Source of the DNA: Pithys albifrons albifrons
Taxonomy: Eukaryota > Chordata > Aves > Passeriformes > Thamnophilidae
Length of the DNA: 64,000 bases
Direction of reading: 5' to 3'
Assembly: GCF_047495875.1 (NCBI RefSeq)
Contig: NC_092459.1
Span: forward strand, 11,846,965-11,910,964
The notes under the pieces are model-generated. The model was given only the letters and a program-made list of their open reading frames with translations, ran no database searches and was not told the origin of the DNA. Made by a program: the position numbers and the translations under genes. Below are positions 1-64,000 of the stretch, in pieces. Numbering within the stretch: the first letter of the stretch is position 1; every line of letters starts with the position of its first letter.

Positions 1-3000
1 CAAGTTTTCTTAAATCAGCCAATGCCATGCTGGGCTTTCTCTACCTGTACAGCTGTTGAGTCATTCAGAATTTATACACTATTATTCTGAAGTGTTTCTT
101 AATGTTAGGTCTCCGTTCTTCTTCAGCACATTTCAGCATATGGGGTTTTTTTCAGCATCCCCCAGCACAGATTTTCATATGTTGACAATGTACCTCATCA
201 GAGAGCTTGCAAAGATTGACCATTGACTTACAATATATTGCTTTATTTTTTATGTCCCATTATGTAAAAAGACTGATGGCAGGATTTTCTCAGGAAGAGT
301 ATCTCAGGCAAGAATGAATGATGCATTGCCAGCTAAGCTTCAGATTCTGCTTTGCTAACATCACAGTCTTTCTAAAACATAGCATGCTAGGGTAAGATTG
401 TTATTTTCTGCAAATGAATATTTTTTCATTTCCCTATTTACACATTACCTTATGTCAGGACAGAGACGTTCAGTTACCTACTGCAGTCATAACTAAAACA
501 GGCAGTCACAACAAAAAAGTTCACCTGGAAATTCAATAAGAATGCAGCTCTAAATGTATAATTTAATAATCAAAACTAGATTCTGCTACCCAAAACATGA
601 TACATGATTGTGGCTGAGAAGATAAAGTCCAAGTTGCTTTCCAATAAACAAGGGCACCACAAAAGAAATGATCTAATATGTCTGCTATTCCAAAATTGCA
701 GGCCAAACATTTGATACTCAAAATCATTATCTTCAAAGTGACATATTAGCTTTGGGCTGAATTTTCCCTTATCAGTGTTCGACATGAAGAAGTAAGGAGG
801 AAAAGTGAAAAACATGATTAGGATAGGATGAAAGGATAGTCAGGGAGGACATGTCTTGTTTGTTTCTTCTTAGACCTTACTTGCTTGTCCATAGTAGCCT
901 GTACTGTTTTCAAAATACAAAAAAATGGTAATGTCACCTTAACTACCTGCTGGCAAGGCAGTATTGAAAAATGCAGTATTTGCTACTTTCTTAATATGCG
1001 GAATGAAAGCAGGCAGTTCAGCATTCCATATTTACTTGCTTACCTTGTATTTCTAATACATACAGAGAGCATCCTGTTGCCACTATGAAGGCCAGGCTCC
1101 AAAAGTGAGTTGCAGCAACATCTTAATTGTCTCAAAAGAAAAAAGGAATTGGGTGACTGTGAAAAAGGGTAAAGGTGACTAAATCTAGTAAAAGGTAAGA
1201 TCCACTGTTCAAAGCTTTTTCCAGGTCCTTGACTATCTCATATACTTAATGAATGGTTTAAAATTATGTAATAATGGTACTTTTTTTTTTCCTTTTAACA
1301 GTCAATTTGAATTTATCTATTTGTTAATGATACTTAAGAAACCTTTCAACTGGGAACCTTTTTTTTTTAAATAAATGCTTAAGTATCCAATCTCAAAAAC
1401 ACAATCTATTGAGCTAATGGATGCTCACTGGAGTGAAATTAAATATCTTAAATCGTACACCTCATCCTTTTTCTTGAGAAACATTAAAAAAGCAACTGCA
1501 CTTGTTTAAAGTGGAGCCTGTGCACCTTAAAGGTTGCTTTCTTTAAAATAAATAACAAACTGTATAATTACATAAATAAATATTAATTAGCTCTTCCTAT
1601 GCCCTGGCTAAAAAAATCAAACCCTAGACAAGTATCATTTTATAAATTAGAAACGCTGATACAAGTAGCCACATTACTTATCTTTCAGGAGGATTTGGGT
1701 TCACATGTAGGTACAGCTTTGCAAATAACTGGCAGAATTTCAGTTTTCTGAAAAATCACAAAGAAAAATTATTTTTCAATTGTTCTAAAAGATGCTTTTT
1801 TTAAATTTGGTTTTATTGATGTAATCAAAAGTAAAAAACATAAGGTTTTCTTCTGTCTGAAATTTTCACTGGAGGCTTATTCCTCTTAAGAGCATTTCTT
1901 ATAATTAAAAATATAACATTTGAATTAGCAAAACAGAGTCATTTCAAGATGCCTGCATCTTTTACTCATCAATTTAGTTTTCCTGAACATGTTTTTTTAA
2001 AAAAATAGTTTAGACCTTTAAAAGTCCTGGATTTTATTAGTAGAATTTTTTGGTAAATTTATTCTCTTTGTTTGTTAGCATTTCAGATGACACACACAAA
2101 AAAAATCTGATCACTTTCATGAGTGACTTTAGCAGACAGTGATTAAAAGTGCTTATATAAGAGCTATCCATTATTACTACAGCCAATAAACATACCTGAG
2201 ATGTCAAGTGCTCAGAATGAAAAGCTCTTTCAATACAGGGACCTACTGGAAATTGTCTGTCAAAATGTGAACTTTGTGAAAAATACTGCTTTGTGATAAT
2301 TGAGGCCCCCCACAAGAAGTATTCCCAATTTATGAAACTCAGGTTTGCTTTCTCGTTTGCCTTGGTTTAGTTTGGTTTCATTTCAGACAGGAGGTACACT
2401 TCAGTTTCTTTTTGGTGAAAATTGGCCATCAGTGCTGTATTTGCACAAAAAGGTTTCCCAAAAATAATTCTTCCCCCAAAGAAAGGAAAATGTGAATTCA
2501 AAGTGTTTTCAACAGTAGCTACCCATTCACCTTTTCTCTCTCCTTTCCTCACTAGGACATTTGTATCAGAAGAAATTATGATTTCCTGAATCATTCCACT
2601 AGTTGTTGATGACCTGATGTAGGAAAATATTCTTTTTCAGCATTAAGTACATGCTTAAAATTAATTCATTTTCCATCTAATGAAATGCAATCATTTGTTT
2701 GAGCTATGTAGTTTTAGTAATCAGGCCTATCCACATGACCTTTAGAGCACTATGAGGCCTGTGTTAGTTTTGGTGCAAACCAAAAAAAAATCACTTCATA
2801 ACTACGATGTACTCAATACTGAAGACAAAATTAAAGAGAAACCACAAAAATCCAGCCACATACCCAGCAGGTAGTAATAGGTTTCAGTCACAGGCACTAT
2901 TCTAATAACTTGTTTGTTATTTTGACTTTTGCCTTCTGGAAGCTGCTGCTGCTCCCTTCATTCTTAATTTCTTCATTCAACAAGCGATTGCCATTGGTTG

Positions 3001-4791
3001 CTGGTCAGAACAATTGCTTTTGATATAATGTCATCAAAATTACTAATTCAGACAAGACATAGTCACATTGCAGTTAGAGATGTGGTGACTAGTTCAAGTA
3101 GTGATTAAGTCACCACTAGAGGGAGACTGGACATATTAAAAAATAATTGAATACTCAGTTTATTACAATGGCCAAAAGGTCAGATATTTCATTATTTTGG
3201 CTTAGCCTAATTAATTTTATCTTTCATAAGCTTTAAATTAGACAAATGTCTTTAATTTAATATTTCTGGAAATGGAGAAAAAGAAAAGGAAATGGAGCTC
3301 CAAACAGACCGACAAAATTCAGAATATAAAGTGAATTACTGTAAACCCAACAAGTCGGTAGAGTCTAGAAATTCCACTTAATTAATAGCTGTTTTCTTCA
3401 GCAAGCCTCGCGCTTGGGCTGGAGCATCTTTTCTCTTTGAATCACCCCCTGAGCTGAGTCACGGTGAAATTCTGTATCCTTTTCTGCAAATTAGACTGTT
3501 TTGGCTGGAACTAACTGGACACATATGTTGCCACCTGCTGCGCATTCTTTAGTCTGAAGTTTTACAACAGCTTGGTTTATGTCTTTGAACATTTTGTTCA
3601 TAGAGAAGGTAGCAGCCGGGAAACGGCAATGCCTCCTTTGGTTTGGTTGCTCCTCAGTCTGGCAATTTTCTACCAGGTTTACACCTGTTGTTGGAAGAGT
3701 ACAAAGGTTTATGGGTCAGACACATATTTTTGCTTCTGAATGCATTTGTTGAGTCAGTTCTGGAAAAAGGTTCCTCCACATGGTGATATTTTATTCAGGT
3801 TTGTAAAGCAGACTCTAAATGTACATATGCAAGTTTTTTTCATATTAATTTAAAAAACTTTCTAGGTGTACAAATGGGTTTGTAATTGCACATAATTATG
3901 CATACAAACAAGGAAAATTTAGGAAAAATGGTTGAACATTTACCTTCTTCCATTTGCTGGAGAGATCACATTCAGTTCCTTGTATGAAATAGCAATAGTC
4001 TCTTTTTTATCCTTATTGTATTTTGTCACTTGTCATCTTTCCTGTTATCTTTCTCTCACACACACATATGACCTACCCCAGACCTCATCCATTCAAGCCA
4101 AGCAGCAAAAATCATAGTCAGATGAAGAATATTATATAGCCCCGATGGCACCCTTGTGAAATTTTGGTCCACTTAATAGAACAATTTCTCATACATGACT
4201 TCAGACAGCATCAGTAACACAGTCAGGGAAGCCTGACCCACAGTGCCTCTGTGAACAAAGACTACCAGTGTGGTTTGCTCTGGTTGTGTACTCACATTAT
4301 TCACTGCCCACAAAGATTCCTCACAAGTATGTAATATACTTAGCATGCCAAAAAGGTTTAGGGTTTTTAAGACCCATGATGTTTTTTTGTTTTTTAATCA
4401 CCATGATAATTTATAAGGAAAGTTTTCATCATAGTCTCATGCTCCGTTATTAGCTCTACTGTCAAAATGATTCAGTCATCCACTCACAGTGTTACCCCTC
4501 ACAAAAAGAAATATGAAAAGCCAGGCAGAAAGTTCACAAATAAACCATGCTCTTACAATGGTTAATCCATAGTTTTCATTTGATACTTATGAATAATGAA
4601 TACACATGTAGTAGGTAATCAGTCTGGAATTGTATGGAATAGGAATAGGTGATGGCCTACTTATAAAAATGTATACCCTTAATGTTACATGAAGGAAAGT
4701 AGATTGCATGTCTTTGGTTTTCATCTCTGATTATTGAATTACACATGAGCTTATCTAGACACTTCTAAACCATTTTTTTATTTGTAGATAC
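1..4791. other. Unique AT-rich noncoding DNA
   Basis: No recognisable gene, RNA gene or transposon. Open frames here are all under 100 codons, rich in F/L/I/S/K as expected for AT-rich random sequence, and lack motifs or splice-framed structure. Short homopolymer A and T runs are scattered through it. The only part that stands out is the CpG-containing block at 3395-3690, listed separately. Confidence 0.7.
3395..3690. promoter_or_regulatory. Candidate conserved noncoding element
   Basis: The composition shifts from the surrounding AT-rich DNA to a more balanced, CpG-containing block. It contains an AP-1/MARE-half type site TGAGTCA at 3455-3461 and an E-box CACCTG at 3532-3537. No open frame with coding character crosses it. 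Calling it regulatory is inference from composition and two short motifs, both of which occur by chance; no conservation data were available. Confidence 0.2.
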
Positions 4792-5310
4792 TGTTGCCGT
4801 AGAAGTCTGTAAAAAAGACTCCGAGCCAAGTTTTGTAGGAGATAAGATAATGGGCAGGCACTTTAATGAGCAACCCCGCTCATCCAGGAATACATCGACA
4901 CGTGCGCGCAAGCTCTAAGTTCTATAGTTTTTATAATATAACCTATCCAATCACTACTGTCCACATGTCCAGTTCCACCTCTGTCCCCTCCCAGTTCCCA
5001 CCCCTGTTGAATTGGGGCTGGGGTCGTTGGGACCCTCTGTCTTCATCCACCTCCTCTTCTTCAGCACACAAAGGTCTCTTGGATGCTCTCCAGGGCTTCG
5101 GGTCACACTGCTCCATGTTTATGTTCTCTTCTGATATGCTTTAATCTGGTACCTTGAGGAAGAGACTAAATAGCTGGCAGATCTTAGCTGCCTGTTCTGG
5201 AGCAGGGGTAGAGATAGAAGGATTTTATGCTACAAGCTGCTAAATATTAATTCACTAAAATCTACAGCATTACATCTACTGTGTTCCTAAAATCTACAAA
5301 ATATGAAAAT
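4792..5310 (-). mobile_element. Class II (ERVK-like) LTR, minus strand, far edge uncertain
   Basis: Read on the minus strand this segment has the order of a retroviral LTR. An inverted CCAAT-type motif (GATTGGATAG) precedes a TATA box (TATAAAAACTATAG, about 4926-4939). A CpG-rich stretch with CACGTG follows, then an ATTAAA polyadenylation signal in GCTCATTAAAGTGCC (about 4862-4876), and a U5-like end finishing in ACGGCAACA at 4792. The LTR 3' end (CA) is therefore at 4792. The 5' (U3) boundary is not clear: about 5310 is a guess, and related sequence could extend to about 5590. I found no matching target-site duplication and no internal retroviral sequence beside it, so it is probably a solo or partial LTR. 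Family assignment is inference. Confidence 0.6.
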
Positions 5311-6869
5311 TGAAAAATTAAAAAAACCTTTTCGGCATCAATACTCATTAAGCTTGTTCACTTATGTCATCCTGAAACCTCAGCTTTTAATGACTGTTGT
5401 TCTGAAACAGTTTGACTGGCTTGTTTTGCAGCCCCTCCTATCAGCACGTAAGAACAGCTGCACTCACCAATGTCTTCCCCTAACTAAGCTTGACCTCGAC
5501 AACACTGGACATCCATCAAACCTTCATCTGCTCAGGGAGTATCCAGACTCCAAATGATGCTGTGGGCCATTGCAAGGCATGTTGTGACAAGGTCCAAGTA
5601 CATGGGACTGTATATGAATTTTGGCCTCATGCTTCTTGGGGAAGCCTTTGGGAAGAGTAGAAACAACGGGAGAACTAATTTCACAGCCTGGATCATGCTT
5701 GGGTGGAGGAAGAAGGTCAGGGAGAGGCAAGGGAAGTTGGTGACTGCCCAAAGCCAAACAGGTGATCAAGTAGGTGACACAGAGCCCCAACAATGTTCCT
5801 CAGTCTGACAGGCAGGGTATTTCCAGAAATCTAACTAAAATTTGTGGAAGAGAGGAAAGCAGCTGTAAACAAAGTAAAAGAAGTCTGGAGACATACTTGT
5901 TAGCCTGGCAATACTGAGTGATTTAGCAAGTACCTTCTCTTTACTAACTAGAATGTAAAATTCAAGTAAATAAAAATTAATCAAATTCCAGCCAAAGGTA
6001 CCAGTTTCCTGACTGTGCGTTTTTAAACTCAGTGGAACACTACTAAATATTAAAATAAAATTTTAAAGAAACAATTATATATTTTAATTTATACTAGCAG
6101 CTATTCCCCTCTTGTGAGAGATGTCTATTTTCCATTCTTCAAAAGTAAAAATACTTGAATCTAATAATTTTAAGATGCTATGTTTTGACTCCTGAGCTTG
6201 AACTTCTGTAGAAATAAGATCCATTTATGTTTGTGTTTACTATGTCCACAGGGGTTTGCTCTTGAAGATTTTATCCTATTCCTATTCATTAATCTAGTTT
6301 TATCAATGTAAGGATTAACATTAACAAACAAAACAAAACAAAAAACCACAACAATTTCTGAAATCCATATGCTTTATTATGTCATCAGGAAAATAAATTT
6401 CTTTTCAAATATCATTAGGGACTGCTGGAATAATTTCCCCCCACCAGCCTAATGGCCAGATTACATCAATTTTCAGACAAAACTCTTATAAAATCTGCAA
6501 GGGGAAAAAAAGACAAAACCTTGCAGTCACTCTGGAGAAACACTTATTATTAAACATTAGTACCTGTTCATGAAATACTCCATGGTGTCCCATTTTTAAG
6601 TGAGCAAGAAAGGTGCATTTGGAATTACTATTGTCAACATCATCTGAAACAAAGTTAGAAGAAATAACTTCTTTTAATTATCCTTCTACCTAGTCTGAGG
6701 ATGCCTCAATCATGCTGCACTTCTGAGCTGCCAGGGGTTTAACAACTGTAAATGCTGGATTTCCTTTAGGAGTAGACAAACATGACACCACTACCCACCC
6801 CCCACTTCCAAAAAGAAAAAAACCCCAAAGAATATCAATTAAAAAAAATTGAGACAGTTCTGGGAAACT

Positions 6870-7480
6870 TAAATTACAAATCCCTAGAGCTCTGAAATGA
6901 AGAATAAGGAAATTGCTTTCTCCCTTTGGGCATGACCTTTTCTTTTTGAATGGATTCCACAGAATAAAAAGAGGAATCATCTTTTATTTAAACAGGAAGC
7001 AACTGGAGGCAGTTTGAGGCTCTTGGGAATATTTAAACACATGCTGAGAAAGAAATTGAAAGCCACGACTATTTCAAGGACAGAACTTCAGTGATCTATT
7101 CCATTAATGTGATACCCAGCCCTCCTGACACCGAGAGCAAGAGCAGCATTTATCCTTTTATCAATACACAACATTAGCAATGCAACTGCCTGTGATAATG
7201 CCTGAAATTATGGACTGAGCTGTTTTCAAGCCCTTCTGAAAGGAGTGGACACTGCTGGTAGGTCCATTAGAAGTTACATTAGGGTAATTTAATTCCTCCA
7301 GCCCGGCTCCATTCACAGCTCCTCCTTTCTTCCAAGTTACAGTCTGTTGAATCAATAGCCATTAGAGCAAATCAACCTCAGTGGGAAAACGCCCTTGTCA
7401 AACCCCAGCCTGACTCACTGTCATCATTGCAGATCCCAGTTTAAGCAAGAACAGTGTCACATTTGAATTCTCAGGCAAGA
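6870..7480. promoter_or_regulatory. Candidate conserved noncoding element
   Basis: A mixed-composition stretch without coding frames, containing several TAAT/ATTA homeodomain-type cores (GGTAATTTAATTCC near 7284-7297, ATTAGCAATG near 7172) and a TGACTCA AP-1-type site near 7412. It has the texture of vertebrate developmental enhancers: low repeat content, balanced composition and dense short AT-core sites. This is pattern judgement only; multi-species alignment would decide it. Confidence 0.2.
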
Positions 7481-8333
7481 TGTACTCTATTGCAAAGCAA
7501 CACCAGAGCCTTCAAGCAATGCCATGGAACTGTGATATCCACAGAGAAAACTCCAGCAAAACAAGATGTAAAAAATACAGTTGAGACTTACTTTAGTGTC
7601 TCTGCAAGAGCAGCTGCAGTCTTCAAAATGCAACCCAGGTTCTTGTCTTGTATTTGCAGCTAAATGTATTTTGGTGCCATTTTTCATTTGTTTTAATAAC
7701 AGGCTACCAGCCTGTGGCTTTTTGTGGCCTTCCAGAAGAGTCGAGTCCCTTTATGCCATGTTGCTTATTTTATCAGCATTATCATACAGAAGGATATTAG
7801 GGTCTAAATCCACTTGCATTTCTTCACTGCGTTCAGCTCGTCAGAAAAGGATGTCCAGAGACCTGTCAAAACAATGCACATGTGTAAGGGGTGAGGGAGT
7901 CTCTCAGGATCAAGGGTGGATTATCTTCCCTTGGGAGCCATGAGAAGCAACCTAGGAACAAAAATACCCAGAGCACAGCACTGAATGCACTCAAAGCCAC
8001 AAATTCATTAAAAGGCATTGCCTAAAAATTAGTTTGGAAAACTACTATATTGAGCTGTATTATTTCCAAACAGATTTTGGACACAAAAAGAAAAAAAAAA
8101 GTAATTCTGTCACAGTCAAGCTAATAGTATGCACTATATACATAAATATATTTGTGTTTGCACTTAATATATGGAACTCAATGAATACATTATTCACAAC
8201 TGAAAATGAGTTTTTCTTTGGTTTTTTTTTTGTCTTTCCTTGCCTCTTCCTTTTTTTACCAGCTCTAATGCACTAAAGTATTTTTTTTCTTCTCACTAAT
8301 TAAGTCAGATAAGAGCCAAAGTCCTGTGGCTTA

Positions 8334-8355
8334 ATGTACACTAATGAGTGTACAT
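8334..8355. repeat. Perfect inverted repeat
   Basis: Arms ATGTACACT (8334-8342) and AGTGTACAT (8347-8355) are perfect reverse complements separated by AATG. It could form a small hairpin or be a dyad binding site. No terminal-repeat partner or transposon is visible around it. Confidence 0.6.
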
Positions 8356-10751
8356 GATTTTCAAGCTGTAATATGGAACACTGAAAAAATGTGTTATTCA
8401 TGTAGGGAAAAACATTACATGCCTATTTATAAAGCTCTTGAAATGATAAATCTTTCAGTGCTGCTACCTATTTATAAACAGCTCAAGGGTATAAAGTACA
8501 TTGACAATTTGATGACCTAATATCACATTATATTATGATTTTATTTAATACACATGCATTCTGTAATTCGTAGCAGCTCACATTGTATTACTGTATGGCA
8601 TGTTCTGAACATAATAAATTTGCAAAGTTTTGCAGATAAACCACAATACTCACAAGCATTTTGCCTTATTTACTTTTCATCACAAAGTATTTATTTACCT
8701 CTAATTCTTGCATTTTAGTTTCTAAATAGCAGAATAAAGGATAAGATTTTGACCACGCTTTGATCACACACTGAAGACTTTTTTTTTGCTAAGAGTGCTT
8801 TAAACACAAGTAAAAGCTGAGCATGAGACAGATGACAATGGATGGAAAGTATGAAAGCTTTGGTTTAATATGGCTCAAGGCTAAGAGGAATAATAGATGA
8901 CAGGGAAATAAAAATTGATGGACACTCTGCTATTTTAAACAAGGATATGAATGGCAATAAGAAACAGAGGAGAAGAGCTGGAACAAGTTCAGATTAAGAA
9001 ATGACAGGCTGGTATGCTTTTTTAAGCATTATGGTAGAATTTAAAGCACAGAGAGCCGTTTTTACTTGTTACAGTGTATAGTGGGATCTTATTAAACTTG
9101 GGCTGATTATTGGAAATTTTCTAGCTTTGAAGGAAATGGACCAGGATGATGACTTAAGATGCATAGAGAACAACTCTGAGGTTGCAAAGATTCATTTCAT
9201 GACACCCATTTTTTCTTTTTGTACAGACAGAAGGCCTGATCCTGCAGAGACAGAGATACTGCTTCTAGACTGCAAACATAGGAGTGGGCTTACTAGATTC
9301 TGCATGCTTGAAACTGATCCAAGGACATCTTACTGATTTTCAGTTAAATGGGCATTAAATCTGATACACTCAAATCAGTGGATTATGGATAAGCTTTTTT
9401 AGGGTTTGAAACATGTTTTAAAGTTTTGAAAGCAAGGCTCCCTTTTCTTGCTCTCCATGAACTCTGATATGAGAAAGCCTTGAAAATTAATTAATTGCAG
9501 CAGTGGATGGCCTCATTTATTTAAATTAACTTCAAAACAAGGACATGCTGTGCTTCCAGGTGAACTCTTACTAATTTTTCCAATTTCAGCAGAAGAGACA
9601 AAAATGTTCTTCATGGCAACTTGTATGGTTTCTGAAAATACATGCAAGTTGCACATAAGAGCTTTGCAAATTCAGCCTCTAGAACTGTTTTAGAGGCTCC
9701 AGGTTTCAGAGACTAGATCACAGCAACAGTTTTCTCACTGTAGTAATTTTATGTTAAAGTTGTTCTCTTCAACTGAGTTTCTACTTTTTAAATCATTCTA
9801 CAGTAGTCTAAAAAAGATAAAATCTTTATCATACATAAAACTTTCATTTTTTAGCAACAAATTCATTCAAAATGGAATTTAAACATGAACAGCACTAAAT
9901 GAATAAGGTTGTTATTAAAAATTCTTATTATACCAATTTTCTTCACCTCTCACCCCAGAAATGGAATGTCGGTCAATCAGGATGACCCACTTATTCCCTG
10001 AATTGTTGGCAGAGTGGTATGAGATGAGGGTGAGGTGCACACACTGAGATTCTCAGCTGAGGTAAATCCAAATATTCAACACATCCATGCTGATTTACTC
10101 CAGACAAAAAGCTAGCCTTTTATTTTTAGCTCTTATATTTTACTGGAATTTCTGAGCATTTGAGCTCCTCTCCAGTGGAGCATCAGTGCTCCCATCCCTA
10201 GACATGCTCTAAGGCCACCAGCTTCTCTCCCACACAGCCTTAAACTGCTTCTACCATTCTTCCAACCTCCCATCCTTACAGCTCACTGACAAACCTCTCT
10301 AAATTACAATAAGGTTGCTTCCCACACATATGTGCTGGCTGCTTTGCTTCCCGCAGACCCAACATACCACCTCCACAGTAACAGCAGCCTGTTTCAGTGA
10401 TCAGAAGTGTGAAAGAACAGCAATAAAATGAGCTCATGCACCAAAGATCTCATTTGTAGTGGTGGAGGAAGAGTGGGCTTTATACTGAGATTCTTGTTTT
10501 CCTCATGGTACACCACTCTTTCAGGGACTTCCTTAGCAGAGGTTAATAAACCACAGTTACAATGGAAGTTGCAGCTCCTCCTACACAGTGTTTGGTGTGC
10601 TGCCACCAGAGAGGCAGCTTCATGAGTTTGTTAAACATTCAAGTAATGAAGATTTGTTGAGTGATTTTACTGAAAGTTTCAGCACTCAGAGATGGCACCA
10701 CTGCATGAAGATTTTTATTGCTTGTTTTATTTTTTTAATTTTGTAAACATC

Positions 10752-11237
10752 TGTGTTGGGTTTGCATGAAGGACTGCACCCTGTGGGAAGGACTCATGTC
10801 GAAAAAGTTCATGGAGGACTGCCTTCTTTGGGAGGGACCCCACACTGGAGGAGTGGAAGAGTGTGAGAAGACCTCCCCTGAGAAGGAAGGAGTGGCATGT
10901 GCAACGAACTGACCACAGTGCCCATTCCCCTGTGGTGCTGGCAGAGAGGAGATAGAGAATTTGGGAGTGAAGTTGAACCCAGGAGAAAGCGAGAGGTGCT
11001 GGGAAGGTTTTTTTTTAAAAATTGGGTTTATTTCTCATTATCTTACTCTGATTTGACTGGTAATAAATTAAACAAGTGGAGTCTATTTTGCCCATGACAT
11101 TCACTGATGAGTGATCTCTCCCTGACCTTCTTGACCCATGAGCCTTTAGTTATATTTTGTCTCCTCTGCCCAGGTGAGAAGGGTAGTAATAGAGCAGTTT
11201 TTGTGGGCACCACATGTCCAGCCACTGTCAGCCCACA
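10752..11237 (+). mobile_element. Old solo LTR, ERVK-like avian family
   Basis: Starts TGTGTTGGGTTTGCATG and ends ...CCAGCCACTGTCAGCCCACA, matching the conserved ends of a common avian class II LTR family. The U5 shows the family's 'gacccatgagcc...gtgggcacc...gtccagcca' pattern, and an AATAAA signal lies at 11062-11067. Many substitutions and small deletions relative to the family pattern, as I know it, suggest an old insertion. The left flank ends AACATC and the right flank reads ACATC, so a partly decayed target duplication is possible. No gag/pol/env sequence follows it, consistent with a solo LTR left by LTR-LTR recombination. Confidence 0.8.
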
Positions 11238-14200
11238 CATCGTGCTTCTCACCAGCTTAACATAGTTCTCCACCCATGTGAGTACAGCAGGCAGCTTTCC
11301 AGATGTCTGTCAACCTGGAATGCCTTTGGGTCAATGTTAGGGTTCTTTGCTCCTGGGAAAATGTTACATTTATTTCTGAAATAAAGTGGGGTGGGATGGT
11401 CAGTAGTCTTTCAGAAGAACCCCACTGAACATGTCTCTGGGAACAGATTTATTTCATTAATAACTATCACTCCTTTGAGACCCATTGTTTGATGGAAAGT
11501 ACAGACACCACGAAAGACAAATTCCATAAACAGAATGGAAACATTCCAACTTAAACTATATAGATGTATTAACCTAGAGATCTAAAGTAGGCTCAGTGGC
11601 AGTTTCAAAGCTGCTGTCAGCCTAAGTTATGCATTCAGGTGTTTCTTAAAACACTAATTTACCCTTATTTTGCTTTATCTGCAATATAAGGTGGTTTCCA
11701 ACATCTTCAAAGTTCTATAATTAAGTAGCTGAAGTTGTTATCTAGCGTGTTGGTCTATGTGTATAGTTTCTTTCAGTTTTGGATTTACACCTGCATCTGG
11801 ATTTAATTGTTTTCCACACTCAGGGAAATAGTGATTTACAGAATGGCATATTTTTAATATTCTTTTGGTTGAGAACTTCACAAACAATGCTGTGGATCCC
11901 TGCCTTGGAGCAATGAGTCATCCGGAGTGGCCTGAGGAGTGAAATGATTACTTTGAAAAGTGTATTTTTAACTGCAGGAGGAAATAACTTTCATTATCAT
12001 CAGATTGGCAAAGTAATTGAAGGTAATAGCTCCATCAGGCAATTTTTTCCTAGCCTTTATGACAGAAAATAAAAAAATAAACACCTTCTTTTCCAAAACA
12101 CTCTTCACAGCAATGGAAGTTTAGGTAGAAGGGTAGGATGCAGACACTGTCAAAATAAATTGTGTTGAAGAAAATAACAGGTGAATAAAAGGAGTAGGAA
12201 AGAAAAAAATCCCTCAGGATACATTCATTTTGGATGGCATTTATTTGAATATCTGTTTAGACTAGAAACCCAAAGAAACCCAATGAATTTATTTTAATTC
12301 ATGCAAAAAAAACCCACATAGTTTGAAAAAATTTCAGATACAAAGCTTGTACAGCTATCATTCTGTTTAACAAACTATATTTTAGTCTGGCCTGTAATCA
12401 GGCATCTTTCCCATCAAGAAAGGAAACATTTTTACTGTTGTATTTGCTATAAGACCTAGAAATGCAGAAAAAAGGACAAGCCTGTGTTTCCTTTTGCAGT
12501 CTGCCATTTCAATCATCAGTGGCTGTGGCCATCTCTGGCCATGAACTCCATTAAAATCTGAATGAATTTCTGTATTCAAGCAGTCCAGCAAAGAGCAAAA
12601 AACCCCAGTATTATTGTATCTCTGGCTGTGTAGTAACAATAGGACTTGTCTATTCAACAGCTAAAATCCACTATATCCTTTTTACAGGTGTCTTTGTATA
12701 AAGAATATGTGCAAGGTGCATTTCAAGCTTGTCAATGGGAATTCAGAAAACTCACATGTCTGATACACACAAATTAGTTTCCAGCGCTGCATTTTTCATA
12801 CACATCCTTGCAATATTTGGAGCTAGATTGGGTGACAGAAGATCTTTTGAATCAAGTAGTTTGAGTGTGTGTCTGTAATCCAGCTGAGCTGAGTTTAAAT
12901 TTTGGGGATTTGTTAGCTTGTTGTCATAAATACAAGACAACATACAGCTTCTTTACTCTGTCTAATTCAGCAGCCTCATTAGACAATGGTTCCTCTCCTA
13001 ATTTTCATGCCTAATTTGTATGACAGTCAGTCCCGAGCCCTTACTCATAAGCAACCTTCTCAAAAAAGCTGAAAAAAGAGCTGTCTGTCATGGAATAGGC
13101 CAAATCCTCTATATTAATTATAGCTTCATTTTTCCATTTAGTAGCCACAATCTGCCAAGATCTGGCCAGGACTGGGTTGGTCCCCAGGCAGGGTTTGCCA
13201 AAATAGAGACAAAATACTAAAATGGACTTCCTTCAGCTTTTCTGGATGGAAAAAATCCCTGCTTAATATAAACTTCAAAACACTTGAGTTCCTCTGACCC
13301 TTTCTATGTGGACAAGGATGTAGCCGTGGAGAAGTTTCACAAAGCATTGGTTGTTGGTCTCACTGGCTGATAAATACAGGACAGTGCAGTGCCTTGTGTA
13401 ATCTCATTTCAGCTGTTTGATGTAAGAAGAAGGCCTTATATTTCCAAAACTATTTAATCCGTGTTTTCCTTACAAAGTAGCCTAAAAGGAAAATGTGCTG
13501 AGGCTGCCATATACTGACAATTGCAAGAAACAGTGCCATACCCTTTCTGTACACCTTGGGGATTCCCACCTCCCCCAGTGTGGGCTCATACCTGTGCATT
13601 GTATATAACATTGTTTCTCTTACAGTATGAATATATTGCATAATGTAAATATAGTCTAGAGACTACAGAAGGCAATAAGCCTAAGTTGTTGTTGGTTTGT
13701 TTGTGTTCCCCTTAGGCATACCTTCTTCCTTGTTCCTGATATGTATCAGTTCACCTTAACAAGTACAGCCTTATTTTTAAATGGATGCTCATTTGAGATA
13801 GCCACACTTGAATCTAAAAAAATATTACCCTGATTTTGATTGCTGTAAAAGAAAATTTTAATGTTTTAATTTTAATATAGATTTATATGGATTAATATTT
13901 AGTACCTGCCATTCTCTATGGAAACCTGTTTCTAATATGTTGTTCACACTATGTAAGAAAATATTAGTAGATTCTCCTGAATATTTCATTTCCATGACAT
14001 TTTAACTTAATTATGCTGATATAATGAACCAGACCCATTTACAGCCACTGCACAGACTAGTATGTATCAAACTTCCCACCCAAGCAGAAGGTTTTAAAGC
14101 CTTTGATTTGCTGCATGGTTACTATTGAAATGAATCAATACCTACTAATAACATTGACAGCAGGAGAAATATGACTCAAGTGTGTTTTATCTTCAGCAGA

Positions 14201-14644
14201 CCTAATTGTTTTCTCTGTCTCTCAGTACTCCTGCTCAGTATCTCAGGGGTGATGAGGTTTAGTTTTTTCTGTGAATATCAAACTTGGCAGTCATAGCTCT
14301 GTATGTGTTATTTATTGAGAACAGTGACTGTAGTTCCTTGTGTCCTGCAAATTCCGTGGGGAAGAGCTGCAAGTGGACTGGATTCTCTTCTCTGTCACTT
14401 TTAAGCTCATCATCTGAAAAACAGAAATATGTTTTCTAAATATGTGGTTAATTATGCAAAGGGAACATAGCAAGGCTGCAAAATATTGGTATGAGATAGT
14501 TATGACTTTTCATGGCCAACACAGATTCCAGATTGACTAGTTCCTGATCACAGCATTTCAACCTCTTTTCCTGCCTTGTTTTTAAAACAGATAAACAGCT
14601 TTAACTTTGCCAAACAAGCATCCTGTTGATCACTAGGTTATCAC
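11238..14644. other. Unique noncoding DNA
   Basis: No recognisable gene or repeat. Around 11880-12060 is a relatively balanced stretch with a TGAGTCA core that might be a conserved element, but there is nothing decisive. Frames are short and without motifs. Confidence 0.65.
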
Positions 14645-14941
14645 TCAGTTGCTCTTTTTCATTCTTCTCACAAAATTAAACATTGTTTTTGCTTTTTGCC
14701 TTTGGGGACTTGTATCAGAGCTTTCACATCTTACCAAAGGCAGCAACCTCAGAGTGATGTAATTTCCTCCCTTGACTTTCTGGGCACCCTTGGCTTGCTC
14801 TAGGGCTTTCCACACTGCTTCAGTCTGTGCTTTTTGTTTGCCAGGTTGCCTGTTCCTAGGGCCATGCTGGGCAGCTGTAGGTGATCTTTTCTCTCTCCTG
14901 GGCAATATGCCTTCTAGTTTGGTTCTTTTCAAGACAGCTGC
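14645..14941 (-). other. Unrecognised basic open frame, possible decayed coding remnant
   Basis: A minus-strand frame of about 98 codons, closed upstream by a stop and ending in TGA at 14645-14647. There is no ATG near its beginning; the first candidate start is a TTG at 14932. The product is unusually basic and K/R/Q-rich for this AT-rich region, with a helix-prone segment (residues near 35-50, Q-K-A-Q-T-E-A-V-W-K-A-L-E-Q-A-K). It therefore looks more protein-like than other frames here. I recognise no family, see no poly-A tail of a processed pseudogene and no clear splice sites. It may be chance, an old retrocopy or part of an exon. Confidence 0.2.
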
Positions 14942-14990
14942 TGTTCTTCCTTCCAGCTGTTACTGTGTTGACCAAGTTTTAATACATTAG

Positions 14991-16836
14991 ATAGAGAAAT
15001 CAACATCTAACAGAATTAAGAGAGTCTTTCTGGCTGTTTTCCATCTAGAGCATTCCAATATTTCTAATGTTTAAAATATCCTATAAAATAAAGTCTGCAG
15101 GAATGTAAGAGCAAGTTAATTTTACCTTTAAAAATTATTTTTTATTTTCTGTAAATTAATAAGTTTGGTGTATATGAAGGTTAGAGTCTTTGTTGCTGTT
15201 GATATTGTTGTTGTTCTTGAAAGAAGGAAAAAGTGCTTTCTTTTCTCTCTTTGTCTCTTTAGGTTTTTTCACTAATCATGTAATGATTCATTTACCTGTT
15301 CTCTCAAACTGTCTCTTGGTTCCCCCTTCTATTCCCCATGAGCAAATGAAGACAGAAGAAATAGATCTTGTGCTGGATTACAGTTCAACTCTCCTGAGAC
15401 AAATGTCCCCATGGGACAAAGCTCTGTTATATTTTGCTTTTACCTTTCTACATTTTACCTACAGAAAAAAGCTGTAGAGGTAGGTGTCACACCACTTAAG
15501 ACCAAGCATGGAATGCTTTATCTTTTCTCATGCTTCTTTCCAAGAGGTGGGAGTACAGAGATAACTGAAGTGGGGGAAGTGTATGTTTGTGCATGAAAGC
15601 TCATGCATGGTTGGGTTTTCTGCAAAACATGCACTCTGAGATGTGAGATATATTTTAAAACCTTAAAAATTAATTACACTACCCTCTACCTTTGTCTTCC
15701 AGAAAAAGTGGAGTAACAGCTGCTATAAAATGTTCCTGACAGAAGATGCTGTTGCTAATTTCTTTTGGACTTCTATCTTTTTTTTTAATTTATTCCACCA
15801 CATATTGGCTGATCCCACAAGACTTCTTTTCATGGATTTATAGTCCACAAGGCTTTGGAGGTAAAAGCTGTGTTTTAGCTTTCTTGAATTTGCCAGAAAA
15901 TGACAAATTGAAGTCTTGACTATGTCTGGATGTGTGTTTTCTAATTTCATTTTATCTGCTCAATGATCTGCCAATATTTCACAGCTTCTCCTGTACTTTA
16001 TATTCAGTAAAATATTGCGTAAAATTTTTGGTTCATGTCTGGTTTTGCAATTAAATTATTATACCCTTAGTACTTATAAACTGGTTTTTGCTTGCTCATG
16101 TCTTTGGACAATCCACCTAAAGGATTAATTTCCTCAGTGTCAATTTCTAGGAAATTATATTTTTTAAAGCTAGGGAAAATAAAGCAACTAAATTTTCTCA
16201 TCTTTATTTCAGGACCATTTTGAATGTAATAAAATGGGCTTGAAATTGAAGCTGATCATAATAGTGTATAGATAACTGGTTTTTTCCAAAGAACATAAGA
16301 TTGGTTTTGATTTAATGTTATAAGCTTTTGAGAATTTGTAACACTGATTATGAAAATATTTATGCTCCCTTCAAGTGTGTCCATTGAACTCAGTGGAATT
16401 TGTCCACTGGCTTCAAGGGTCCTTGTATTGTAACCAGATTCATTCAGGTGAGATTGTGTCCTGGGTAAAGGGCACAATTGGGTGGGTGATTTTTAAACCA
16501 TATTACAAAATAATAATGAAATGGGGATATTTCAGATGAAACCATGATGTGAAAAAATAAAATAGTTAATTTACTTCTTCCCTTCACATTGAACAAAATG
16601 CTTTTGTGTAATATTAAAGGGTCAGAAAAAAGAATCACTTAAATTAGGTCCAGATATAATGAATATAATGAACTTCCAAACTTGAATGAGCATGATATTT
16701 TCCTTATGCTTGAAGCTGTGCTATAATCTTATCTGCCTAATGATAAGTTAGGATCTATTCAAGAAAGTTTTCTGAAGTCACAGTGGAGCCACACATGTGA
16801 AAGAAAGGTCAAATATTAACCTTAACTTTTTCCATA
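14991..16836. other. Unique noncoding DNA
   Basis: AT-rich, no recognisable gene, RNA gene or repeat up to the start of the LTR element. It includes a short TTG-rich stretch near 15190-15220. Confidence 0.65.
16832..16836. repeat. 5' target-site duplication (CCATA)
   Basis: CCATA directly before the TG of the left LTR; the same five bases follow the right LTR at 19540-19544. This marks the integration point. Confidence 0.9.
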
Positions 16837-17470
16837 TGTTATGGGTTTAGCCAGGTGGGCCTAAATTTAGGTTTTAAAGTTCAGCTAGGCCTGGGAATTG
16901 TCAGCTGACTTGAGCTGGGCTGAGCTAGCTAACAGCTGACTTCTTCTAGCCAATAATATTGTATTCCATACCATATTGCATCATCTCAAAAGGGGTAAGA
17001 GCTGGTGTGTGGGTGTGGCTTGGGCAGTTGCTTCACAGCTGTGGTGCCAGCAAGACACTCTGCTGTCCCAGGAGGGATGGGGAGGCCCAAGCCCAGAGCA
17101 CCGGCTTAACATCATGTTATCTGAGGGAAGTAAAATGTTTGTTCTTAGCTTTTCTCTCTGCTTAAGTCTGTCTCTGAAGAACCAACTTCTCTAGAATGAT
17201 TTGTAGTTAAAATGGTAGAATTTGTGTTTACTGGGAAGTGGGAAGTTATTTCTTGTTATACATAACTTGTGTAAGTGTGTGTTACATTGTAGTATCCTCT
17301 TAATTTTCTCCTTTCTGTATAAATACATGTAGTGAGTTTCAGCATAGACCTGGCTTTGGAAGTTTTTTTTCCTCTCTCCCCCTTCTTTTTCCCTTGGCTT
17401 GTTGGGGGGAGGAGGAACCCTTTTCATCCTGTCCTGGACAGCTGGCGTTTTGCCAGCTCAACCCAGGACA
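16837..17470 (+). repeat. 5' LTR (634 bp)
   Basis: Begins TGTTATGGGTTTAGCC and ends CCCAGGACA. The U3 has two CAGCTGACTT repeats containing CAGCTG E-boxes (near 16900 and 16932), a CCAAT box at 16950-16954 and a TATA box TATAAATA at 17318-17325. Transcription should start roughly 25-30 bp downstream. I see no canonical AATAAA downstream of the TATA box, so the polyadenylation signal is either noncanonical or absent. The last 41 bases fold into a strong two-tier stem-loop (listed separately). Confidence 0.95.
17430..17470 (+). other. U5-terminal stem-loop next to the primer site
   Basis: An outer stem TGTCCTGG (17430-17437) pairs with CCAGGACA (17463-17470). An inner stem AGCTGGC (17440-17446) pairs with GCCAGCT (17452-17458) around a GTTTT loop. 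All 15 pairs are Watson-Crick. The hairpin ends exactly at the LTR edge, seven bases before the primer-binding site, where retroviral RNAs commonly carry a U5 inverted-repeat structure involved in reverse-transcription initiation. It is unchanged in the right LTR (19499-19539). Confidence 0.75.
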
Positions 17471-17476
17471 GATAAT

Positions 17477-17494
17477 TGGTGCATTGGCCGGGAA
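17477..17494 (+). other. Primer-binding site, tRNA-Gly(GCC)
   Basis: TGGTGCATTGGCCGGGAA is complementary over all 18 bases to the 3' end (including CCA) of vertebrate tRNA-Gly-GCC. After one mismatch, CGAA continues the complementarity into the T-loop. It lies six bases after the 5' LTR, the expected location for priming minus-strand DNA synthesis. Confidence 0.85.
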
Positions 17495-17609
17495 ACGAAG
17501 GCCACTAGCAAGTGTCCCAGAGAGTTGGCAGGGTTCCCGGGAGCTTTGTTGTAGAAACATTCCTTGATTTCTGCTTTGTTATGGTACATCTAGAACAACT
17601 AAGATAAGA
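17495..17609 (+). other. Leader between primer site and open frame
   Basis: 115 bp of untranslated leader. It could hold a packaging signal, but nothing specific is recognisable. Confidence 0.4.
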
Positions 17610-17927
17610 ATGTCCTCTTGCTACTGGATACTCGTTTTATTCCTTGTACTGACTGTTTTTGTGAGTTCAGACAGCTCAACTCGTAGCTGCTGTGAATGCA
17701 GCCACTGCAAGGAGAAGCCTTACAGCCACAGCAAGCTGTCTTTCTCTCCTGCCTCACCTCACCAGAGAGCAAACCCCAAGCGTGTGTCACTTGGTGAACT
17801 GTCGTCCTTCCTGTGTGACCAGGGGAAAGACATGAGGAGGTGGGACAGTGCATCTACTTCTGTGCTTGAAGTCCAGGTATGGAAATCAAAACGTAAGAAA
17901 GCTGGTATAAAGCTGTCTACATGTTGA
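17610..17927 (+). CDS. Putative secreted/membrane microprotein of the LTR element (105 aa)
   Basis: An ATG with A at -3 opens a 105-codon frame ending in TGA. Residues 1-5 are polar, residues about 6-18 form an uninterrupted hydrophobic helix (WILVLFLVLTVFV), and residues 19-22 are small/polar: the layout of a cleavable signal peptide. A cysteine cluster CCECSHC follows at 27-33, with further cysteines at 69 and 105 and tryptophans at 78 and 91. The C-terminal third is basic (KSKRKK at about 92-97). It occupies the place where gag should start but has no capsid, zinc-knuckle or protease features. It could be the amino-terminal piece of an envelope glycoprotein brought up to the leader by deletion, a captured host exon, or a chance frame. 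Because the element is very young, an open frame by itself is weak proof of selection. No family was recognised. Confidence 0.4.
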   Translation: MSSCYWILVLFLVLTVFVSSDSSTRSCCECSHCKEKPYSHSKLSFSPASPHQRANPKRVSLGELSSFLCDQGKDMRRWDSASTSVLEVQVWKSKRKKAGIKLSTC

Positions 17928-18192
17928 AGCAGAGATCCCAGAACAGAGCCAAGAACCGCAATTAAGCCGCCCTGCCACCAGCCGAGAGGAGGAGGAGAAC
18001 GACCAAGTCTACTGGACATTGCTGAACCAGAAAACTAGCCAAGACTGTACCTCTACACTGACTTGTAGATGACAGCCAGTGCCCCTCTGAGGGTGGCTGG
18101 ACCGATAAAAGAAGATTATTTGATGCATAGAGAGGCCCATGTGGGGTGTTGGTGTGTGGCAGGACACTGCTGCTTGAGTAGAATCTGTAGAG
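17928..18192 (+). other. Noncoding internal region of the LTR element
   Basis: No frame of retroviral type can be followed here. It joins the 105-codon frame to the pol remnant and probably contains deletion junctions. It includes a short GA-rich tract (GAGAGGAGGAGGAG, 17980-17993). Confidence 0.4.
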
Positions 18193-18387
18193 ATTCATCA
18201 TGTGGATGCTCATGTGCCCAAAGGCTGAGCTAATAAGGAACAGCACACCTGGACTGGCATAAGGGAGAGTTGTTCCTGGCTCAATGGGCCCAGGATGCCT
18301 CAGCCCACCTGCAGGTGGACAAGGCCGAGGGGTGGATTTAACCATGGACATTATTTCCCAGGTTATCCGCTATTGTGAAACCCCTGA
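18193..18387 (+). pseudogene. RNase H/integrase (pol) remnant, frame-broken
   Basis: Three short blocks in different frames resemble the RNase H-integrase junction of ERVL-like pol. The first, at 18193-18222, reads IHHVDAHVPK and is followed in frame by a stop. The second, about 18269-18313, reads ELFLAQWAQDASAHL and covers the start of the integrase zinc-binding domain. The third, at 18329-18382, reads GVDLTMDIISQVIRYCET and runs to the region of the domain's cysteine pair. The expected second cysteine is missing because the sequence passes straight into the hairpin minisatellite. At least two frame changes and one stop make it non-functional. The rest of integrase and all of reverse transcriptase are absent. 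The assignment rests on remembered family patterns, not on a search. Confidence 0.65.
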
Positions 18388-18601
18388 GAAGGGGATGGAG
18401 ACCCCAGTGTGGGGATAGAGACCCCTGAGAAGGGGATGGAGACCCCAGTGTGGGGATAGAGACCCCTGAGAAGGGGATTGGAGACCCCAGTGTGGGGATA
18501 GTGACCCCTGAAAACGGGGATAGTGACCCCTGAAAAGGGGATAGTGCCCCCAGTGTGGGGATGGTGACCCTAATGAAGTTATAGTGACCCCTAAGAAGGG
18601 G
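18381..18601 (+). repeat. Minisatellite of CCCC(N5-6)GGGG hairpin units
   Basis: About eleven half-units of 20-22 bp, ten of them well preserved, alternate mainly between CCCCTGAGAAGGGG and CCCCAGTGTGGGG cores joined by AT(A/G)GAGA or ATAGTGA spacers. The first three pairs form a 41-bp higher-order unit (starting 18381, 18422 and 18463). Later units drift (18505, 18527, 18547), and the one at 18568 has lost its pairing. Each core is a self-complementary 4-bp stem with a 5-7 nt loop, so the RNA or single-stranded DNA could form a row of small hairpins. The C4/G4 runs also give regularly spaced G4 tracts. The reverse-strand frame through it is a by-product of the repeat. Confidence 0.9.
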
Positions 18602-18892
18602 ATGGGATAATCCCAATGTGTGCCTCAAGGACATTTAACCTTGAGGAAAAAGGTAACTTGGATTTTGAGTTTTGTGTTGTAGGACATGAACCATGAGATG
18701 AAGAAGACCTGAGCTGAACTGGTGTTGGTGTCCAATGATGAACTGTTCTTCCTGCCTGAAGTACCTACCCCATCCTAATGGACTATTGCCTACAATATGG
18801 AGGGGTGGAAGACAGCCCTGGAAAGAACAAAGACTGTTTAAGCGCGGGAATAGATAGATTGAAGATATGAGTGATGTAATATGGTATGGAAT
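18602..18892 (+). other. 3' untranslated internal region of the LTR element
   Basis: No retroviral frame recognisable. This is the region between pol and the polypurine tract, where an env gene would lie in a complete provirus. No envelope motif is visible. Confidence 0.45.
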
Positions 18893-18902
18893 AAGGGGTG
18901 GA
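18893..18902 (+). other. Polypurine tract, weak
   Basis: AAGGGGTGGA, ending three bases before the TG of the 3' LTR. It is the expected plus-strand primer but is short and interrupted by one T. Confidence 0.5.
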
Positions 18903-18905
18903 ATA

Positions 18906-19539
18906 TGTTATGGGTTTAGCCAGGTGGGCCTAAATTTAGGTTTTAAAGTTCAGCTAGGCCTGGGAATTGTCAGCTGACTTGAGCTGGGCTGAGCTAGCTA
19001 ACAGCTGACTTCTTCTAGCCAATAATATTGTATTCCATACCATATTGCATCATCTCAAAAGGGGTAAGAGCTGGTGTGTGGGTGTGGCTTGGGCAGTTGC
19101 TTCACAGCTGTGGTGCCAGCAAGACACTCTGCTGTCCCAGGAGGGATGGGGAGGCCCAAGCCCAGAGCACCGGCTTAACATCATGTTATCTGAGGGAAGT
19201 AAAATGTTTGTTCTTAGCTTTTCTCTCTGCTTAAGTCTGTCTCTGAAGAACCAACTTCTCTAGAATGATTTGTAGTTAAAATGGTAGAATTTGTGTTTAC
19301 TGGGAAGTGGGAAGTTATTTCTTGTTATACATAACTTGTGTAAGTGTGTGTTACATTGTAGTATCCTCTTAATTTTCTCCTTTCTGTATAAATACATGTA
19401 GTGAGTTTCAGCATAGACCTGGCTTTGGAAGTTTTTTTTCCTCTCTCCCCCTTCTTTTTCCCTTGGCTTGTTGGGGGGAGGAGGAACCCTTTTCACCCTG
19501 TCCTGGACAGCTGGCGTTTTGCCAGCTCAACCCAGGACA
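18906..19539 (+). repeat. 3' LTR (634 bp)
   Basis: Copy of the 5' LTR offset by 2069 bases, differing only at 19496 (C, versus T at 17427) in a base-by-base reading. The TATA box is at 19387-19394 and the terminal stem-loop at 19499-19539. Confidence 0.95.
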
Positions 19540-19544
19540 CCATA
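19540..19544. repeat. 3' target-site duplication (CCATA)
   Basis: Same five bases as 16832-16836, directly after the terminal CA of the right LTR. Confidence 0.9.
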
Positions 19545-22500
19545 AAACACTAGCCTGGAATAGTCTGTGCTTTTCCCCCAAAGAGAGATCACTGTAAAAA
19601 TATTCCCTTCACTTATTTGTGTTGAAAAATAGACTTGTAATATACTTCTTTTGACAAAACTATATACAGTGAAGATATTTGCATCTGAGCTAAGTGCATA
19701 GACCTCCTCTATGGCCAATGGGCAGAACTGGTAACTGCAGAGTGCATCTCATCTCACTTAGAGTAGAGGTATATTACAGATGAAGTCAGATACAGGCCAG
19801 AAATTTTTTCTGTCCACCATCTGCAGGAGAGATCTGCTCCCCAGCTCAAGTGTCTATGCTGTGCGAGTGAGTTTGAACCCTAATATTTCACTGTCACCTC
19901 AATTCAAAAATTAATATTAAGACCCATTAGATCAGTGTGCCTTCAAGCTTTAACATTTGTTACAGACCTCTTTATTTGGTATGTTTCCCTTACAGCTTAG
20001 CCTTTGCCTCAAAAAGACCTTTTATAGTTTCCTTCTGTTATTGTTGAAATTTAGCTGCATCAGTAACACAAATTCTTAGAAATAACTGTGGAGAACAGTT
20101 AGCAGAAAATACATTAGAAAATACATTTTGTTTTACTGGTATGAATTGACTTTTTAAAGTATTTACATAAAACCTGCCAACTTGTAAAACAATAAAATAA
20201 AGGAATATCTTAAGTAACAGTAAACTATTATGTATTCTCTGTATGAATGGATTAAACCACATAAAAATGTGGGGGGAAAAAACAATCCAGAATATAGTTT
20301 TCATAACAATTTGCTGAATGATCTATCCACCTTCTTATTATTGCTGGAAACAGATACCTCCAGTTCTACAATTGCAGAAGCATAACATTATTTTCAGGCT
20401 TTTCTAAAGACTAATGGGCTTTTCAAGCTATGTCTACTCATTGATCCCACCTCTGAAACAAGCCAGTAAATACAAATTTCTGGTTAAAACATTTGTCTTA
20501 ATGAGTCACTTATTCACTTCAAGGGATATTATTTTTAAACACCATGTTCCAAAAAAATGTACCCTGAGCATGAGAATACTTCAGAGCAGGAGTGGAAGTT
20601 TACTACCTAAAGGGTTCATTAAATTATGTGCAGTTATACTAACAGTGTAAGTTTGTTCCAAAGTTCCACCCACCTAATAATTTTCTGAATATCACTTTCT
20701 GAATTGCTTTGAGGATGAACTAAGAGCCTATACAGTGCTGTTATTGCTGAAAAATTTATGCCTTATTTTTTTTGCTTGGAGAGGAATGAGTGCTAGCACA
20801 GCTATACCATTACAGCATATTGTAAGCACAAGTCCAGTCATAAAGAGACAAGCATTTGTAACTGAAATCTTGGATAGTAGAAATCCAGTGTTCAGCAAGT
20901 TTCAAACCCAGTCTGATATAAATAAAAGTGTGTGCTGTTTCTGAATGTCTGTATGTACATGAACTCTACGCAGATAACAGGTACTTCCAGAAACATGGTC
21001 AAAGTCTGTACCATGCTAAATTCCTGACATAGCTTGAGAATAGCTTGCATGCCAGACCTTTTTTTCCCTAAAAGACACAGAGGAATTTTTCATCAACATG
21101 CTTGTTTGACACTGACTTCAAAGAACAAATAATGAAACACTTGCTGTGGAGAAATCTGATCCACAAAGTAATGGAGATGATTTTGCTGGGTTCTTTTGGA
21201 GCTCACTTGCAGAGGAGAGGTTTTTAAAACTTTGGAGACTTCCTTGTATTGATATTGCTATGCTAGCACAACATAAATAACCCATTGTCAAGCAGCAGTA
21301 TGTTCACTCCACTGGACCTTTATGCTATATGAGCCATGTAACTTTGATAAAAGATACTGTCATTTCTCTGCTATGGTTTATTGTGGTTACACTTCAATTT
21401 GCAAACATCACCATTTAACATGCATTTTAAAGCCATCAGGAAGTAAAATTCAGGACATGATGTGTTTTTCAAAGTGCTTATTATAAACATCAGGCACTCA
21501 AGAGAAGAATTGTCAGTTTCTGAGGTATTACTGATATGAGTGGGAAGCTTCCTGTTCTCACCAGAGCCACAGCAGCACTTGCTTATGTGAGTCAAAGGAC
21601 ATTCTGTGTCCTAACAAGGAACATCAACTGCACTGAAAATGTCTCACTGAACAGAGAAAAATACTAAATTTTATCCCATATTTGATTATATTTTCTTTTC
21701 ATTCTATCTTCACAGTAGCTTTACCTTGTCTTGTTTCTTCTCTTTTTGTCAATAAGACCAAGAAGCCATTTCCTATACATTTTAAATATATGGTTTTATA
21801 CTTTATTTGTAATTCTATACTTTATTACAAATTTGAATTTCTATTGTGAGGTATAAAAAAACTTGACATATATTTCTCACTGTTTTCATTACTTTCTAAA
21901 CTTCATGGTAGAGTTTTGTTGCTGATCTATTCCTGTGTTTATTCTACAGGCTCCTAGTTCCTTTTGTGCTTGTGATGGTCATTCACCCTGAGAAGCATCA
22001 AAGTCAATTTATTTATTATGTTGTACAAGTGTCATAAATTTAATAATAAAAAACAGTATGTGAAGATCCTATTCTTTTTTGAAATTCATGTAGTTCTGCT
22101 AGCTGATGTTTAGCAGATGGCCCAAAGGAGTCCCTTCTTAAGGTCTTGGAGCTCTCGCCCTACTAAAGGAATTCATGCTTAACATCTTCTCTGCCTTTTT
22201 TAGGTTTTAGGACATGTACAAACCCCTTGCCATGCACTGATTTGTTATCACTAGCCCTCTGAGGTTTTCTCGGCTACCCTAAAACTGGAAGCTCTATTTC
22301 CTAATAATTTCAAGATCAAACTCAAAGCTGCTGTGCTTATTAAAGAATCAAAAATGCCCAGTTCTAAGCATTTAAAAGGATCTTCTTTGTGGCATATACA
22401 GACATTTAGGAACTTCACAAAACAGGGAAACCATTGCATAGCAGTTGAACAATATAAATGCAGGGCAACAGATGAAATTCTATCAGCATGTCTCAGTAAA

Positions 22501-23734
22501 ACAATTCTTTTGACTGCAATAATGTTACACAAGTGGAATGCAAGGCAGAATTAAGTCTTCTGCAATAAGGAGTCAAGAGTCAGGAAATGCTTTCTGCCCC
22601 ACGTATAATGATGTTATTTTGCTGTTCTCCAAGATATTAAAGGCACTGTGCAAAAAGCCTCCTAACTGTTTTATTATATTGCTTTTAAGGGTGGGATTCA
22701 CTGCAATTGTTTTAGGAAACTGTTTCTGACAAGTATCGAAAGAGATCTTTGCTTCAGTACTTGTGATTATGAAATTATTCTAGGAATTCAGTAAGTAAAT
22801 CATTACTTCCTTCTTCACTGTATAGGAGAAACCAGACAAAGTTAGTTCAAATCCCTAGAAATCAGTGTTACAGCAGCCAAAAATTAGTCCCAATGTGTTA
22901 CAAAGCCTGGAAAGGATACACAAATTTTCCACATTTCCACATTAAGGATGAATCATTTGTCTTTGTTTTAGCAGCAATGCTAATAAAGCAAAGAATAAGG
23001 AAGGTGTATGCCAGAGGCAGACATGAATAATTTTGAATTGTTCAAGAGCTCAGTTTAATATGAAAAAAATTACTTCAACAATCTGCAAATGAATGAGCCA
23101 TAGAGGAGGAAAAGCCATACTTTTGGTATTAAATCAGTCCATTCATTTAACAGTTGGATGTGTTGATAGCTGAATTACCATCTGCATATAAGCAGATGTT
23201 TTCCATCCGTGTTTTAATGAATCTTATTTTTGTAATCAACTTCGTACAGAGTAAAAATCTGTTTTTAAGAAGCACTGGACTACTTTGGCCTGTCAAAATT
23301 ACAGACTATCTTATCAAATTAAAGTGTTTATGTGACTGTGCTTCCTTTTATAGTGTGAAATGCACCCTTTCTTAAGCAAGGATTCTCTCCCATGCATTTC
23401 AAAATGAAGTAGTGTCACTTCAGACTTTCCTAGAGCAAGGCTGTGGCAATTTGAGTAAGAGCATGCAGATATTGAAATAATTACCTCCCACTATTACCCA
23501 TGGGGCCTCAAGTAATTGCCTGCTTCCATTAGCATTTCATTTGATGCACTAATTATCTTCAGAAATGCCGGTTGCTTGTCCACTACCTGAAAGGATTACA
23601 TTCAATTTAAGCAACAAAGATTTTGCTAAAGCTGTCACCATGAAAATACAAGGCAAGGTGATGTATAAGAGCAGTCAAGCAGTAAAATCCATCATGTGCT
23701 TTTTTATTTGTTCAAAGTCACAAAATATTACCTG
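19545..23734. other. Unique AT-rich noncoding DNA
   Basis: No recognisable gene, RNA gene or repeat. All frames are short and F/L/K/S-rich, with no splice-bounded blocks that look coding. Confidence 0.65.
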
Positions 23735-24235
23735 CAATGTGTGCTTGCAGCCCAAAAAGCCAACCATATTCTGGTCTGCACAAAAAGTCACATGGAGGAA
23801 GGCAATTTGGTTCTCCCCAGTTACTCTGCACTCATGAGACCCCACCTGGAGTGCTGCATCCAGCTCTTGGGGGCCCACAATAGGAAGAACAGTGACCTGT
23901 TTGAGCATGCCCAGAGGAGAGCCATAAATATGATCAGAGGGATGGAATGCCTCTTCTATGAAGACAGACTGAGAGAGTTGTGGTTGTTCTATATAGAGAT
24001 GGGAAGGCTCCAGAGACAACTTAGAGCGGCCTTCCAGTACCTAGAGGGGCTACAAGAGACCTGGAGAGGGACTTTTTGCAAGGGCATGAATAATAGCACA
24101 AGGGGCAATGGCTTTAAACTGAAAGAGGATAGATTTAGATGAGACATCAGGAAAAACTTCTTTAGTGTGAGTGTGGTGAGGCACTCACACAGGTTGCCCA
24201 GAGAAGAGGTGAATGCCCCACCTGGCTTAAATTCA
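23735..24235 (+). mobile_element. CR1 LINE fragment lacking its 3' end
   Basis: The sequence follows the CR1 ORF2 C-terminal region in one mostly open frame: [12 protein letters not shown]..., then ...[14 protein letters not shown]..., then ...RRAINMIRGMECLFYEDRLREL..., then ...STRGNGFKLKEDRFR... to 24140. The typical 'gacatcaggaaaaacttcttt...gtgaggcactcacacaggttgcccagag' stretch follows. The copy stops near 24235 without the CR1 3' tail, although LINE insertion normally truncates the 5' end. It also carries an in-frame stop after 24140 and substitutions, so it is dead and fairly old. Confidence 0.9.
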
Positions 24236-25868
24236 GTATTATTCAGAACAGAACCACAGGTCAGTGGTTACTTTATCATTTGGAGAAGGAGATAAAAATA
24301 CTACTCTAAGATTTGTTTATGTAGAAGTCTTTATGCAAAACAGAAAACAGCAAATAGAAGATTGAGAGCCTGAGTTTTAAACAATCACTAAGACAATGAA
24401 TTAGGGAGCTTACTGCCAGAACCTGACATCCAGTGAAAGCTCACTGAATGAATTAGAAGGAGGATAAACAAGACTCCTGAATTTGGGTCTTTTTCTTGGA
24501 TTAATACCATAAATTTACATTGTAAGGGAAATACCATTTATTCCTTGATCTTGTGAACCCTATCCTTGTAATTCTTACTATTTCAGAACAGTTTAAGTAC
24601 AGAAGTACAGAAAAACTTTTCCTTTGCCTCAGGAAAAGAAAAAAAAAGGGGGAGGGGGAAGATTTTTTTAAATTTAGATTAATTTTTTTACTTACCAAAA
24701 GGGTATGAATATTTCTCTTTAATTTCCTACTCTCAGCCCTATTTTATTTTTCAGTTAAAGCACCAAAATGAACCAATACTCACAAATATAGACCAACACC
24801 TTTCCATAAACAGCCTGCTTCTGTGGAATATTTGAAGGAAGGTGACAAAGCAAGATTTTAGATCAGGAAGATCATTGCACATCTGTTAAGTCTCATGTAG
24901 TTCTATGCTCAGCTATGTAGGTTTTGCATCAATTTACAGGAGAATTTCACATTATCTTCAGTCAACACATCCTTGACAAGATTCATCACAATTCTGCTAA
25001 CAACTTGTCCAACTGGCCCTGTTTTTAGCACCAGTGGCCCTTCTTCATCCAGTGTTAGTCATCTGGAATGCAGGCATTCAGGTTCTATTTCAGTCAGTGA
25101 AGAGGAATAGATATCTCCATGGTAAGATTCACCTTAATAAATCCTGTTCCCTGATATTACTATACATGTCTTGCAGTTGGCCGACTCACCCTTTGGAAGT
25201 TTCTCCCTCACTGACTGTAGGGGTAAACAGGTAAGTGGCTATTTTAAATTAGAACTTAACTTTTAGATGGACAAATTTAACGAAAAGTTCCCTGGCAATC
25301 TTGGCTACACAAAGTATCTTCACTATGGAAGAAAAATGTCCTTTACTGCTCAACCACTTTGTTTTCCTGAAAGATGACCCACAGATTTGACTTCAGCTGT
25401 CAGACACCTAACAGAAGGCTGCCTCAGTGGATTATGTCCACATGTCTGAAAAAACAGATCTTCCTTGCTGATAAATATTATTAAATTATCACATTGAAAC
25501 AAGTTCCTTCTGCCCAAATTGCTTTTTTTCCAAAATACGTAAAAACAGGTGTGTGAATTATAGCTTGAATCTAAATGTAAAGGTGCTGATTGCTGAAACT
25601 GTCACATATGCTGTGAAAAGAAAGACGGTTTTAAAGCATATGGCAGGTTTTCAGGGGAGTGTTGGATCACCCTGAAACACTTCCAGTTCTGTTTAATCAG
25701 TTACAGTGCTGTCTGTCACTTCAGATGACTTGAGATTTCATTCCTTCTGAATATTTTTTAATATTTTACCAGATAGCAATTTGTCAACAATAATATTTGC
25801 CAGAAAAAACTATTTTGTTATTGAAAAGCAGCTTAAACTAAAGACAACACAACTCACTAATATATTTT
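24236..25868. other. Unique AT-rich noncoding DNA
   Basis: Nothing recognisable. It contains a short poly-A/poly-G stretch (24638-24657) and otherwise featureless AT-rich sequence. Confidence 0.65.
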
Positions 25869-25873
25869 GCTGA
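25869..25873. repeat. Target-site duplication (GCTGA), left copy
   Basis: GCTGA precedes the LTR start at 25874, and the same five bases follow its end at 26458-26462. Confidence 0.8.
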
Positions 25874-26457
25874 TGTAGTGGGTCTGGCTGAGCTGGAATT
25901 TATTTTCCCATAGTAGCCCTTGCAGGGCTGTGCTCCACATTGGTAACTAAAGAAGTGTTGATAGCAGGCCTATGTTTTGGCTGCTGCCGGGTGCAGGCAC
26001 AGTATTTGTTCCACAGTATTTGTTCCTCAGCCGGGAGCTGAAGTCCTGAGAGGGGACACAGGTTAGGCCAGCTGACTCCCACTGACCAAGGGGTTATTCC
26101 ACACCATAAGACATCAACTCAGACATAAAAAAGGTGGGGAGGGAGGCATTTACGGTCTCATAATGGCCACGTGCTGATGACCATTCTTGTGCTGGAGCTC
26201 TGCTTCTCGAAGGGATGGCTGAGCATTGATGCTTGTGGGAGGTAGAGATTAACTGCGAGCTTTGTTTTGTGCATGTGCACACTGTTCCAGTTTTTCCTTC
26301 TTTTTGCATAAATATAAACTGCCTATATCATAACCCATGGCTTTTGTTATTTTCTCTTCCTTCCCCTCGATCTTACTCTCTCCACTGTCCAGCTGGGAAG
26401 GGGAGGGGAGGACTGGCTGGGTGAGCACCTGATGTTTAACCAAGGTGAACCACAGCA
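25874..26457 (+). mobile_element. Solo ERVL-type LTR (584 bp) with intact target duplication
   Basis: Starts TGTAGTGGGTCTGGCTGAGCTGGAA and ends GGTGAACCACAGCA (TG...CA). It follows the avian ERVL-type LTR throughout: 'agtgttgatagcag', 'gaggggacacaggttaggccagctgactcccactgaccaa', 'ttccacaccataagacatca', and a U5 with 'cataacccatgg' and a GGGGAGGGGAGG block. A TATA-like CATAAAAAAGG lies near 26125. It is flanked by a perfect 5-bp duplication GCTGA, so the solo LTR formed by recombination within one insertion. A 15-bp tandem duplication (around CACAGTATTTGTTCC, 25997-26026) lies inside it. Confidence 0.88.
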
Positions 26458-26462
26458 GCTGA
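26458..26462. repeat. Target-site duplication (GCTGA), right copy
   Basis: Matches 25869-25873 exactly, directly after the terminal CA. Confidence 0.8.
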
Positions 26463-29400
26463 TATGAAAATTATTGTTATTAAAAAACTTTCAGTGATTC
26501 TTGAAAGGTTATAAAATTGTTATATCAGTGCCCTGATGTATTTTAAAGCCATTTAGAGAGTCTAAAACAAAGCATTATCAGGAATCTGTTTACACTGAAT
26601 TTTTCTCATAAACATTTGGATTACAACTTCATAGTTTCATTGACTGTAACAATCCCTACACTGAGAACTATACTTACCTGCACAATATCGCTACACCATC
26701 AAGTCCATTCTTGATCAAAAAGGTCATTCCAAAGAAGAGTCTGCAAAACCAACACAAAATTTCAGATGTGACCATATTGGTTCTATCCACTCTTTGTGTA
26801 ACAGGATTGCTCCATCTCCTTTTTGATACATAAGTCCCTTTTTCTCCTTGCAGGACACCTTTTAAAACATCTAGAGTAAAACTCCTCACCATGTTTTTGA
26901 ACAGTGACAATGCTACATGAGACACCAGATTTCAGGGGAAGGTTTCCAGGCCCCTGAGTAAGAGGAGTACACATTCATTGTAGAGAAAAAAAACATCAGA
27001 AAACATAGCCAGATGTTTTCCAGAGGCAAAAGAATAGGGGCTGATTCTAATAAAGGCAATTACTTTGCATCCCATTTTTCTAGTCTTCTAGAGCAGGAAA
27101 TACGTTTTAGAGGTAGAAGTTGACATTTCCAGACTTTTGGCATTTTTTGTATTGTTGTTGCTGTTTTGGTCTTCACCACTTCGTGTATAGAAGAGATTTT
27201 ATGTAGAATCTCTGAAATATAAAACCAAATGGCTCATGCTCTGCTTTCAGCAAGTGGGTCTCTGTACTTAAACCCTTTGCATTTTGAACCCTGCTTGTAG
27301 TGTTCAGAAACTGCACTTATGCAGCAACCCCAAAGCAATATGTATGTAATGTCATAGTTTAACAAAACAAAAGTTCTGATGTCCTACTCCTTCCATGTTC
27401 TTCAGGCATGAGCTTGGGTAACGTTGTTAAAAAGCCTAGTCTTCTGATTCATAGTAAACCTACCAAAGTCTATTAGGTGATTGCACTGTCGGTAGCCTTT
27501 TACTTGAAAGGACTCTTAAGCATGGTGTAGGCAGTGGTTTACATGTTTTGATATTTTACATGTTGCCCTAGCAGTATTATGTGATTGGCAGTTTCTTCTA
27601 ATGTATGAATTTATTGTTTTGTAGCTACCTTATCTCTCTCATCATTTGGAAAACACAAGTAAATTTTGTTGTGCAAACATGACAAGAAGTTCAGAATTGT
27701 CCCTGCTACTCACAAAAATCTATGAAAGACCATCTTGCATCTTCTCAAGGCTATCTTGCTCCCCCACTCCCACTCCCAAATTTATGTTCTGTGAGATCTC
27801 ATGCAGGCTACAAAAACCAGATGGTTTTTGTGCCATCTGTGGGAAATGGACATTCACAATTTTTTAGTTCCCCAGTGCTTGGCCTGCCGCGTGGTCTGTG
27901 GAGCATCTGTGAACCTGTTCTGAGCTATCAAACCAACGTTGTACTACCCTTACTACCATTCTCTCTGTTTTAAACATAGTCTCCCTTCTCAAATTTCTCT
28001 ATCTTAGCTATGCTTTAGATTGAAAAATGACAGAAAAATATTACCCCTTTGTATGTACGTGCAGGTTACAGAAACCAGAGAGTTTGCCATTTTGTGCTGC
28101 ATTGCACCAGAAGCTGAAAAACTGTGTGATCAAATCAGCAAATGAAACTGATTTACCCTTATATGGACGCAAAAGAATCAACACAAGAATGGAAAGTAGA
28201 GTTTGGAGCATTACAAATAGCTTGATCATTTTTTAACATCTGCAGCCATTTAAGTATAATCCCTCACCAAACCTAAATGAGAAAAAACAAGGACAGAAAA
28301 GAGTCCCTTCATGCATTTCTCCTGGGATTTTATAGTATTCACTATATGCATAAAGCTTATTAATATGTATCAGTCAAGCAAAAATCTAGGATCTCCTTTT
28401 CTATTTTCTGATGGAGATCTGCGTATTTTCATATAAATAGATGTTAGCTCTTTTCCTTGTATCAAGTCTTCCTACACTGTTGTATTTGACAGTCCAAAGT
28501 AAAGTGAATGATTACTTGCAAATAATATTGTATCCCTGATGATATAAACTAATAATATTGGAAACAGCTTTTTGCAAAAGCAAGTGGATTTTAGTTGCAG
28601 ATGGCTCTGGCCAGATTGTTTGCTGTGGTCTTCTGACTTTGTTGTAAACCTATAAATATTCAGGGAAGTAAGATCCAAGCTGAAGGAAGGTTTTAAAAAA
28701 AATAAAGCATAGCTTTAATGGAAATTTAGGCATATAATTCTCCATATATGGCTCTGATGACACACATCTGTCCAGTTGATCATGTGAAAAACAGTAACGG
28801 CTTATTTCTTACCAGACAGATTTCTTGTTTCTGGTTCTTTCCAAAACAGTGACAATCCCAGGAAAGTTGACCACATCTGTCTGTTTCATATTTAATTCTA
28901 ATTGCACATTAAGTGCATCACAAAATTTCTCAGAGATGAAGACTTTGACTCAAAAACATGACTGGTGTTTGTCCATTGTAACAAAAGGAAGAAATAACAG
29001 AAATACATCATTAGGACCAGAATCCACCACAGTTCACTGTAGCTATGAAGTAGGAGTAGGTAATTCTTGGGCATGGGGCCTGCAGAAAAGAATTAACTAT
29101 GATAATTTTTATGAAATGCGATATCATTTCCATACATGGCAGTTGGAGGGTCAGGATTTCAAACAAAATACTGTGAAAGGCCAAATTTTATTTCCAGTTA
29201 GGTGTTTTATTTGTCTTTATACTTAGAATAGTGTGATAATTAAATTTTACATGAGACAGACTGTGAAATTTAAATTTCAGCCTTGTTTCAAACATGCTGA
29301 AGATCATAATCATAGGAGTAAGTTACAAAAGTCATTCAATGAAGGCACATCCAAATGGTGTGAATGCAATGTAATTGTTTTCTGCAGTGCTGACTGTTGG

Positions 29401-30379
29401 CACTGATGACTGCTGAGGTCTGGGCAGGATGATTCTGTCTTTCATGGAGGTAACTGATAGCCTCAAAAGTAAACAAACTAACACTAATGAATTCTTAGAG
29501 GCTCTGAGCCTCCTAGTTCTAATTGTGGTAGGTTGAACTTGTAGCTGTTTTCTAATCATGGGAGACGTCTGGATGATTAAGAGCAGATCTAGAAAAGTAG
29601 CACTTAATCTGTGTTAAATACCTAGTGAACTCAGTAAGTCTAGACTTAATCAAAGGACAGTGACATCCACTGTGCTGACAGCCCCCAGCATGGTGCATTT
29701 TAATTTCATCCCCTTTTTATAGTTTCCCTAAGTGAATGGTCAATTTAAATTATAATGTTTAGCAGAAGAAACTTGACTTAGTATTTATCTGTAAACATTA
29801 CAGATGCCACACAGGAGATACAATGGCACTGATGAGGTTGAGACTGACAGATTGTACCTTGGGATAGACATGTAAAATCTGCCCCACTGGCAGAATAATA
29901 CTCAGAATTTTCACAAGTCCATTAAATTGTTTCAGGCAATCTCCATAGGGCATGTTGTTTTGTAACTTAGCTAATATTTTTTCTGTTATTCCTGAAAGCC
30001 TGCAATAAATGTAAAATATATGCTTATTACCTTGCACTACTGACCTAGCACTGCCTGAAAGAAGCCTGATAATTCATGTTAATTTATTATGGTTGTTTCT
30101 TAACATGAAGAAAGCTCTTTTCCACTACATATTAAAAATAAAAAATCTTGTTCTCAATGACTCTAAACTATAGATGCAAGATTTTTGGATCAATTTACTG
30201 AGATATATAAAATTAATAAAAAAGAGCAAGTAATTCTGACATGTAATAATCTGATTTTTAAAAAGCAAAACATCCATCAAACCATAATTTCAAAAGTGTA
30301 TTTTCAAAGCAGTTGGACCCAATTTGTCTGATCATCAGAAATTGGTAAAAGTGCATTTTGTTGGGCTTATCTTCCACGG
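26463..30379. other. Unique AT-rich noncoding DNA
   Basis: No recognisable gene or transposon. One open plus-strand frame of 133 codons (28825-29226) has no motif, no signal and no splice support, and its composition matches the local background. Confidence 0.6.
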
Positions 30380-30940
30380 TGCCATAGTTAAACCCCAGAT
30401 GAAAACAGCATGGCACAGCCACTTGCTCACTTCCCCACTGGGGTGGCGGAGAGAATTGGAAGGGTTGAAGAGACAAAACTTGTGGTTAGAGAGAAAGACA
30501 GTTTAATAGACAAATCAAAAGCTGCACATACAAGCAAAGCAAATCAAGGAATTCATTCGTCACTTCCCGCAGGCAGGCAGGTGTTCAGCCATTCCCAGGA
30601 AAGCAGGGCTCCATCACACATAACAGTGACTTGGAAAGACAAATGCTATCACTTTGAATGGCCTCTTTCTTCCCTCTACCTCCACCTCTATATGCTGAGC
30701 GTGCTGCCACATGGTCTGGGACATCCCTTGGGTCAGTTGGGATCAGCTGTCCTGGCTGTGTCCCCTCCCACGTCCTTGTGCACCCACAGCCCACTCAGTG
30801 ACTGAAAAGGCCTTGATGTGCTCAATAGCAATAAGAAAAACATCTCTGTATTATCAACACCATTTTCAGCACACACACACAACACAGTCCCATACAAACT
30901 TCTGTGAAGAAAATTAACTCTACTCCAGAGAAAATCAGCA
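30380..30940 (-). mobile_element. Solo ERVL-type LTR, minus strand (561 bp)
   Basis: On the minus strand it begins TGCTGATTTTCTCTGGAGTAGAG and continues 'ttaattttcttcacag', then a TGTTGATAATACAGAGATG block. U3 sequence 'gggaggggacacagccaggacagctga' follows, with a TATA-like region near 30688-30696. The U5 ends in 'tggggtttaactatggca' at 30380. This is the avian ERVL-type LTR pattern. The five bases on either side (CACGG and TAGAC) do not match, so the target duplication has decayed or the copy was rearranged. No internal retroviral sequence adjoins it. A short CA run (30871-30883) lies inside. Confidence 0.85.
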
Positions 30941-31059
30941 TAGACAGCATCTTATTCTTAGCTATATCACAGGCAATATCAGTCTTTAATGCGAAGGAAA
31001 CAGTATATGAAAGGAGCACCAGTGCTACTAATATTGTTTACTGAGGAAAAAACTTCGGC

Positions 31060-31250
31060 CTTTTTTTTGTGTTCACCAGCATTGATGTCTAAAATGATCC
31101 AACTTTCCAGACAATATTAGTAGAGCTAAAATAGAGAGCAGTTCTTTATTTAAAGATCTTCAAGGTACACTAAATACACAAGTGCACAATACAGTATAAG
31201 GCTCCTACAATTTTAGAACACTAATTAATTATCATATCTAATGGATGCAT
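31060..31250 (-). other. Possible LTR fragment (AATAAA-containing), minus strand
   Basis: Read on the minus strand it has a TTATACTGTATTGTG promoter-like stretch near 31190-31204. About 50 bases later it has TAAATAAAGAACTGCTCTC (near 31136-31154), an AATAAA signal in an LTR-like setting. The boundaries, family and target duplication are not determinable. It may be chance AT-rich sequence. Confidence 0.2.
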
Positions 31251-32128
31251 CCAACCTGGGAATTTTCTACCCCTAGAACCTCCCTCAGGTCTGCCCCTTG
31301 CCATGTCTCCATGGAACTGAGTAGGAGGTCTCCAGACCTATTACTTCTTCACCTTCATCATCCTCACATCACATGCCTTTTTTGGAGCTTCTTCAATGTT
31401 TCTGGGCCTTCTGCTTTAACTACAGTGATATCTTATTATGTCCGTCTCTGTCCCAAAGATGTCCTTGCTAAAATCTTTTTCCTTGGAAAGAACTTTAAAC
31501 AAAATTTCAAGAATTTTGGGTATTTGTTATAAAGCATGAGAAAGGGGTTTAGTAACTGTTAACTGCTATTTTAAAGTATTACAAATCATACAGCTATATT
31601 AAAAATCTGTATGCTGCAAATCTTAAGAATCTTAAGGCAACAATATAGTACTGTTTGCTAGACAAGATCAATCCACTCATACTTAGTTTGGAACATCTAG
31701 TTCTTTGCATTCTATTTGGCAATGTTTGAAAAGCTAATCCCTCAAAGAGACATTTCTAACACTGAATTATAAATTAATTCTGTTTAAATATCATTTAGAG
31801 TTCAAGAGGCTTTACTATAATTGCTCTTTTTAATTCACATTGTCCTTAACTTTCTTCTCAATTTCTATGTCAAAATAGTAGAAAGAAGCATATACATTCT
31901 ACTTTCATAAAAATCAAGGAAAGAGGCCTTTGTATCTACTACTATAGGGAAAATGTAGTACACCTTCAAGACAATCAATCAACAAAATTATTTTTTATCC
32001 AAATATAATAAAATTTTCCTGCCGTAATCTCATTTTTCTGTCATTATGGCAAGAGTTCTCCCTGCTTGAATTGTGACATCCAATTAATGTGACTAAAGGC
32101 AGAAGTAAGCTGACTAAAGTTTACAGGG
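31251..32128. other. Unique noncoding DNA
   Basis: The first 250 bases are more GC-balanced and may belong to the preceding LTR-like segment. The rest is AT-rich and featureless. Confidence 0.5.
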
Positions 32129-32165
32129 ACTAAGACCAAGACTAAGACTAAGACTAAGACTAAGA
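32129..32165 (+). repeat. Hexanucleotide microsatellite (ACTAAG)n
   Basis: About six copies of ACTAAG, the second with a T-to-C change (ACCAAG). Confidence 0.9.
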
Positions 32166-32819
32166 TATCCATGGGGATATCACATGTCTTAGGTGCATTT
32201 CTGTGACGCTGTCAGAGTGAAACAAGAATGACTGAATAACAACCAAAAAATTATGAATATTGAATCAAACTGAAAAATTAACTTCATGATCAACAGAATA
32301 GAGAAAAACAAGGTAGAAACTATTCAAGTGATGAGTGAGAACATCATGTATTTTAGTCCAGTCACATTTCACTTCTAATATAAAAAAAACTTTCTAGAGG
32401 AAAGAGATGTTTAAAATGGATTGGTTTGTACTTCAAGACAGACCAAGTAGCAGAGGATGTAGAATATGAAGAACATACTTGATTTACAGCAGGAGACACA
32501 GGGATTCAAACAGGCATGTGAAAGAGAGTGCCATGAGAATTCATTCTTCTATATCTGTCTTGTCTTTTGTCTTGAAGGAAAAGGCCCTTGCCAATATACC
32601 AGAGATTAGTTAGTCAAGACATTTTTCTTTCTTTAGCTGAAGGTAATGTATCCTTTTTAAAAAATAAATTGTAACTATAGTAAGAAATTTTTTATTGAAA
32701 AGTATGAACAGAAAATGACGGATATAGAAGGGCAGTAGCAGTTGCATGAGTCCCAAATTCAAGCCTGAATGAGTCCGTAAGTTCAAGCTCCTTCACAGAT
32801 CATTGAGTTTGATGACAAA

Positions 32820-33060
32820 ATCTCTGTATAAAGCTTTATGACCTGCAAAATATGTAGCCCAGACACTGCAGAAGCTGTCCTGTGTGTCAAGGATAGGAGG
32901 TGGAGAACAGAGTTTGGAGAGCAAAAGAGCTTTTTTATTCTGTCCAGTCATAGCGCCCTGTGTGACTCAAGCCATACCGACAGCATTGTGCAGAGGCAAA
33001 GATTTCTTTAGGATTTCTCCTCCCCACCTCCATTTATACAGGATGGAACCATGAAGAGGG
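32820..33060 (-). mobile_element. Probable LTR fragment of unidentified family, minus strand
   Basis: On the minus strand a TATA box (TGTATAAATGG, about 33032-33042) is followed about 100 bases later by an AATAAAA signal in GGACAGAATAAAAAAGCTC (about 32930-32948). A TTTTGCTCTCCAAACTCTG stretch of U5 type comes next. That spacing is typical of an LTR U3-R-U5. Edges and target duplication were not found, and I do not recognise the family. Confidence 0.4.
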
Positions 33061-35225
33061 GAATCTATTATTTACATTTTTATTCCCACCTTTTTCTGCC
33101 TAATTAGTTAGAAAATCAGAAGTGATAATCATGTCTCTATGAAACAGAAAGCAATGCAGTTGCTCCAATATATTTACAATAGATATATCTTGCCAGCAAA
33201 ACAGGAATAGATTCTATTTCAGAATGGAACAATGGCTACTAAACAAAATATTTCAATTACTCAAGCTAAGACAATAACTTTTGCAATGACCTCAATGGAA
33301 GAATTCCTGCCTAATTATTGGAAAAAGTGTTCTAATCCTTCTATATCTTACAATAGCACTCAGTGCATTCTGGACTCCCACTGGAGTCTGTCTCAAATGA
33401 CAGCACAGAGAGGATATAGCAAGGAATATGCAAAATGTGGAACATAGCCAAGCAAAGCTCAGTAGCTTCCCTCAAAAGGAGTAAGAATTTCTTGAGATTT
33501 GCCCTTCTCTTGCGATACTAATGATTCTACACAAAAAAAAATCCACCACATTGCTGCCTTTAGTGACAGTGTTGCATATCTGTTAATCGAGTAATACGTG
33601 CTTCTACAAAAATCAGGATGAACAAAGTTTTGTGTTTTCCTAAATCTTCTTTTCAAATATTCTCTGAACTAACCAACTTGTTGAAACATTATTTTGTTTA
33701 TAAATCTGGTCCTTCATAGAAAAATAAAAAGAGATCTTATATTTGGGATTATAATTATTATTTTGTAAATTCAGAACGTTTTTCTTGTAGAGGCTAGCTG
33801 TGGAAAGAAATCCTGACAGAAATGCTTTCTGTCCAACTTAAGCAGTTATTAATATGACCCACAGTACATTGCTACATATGTAAAAACTATCAAAGAGTCT
33901 GGGAAAGTTTTTCTTTGAATGTGGCTTTGCAGATGTTGAATCACTTGGCATTTGCAAGCAGAAAAAATATGGTGCCTATAGTATATATTCCCATTGGCCT
34001 TTTGTGACCCAGGTTAGCTTTTCCTTAAAGAAAACATTAAACTTTGATGCATTGTGTCTTTCCTTTGTTATAAAATTTAATAAAATATTGATAAAACCAT
34101 TTGCTACTGCATAACAAACAGCAACATTACGGGTCTCAGGCAGTGTAAGATCACAGCTGAAAACTAGTTATAGCTACTTTCCCTATTTTCTTTCTCTGGC
34201 AAGCTGCAATTTGGAAAGCCTGTTAGAAAACACATTTCCATACTGGAAGAAAACTTTGAAATGAAATTTTTCTTTTAAATTAACACTCAGAAACATCTTA
34301 AGTATAGGTAAATTTATTTGTTGCCTACTGTACATTTCAATTGAAGTCAGTTTTATTTTACAATAATTGCTACTCTAGAAGAAAAATCCAAGGTCAATAG
34401 CAGCATGATTCAAGGATCATTCCTGAGCATCATCTTCAAATAGGTAATCCTTGTCAAATACACAATTGCATGGGTGCTTTTGTGTGTATGTGTTCATATT
34501 TGCAGCATGGAAGAAGCATGATTCACATGAAGGTTTTCAGTGGTAGCTGGCAATAAATAACAAGAACTTATCTCTCTTGTCATTCAAAGGATAGTTATTC
34601 TGTAACAGCTGTTTTTAATAGCTCTACAACTTTTTACATAAGGCAAGAGCCTCTTGTTCTGTTTAGTTTCATTTGTGTTTCACTGTGAGAGTAAGGGAGA
34701 GCAGTGATACTTTTAGGATCATATACATTTATATGAATTAACTTCTATTTGTAGGTAACTACCATCATTGCAAGGCAGTTTATACAACATGTGCCTATTT
34801 TAGAAGCTCAGCTGTTATTTTTGGATAAAATTGTTCACTATCCTGTCAGAATCCAAGGGAACCAGTAGGAATTCTATTTTTAAAAAAGGTAAATGTATTT
34901 AATGATTTTTTTGCTGCAAAGTAGACATGACTGTGTTTAAAGATCAGAAGCATGTCAAGCTGAATAACTGAGAGTAACCTGAAAACCCAGGAGAGGAGGG
35001 AAATGATACCCATCCTTTCCTTTGGAAATATAGATGATTAGTTCTGATCATTCTAACCTAGTTTTCCTGCACATACACTTCTGCTGTTTATTGTAGAATT
35101 GTCGGTAGACCATATGGTACATTGTAGGAAACATGTTTTATGATATGAAGGGATATCAAGTGCTTAGCTTTATTTCATCATTTTTTGCCATGATAACTGC
35201 ATTTAAAAAAAAAAAACAAAACCAA
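33061..35225. other. Unique AT-rich noncoding DNA
   Basis: Nothing recognisable; no coding-like frames. An A-rich run (about 35204-35222) immediately precedes the CR1 copy. Confidence 0.65.
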
Positions 35226-36212
35226 ACTGGAGAACTGGAGACCAGTGACAAATGGTGCTTGTCAGGGGCTGGAATTGGGACAGGCACAGTTTAATCTTTC
35301 TTGGTTACATGGAGAGTGGGATCGAGTGCACCCTGTGCAAGTTTGCCAACCCAAGCTGTGTGGTGCAATTGACATGCTGGAGGGAAGGGATACCATCCAG
35401 AGGGGTGGAAACAGTCCTGAGAGATGGGCCTGTGCAAACAGTGTGAAGTTCAACAAGGCCAAGTCAAGGTCTTGCACCTGGATTGGGGAAATTCCAAGCA
35501 CAAATACAGGCAGGATAAAGAATAGATTTAAAGCAGCCCTGAGAGGAAGGACACGGGGGACAAGAAGTTCAATACAAGCTGAGCAATGTGCACTGGCAGC
35601 CCAGAAAGACAACTGTATCCTGTGCTGCATCCAAAGCAGTCTGGCCTGCAGCTTGAGCAATGGGATGCTGCTTCTCTGGTGTGCTCTGCTGATACCCAAC
35701 CTGGAGTTCTGCATCCAGTTTTGGGGTCCCCACCATGAGAAAGACATGGACCTGTTGGAGTAAGCTCAGAGAAGGGCCATGAATGTGATCAGAAGACTGC
35801 AGCACCCCTTCCACGGAGGCAGTCTGAGAGAGCTGGGATTGTTCACTCTGGAGAAGAAAAAGCTCCCAGGTGACCTTATAGCACCTTCCAATACTTAAAA
35901 GGGATACAAGAGAGCTGAAGAGAGCTTTCTTGCAAGGACATATGGTGATAGGGCAATAGAGATAGGACTAGAAGAAGGTAAATTTAGATCAGATGATAGA
36001 AAATAATTATTTACTGTGAGGATGGTGAGACACCGGAACAGGTTGCCCCAAGGAAGTGGCTGTTGCCACATCCCTGATAGTGTTCAAGGCCAAGCTGGAT
36101 GGAACTCTGAGCAACTTGGTGTAGCAAAAGGTGTCCCTGCCCACAGGAGAGGGATTGGAAGTAGATGACCTTTAATGTCCCTTCCAACCCAAACCATTCT
36201 GTGATTGTCTTA
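35226..36212 (+). mobile_element. CR1 LINE, 5'-truncated, about 1 kb
   Basis: Begins 'ggagaactggagaccagtgacaaatgg' and continues through the C-terminal third of CR1 ORF2. Recognisable pieces include AAQKDNCILCCIQSSLA..., LEFCIQFWGPHHEKDMDLLE followed by a stop at 35761, and then REL-GLFTLEKKKLPGDL-type sequence in the same region. The 3' tail 'tgtccctgcccacaggag...ccttccaacccaaaccattctgtgat' ends near 36212. Stops and frameshifts show it is inactive. Its 5' truncation and complete 3' end are the normal outcome of target-primed reverse transcription. Confidence 0.92.
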
Positions 36213-39200
36213 TTCTAAGCAAAACAAAATGGACAAACAAAAACCCCACGAATTCTCCTCATGGCGGTTGAGTTATGGAAACACACAACCCATATATGCT
36301 TCATACACATCTGAAAGAATCCTAAGATACATTCTGACCTAGATTCCTCTTTTTCACACTTATAAGTAGGGAGTAAAACATAATCTTACCATTCTTCCGT
36401 TAATAAAATACACCAAATTTGCATTAAATCAATGGCACTGTATAAAGAAGCCTTTTTTGCTTTCAATACATTTGTCTGTCTTCCATAGAAAATCTGTGCC
36501 CTGTAAACCAGTGTAAAAGTCCTAGATTGAACAGCATATTTCCATTAAATTTTGTGGATCAGAGATCCAAGAATCCTAAATCTGAATCATTTGCAGATAA
36601 ATTTTAGATTTGTAGAAACATAAGGTTAATAGACTCTTAAGTCATGTAAATCTTCATCATTTTAATGAGTGATCTTCCTTAACAGTAGTTGGAGATCTAT
36701 TTCATAAGTGAAAAATCCATAAAAATCATTTAAAAATCTGCTTTAAATAAACAGAATAAAACAACACACTCTGCTTCTTTTTTTTTTTTCCTTTAAGGAA
36801 TACACTATCCATTCTACTACTCATTTCTCCCCGTATTATCTCTTTCATCAGAAAACTTACAGATCATTTCTTGCCAACATCTGTACTTCATAACTGCCAC
36901 ATATATTTCCAGTTCAAATCAATAGAGTGAAATCTAGAAAGAAAAATAAGGTATTTCCCTGTTCTACAGAGTGAATACAAATATGCTTTTATACATCAAT
37001 CATTAACAGCAAATGGAAATATGTATGTAAGAAAATTCCCCTTTTTTCTTTATATTGAATTTATTTGTGATTTCCATGACAAGCTTTGTAAAGTCTGGGC
37101 ACAAAAGTCCAGTAAAGGAAATAGATGTCATTTTTTTTGAGGCAAATTGAGCAAATTACTCCTCTATACAACCATATTTTCTTCCAGATTGTGGCATGAC
37201 AACCTCTTCTACAACTTAGCTTTGTTCCCTTGTTCAAAACCTATATTTATTTCTGCCTTGATCTGAACTTAGAAAGCACTTTCTTTAGATCATTGTTAAT
37301 ATCATTCTTACACAATGAGACTTCTATTCAAGTTTAAAAAAACAAAAAACCAAAATCAAACCTAATAATTAAGAGAAGGTTAAGGTTAACCTGAGCAACA
37401 ACGTTCATTAAAATTGTCCTGTACTGATTTCTCAAAAGTGGTAAAAGCATCTTATTTTTATCACCTTTTTCAAATTCCATCACCTTCCAAACTACATAAG
37501 AAGTGACTAACACTCTGCTTCCCACCACTGTCATACCAAGTGGCTTTCCAAAGAAGATCTCAACAACTGTTTCTCATTGTAATGCCTCTTTTTTGTGTTC
37601 AGTGACACTGAAACATTTCCACATATTTCAGTGAAACTTTTATTGGTCAAAGTTAGAAAGGAATTTTATTTGTAGCACTCTGAAATCTAGGCAATAATAT
37701 GAAAGACAAAGGTGCTAGTCATGTTCATCTTGGTTTAAAGTAGGAATTTGAAATATTTTGTCTCACACTCTGGGCAATTGCCCTAAATTATAGTCCCTGG
37801 GCTAGACTAGAGTGAAGTTCAGGCTGAAAGGAGGTGATGGAAAAGCAGGGAATTGGCTTTTTTCCACAGCATTGAAAGGTCTTGGATATTCCAATGTCAA
37901 AAGGAAAAATTGTTATCGCTCCTCTGAATCCCAACATTATCAGTGTTAATTATGTGGGGAGCTATGTGAACTCAGTCATGAAGAGAAAAAATAATTTGCA
38001 GGAGATATCTGGTCAGTGCCTTAATTTGACACATGGATTGAATAGAGCAGAAACCCTATGGGGGAAAAAAAATCACGTAGTATGATCAGGCATCTGTTCT
38101 TTTTAGTGTCTCAGTCTCCATAAGGTAAATAACTCTCCATTTCCTCTATTTATTACAGACACTTGCTAGACAATAAAAGAATATGAAGTACCATCCTGGG
38201 CTATGGAAGACATTTATTCCAGGCATGATAGGCTTGTTTGCTCTGCTTCCCTCTGTTTTCCATCCATTTCCTTGACAATATCCTTTCTCCCAGATCTGTC
38301 ACTCTTACAACACCCATCTTCCCTAATCTCTCTCCCTAGTCTTTCTTACTGTGTCTACCTTGTTAGCAGTGATATCCACAAGGAAATAAGCCAGTAAGTT
38401 TTAGACTTTCACTCTGAAAACATGTGAACAGAAATTTTTAAAAGTCTGACCAGTTGGTGATATTTAAGCTATTTTCAAAGCGCAGAAGAAGGGAAACTTC
38501 TGAAGTTAAATTTGTCATGTCCTTCCTCCCTCCTAGATAGATCCCAAGTCCCTAGGAAATCACACATTAAGGTGGTAGAGCTTCACCAATAAGCAGCTGT
38601 AAAGTTATCTTTAAATAGGCAAGACTAAGTCTTTTAAGAAAAAACAGAGCTAATTTAGGTAGGAATGATAAAAATATTTAATCTGGATACCACTTTTCTA
38701 CTGGATAATGAGTATTTTGCGCAGTTTTAAGAATCATAAAACCACTTTTCATGTCGAATAGTTTTGTATGTTACCTACCAGTATGTTTAATAGGTATTGA
38801 TAAGTCCTAAATCAAAGCCAAATGTGAACACAATGCATTCTCTTTAGTGAAATAAGTTCAGCTGCACAGTTTAGCAGAACCATTCACATATGTAAGATTA
38901 AGTCAACACATGCGCAGCATCTGTATAAAATAATCACAGTAGAACAATCTAAGAACAGTGTGACCACTCTGACTGTGACATTAGATGTGGGACAATACCT
39001 TTTGAAACACAGCTCAGAGACTAAATTCAAAAGAAGGCAGAACATCACATCACAATAATGAATGCTGTCCATGACAGTGTCCAGACAAAGGTGACCTGTG
39101 CTATTAATCTTGTGAAGAAAATAATGCATGAGATAGAAAATGTGGAATAAAGGAGGATGGTATAAAATTGTTTGTAGACACTAGAAATTAGTACAAAAAG

Positions 39201-40611
39201 TTTCTTCCTGAAAAATGTATCACATTATAATATGACTGCAAGTTTGGGAATCACTTTTACTAAATTATTCATTTTGATTAAAGAACTGCAGCTATCTGCA
39301 CACTGCACCTGTCAGGCCATGGGTTATTACCATGGGACTGCTCTTTTCCCACTCAGATGTGCAACAGTAGACAAAGATAATAAGTATGTAATCATATGAT
39401 TCATCTTGTCTTAGAGTATAACAAAGGCATATATTCTTCTTCGCTGTGGAAACTAACATAGTAATGAAGCTGTCAGAACCGTATTAGAGAAAAACATATG
39501 CTAAAGCAATGTTGTTCTAACCTTGGGACCATACCCTTAACTGCTACAAACTAACATCTTCATTTGCACCCAATGAAGATTTCACAGGTGATATATATTA
39601 ATACTTAAGAGAACAGTAGAAAATCAAAATCAAATTTCACAAACAGAGGAAAACAAAAGTATTTCTTTAAAGTTTCCTTTTACTTACATTTTCTGAACTA
39701 CTTGAAATAAAATGCAAGCTGGAATCTGAATAGAATTATACATAATATATCTTGGCATAAGGAGAATGAATGCTAAATTGACAAGCAGGTAAGTACTGAA
39801 GGCAAAGTTTATGGAAAATGTATACTTTCCCAGCAGTTCAGGAGTCATAAGGCAATCATAGCCACAAGTGATATGAATGAGAATGGTGTCTATTTACGTC
39901 TAATCTGCAATGTCTGGAGAGAAGGAGGGAGAAGGAGCTGGAATTTTAAGAAGTACCAGAAAAAGCAAGTCTCAAAAATGTTGAACCCGCACTGAACCTA
40001 TTTGTCAATTTGAAAAACTCCATGAGCCAGAAATGTTAGATAGGAAGTTAGTGACCCTATTTGCTTTTAACAGTATTGGGTATGAAATAGCTATATCATG
40101 TAACCATGTGAGAAGTGTATTATGAGACTGAAACACACAGCTGCACTCAGCATTCTTGTAAAAATAGCTGGACAATATCACACAGGCCTAACAAAATTAT
40201 TATTATTCATTTCATATGTGAATTCCAGCTGAAAAGATTAGGGTTACATTGCACTTGAAAATCAAAGAAAGCACAGCCTAATATTTTGTCTCTAATTTCA
40301 TTCTATAGGTAGTGACACAAGAGAAAAAATAAAAAGTAGTCTTACCTTAATGTTACTACAAAATATGTGACTTTTGCAGTGCCTTTCATCAGAAGATCTC
40401 AGTTTTTATTAACACTAAGCCTGATTCCTCACATTTTTCTTCTGGGATGGTAATTTATATTAGTATTCACATGTCTAAAACATGCTCCTATAATTCTTTA
40501 GACAATGGTTTATATTGCTTCTGTGTAGGTCTTGATTACTTCATAACTCCAAAACAAGTCACAGAAAGAAGTACTAAACTCTTTGAACACCTTTATCACC
40601 TCTCCCACTCC
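36213..40611. other. Unique AT-rich noncoding DNA
   Basis: No recognisable gene, RNA gene or repeat; short A/T runs (for example 36778-36790). Frames are short and without motifs. Confidence 0.65.
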
Positions 40612-40944
40612 TAAGTGAAAAGTGATCGAATTGCAGCCTTCCAGTATGTGAAGCAGCCCTACAAAAAGAGATAGGAAGAGACTACTTACAAGGGCTTGTA
40701 GTGACAGGCCAAGGGGGAATGAAAGAATAGGTTTAGATTATATGTTAGAAAAGAAAAAAAATCATTACTGTGGGTTTGGTGAGTCACCAGAACATATTGC
40801 CCTGACAAATTGTGTTCAAAGACAGATTAGATGGAGCTCTGAACAAACGATCTAGTGAAAGGTGTCCCTGCCTGTGGCAGCAGGTTGGAAAAAGATGATC
40901 TTTAAGGTCCCTTCAAACCCAAACCATTCTATGAATCTATGATT
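40612..40944 (+). mobile_element. CR1 LINE 3' end, degraded
   Basis: Starts near 'cctaagtgaaaagtgatcgaattgcagccttccagtatg' and runs to the CR1 3' tail 'ggtgtccctgcctgtggcagcaggttgg...cttcaaacccaaaccattctatgaatctatgat'. It ends in the short ATTCTATGA-type terminal repeat characteristic of CR1. Short deletions, for example near 40807, and many substitutions indicate an old copy. Confidence 0.9.
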
Positions 40945-43900
40945 AAATTCAGCACTTGCAGGTCTCCTAAGCATGTTAGCTTTTACTGTGTGCAGTCACT
41001 GCTCCAAAAATAGCATCAGTTTCCTTGGATCTAGGAGCCTTTTTCCTTACATACAGAATATTTTCATAATGTTATTTTACCAAAATATTAACTTTATTGC
41101 TTTGCCTGCACTTTTCCAGTAAGATTATCTTCAGATTTGAACATGGGCATTGTTAATTTTTATTTACAAGTTACTTCTTGGCATCTGAGTAGCCCCTTCA
41201 GGATTTGTTATTTTCTCAACAAATGGGGGTAACATAACATTCCCATTTGTCTATGTTTAGGTTGAATGAATTTTTATTTGATGAGTACACATGAACAGAT
41301 ACTGCAGCTCAAGTGATCTGAATGTTCCTGTGTGGTAATTTGCTCAGAGGGGCAAATGGACCCTTGGCCTGTTCAGGAGATAAATGTTATTTCAAATACA
41401 GCTTCCTTTGCTGCTCTGGTAGAGTAAGGAAACCCACATCCAGAGGAGAATCAGGCTCTCCTTAATAATATGTGTAGAGGTATTATGCAGTGCTTAACAT
41501 TTGCTAACTATGCAACCTTGGAAGCATGATTGCTCTTTCTTTTCCTACCATGTCTGACATGCCTTGTTTCCTTTTACTCATTGCACAGTGACTGCAATTA
41601 GTCTTTAAGCTCTTTACACCAAGGAGTCTCTAATGCAATTTTATTTGCTGTTTAATATCAATTAAGATGGATTTGTTCTTCCTTTGCCAAAATTATCTAA
41701 GTCACTTAATAAATATTTGAAAACAAACTTGCCATTCTCTGGGTTTCTTTTCTTGTCCGTGACTGTTGCAATGGTTATGCAGGATGCTGTTTTAACTAAG
41801 GCTGAAAAAAAATTAAAAAACTTATAGACTTTATGGAATGCTTACATGATGCCTAAATCATCTTGCCACTTAATCTACTTGGGATGAGGGAATTTTTTTT
41901 GACTGACTATTCTCAGCTGACTGATTTTCCTTTAATTTGTTTTTTTTTTATTTTCCCAAAGCTTTCCTACATGAGCAATAAGCCTCTGATATCTAAACCA
42001 CAGAGGAGATATTTTGTTTATGCATATTCATAGGTGATTAAAGGAAATTGCACTTGTTTATTTTGCCCATCTGAATTGTAATATTATCTACGTTGATTCC
42101 TGCCTTAGAAAAAGCTTCCTAAATTTCATGTGAAAAAAGGGCAGGAATTCCCTGTAGACCTGTTCATGGTTAATTCTATTTTGAAATAAATCTTATACAC
42201 AAAAGGCCAGTTTTATTTGATGCCATAAGAATAAAGATTCATACTTGCTATTATTTTACTGAAATGATTTTGTAATGCAAATTGAACAACTTTAGTATTC
42301 AATTACTTTTGTGCTGATATAAATTGTAGCATTAACATAACCATACTATAGCTTCAGCAGTTGGTAACATAAAAATTCAGCCAATTTCAACAGCTGCAGT
42401 TAAATGGCATCCTGTGGTCCAAAAACTGAAATCAACATACTGGTAATAGAAGTGCTTCTTTTGGACACAATTGTGATAATTAGAATACTACGTAATGTCT
42501 GAGTCACTGTCATGAATAAACAATTTTAAAAAATAGAATAAACATACAGCAGATATAAGTCTTTGTTACGCTGCATTCTCACTGCAGTAGTGAATCAGGT
42601 AATAGACAACAGACACAGAGATTCCCCTGCATCATCATGATGCCCATAGAGCTGGAGGTACCGGAGCTATTCTGGCATTACCTTGTGATGAAGAAAGGTA
42701 TTGTGGAACAGAAGTTAGCAAGAGCTTAATTTCATCTGGAACAGGTCCCATGGGTGCTGCCTTTACATACTACCTAAGCATAAAATAGGTAACCTGGATC
42801 ATCCCCAAGTTGAATCATTTAGTTTTCTTTTACTTTATTTTGTTTTATTTATTTTATTTTTAACATTAGGGAGAAGAAAAAAAAAGAGAAAGAGATATAG
42901 ATTTGTATTTGAGCACACTGACTCTAAATAAACATAGACTGGAGAGCACCTCAGCTAGAAAGGTCGAGAAGCATTCAGAATTAACGTGGCAACTAATGAG
43001 ACTGCTCCTTATCTTTTTCTGAAGCTGTATGGGAAAAGTCCATGGTTGAAAAAATGTGCCTTATTCTTCCATTAGCAAGAATTAGTGGGAAACAGAAGGA
43101 GTTAAAAAAAACAGTCATTATAAAAATATACTGCGTATAGTCAGTAGCTAGTCCAGGTAAGCCCCATGAGGGGCTGGATCACAATCCTTTCCCCACTACT
43201 GATGTAGATGGATGCTCTTTAAGGAAATAGTAGGTTATCATGCCATATTTTTATGGATTCATGTTGAAGCTGAGAAGAAAGCAATGACTGCCCCCATAGC
43301 CTTGACAGTCCTACAACATTTGGATTTAGTTATTAGCTCTTACGTTAACCTGAGATAATGACTCAAAGAGGTAGCAGAGCCAGGTCAAAATTATATTGGC
43401 TAAAGATCACACTATGATTCCTCCTACATCATCACTCCAGCATTTGGCATTGGAGTGTCTCTGTCTTCAGATCTGTTCTAAGAATCCTCACTCCACACAG
43501 GAAAATGCAGGATTACAATTTCTCTATATGTTTCTACTTCATGTTTTTCACCTTTGCCCCCACTCACAAACAAACGTGCATACAACTCAAAAGAGGTGTC
43601 TAGTTCAAAGCAAGAAAAAAATCTCTATCATGTCATTTACGCATTGCCTGTAGAGTACATGAAATTTATATTGATTTTCAGAACATATAATTAGCTGCAT
43701 GTCATAATTTTTATAATTTTAACCATGTTGTTGCTCTTTCTATTTTCTTAAATTACTGAACATGATGTAATCAAATTTTCAAAAGCATAAGCTCCTTTTG
43801 TTTATTTTTGTGCAGAATTTTGACTGTGCTAAAGTAGAAAGAATAATATCTTTTCAATGATAGCTTCTACATGATTCTTGTAATATGGAAACTACTAAGT

Positions 43901-46900
43901 CTAAAAATTCAAAATTAAATTGATTTCATATTATTACATTTAAATTATTTTTCCAGCATAAAATAATTAATTAGGCAGCTTTGTGGGGTTTTTTGAATTT
44001 GCTATGTAAAATCCTTGGTAAAACATGGTCCCTATACTTGTCACTTTCTGTGGTATTGGCCCATCTCAGTTTGTCCACAATGACTGGAAAGTTTTTGTAT
44101 AGACATGATATATGCTGTCAACGTAAATGTAATAAAAGATCTGGTGAGGTTATTGGAATGACATGAGTAACTGAGGCATTGATGGATGAGGCAATAACAG
44201 TAACAGAAACTGGAAAAGGGGTTATCTCAACATCCCTGGTGCCAAAGATGGGAAGTATGAACCAGATTCTATGTATGCACCATCCTGGACTTCCTTCGTT
44301 TCTCCAAAGAAGCCAGTGAGCTGAGGTTTTAGGTGCTTTGCATTATTAAAATATATTTGATGTGTCATCTTATTTTGCTGCAAAGTTAAAAGAACACTGT
44401 CATGGAACAGGAAATTTTTGTCCTTGTTGATAACAAAAGCACAGTAAGATTTTCTGCTTTTTAGGTAGGTCATTAAGGGTCTGGCCCATCTCTACCTCTG
44501 CTCCCTGTCTTCAGAGACGAGCAGGTAAACGGGGTGAGGCAGCTGTCAGTCCCACTGTAGGGTTCAATACCAATCTGCTTTCATACTTTGAATACACAAC
44601 TGAGTTGCCTCATTGGCTCAGTCTGATGGCTACTTTAGCTGGTGGCTCCTGTCATTACATAGGAAAGAGTATACACTGGTCAAATTCTTAGTCTGGATCA
44701 AGTCAGTGTCTTCATCTCAACTATCCAACAGCCTCCAAATCTAAACTATAACCATTTTAGTTTTTACTTTCATGGAAGAAAAATGGCCAATATAGGCATA
44801 CTTTCAGAGTCAGTGTTAGAGGATGTTCAAGAGATGTGTTTATTTGGATAGCAGCTTTTGCCACCATGGTTCTTGTCCTTTAGTCTGCCAATACTAAGGC
44901 ATGAAACTTTGAACAAAGTTGTGGATCTGTCAGATTACTGTAATATTTTTACTGCATAGCCATGGAATTTGAACACCAACGAAACAACAAATGAAGACTT
45001 CACATTTTTCTCTTTGTCCTCAACAGCAACCCAATCTTAAGAATCAAAATACAGTCAGTGGTCAAGACATTGGCAATTGCAAATATCCACTGCTATAATT
45101 GGTTCCATTTTAACACCATTTTTTGGTAGAAGCAGATTACAAGGTGGAAATACCAGAATTATAAACCATGCTTACCAAGAAAACCACTGCACAGTTAGTG
45201 CTTGTGTGCTTCAAAACTTTAAGTGTCATGGCAGTATCACAATGACAACATTTGCCTAACAACAGGACAACTCGTTTTAATAATTCAGTGAAGATCTAGT
45301 CTAGCTGACATTCAGTATTCACTGAGGCTCCCTCACTTTTGGATTTCTGTCCTTAGCAGGAGGTAATTGAATCAAACCACAGACTCTGCCCCAGTAAGTC
45401 TTTCTCTGCCTGTGAATTTAGCACCAGTTATGATCTGCTGTGAGATTTATGCATTGACCCTGAAAAAAGGCTATAACCAATTAAACTATCTGCCAACACT
45501 TCCTCTTAATAATTTCCTAAAGTGACAGTCCTTCCAGTCCTCTTATTTATTCCCCACGTTCCCAAGACACAGCCCCAGTCTACTACTTTTAATAAACTCC
45601 CGTCTCAGACAAGAGGAATGCTTAGTCCAGGATAGGGCCCTGATGCACAAAGGTGAGAGGAAGAGTCACTTTCACTGCATCATGCCAAAATAGGAAAACT
45701 TGGTGAAAGAGCCCTACCTGCCAACAGAGAAGTCTGTTTCCACACTGCTATAAAAACACATCTTCACCTGGTGTTGACATTCCTTTCAGAAATGGGAGTA
45801 CTGAGCTAAGGTCCACTGCCTTTCAAAGGATCCCATTTAATTTTCTATATGTCATGGCTCAACACATTGTACTTTGCTGGAAGATTCACTGTACCTTGTA
45901 TGATTTAGAATTATAAAAATTATATGGAGGCTGCAAACATATTCTGAAGTGAGAGTCTCTCTGGTCTGGACTTCAGATCACGTTACAGTCCACCACACAG
46001 CTCAGAAATTGCCACTGAACCCAGGATGTTCGCCTGACACTACCCTCACAAGAATGCAGACTGTATTCCTATCTCAGGCAGTGAATATGGGTTTCTTCCA
46101 TTATATACAAAACAACACAACTACTTTAGATTCTAATGAAAATATGGCAAGTCCTGTTCAGGCTACAAATTAAATCGCAAGTGGAAATTTCAGACTGTAT
46201 ACATGCAGCTGACCTTGGCTCACTTTATGGTGAGGTTTAGAAGTCTTGGATTTTGATCAAATGTATCCTATAAAATTTTACACTGGTAAAAAATAGCACC
46301 TCACTATTTCCTATTTTTTAATTATCCATTCAGCAAAATTAGATTAGCAAGGTAGGTAAATAGAAAAATATCAAACTGTTGAAAGAGTTTGTTTACATGT
46401 AAAATGTTTATGTTATTTTATAATATGATGAAGCATTTGATTCTGAATTTCATATCTGAATTCTTATATCATGCAGGGAAGATGCAAAACAGTAAAATTC
46501 CTATACAAACTTTTCAAATCTCAGTCTAGCTCTGAATTTTGTCCAAGTGAGTTGTCACATGGGAGTGTTTTGGCTGGGTGTTTCAACCCCTTTTTCCTTA
46601 TGAGGAATGCATGTGGTTGCTTAAATAGGAGCCATATAGGCCTCACTGGGATCAGTCCAGTGAGATGAATTTAAGCCAGCTCTCTCTTGTGCTTCATGGT
46701 GAATGAAGACCTTATCAGTGGCCAGCAGCATTGGAGGGAGGGCACATAACAACTCAGCTCTCACAGCCAAGCACAAACCTCTCAAAATCTGGTCCACTGC
46801 ATATACATCTGCCTCTTGTATCTACAATTGCATCATATACATCCAGGGTTTAGAGATTTTTAGGACAAATGTGTAAACAGAACAAAACGGGAGAATTGCC

Positions 46901-49900
46901 ATCTTAATAAATTATTCTTGTGGAGAAAAATGTTATGAATGCTGCTCAGCATATTGCACCTGCAAGCAAAGACCATTCTACCTGCTGTCCAGTGTCAGTA
47001 GTAATTGCAGGCTTAGTGAGAGACTGGGGAATTCAACAGACAGCACTTGTGTTACTGAATAAAATTCTGAGCACATGAAGCTATAGAAATATGTGTGTTT
47101 ATGCTCTAGCCTTGGAATCTGTGTTATCCATTTACTCATTTCAACGCAAAATAGGAAAAATAATTATCCTTTCAGCAGAAAAATGCTAGAGCTGTAAAAA
47201 TTTCCATTGATTAATCCAGAAATTGCTCAAGAACTTGAAGCATTTGTTCACCACAACCTGTAATTTTGCTGATGGGCTTCAGAGAGCCTCTAGGAGCCAA
47301 AAGGGTTCAGCTAAGGTGACGCTGTAAATGCAGAAACATGCTGCTCTGAAGCTACATCGAATTTCAACTCACACTGTTAACTTCAAGGATAATAACTGTG
47401 AACTCCAGGGCAAACTTTCCTTATAGACAGCTAATGAGTTTTTGCAATACCTTAGAACATCCTGTGCCTGCTGTTGAGCTCTGAGTTAAACAAGCAGGAG
47501 GGAAAGTAACTGTCATTACACCTGTCTTCCAGTCCTGTGCTTATATCCTACTATATGGTAAGTCATTTCACCTCCAGATAACTGTGCAGTTCTGGGTCAA
47601 ATTGTTCCTCTCCACAAATCTAAAAAACCCCCAAACCATTGAGTTGAGGCACTGTGAAGATTTGGATGCTTTCTATGCCTTATATTTCTACTAGTTCATT
47701 TCAAATGTAATGTGTTTGTAGGAAAAATGGGAAAAAAACGTTTGAGAGATGAACTGTTAAACTGTTAAACTAGTTTTATCAGAACCAGAAATACATACAG
47801 CTCTCTGTAAAATTAATTGAAACTTTTTAATATTTCATTTATTTGTTTCTTTTTCATTGTGAATTGCATAAAGAAGCTAATTTTCAAAGTCAGCTGTTAT
47901 AATTAAAATAATGCGCAATGTGCCCTACTCTTTATGCCAAAATGAGATTAATTGAAATTATGAAACACAACATTTTGACATAATGAGAGGAAACTGCAGG
48001 AATGATTTAACAAAAATAAATTCCTATTCTGTGGCAAATATCAAAACTTTGTCATTTTTTGAAAAGGATATCTGATGCCCAAACTCTGCAATTATGTACC
48101 TCAGGAGATTTTGTGGGACATCAGATGTGGTGTCAGGCATTTGACAGTAAGTCAAAACCTACACAACCTCATCTGTAGTTTTCCAGCTTTGCTTAGAGGA
48201 AAATACACAGGTGAATTGCAATTGCCACAGCTTTGAGTTAATATTTTTCACATAGAAATAAAATGCATTGACCAAACTTCCTCAGGACTGCAGTCCTCAT
48301 ACAAGCAAGGTCTTCTTGCTTGTATCAGGTGTATTTAGTGAGGCTCTTACCTTCACAGGATGCTATTAATGTTTTCCAGGGGGTCTGGGAGACAGTATCT
48401 TTTTCCAGTCTTATGACCTTGCAAGACTTCCACAAAGCCCACAGCTGTAGCTGCAGCGGGTCTCACTGCAGCCTTCCTTTCCTGCTGGCTGCACTCATCT
48501 TCCCCTGCTGCAGGCAACATCAACCACTCCTGCTGGAACCTGCCTGAGCCTTGCAAAGGGAAGACAGGATAAACAGAGGCTGCATGAACTGCCAAGTCAG
48601 ACCTCAAAGAAAGTGTATGAATCACATAGTTCACAGTAAAGCATAGGACACATCCAAGATTTCTCCTTGAAAATCACATCCAGACTTTTCTGACAATATG
48701 GCTAAGCACTCTGGACAGCTTAGGATACAGCTAAACTGCTGAAGCCATTTGGTTCACACAGTAATGTCTGGGACCAAAACCTGATGACTCAGGGCGGCTT
48801 GCATGCACACCACCTCTCTGGATCAGAGTGGACATTTGATGAGGGTCTTCTGTGCATCTCATATTGTATGTCTAGATACAAGCATATCTAGTAATCTAAA
48901 CTGTCACAAAGCTCAGTCCCTGACTCTGAGAATTGGCTATATTCTTAATTTTCTACCTTTTTGTCGAGTGCATAGCATCCAGATTACATATTGGGAACAG
49001 AGACTGGATGTGTTTTCTGAACTTTTCTTAACAATAGTTTAGAATAACACTGGGTGGCCTAAGCAAAAATTGTGCAGGTGACTACTCTACTACTTTAACA
49101 CTCAAGATGATCAGGGTGCAAAACTTGCACTCATCCCTGTACTGTTGGTGCAAGACACGGACTCCTCCCTGTATTATTTAGTTTACTAACAGAGAGGTAA
49201 ATCTATAGCTCTGAGGCAAAATTGCTATTTTTTTTCTTATTTTTAATTTCAGAATGTCTGCAGTATGGCAATTGCCTTGCCAGTATTAACCAGTGTTTTT
49301 TATATACTTGAATAGTATGTCTCAGGCTGGGGCTAGAGAACTTGTGGAGGTGGCACAGGCATGTTGTGGTCCTGCAAAAATACTGATGTGCTGGACAGTA
49401 GGTGACAATGTGTGAGCAAGAAAACCTGATAGGTGCTATGAACTAACCAACAGAAGCAGCCTCTGGACTGAACTACTATTGAGTCCATATACCATCTTCA
49501 TCACAAAATAAATATTATTTTCACTTCTTAAAGAGAACCAAAGTGCACTAACACAGACTCAGTGAGGGTGTCATCAGAGGCCCAGACTGCTTCCAGAAGC
49601 AAATAGCAGAGGCCACTTGTTTTCAAGTACATCTCAATGGAATTCCAGACTAAATTAAAAAAGCAGTTTAGAAGAGTCTGTGTCTTTTCCACGGTGGACA
49701 ACAGAGACTTCTGTTTCTCCTCAGAGCATTAGAATGGTGATAGTGACAATAAAATTGTGTATTCATCCACAGTGGTTTGGTGTGACCCCGAATATACGCT
49801 TTTGCCATGCTTCATAAAACCTTTCCTAGATTACACAAGCCTAGAGAAATGCTGATTAAGCTGTACAGTAAATCTGAGCCTGAAATATGAATAATTAAGT

Positions 49901-51978
49901 GCTGCTGCAGTTGCCAATAACTCCAGGGCAAAAGCTTCCTTTAATTTTCTTTCAAAAGCTGGAGGAAGCAACATTTTATTGTGAGCCTTCAGCCAGCTAC
50001 TGAAGAAAACAGAGTATAGTATTTCTTTGCTTTTGAAATAAGAAGATGAAAATTATCAGTGCCTGCTTTGTGAGACAAAGAGCTCTGAATCAGTATTCAA
50101 AAGGTAAAGAACAAATATGTGTGCTATATACATGTGTCTTAGAATTAGAAACAATAGTTTGAAAGCAAGAAAAAGAAGCTGAGGGTCAAGAGAAGACAAA
50201 ACTGCTCCTAAGAGGGAATTCCCACTTTGGTTTAGACAAAGGACCACTATTGGACCTTGGGAAAGCCACATCCCAGAGCAGTGCCTCAGTGTCTCCATTA
50301 TAGATTACCATAAAAGTTAATGAAAATAAAGTTATATAAAAGAACTATATAATGGACAAATATACATTATTCTTTCAGTGTATTGGCTATTAAACACCGA
50401 ATCAGGAGAGTCAGCAAAGATTTCTTCAGGATATGCTTTATTTGAGCCTGCAGGAGTCATGCAATCAACAGATAACAATTCTCCTTTTTTTTTCCTTTCT
50501 TACCATGAGACCAAATCAAGGAGTAATTAAAAATGTCAGTGGTCTGCACTGTAGCAGTATCTTTCAATTAGTGGACATGATGAGGTAGCAAAGGGAGCAA
50601 AGGACTTTTCAAAGACAAACATAGACACTAGACTGCTGGCTTTTTCATACGTATATATGATTTTGTTTACCTTCCACAGTTCATAAAATGGCAGTAGGTA
50701 TTATTCAAGATTTTTGCAATGCAGTCTCCAGATTTCTGGAAAGCCTTTCAGGTTTATCTTAGCATCATTATATAGAAAACATACAGATAGAGACTGAAAG
50801 TACTGGGACTATATTATCCTTCCTGTGGTGAATGAATTTATGTGATAAATTCCAATATTGAGTAGTATGGTAACTGAGATTTGATCTGTTATCTGTTCTC
50901 ATACTAAACAATAATTTTCAGTAGCCTTTTCAAATTTTAGTAGCCTGTCCAATTTATTAACTTAAAATGCCTGTCATAATGTTTTCTAATACTGCATATG
51001 TATTGAGAGTAAGACTGACATACCTCATGCAGCATCAGGCTTACAGCTGAGGCATGCTGAAGAACACTGAATTGTTTCTTCTCTTGTAAAATCTTCTGTT
51101 ACAACATCATTACATTTTGTTAAAACTGCATATACAGGAAGGCTGAGTAGATCATGACTTACTCGTGGTGAGACAAAGTTGTCAATTCATATTCTACCCT
51201 GATGGTTAAGTGACTGAAAGATGCTAATTGTTCAATATCCCACATGAAATGAGATATGTGGTCTCAGACTGCTAGATAAGTGTTTTACATTACAAGAACA
51301 CCAACTCACTTGGCACTTGCTGGAAAATTTATTGTCAGCCTCAGCTTATATGCAAATGAAGGGATGCAGCAGACTGACCAAGGATCTATTAGGATGATGA
51401 TAGTGTGTACACAAAGAGACCCTAAAAAACAATAAGCAGATGGGAATTAAATTGCTACTGTTTATTTTATATCTAGTTCATGAATTAATAAAAAGCTTTT
51501 TAGGGCTGGAAATCCACTATCTTTGGCTAAATTATAATTTGCTTCAGAAAGAGCATCATATCTAGGAGAAAACAAAAGGAGGCATCAAAATGTTTGGGGA
51601 GATTGAGTTCTAGGATATATTACAGAACAGAGTGATAAAAATCCCCTTGTACTGACAAGAGATTTCACTTGGGAAATTTGACCTTATGGGCCCAATTTAC
51701 CCTAACTTTAGCTATATAAGAAGTTAGTAGTTGCAAATTAATTATTTGCAAGCCATCTATAGTCAATAGAGAAAAAAAATAATTGAACTAATATTTCTAT
51801 CCTTATCACTTTACTAACTACAGCAGAAGCCTAAATGATGTATCTCTATAGGTATACTGAGTGCTTGGGTTAGTCACGTAAGTTTCCATGGCTAATCTTA
51901 GGAGAAATTGTTCCCATTTCTTCTTTTCAAGAAATAACATTTTTATCAAATGGTCATTGCTCACATTTCTCTTCACAG
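40945..51978. other. Unique AT-rich noncoding DNA
   Basis: Eleven kilobases without a recognisable gene or transposon. Small simple-sequence patches include a TTTATT-rich run (42829-42861) and a GAACTGTTAAACTGTTAAACT duplication near 47750. A GC-richer block at 48420-48560 contains several CTGCAG/GCTGC motifs but no convincing splice-framed exon. Confidence 0.6.
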
Positions 51979-52149
51979 GATGCTGGAATTGTCTTGCAGC
52001 TGTACCCACTGGAGGACACTTACTCTGCCTCTGCCTTCCAGGACCCCAAACAACTTGGCCATCAGGCTATGGAAGGGAGAAAGACTGCTCCCATGACAGT
52101 GTTAAGGGAAAATTATGATGCAGAGCTGGTCAAAAATAAAAGAAAATAG
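51979..52149 (+). other. Candidate isolated exon (171 bp)
   Basis: A pyrimidine-rich acceptor-like stretch (TTTCTCTTCACAG, 51966-51978) precedes a block that is clearly more GC-balanced than its flanks. Its far end has a donor-like AG|GTAAAA at 52148-52154. In phase 0 it is open for 56 codons (starting DAGIVLQLYPLEDTYSASAF) and reaches a stop only at the final codon (TAG, 52147-52149). In another phase it gives a cysteine-containing frame ending at 52117. I recognise no protein family in any phase. It could be a terminal or alternative exon of a gene extending beyond the window, an old repeat, or chance. Confidence 0.2.
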
Positions 52150-55100
52150 GTAAAAAAATAAAGTCATTTCTTTTCAAAAGTTCTTTTTTATGTGTGTATT
52201 TTCTAGAAATTCTCAAAAATCCATAGTTCAACTCAAAATAACACTACAAGACAGAATCTTTCATTATTCCTGGTCATGACCCTTCTCCAGTCTATGGTGG
52301 GGTGAATTTGAGAGTTTCTGACTCCTAGTGAATATACAGAGAAAAATGGAAAAAGTAAGGCAAGTATAAAGTGTCTGACTCGGTCTGTCCTCTCAGCTAC
52401 AGCAGCAATCAGTTTAGATATTTCCTGAGGCAGATATTGCACTGGGTTACTTATAGATGTATTCCCATGATTTTCTCTAAACCCTGTTTAAGTCCGTTTA
52501 TAGTTTTGGCATCCACATCATCTTGTGGAAATGACCTCACAGTGCAGTTATGCAACATTACAGAAAAGTGTTTCCTTCTGTTTATTTTAAACTCACTACC
52601 TGATAAATTCATTGTGCGTGTGTCCTCCTGAGTTCCCATACTGCAAGAAATCAAATAGTATTCCCTGTTCTCCACAATAAATTTATGCAACTGTCATACT
52701 CCTCTAAGTTGTCCTTTCCAAGAAGAAGAGGTCCATTTGATTTAGTCTCCCTGCATATGGAAAACATTCTCCATATCTGTCCACCTCATTGTCTTTCAGT
52801 CCTGTTTTAAAAACTGCAATATGATATTTTGCATAGGTGGTTCTTTTTCCCATGAAAACAACAAATACTCACAAATTAGGTCCTATTTTTACATTAGCAC
52901 AGCCCATAGTCTTCATATGAATATGTTTCTCTTCTGCCAAAGCATTTAACTGCCTCTAAGACTGAATTTTCAGTACCTATGTATGACATACTGTAAAAGA
53001 AAATTGGTTCCTTCATATCTCATGTGGCTGCTCTTGTATTTCATGGAGGATTTTACTTATAACTGTCTTTTAAAGTTTCTTACACATTATAAGAATTATT
53101 TCATAGTCTTAAAACTTGAGACAGCTTTATGTTCTGCTCATTCTAGTAGCATTTCAATATCTTTTGAGGGTGTGTTGATTCATCCAGATTTAGATATAAG
53201 CATCAACAGATATTTATGCTAATATCTAGTATTAGTGTATCCTCTCTAAGCATAAGAACAGCCAATTTTTTCAGCCCCATACACAGTCAGCAGACTGACT
53301 TCCTATGGTGAGAGTGGTATGAAAAGTGAATTATTGAATTCAGAAAAGAAAGAAGAGACAAAAAAAAAAAAGAGGGAGAGAAGAAAAAAAAAGAAAAATA
53401 ACGTTTTCATGTTATTTTAAAATGACCCTTCCTCCAGAAGATACACTGTAGTGAGGAAATGAATGTGCACTGGCAAATGTACTAGATATGGGATTTGTAT
53501 AATTTACTGGAAACCTTCTAGTAACATAAACAAGAACTTCATCAACCTCACACTCCAGAGTCTTAAGGCTGACCTCACATGCTCTTTGTATCAACAGATG
53601 GGTCTATCTGACTCACACTTGTTCCGTGTGCTTGAGAAGCATTCTGCCTTAGCAAGCCTGAGACCCTGAGGAACTATACAAACCAGTCTGTGAGCTGGAA
53701 TACGTGCTTCTTTTTGATGTTTGTTGCAGATGAAAGTAGAAAGTTCATGTGGTTTGGGGGAATGTTGCTGACGGTATTTCAGACAATGAAAAAGTGATAA
53801 GGAGTTCAGGAAACCTCTCTTGACATCTGATTTCTCAGACTTTGAGTTTACAGGATGTGTCTGGTGTACCTTTTAGTGTCAGCAAAAGGTTTTGCTATTG
53901 TTTTGGTTTTTTGTGTTTTAAAATCTCTTCATTTGACTTCAGTGAGTAAATTGGCAAGACAAAAAAAAGAGAGATGAAATACTTTAATATTTCTAGTGAA
54001 TACCCAACATTTCTACACGCCCATGTAAAGCAGTGGAAAGCCTGAAGCAAATCTCCCAAGTGATACAGCTCTCTGCAAGCATTGCAGTGCCTGCTGCTCT
54101 CACAATTTCCCACTCACTGGAATGCTTTGGCATGGCACAGTCCTTCTGAGTCTCAAGCAAGTTCAAATGGAGAGGGATTCCCCACAAACTGCTCAGAGAA
54201 TCCTTCTGCTCCACATTGAGTTACAAACTTTTTTTCCTTCATATTGAAAGAAGCAATTAACTATAATACAACCAAGTCGTACTACAAAAAAGTAGTTTAT
54301 GAGACTTGATAAGTCTTGAAAAGCGGGCAAAGAGCACACGGTCAAGGTTGAGATCCCAGAACTTCTCTTCCTGGTTATGTAACCAAAAAATGATACATAG
54401 ATCAATGTAAATTCTCTAAAGGAATAATAAAATCTAGACAGATCAGGTTTGGGTCTGGTTTGCCAGTCTTAAACATCATAATGTGGTCTTAAATTTTACA
54501 TATCTAATCAAAAGGTGTTCTTCAAGTAGGACCCTACATTTTCTTTATGTTTAATGTAGGAAAACCAATACCCCTGGAGACAGATTCATTTTGCCTAACT
54601 TCAAACCTTCTTCCTTGCATTTATAAGCAACTATGTAATTCCCCTTAAAACCATAACTTTATTAGGCACTTAAAATAGTGCACAAGTTAGCTGATAAATT
54701 CAACGAACTGTAGAAAATTACACAGGGGGGTGGTTGGGTATCATTAACCGTATTAACCTATCATTTTCCAAATCAGGAGAAAAAGCAAATAATAGTGAAA
54801 TATTAAGTTCCAGGGTCTGGGACTTGGGGTTTTTTTCTTTTTATTTTTAAACAGAAAAAATAGATATGAAACACCTGTTAAACTGAAATTTTCTGCCATA
54901 ACTTTAATGTCTGATATCTAAAATGCTTTCATCAGGATAAATGTGACTTTTAGACTAAGGTAGATCTATGTTCAGTGGATACATTATCTCCCTTATTATA
55001 GCCAGAATCATTCCTATGAGGACAAAGGGTGTCAGAGATTACCTGCCTTAGGACAAGTTATTTTGACTGTTTTATTTTTATCTGTTAACTAATACAAGCA

Positions 55101-55603
55101 TATTTTCATCTATATACTATTTTCTTTTAATCTATTTTTTTGCTTCTTTAGTTTAAGAATTACAGAATTTTGAAAAGTGCACTTTATATTTCAAAACTTT
55201 TTTGACCTCCCATAAAGCAAGTGCAGATTGGACTTTACATTAAGTAGAATGAAGGCAAAACAGGCTAAGATTTTAATGGGAATTACTGGATATACTTATA
55301 AGAATGAATATCTAATAGCGTACAAAGTTTGCTTCTTTACAGGAAACCCATGCTCATTGTCTCACCAAGTCAGTTCTATTGTTCATTCAATAGTAATTTG
55401 CTAGGTTGTTGTTTGGGTTTTTTTTAATCCTGCTAGGATTTGAACCTAGAGGTGCAAATGTTAGAGTGATTACAGATGACTCAATGATTCTAATCATTAT
55501 GATAGATGCATTAAGTCAGAGGGGTTGGATACAGAAAAATGGCAGAAAGTAGACATGTTAGCAATGGAGTCTTCACATTTCTGCTGCTGAAGAGATTGGA
55601 CTG
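52150..55603. other. Unique AT-rich noncoding DNA
   Basis: No recognisable gene. It contains a purine-only run at about 53357-53396. A tRNA-T-arm-like sequence on the minus strand at 55431-55451 does not extend to a full tRNA. Confidence 0.6.
53357..53396 (+). repeat. Polypurine (A/G) tract
   Basis: About 40 bases of A with interspersed G, low complexity. It could reflect slippage; no element boundary is attached to it. Confidence 0.8.
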
Positions 55604-55974
55604 AGTGTGTGTGTGTCTGTGTCTGTGTCTGTGTGTGTGTGTGTCTGTGTGTCTGTGTGTCTGTGTGTGTCTGTGTCTGTGTCTGTGTCTGTGTCTGTGT
55701 CTGTGTCTGTGTGTCTGTGTGTCTGTGTGTGTCTGTGTGTCTGTGTGTGTCTGTGTGTCTGTGTGTGTGTCTGTGTCTGTGTCTGTGTCTCTGTGTGTCT
55801 GTGTGTCTGTGTGTCTGTGTGTGTCTGTGTGTGCCTGTGTCTCTGTGTGTCTCTGTGTCTCTGTGTGTCTGTGTGTCTGTGTGTCTCTGTGTGTCTGTGT
55901 GTGTCTGTGTGTGTGTGTGTGTGTCTGTGTCTGTGTCTGTGTCTCTGTGTCTGTGTGTCTCTGTGTGTGTGCGT
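55604..55974 (+). repeat. Large compound microsatellite (TG)n / (TCTG)n
   Basis: About 370 bp built from TG dinucleotides interrupted by C so that TGTGTCTG, TGTCTG and TCTCTG units alternate. All frames on both strands stay open because the repeat contains no stop codon, which produces spurious frames of up to 195 codons. No gene is implied. Alternating purine-pyrimidine stretches have Z-DNA potential, and the locus is expected to vary in length between individuals. Confidence 0.97.
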
Positions 55975-57636
55975 GCACATGTGCATGAGTATTTTAGAGA
56001 AACTGGATCTGAGGTCTTCTTGCTTCTGTAATCTCTCATGAAATACTTCTGCACCTTCACTTATTTGGGCATATTCGTAGATATTCATATTTGTTCTCAC
56101 CACACCTGAGGAAGTCATCATGCACAGCACTAATTTTACAGTTTCTTTGTTTCTTCTCACCTACCTGCGTCTCCTGTTATTGACATATTTTGTTACTTTT
56201 GCCAACATGATAAATCTAAGCAGACCATTAAACACTAGTGCCACATTTTAAAACTTCAGGTAGTTAATTAAAATGCTTTTTCAGAGCAGAAATAAAGTTA
56301 AACTTCTTAATCCTCTCTACAACAGATGGAAAACTGGAGCAAATACTTGTTAGTCTGAAAGGTTCATTTGAAGCCTGAAAAAATCCTTTACAATCAGTGG
56401 TAAAGTTCTCATTCACAAGTTTGTTTTGGATCAAGTATAAAAGATGATTTTTTTAATGAAAATTTCTTATGGCACAAAGAAGTTCTGCATCCATTTCAAT
56501 CACACATGATTTGAGCAAGTAGCTTTTAAACCTTCACAAAATTTGTACATAAGCTGGTTAAGGCAAAGTTTGTCCTCTGTTCTGTAAACTGAACTTTTTC
56601 TTCAGTTTCCAGTTTTCAAAAAGCTGAGTTAAATCTCCCCTGAACATCACCCTTCAGCTGCACTTGAATATGACTGAATGCAGCTCTTACCAAAGCACAG
56701 GAAGAGATTAAATCTGTCATACAAACAACCTACTGCTCCCTGGTTTTAAGTGTCCTGCTTTTTCCAAGTGTGGTTTCTAGCAGGCGTTCATTCAAACTTT
56801 GGTTTCTTTCCACCATAACCTTGATCCAGTTAATACAGTGACCCCATTCTGATAACAAAGCTTTAGGCTGGGGAGAAACATCCTGAGGGTATAATAAGCA
56901 ATATAAGCTTACAGTCCAAGGGTCCAGTATTTAAGTTAATTACTTATCTTCATTTGCTCCACAGCAAGGCAGATACTACTTAAAGCAACATAGAAGTTAA
57001 AGATGACCATATTTTAACATGGGTGCTTTATTTTCTAAGGAGTGCTGCTGCTACTTTATAACTAAAAGCAGTACTGTGAAGGTGAAATTGCACACATAAA
57101 TATTCAGTCATAGCTAGTCTTTCTCAGTACTTTCTTCACAGTCCTATGGTTTCTTTTTTTTTTTCCTTTAAAATATAGGACTATTATTGCCAGCATTTCT
57201 ATAGGCTTGTAAATATTTTTAAAATCCCTCAAGTTTCATGAACTACTGCAAAGGTAGTCAGTATGCTAAGAAGATCCTCAGAGAAAATAGGATTCTCAAG
57301 TTCCCAGCTATATGGACTTTGCTTTGAGCTTGTAAATAATTACAAGATGGAATCAAAATGAAGACACAAGTCATTGTTCTCAAATTTTATCACCTGAATA
57401 AAGAGCATAATAATAATTTTCATAATTTTTACTATTTCACCTTCTATGCAGCTACTGTTATAAAAAAATGTCTTATATAAAAAACCAGTAAACTGTTCAC
57501 AAATTCTGAAAAATTTTGATTTGGGTGAAAAAATAAGGAATTTCTATGACAACTGTAATACTGAAATGTCACCATTTTCTCCTTATTGCACTAGTGAAAA
57601 GTAGTTTCTATTTCCATATTTCTGTGCAATGGTAGT

Positions 57637-57674
57637 ACATATATATATACACACACATATAAATATATATATAC
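57637..57674 (+). repeat. TA/CA microsatellite
   Basis: Alternating (TA)n, (CA)n and (TA)n blocks, about 38 bp. Confidence 0.9.
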
Positions 57675-58854
57675 TGAAAATTATAATATTTGAATTTTCA
57701 AGAATATTATATTTTAATACTTCTGATGGTGAGAAACTTTTTTAAACTTTTCTTCAAGTTTTTCTTTGTTGAATAAATCCAAAATCTTTCTCAAGTAATT
57801 TAAACATTAAATTACATTTTGTTATAGCTCAGGAAGCCAATTACTGCATTTTCATTACCTGAACTATTCCTCCAATGCACAACCAATATGCATTCCCTGT
57901 TGACCATATGTCTCAGAGTGAAATTTGTTGCAAAGACTTCTGCAAGACAGAACTTTGCTGGAAGAACAGTAATCAGGAAAAATATGGATCTAAACATTTA
58001 TTGCTGCTAGGAATGTGTTACAACAGGAACATTTAGCTTAGTGTTTTGTGGAACTAATTTAACAATTCAAGAATTCTGGTTTACTTTGAACAGACAAAAC
58101 AGAATATTTAATGGAAATTTTACTTCATAGGAAAAAAAAATGAGATACTGCAATGTTTTCTAGAGTATTTTGATTTTGAAGAAACTGCATTTTCTTAGAG
58201 AAAACATTCCATAGAAGACTCTCAGAATAACTGAAACCTGGATGCAGTGGTGAGTATCTTGCTGCAAGCAGGCTACAGAGAGCACTACCCACTAAAACAA
58301 AAATTTATTTCAGCTCTGCTCCCACAAGCCTTTGAAACCACAACCACCTGCAACTCAGCAAAGAGAGCACCAGTGTGACACTGTACCAGAAACCATCAGA
58401 GCAACCACCTGTCCACCAGCCGTTGTTATGTTCCACTGCTGCAGATACACAGTAATCGTGGACTACAATCCTACCAGCCTCAAATAGTCTGCCCTTTTAA
58501 AATTAAAATTATGCTTTCTAAAACCAAAATCTCTGTTTGAGGACACTGAAGCTGCAGCCTAGAGACAACATGTAGGAATTCCTTGTTTGGTGTAGATATT
58601 CCTCTGTTAATTAGAGAAAACAGGACAGGAGTGAAGTGGAGAGTTTTTCGTCCTTAAAAAGCAAACTGACATCATTAAAGGCAGGAATCTTCAAATGTTA
58701 AATGACAGTGGCACTGAAGAATGACAAAATTTGCCTTCAAAGGAGTTGTACATTTCATTTCTGTGGTACTGATTTTTTTATTTCACTAAATAAAATTAGA
58801 AAGGGATGCCACTTGCAGCTAAGTCAATAGATAAACTGAAATGAATAAAAATGT

Positions 58855-58869
58855 CATTCATTCATTCAT
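58855..58869 (+). repeat. Short (CATT)n run
   Basis: Three to four perfect CATT units, too short to be certain of microsatellite behaviour. Confidence 0.7.
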
Positions 58870-59562
58870 TGCTTAAGATCCTTCTATCAAATAGCCTTAC
58901 CTTAACATTTTTTTTTACTCTAGAGTACATAAAACTTTGTCCTAGAATTAGTTGTCCCAAAAAGTGCACTTATCTCTTTGACAATTCACTATAATCTCTC
59001 AAAGGAATAAATTCACATTCAATGTCATTGCAAAACATTGTTTGCCTGGAGAAACTGTTCTAGCTACAGCATAGCAAAGCCCAACAAATTTGATTTTTTC
59101 TTATCAGGCTGAGCAAAATAAAGTCTGCAGGTGACAAAATACATTTCAATAATGAATGTCCACAGGCTTCAGAAGATGTGAAATTAGGATTTTGAAAAGC
59201 AAGAAAATAGAGAAGTTTTGCCAAAGTCTTTAGTCTCCCACTGTTGCTTTCATTTCTCACATAGCAAGTGCAGTTGTGATTCTGATACCTAGGAGAAACT
59301 GATACCATCTATGACTCAAAAGCTCTAATGAATGACTCACCAGTGCTGAGAATAGCTACCAAAGGGTCGCTCTGGGACTGTAAGGTTCCTTTCAGGAAAT
59401 AGAGAGAATAGAAATATGTATCAGTTCCTCTTGACAGCAAAATACTTTGAACTGTTAAAGAGAACTTCAAACGTCAGTTTTACATAGAGCTACATTGCTA
59501 TAAAATTATAGCAGCACACACAGAGACACAAAAAAGAGTTAAACTTTTAACCAAACTATTTT

Positions 59563-60126
59563 TGTGGTTTAATCCCAGCCAGCAGCTGAGACCCACAGAG
59601 CCACTCTGCTCAGCTCCCTCACAGTGGGATGAGGGAGTGAATCAGAAAGTAAGAGTGAAAAAACTCAAGGGTTGAGATAAAGACAATTTAAAAGACAATG
59701 CAAAAGCCTTCACACAAGCAAAGCAAAACAAGAAATTCATTCACCATTTCCCATGAGCAGGCAGGTGTTCAGCTATCCCCAGGAAAGCAGGGCCTCCTCA
59801 CACACTGACTTGGAAAGATAAATGCCATCACTTTGAACATCCTCTCCCCCTGCCTTGCTTCTTCCCACAGCTCTATATGCTGAGCATGATGCCATAAGGT
59901 TTCAGATATCCCTTGGGTTGGTTGGGGTCAGGTGTTCTGGCTGTGTGCCCTCTCAAATCTTTGTGTACCCACAGCCCAGTCGCTGATGGGGTGGTACTGT
60001 GTGAGCATTGCTGAGCAGTAATGAAAACATCGCTGTATTATCAATCCTGTTGTCAGGACAAAATCAAGATATGGCCCCATACTAGCTACTGTGAAGAAAA
60101 TTAACTTTATCCAGACAAAACGAGCA
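59563..60126 (-). mobile_element. Solo ERVL-type LTR, minus strand (564 bp)
   Basis: On the minus strand it starts TGCTCGTTTTGTCTGGATAAAG, then 'ttaattttcttcacagtagctagtatgggg' and a TGTTGATAATACAGCGATG block. It continues through 'acccaagggatatctgaaacc', a TATA-like CATATAGAGC near 59880, and 'ctgcctgctcatgggaaatggtgaatgaatttc'. It ends 'gctggctgggattaaaccaca' at 59563. It is the same family as the copy at 30380-30940 and closer to the family pattern. The flanking five bases (ATTTT and TACTC) do not match. No internal sequence adjoins. Confidence 0.88.
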
Positions 60127-63100
60127 TACTCTTACAAAAGTATTGGGAAAAGGAGAGTTGAGATCTTAGATTTCACTTCTATAGGTATTTTAATTTCACA
60201 AAGATCAATCTTTATTTAATATAGAACTAGATCTATTGTGAAATTTATCATTTACATCCCATTACACAACAAAATATTGCAAAATACAGCTAAACACCTT
60301 TTAGCTTCTGCACAGATATTTGTATAATATAGTCTGACACCAACAAGACACCATCAGTATAGTTGATCACATCAAAGTGCAGACACAAATGGATGCCATA
60401 GCTTGTGGACTTGGAACTCAGTGAGGAAGTTAAACTGCTTTTTTCGAGAGTCAATGGTGCTGGAGGAAAATAGACTAAATACATTTTCACTGGAGATGGA
60501 GAATCAGATAACAGAGGAAAAAAAGTTCTGACTGTGGCAGATCCTGGGGTAAACAAGAAAGAATGACTGCTGCAAGAAATTCAGCAAAGAGCAGGAGAAG
60601 GGGAGAAGAGATGTGAGATGTTGAGAGTGCAAAAAAAAGGAGGACCAAAAGTGAAGTCATAGTTGTCTACTGCTTGGAAGCCATGGGAAAGACAAATGGG
60701 CAGGCTATATCAGATGAAATTTTATGCAATATATTAGGTCGTGCTTTGATTATCAAACAAAAGTCAGCACTGTATGTGGGTCTTTCTCAGTAAAGGCTTT
60801 CAGTACATAAGGAATCTAACAGTGCTGGGTGGGACTGAAGGTCAGATGAAACCATGAAAATGACTGAGTAGGAGTTTAAGAGATTAACAATCACCTGAAA
60901 AGAAAGTTGACAGATTAGGCAGAGAGATACATTATCTCACCACAGGTTTTCTGAAATAGTAGATCTTTTCCATCTCAAACGTACTCTGTAGGGACTGGTA
61001 TTTCCCTGTTACTCAGAACTGACACCGCATCTCTGATATCTTATTACTATTACAGCTGTGCACCTAAAGCACCTTGCTGTAGGATACAAAAAGCAAAGCC
61101 CTGGCTTTAGCTTCCAACAAATCCTAATGCCTTCTTTCATTCATTGTGAGTCTGTGGCTGTAGCAGGCTGTGATCTCTGATCTCTGATGGTAAGTAAGCT
61201 CCTCTGACTAGAAGGTCTGAAAAGGCAATGACAGCCTAATAGAATTTTATGATTACATTTTGAACGTTTCCACAGTGAGCAGAAGGCTCCTGACTGAAAT
61301 ATATTTATCTTCTGCTTAAAGAAAAATAAAAAATAATAGGAGGAAATCAACAAGTCATGGTAGAAATAACTCAATACCACTGCTACATTTCCTTCTGCAT
61401 TATTTTCACTCAAAATTAACTTACAGAAATACAGTGAGAGTAATTTGGGAGTTCTGAAAAAGAGGCCAGTACTTCCAAATCTGAATGGATGAAAGCCTGC
61501 ATTGCTAGAAAGGAGATTTTGCTCCCAACATATCAGTTCTAAGATGAATGAATGAGCCAAGCAAGATAAATTGAATATGAACTTTAAAGAATATTGAGGA
61601 CAGAGAAAATTCTGTATGAGATGGTCCTAAGATAAAATATTTTCCCAATTAAAGCATCAGGAAATCTGAGCAAAGCCTGTGAGCATGTGCCCACACTGAA
61701 GCACAGCCACAGCACTGATAAGAATGACTGAGCTTTGGATCCCTTGGTTTAGGAGACTCATGTTTTATCCATCTAATGAGACAATGCCTGTTTATCAGGA
61801 AAGCTAAAATGAACATTAATTTCTTTAATCACAGACTTTGTTCTTAAAATGCGTTCATGAGTGTTTGTAAAGCATTTTGAGATCCTTGCTTGGCAATATA
61901 AGTACAAAGTGTCATTAAATCATTCAGCATAAAAAGTCCTTCACCTCGTTATATTTTATAGTGGTAACTTTTTATTATCATCATCTGATGGCAGTAAAAC
62001 ATTGACACAGCTCATCTAGCATGCTGGGGCAAGGTCTTGACTGAAGTTGATTAAAGTTTTAACTAAGTGAGGAGTGAATAAAAATTGAGTTAAGTACTTC
62101 AGAATTTGATTTCTTAATAAGACATTAGGAACACATATCTAAAAACTAAAAATGGTGGATTTAAGTTAGTCAGTTATATAGGTTAGGCTCAATTGACTCC
62201 TTCTAATAAGGATATTCACTCTCCTAAATTTCAAATAATTCTGCTATTTTTTCGGATATTTATTTCTGATTTTAACTGTCCTCTGAGCACAGTTCCTACA
62301 TGCCTCCCTCATTCTGTCTTTTTTATTTCACAACCACAATTGTTTTTACTATATAGTGAAAGTTTTTTGCAAAAATAATGAGGATGATGAATATCATTAT
62401 TAGCCCATTGAATGAAAAATACATGAACATGTGATGAATACAATTTTGTGAAGAGAACAGAACTTGTTTCATGAGGAAACCATTTGCATCACTAAGTCTT
62501 CGAGAACTGATGTGAAATTATCCTGTAATTATCCTGTAATTTTCCTAATAGCTTTGCAGAAATTAAAGAACAGGACAAATATGGGAAGAGCAATGGGAAG
62601 AGAGTGCCGTGATACAATTGTCACATCTGGATAAGATGTCAGTGACCTGGACAGCTATTCCAGAGTTCAGGACATAGCTAGAAACATCACTAGATGAAGA
62701 AGGTGAGATAAATGAGTCCCTCCCACTCCACATTTCCTCTTTCCCTTGCTGCTTTTCCTTTATTTGCAACCTTAACATAAGTAAATCTTACATCTTTTGT
62801 TGTAATGCCATATCACTTAATAACTTCTCGGCTTTTTGCCTTCACAACATTACACTGAACAAGTGCCAAAGACTTCCTTGACTTCTACCATGCACCAAGA
62901 CTGTGTTCTCCAAACATGGGAGTTTCCCACCCGTCCTGCTTAATGCTTTTTTTAGCATCCATCACTACTTTCTTTGGAATTATATGTAATCTAAAAGCTC
63001 AATTAGAGTAAAATCATTACTTTATGAAATAAATTGGCTTTTGGCCTCACTCTTGACCAGTAATTATTAATTTTATAAACCCCTCATAGAGTTATTTTGA

Positions 63101-64000
63101 GGAAAAAAAAAGATTTTTTTTAAAATAAAAGGAAAAAATGACTAGCAGCCAACATCACCACAGCAAATGGTTTCTACAGAAAACTCAAGCCATATAGAAA
63201 TGTCCTCTGTAGGATCAAAAGGAGTGACGTAGGCCACTGGAAGCAGAGAGATACCAGTCAACACAGAGTGGGGGGAATTGGGAACTGGTACAGAATGAAA
63301 CACAGCAAAAGCTGGTGAACAAATATGTTGCAGAGCAGGCTGATGGAGGTTGCAGAGTGGCTGGAGAATGGAGGTTCTTGGTCTTTTCCAAAGGTCACAG
63401 CTACATCAGTGTGACCAGTCTGTGTGCTGCAGGCATCATGTAAATAGCCCTACCCAAGGCGAGTCATGTTGTTCTTTTAGTCGAGTGTCGGCCCAGTAGT
63501 CGGATGCTGTGGCACATGAGGATAAAGAATCCACGTTGGCTGAATAGCAGCATTAATCATGGGGTCCACAGACTGTGCTATGAGACAAGCTTGCCTTCTG
63601 TTTCAAAATTATATTCATGACAACAAATCTGTTAAACTCCTCCGCTGACATGTTTTACTTTCCCAGGACGGGAACACTGCGAAGGCTGCTTGTTGGCTCA
63701 GCTTCAATTTTCATGACAGATTTCAGACAGTGACCTAATCTAACTCTGGCTTCACAGGGAATGACATGGAGGTCCAAACTAACTATAGGAGCTTAGTGCC
63801 AAAGTGACCAGTGACAGATAAGAAAATAATGTATTTTCTGGTTATGAAAGACTATTTGCCTCCAAGACGGGGTTGAAATGCTGTGCATCTTTAAGGAAAG
63901 GAAGTTCCTGAACTAGACATCTGCTTCCAAGGGAGAAGATAGACTTGCTGTGATAGCTACAGACTTTTGCTGCTTATATTTTCTCCAGGGACACCCTAGA
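60127..64000. other. Unique noncoding DNA to window end
   Basis: No recognisable gene or transposon. A 13-bp tandem duplication (TTATCCTGTAA type) is at 62518-62543, and a CpG-containing candidate regulatory block is at 63440-63740. The minus-strand frame of 139 codons at 61141-61560 has no motif and looks like chance. Confidence 0.6.
63440..63740. promoter_or_regulatory. Candidate conserved noncoding element
   Basis: A stretch with many more CpG dinucleotides than its surroundings (for example TCGAGTGTCGGCC, 63481-63493, and CAGGACGGGAAC, 63664-63675) and homeodomain-type ATTAATCATGG at 63552-63562. It has no coding frame of note. CpG retention outside repeats can mark conserved or unmethylated regulatory DNA. 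This is inference from composition alone. Confidence 0.2.

What the first reader, a model, noticed from the sequence alone, without database searches (positions are those of the whole stretch)
16837..19539. Non-autonomous ERVL-like element that must borrow its enzymes
It keeps the cis signals (LTRs, primer site, polypurine tract, target duplication) but lacks gag, protease and reverse transcriptase, with only scraps of RNase H/integrase. Together with the near-identical LTRs this implies recent mobilisation in trans by an autonomous relative. It would be the avian equivalent of a TRIM/LARD-type parasite of a retrovirus.
Basis: partly seen in the sequence, partly recalled or inferred. Interest (0 to 1): 0.75.

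Follow-up and report, generated by a model that had tools for sequence, protein, structure and literature searches.

The report
Enzyme-less bird retroelement in many copies
A 2.7-kb virus-like jumping element in what looks like a bird genome has lost all its own enzymes but exists in many near-identical copies, so it most likely spread with enzymes borrowed from a relative, as some well-known mouse elements do.

Summary
In detail: two 634-bp LTRs (one mismatch), a 5-bp target duplication (CCATA), a primer site, and a 1435-bp interior without gag, protease or RT, keeping only a stop-ridden RNase H/integrase scrap. The refuter, a one-off deletion, is excluded. In the window's genome 8 of 34 other LTR loci are complete copies of the same short design, each with its own 5-bp duplication. 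45 of 89 exact 5' ends pair with a listed 3' end 1294-1469 bp away. Of the 40 best 3'-interior matches, 37 carry the same ORF upstream and the other 3 the same repeat array. Copies share pol stop codons, so they were made after the enzymes were lost. It is a multi-copy, recently active, non-autonomous ERVL-like family; mammalian MaLR (MT/ORR1) is the closest analogue, not TRIM or LARD. The primer site switches between tRNA-Gly(GCC), tRNA-Gly(UCC) and tRNA-Glu(CUC) without inheritance on the tree, and some 5' ends carry a copy of the whole primer tRNA. A 105-codon ORF is open for 90 codons in 30 of 30 copies read, but shows no amino-acid constraint, and 3 of 12 further copies have stops. No helper with this LTR was found; 32 of 100 listed 3' ends remain unassigned.

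The parts
16832..16836 (.). 5' copy of the 5-bp target site duplication CCATA
16837..17470 (+). 5' LTR, 634 bp, TG..CA; TATAAAT at 17318
17477..17494 (+). primer binding site, complement of the 3' end of tRNA-Gly(GCC), after spacer GATAAT
17471..18905 (+). internal region without gag, protease or RT; 1321-1456 bp in the 9 full copies
17610..17927 (+). 105-codon ORF (with stop); first 90 codons open in 30 of 30 copies read, stops in 3 of 12 further copies; no known homologue
18012..18380 (+). degenerate RNase H to integrase N-terminus scrap in different frames with stops (18012-18308 by alignment, 18309-18380 by eye)
18380..18605 (+). tandem array, period about 41 bp, of CCCC-loop-GGGG mini-hairpin units
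18872..18893 (+). arm of a 22-nt inverted repeat; partner in U3 at 19031-19052 (and 16962-16983)
18889..18905 (+). imperfect polypurine tract next to the 3' LTR
18906..19539 (+). 3' LTR, 634 bp, 1 mismatch to the 5' LTR
19540..19544 (.). 3' copy of the target site duplication CCATA

Best explanation
This is one copy of a multi-copy, recently active, non-autonomous LTR retrotransposon family derived from an ERVL-type endogenous retrovirus. SHOWN: two LTRs, 5-bp duplications, tRNA primer site, a conserved 3' end, no enzyme genes, many copies of the same roughly 2.7-kb design, shared pol lesions, near-identical LTRs in several copies, and exchange of the primer site among three tRNAs. INFERRED: transcription from the LTR; packaging of the RNA by Gag of an ERVL-type relative; priming by whichever tRNA-Gly or tRNA-Glu is captured; reverse transcription and integration by the relative's Pol, leaving 5-bp duplications. 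Which relative is the helper is not shown.
For: Copies: 8 of 34 other LTR loci are complete short copies; all 9, with the window's, have different 5-bp duplications and interiors of 1321-1456 bp. 45 of 89 exact 5' ends pair with one of the 100 listed (of 136) 3' ends at 1294-1469 bp. 37 of 40 best 3'-interior matches have the ORF 885-1160 bp upstream; the other 3 carry the array. Interior pieces: 40 of 40 scored at 93-100% identity of 467 candidates and 40 of 40 at 95-100% of 560. Decay before movement: a pol stop shared by 8 of 9 copies and another by 9 of 9, while 6 of 9 copies have at most 2 LTR substitutions. Fresh priming: the primer site is complementary to tRNA-Gly(GCC) in 20 of 30 copies, tRNA-Gly(UCC) in 8, tRNA-Glu(CUC) in 1, mutated in 1; tRNA genes with those 3' ends are in the genome. 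The type changes 9 times on a tree of 29 copies with 9 minority copies, so it is not inherited. ERVL-type: exact 5-bp duplications in 9 of 9 full copies and 20 of 24 single LTRs.
Against: No gag-pol provirus with this LTR was found. Among 89 exact 5' ends one pairs at 7772 bp, but it has the ORF 148 bp downstream, so it is of the short type; none pairs between 2.5 and 7.7 kb. Only exact ends and 100 of 136 3' ends were usable. 32 of the 100 listed 3' ends have no ORF hit within 2.5 kb upstream among the 150 scored ORF places; most were not read, so a helper could be among them. The copies examined are the best matches to the window's sequence, so the young fraction is overstated. LTR gene conversion could mimic youth. 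ERVL assignment rests on duplication length and a broken pol scrap, not on an RT tree.
Confidence: 0.93

Rival explanations
1. A one-off deletion of a normal provirus after insertion.
For: A single locus seen alone would look like this.
Against: Many copies with the same interior at unrelated sites with different duplications.
Confidence: 0.01
2. A non-autonomous family whose helper is the gag-pol ERVL lineage seen at C4 (L043-L045, L014), with a different LTR and a different primer site.
For: That lineage has long open frames in the pieces read (434 and 266 aa; 165 aa) and an open RT-RNase H piece. Our family's sequence is joined to pol sequence of this kind at L014 and, by eye, at L100 and L105. 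LTR termini look similar by eye.
Against: Only short, weak local similarity to our LTR. L014 has different LTRs at its two ends and no shared duplication, so it is more likely a microhomology joint than a reverse-transcription chimera. The 434, 165 and 266 aa frames match no Pfam family convincingly (best E 0.015).
Confidence: 0.35
3. A small coding element: the 105-codon ORF makes a peptide with a hydrophobic start that serves the element or host, rather than a purely non-coding parasite.
For: First 90 codons open in 30 of 30 copies read; no gap pattern in 285 bp against 4 in the 139 bp before it, one of which is a hit-end artefact; 1 stop against 5.5 expected, P 0.02. 119 of 150 scored protein matches have no stop (counted by hand).
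Against: Amino-acid changes are not reduced: 86 against 77.5 expected; 9 copies gave 24 against 23.9. The +1 frame also lacks stops (0 against 3.7). Of the 40 places only 20 of 32 not yet held were fetched; 3 of the 12 left out have a stop according to (C2:6187873, C2:104069768, C40:30921258). The 150 were ranked by protein score, which favours open frames. No homologue (one weak PHROGs match, E 0.099).
Confidence: 0.1

Closest known systems
MaLR elements of mammals (MT about 2 kb, ORR1 2.5 kb; PMC3915180, passages seen)
   Same: Class III/ERVL relatives, non-autonomous, internally deleted, LTRs around non-coding repetitive DNA, similar size; 5-bp duplications (recalled for MaLR).
   Different: Bird-like genome; sequence relation not tested; a pol scrap and a 105-codon ORF remain; primer tRNA-Gly/Glu (MERVL uses tRNA-Leu per PMC3915180).
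TguERVL2_I / TguERVL2_I_Ucy of songbirds (PMC6523648, passages and section 3.4 seen)
   Same: Recently active avian ERVL (the paper assigns ERVL by 5-bp duplications), most copies solo LTRs; the kind of autonomous element that could act as helper.
ETn/MusD and deer-mouse mysTR-related non-autonomous ERVKs (PMC10089650, passages seen)
   Same: Non-coding LTR element mobilised by a coding relative, sharing parts of the interior.
   Different: Class II (ERVK), not ERVL; there the coding relative is identified.
TRIM and LARD (PMC3532108, passages seen)
   Same: LTR elements without coding capacity, mobilised in trans.
   Different: TRIM: <1000 bp in all, LTRs about 100-350 bp. LARD: LTRs about 4.4 kb. 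Here 2703 bp and 634 bp.
Chicken ENS-1/ERNI (PMC3362752, passages seen)
   Same: Avian LTR element with hundreds of solo LTRs.
   Different: Carries a coding gene; relation to this element not tested.

Membership tests
Non-autonomous LTR retrotransposon | LTRs, primer site and 3' signal present, no gag/pol coding capacity | tested here: met
[quoted passage not shown]
   9 read in full; 45 of 89 5' ends paired at 1294-1469 bp. The copy number is met; a 105-codon ORF without known homologue is present
Non-autonomous LTR retrotransposon | a coding helper that mobilises it | tested here: inconclusive
   no same-LTR helper found, 32 of 100 listed 3' ends unassigned; candidate lineage with another LTR
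ERVL (ERV3) superfamily | 5-bp target duplications (rule used in PMC6523648, passages seen) | tested here: met
   9 of 9 full copies, 20 of 24 single LTRs
ERVL (ERV3) superfamily | RT places within ERVL on a tree | not testable with these tools
   no RT in the element; only an RNase H/IN scrap
MaLR | sequence relation to mammalian MaLR LTRs | not tested
   no MaLR sequence was available; analogy only
TRIM | total <1000 bp, LTR about 100-350 bp | tested here: not met
   2703 bp and 634 bp; definition
LARD | LTRs about 4.4 kb and interior about 3.5 kb | tested here: not met
   634 bp and 1435 bp; definition

The most novel reading that the evidence does not exclude
A MaLR-like ERVL parasite of birds that has swapped its genes for a small ORF with a hydrophobic, signal-peptide-like start which it keeps open without conserving the amino acids, and that rewrites its primer site at each reverse transcription with one of several tRNAs, leaving whole-tRNA copies as fossils of each priming event.
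Probability: 0.12. Interest if true: 0.7.

Novelty: new member of a known kind. Interest (0 to 1): 0.47.

Why it matters
It suggests that an ERVL-type helper/parasite pair, familiar from mouse MaLR and MERVL, has arisen again in a bird, with activity recent enough that insertions may still be polymorphic. The primer-site switching among three tRNAs, with whole-tRNA read-through copies, gives a natural record of which tRNA primed each copy and makes primer choice by an ERVL-type reverse transcriptase measurable from genome sequence.

Tried and rejected
One-off deletion: rejected by the copies. L014 as proof of co-packaging with a helper: rejected, because the upstream provirus has a different LTR at L044 about 818-1342 and no shared duplication. 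L013 as a helper's 3' end: no long open frame beside it. L091 (frame of 260 aa): the interior starts only at its base 102 and is fused to other sequence, judged by eye a chance fusion with a CR1-like stretch. ORF under amino-acid selection: not supported. Primer-site columns as more variable than the rest overall: not significant, 4 of 18 against 128 of 1175, P 0.13; L030 alone differs, 4 of 18 against 35 of 1175, P 0.002. Searches that led nowhere: viral and genome contig patterns, phages and plasmids, protein homologues, the search for related loci, NCBIfam, PHROGs and PDB, Rfam and tRNA scans of the window.
Full report
OBSERVATION. The element runs exactly from 16837 to 19539. Its LTRs (16837-17470, 18906-19539) are 634 bp each with one mismatch; CCATA flanks both sides; the interior is 1435 bp. 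The primer site is at 17477-17494 after a 6-nt spacer. No Pfam family was found in ten stop-to-stop stretches at E<=10, nor in one more piece. An open pol frame found later in the same genome (L014; RVT_1 E 7e-11, RNase_H E 1.8e-21) aligns to window 18012-18308 in two frames with stops. The polypurine tract is imperfect by composition, but its 17 bases are identical in 9 of 9 full copies.

HOST. The window lies in a 1.144-Gb assembly of 53 contigs. Stretches at 23669-24139 and 35197-35760 look like CR1 (recalled; no Pfam hit). This fits a bird, but no name is given.

COPIES. The first 464 bases of the LTR gave 3620 candidates, of which 40 were scored, all at 98-100%. These 40 places are the window's two LTRs plus 38 places in 34 other loci, all fetched with 3 kb on each side. 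Of the 34, 8 are complete copies, one (L014) is an interior plus 3' LTR joined to foreign pol, one (L013) keeps only the last part of the interior with its 3' LTR, and 24 have one whole LTR (L028 also has an LTR fragment). All 9 full copies, with the window's, have an exact 5-bp duplication, each different; interiors are 1321-1456 bp; LTR substitutions are 1, 1, 19, 1, 2, 7, 31, 2 and 2 (L021, L034 and L039 also have 2, 11 and 1 gap columns). 20 of the 24 single LTRs have an exact 5-bp duplication. Interior pieces gave 40 of 40 scored matches at 93-100% (467 candidates) and 40 of 40 at 95-100% (560 candidates). Of those last 40, 37 have the ORF 885-1160 bp upstream on the same strand. The array was read in 17 of 17 further places, which include the other 3; an eighteenth place was left out to save letters. 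Pattern counts are 136 3' ends (up to 1 mismatch, 100 listed) and 89 exact 5' ends (all listed), controls 0. 45 of the 89 pair with a listed 3' end at 1294-1469 bp; 1 pairs at 7772 bp but has the ORF close by; 22 have only the ORF; 21 have neither. In the other direction 68 of the 100 listed 3' ends have an ORF hit within 2.5 kb upstream and 32 do not. Of these 32, one is L013, one (C6:29793634) pairs with a 5' end at 1416 bp and has the array (L076), and one (C2:74709862) has the array (L090); the rest were not read. The copies end the one-off reading.

MOVED AFTER DECAY. In the scrap, the stop after HVPKG (HVPKS in L039) is shared by 8 of 9 copies (not L029), and the stop in GWI*P by 9 of 9. 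Yet 6 of 9 copies have at most 2 LTR substitutions. Interiors differ by 1.7-4.9% between copies, far more than LTR pairs within the young copies, so several source lineages were probably active. At an assumed 2.2e-9 changes per site per year (recalled) the window's copy is about 0.4 My old and the oldest of the nine about 11 My. The sample is of best matches, so it leans young.

PRIMER. The primer site is TGGTGCATTGGCCGGGAA in 20, TGGTGCGTTGGCCGGGAA in 8, TGGTTCCCTGACCGGGAA in 1 (L030) and mutated in 1 (L069). A pattern for the matching tRNA 3' ends gave 8 places, control 0. ARAGORN calls them tRNA-Gly(GCC), tRNA-Gly(UCC) and tRNA-Glu(CUC). L049, L051, L052 (Gly-UCC), L047 and L048 (Glu-CUC) show no element match. 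L050 (Gly-GCC) shows only a 26-bp match at the tRNA end and lacks the CCA-derived TGG, so I read it as a true gene. L046 and L053 carry the CCA copy and lie in element sequence. On a tree built without the primer site, the type changes 9 times among 29 copies (L069 left out) with 9 minority copies; shuffled labels average 8.2. So the type is not inherited, as copying of the primer at each reverse transcription predicts. L046 and L104 have LTR end, spacer and the complement of the whole tRNA-Gly(GCC); L106 has a shortened one; L111 has what I recognise (recalled) as initiator tRNA-Met (read by eye). L046 shows no 5-bp duplication.

OTHER 5' ENDS. Of the 21 without a paired 3' end or ORF hit, one is L046 and 20 were read for 140 bases. 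10 continue into the leader; for 7 of these the match stops at leader base 98. L095 is a larger deletion. L100 and L105 join the primer site to RNase H/integrase sequence that looks like L014's pol (by eye). L104, L106 and L111 are tRNA copies. L099 and L102 look like inverted copies of the other LTR (by eye). L092 and L101 are unexplained. No same-LTR helper was identified.

HELPER. Upstream of L014's interior lies an open gag-pol-like region in pieces (434 and 266 aa; 165 aa; no convincing Pfam match for these) behind an LTR of another family, about L044:818-1342, 82.6% identical to a stretch of L031. L014 has unlike LTRs and no shared duplication, so I read the join as a microhomology deletion between neighbours, not a reverse-transcription product. 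The lineage is a candidate helper only.

ORF. The longest + strand ATG frame of the interior is 105 codons; 7 of 500 shuffles reach that. Its first 90 codons are open in 30 of 30 copies read; L072 stops right after codon 90. Changes counted on a tree: 27 synonymous, 86 amino-acid and 1 stop, against 30.9, 77.5 and 5.5 expected (P 0.02 for so few stops); no gap pattern in 285 bp, 4 in the 139 bp before (one a hit-end artefact) and 5 in the 36 bp after (some at the end of the pieces). Against this, of the 12 places that were not fetched, 3 have a stop in the ORF. Of 150 scored protein matches (730 candidates), 119 have no stop (hand count), but the ranking favours open frames. Open in most copies, no amino-acid constraint: unresolved, and weaker than the 30 copies alone suggest.

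RNA FEATURES. The 41-bp array holds CCCC-loop-GGGG units, 3-9 per full copy by one pattern; its fold z is -4.75. A 22-nt inverted repeat pairs the end of the interior with U3, enclosing the polypurine tract (z -5.82); arms are kept with one change in each of L021, L030 and L039. No function was tested.

KNOWN. PMC3915180 (passages) describes MaLRs as non-autonomous, internally deleted, non-coding repetitive DNA between LTRs: the same plan. PMC6523648 (passages and section 3.4) describes active songbird ERVL. Passages of PMC4299795 and PMC8310711 were seen and not used; PMC10542752 gave no passage. Ten paper searches (listings only, open-access library) listed no paper that I recognised by title or abstract start as on an avian non-autonomous ERVL family; repeat databases could not be searched. 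I therefore rate it a new member of a known kind.

Noticed in passing
L046 1452-1525 and L104 (G000:C7:33720118-33720257): LTR end plus spacer followed by the complement of the whole tRNA-Gly(GCC): read-through copies of the primer tRNA; L106 has a shortened one and L111 a tRNA-iMet-like one (recalled).
   Followed up: partly
L014 1-1600 with L043-L045 (G000:C4): A gag-pol ERVL-like lineage with long open frames and a different LTR, joined to this family's interior at a short microhomology by the primer site.
   Followed up: partly
18872-18893 with 19031-19052: 22-nt inverted repeat between the interior's end and U3 that would put the polypurine tract in an RNA hairpin.
   Followed up: partly
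16837-17470: CpG observed/expected 0.065 in the LTR against 0.21 in the interior and about 0.10 in the flanks, although the insertion is young.
   Followed up: no
23669-24139 and 35197-35760: CR1-like translated stretches (recognised by recall; no Pfam or NCBIfam hit).
   Followed up: no
55606-55971: Long TG-rich tandem repeat array.
   Followed up: no
L093, L094, L097, L107-L110: Seven 5' ends whose leader matches only to base 98 and then diverges: possibly another interior or a helper.
   Followed up: no
L099, L100, L102: Primer site followed within about 100 bp by what look like inverted LTR sequences, perhaps autointegration-type products (by eye).
   Followed up: no
G000:C33 (293611, 743641, 776681) and C13 (93298-98916), C11 (224726-228413): Clusters of copies close together on small contigs, perhaps tandem or segmental duplicates.
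   Followed up: no
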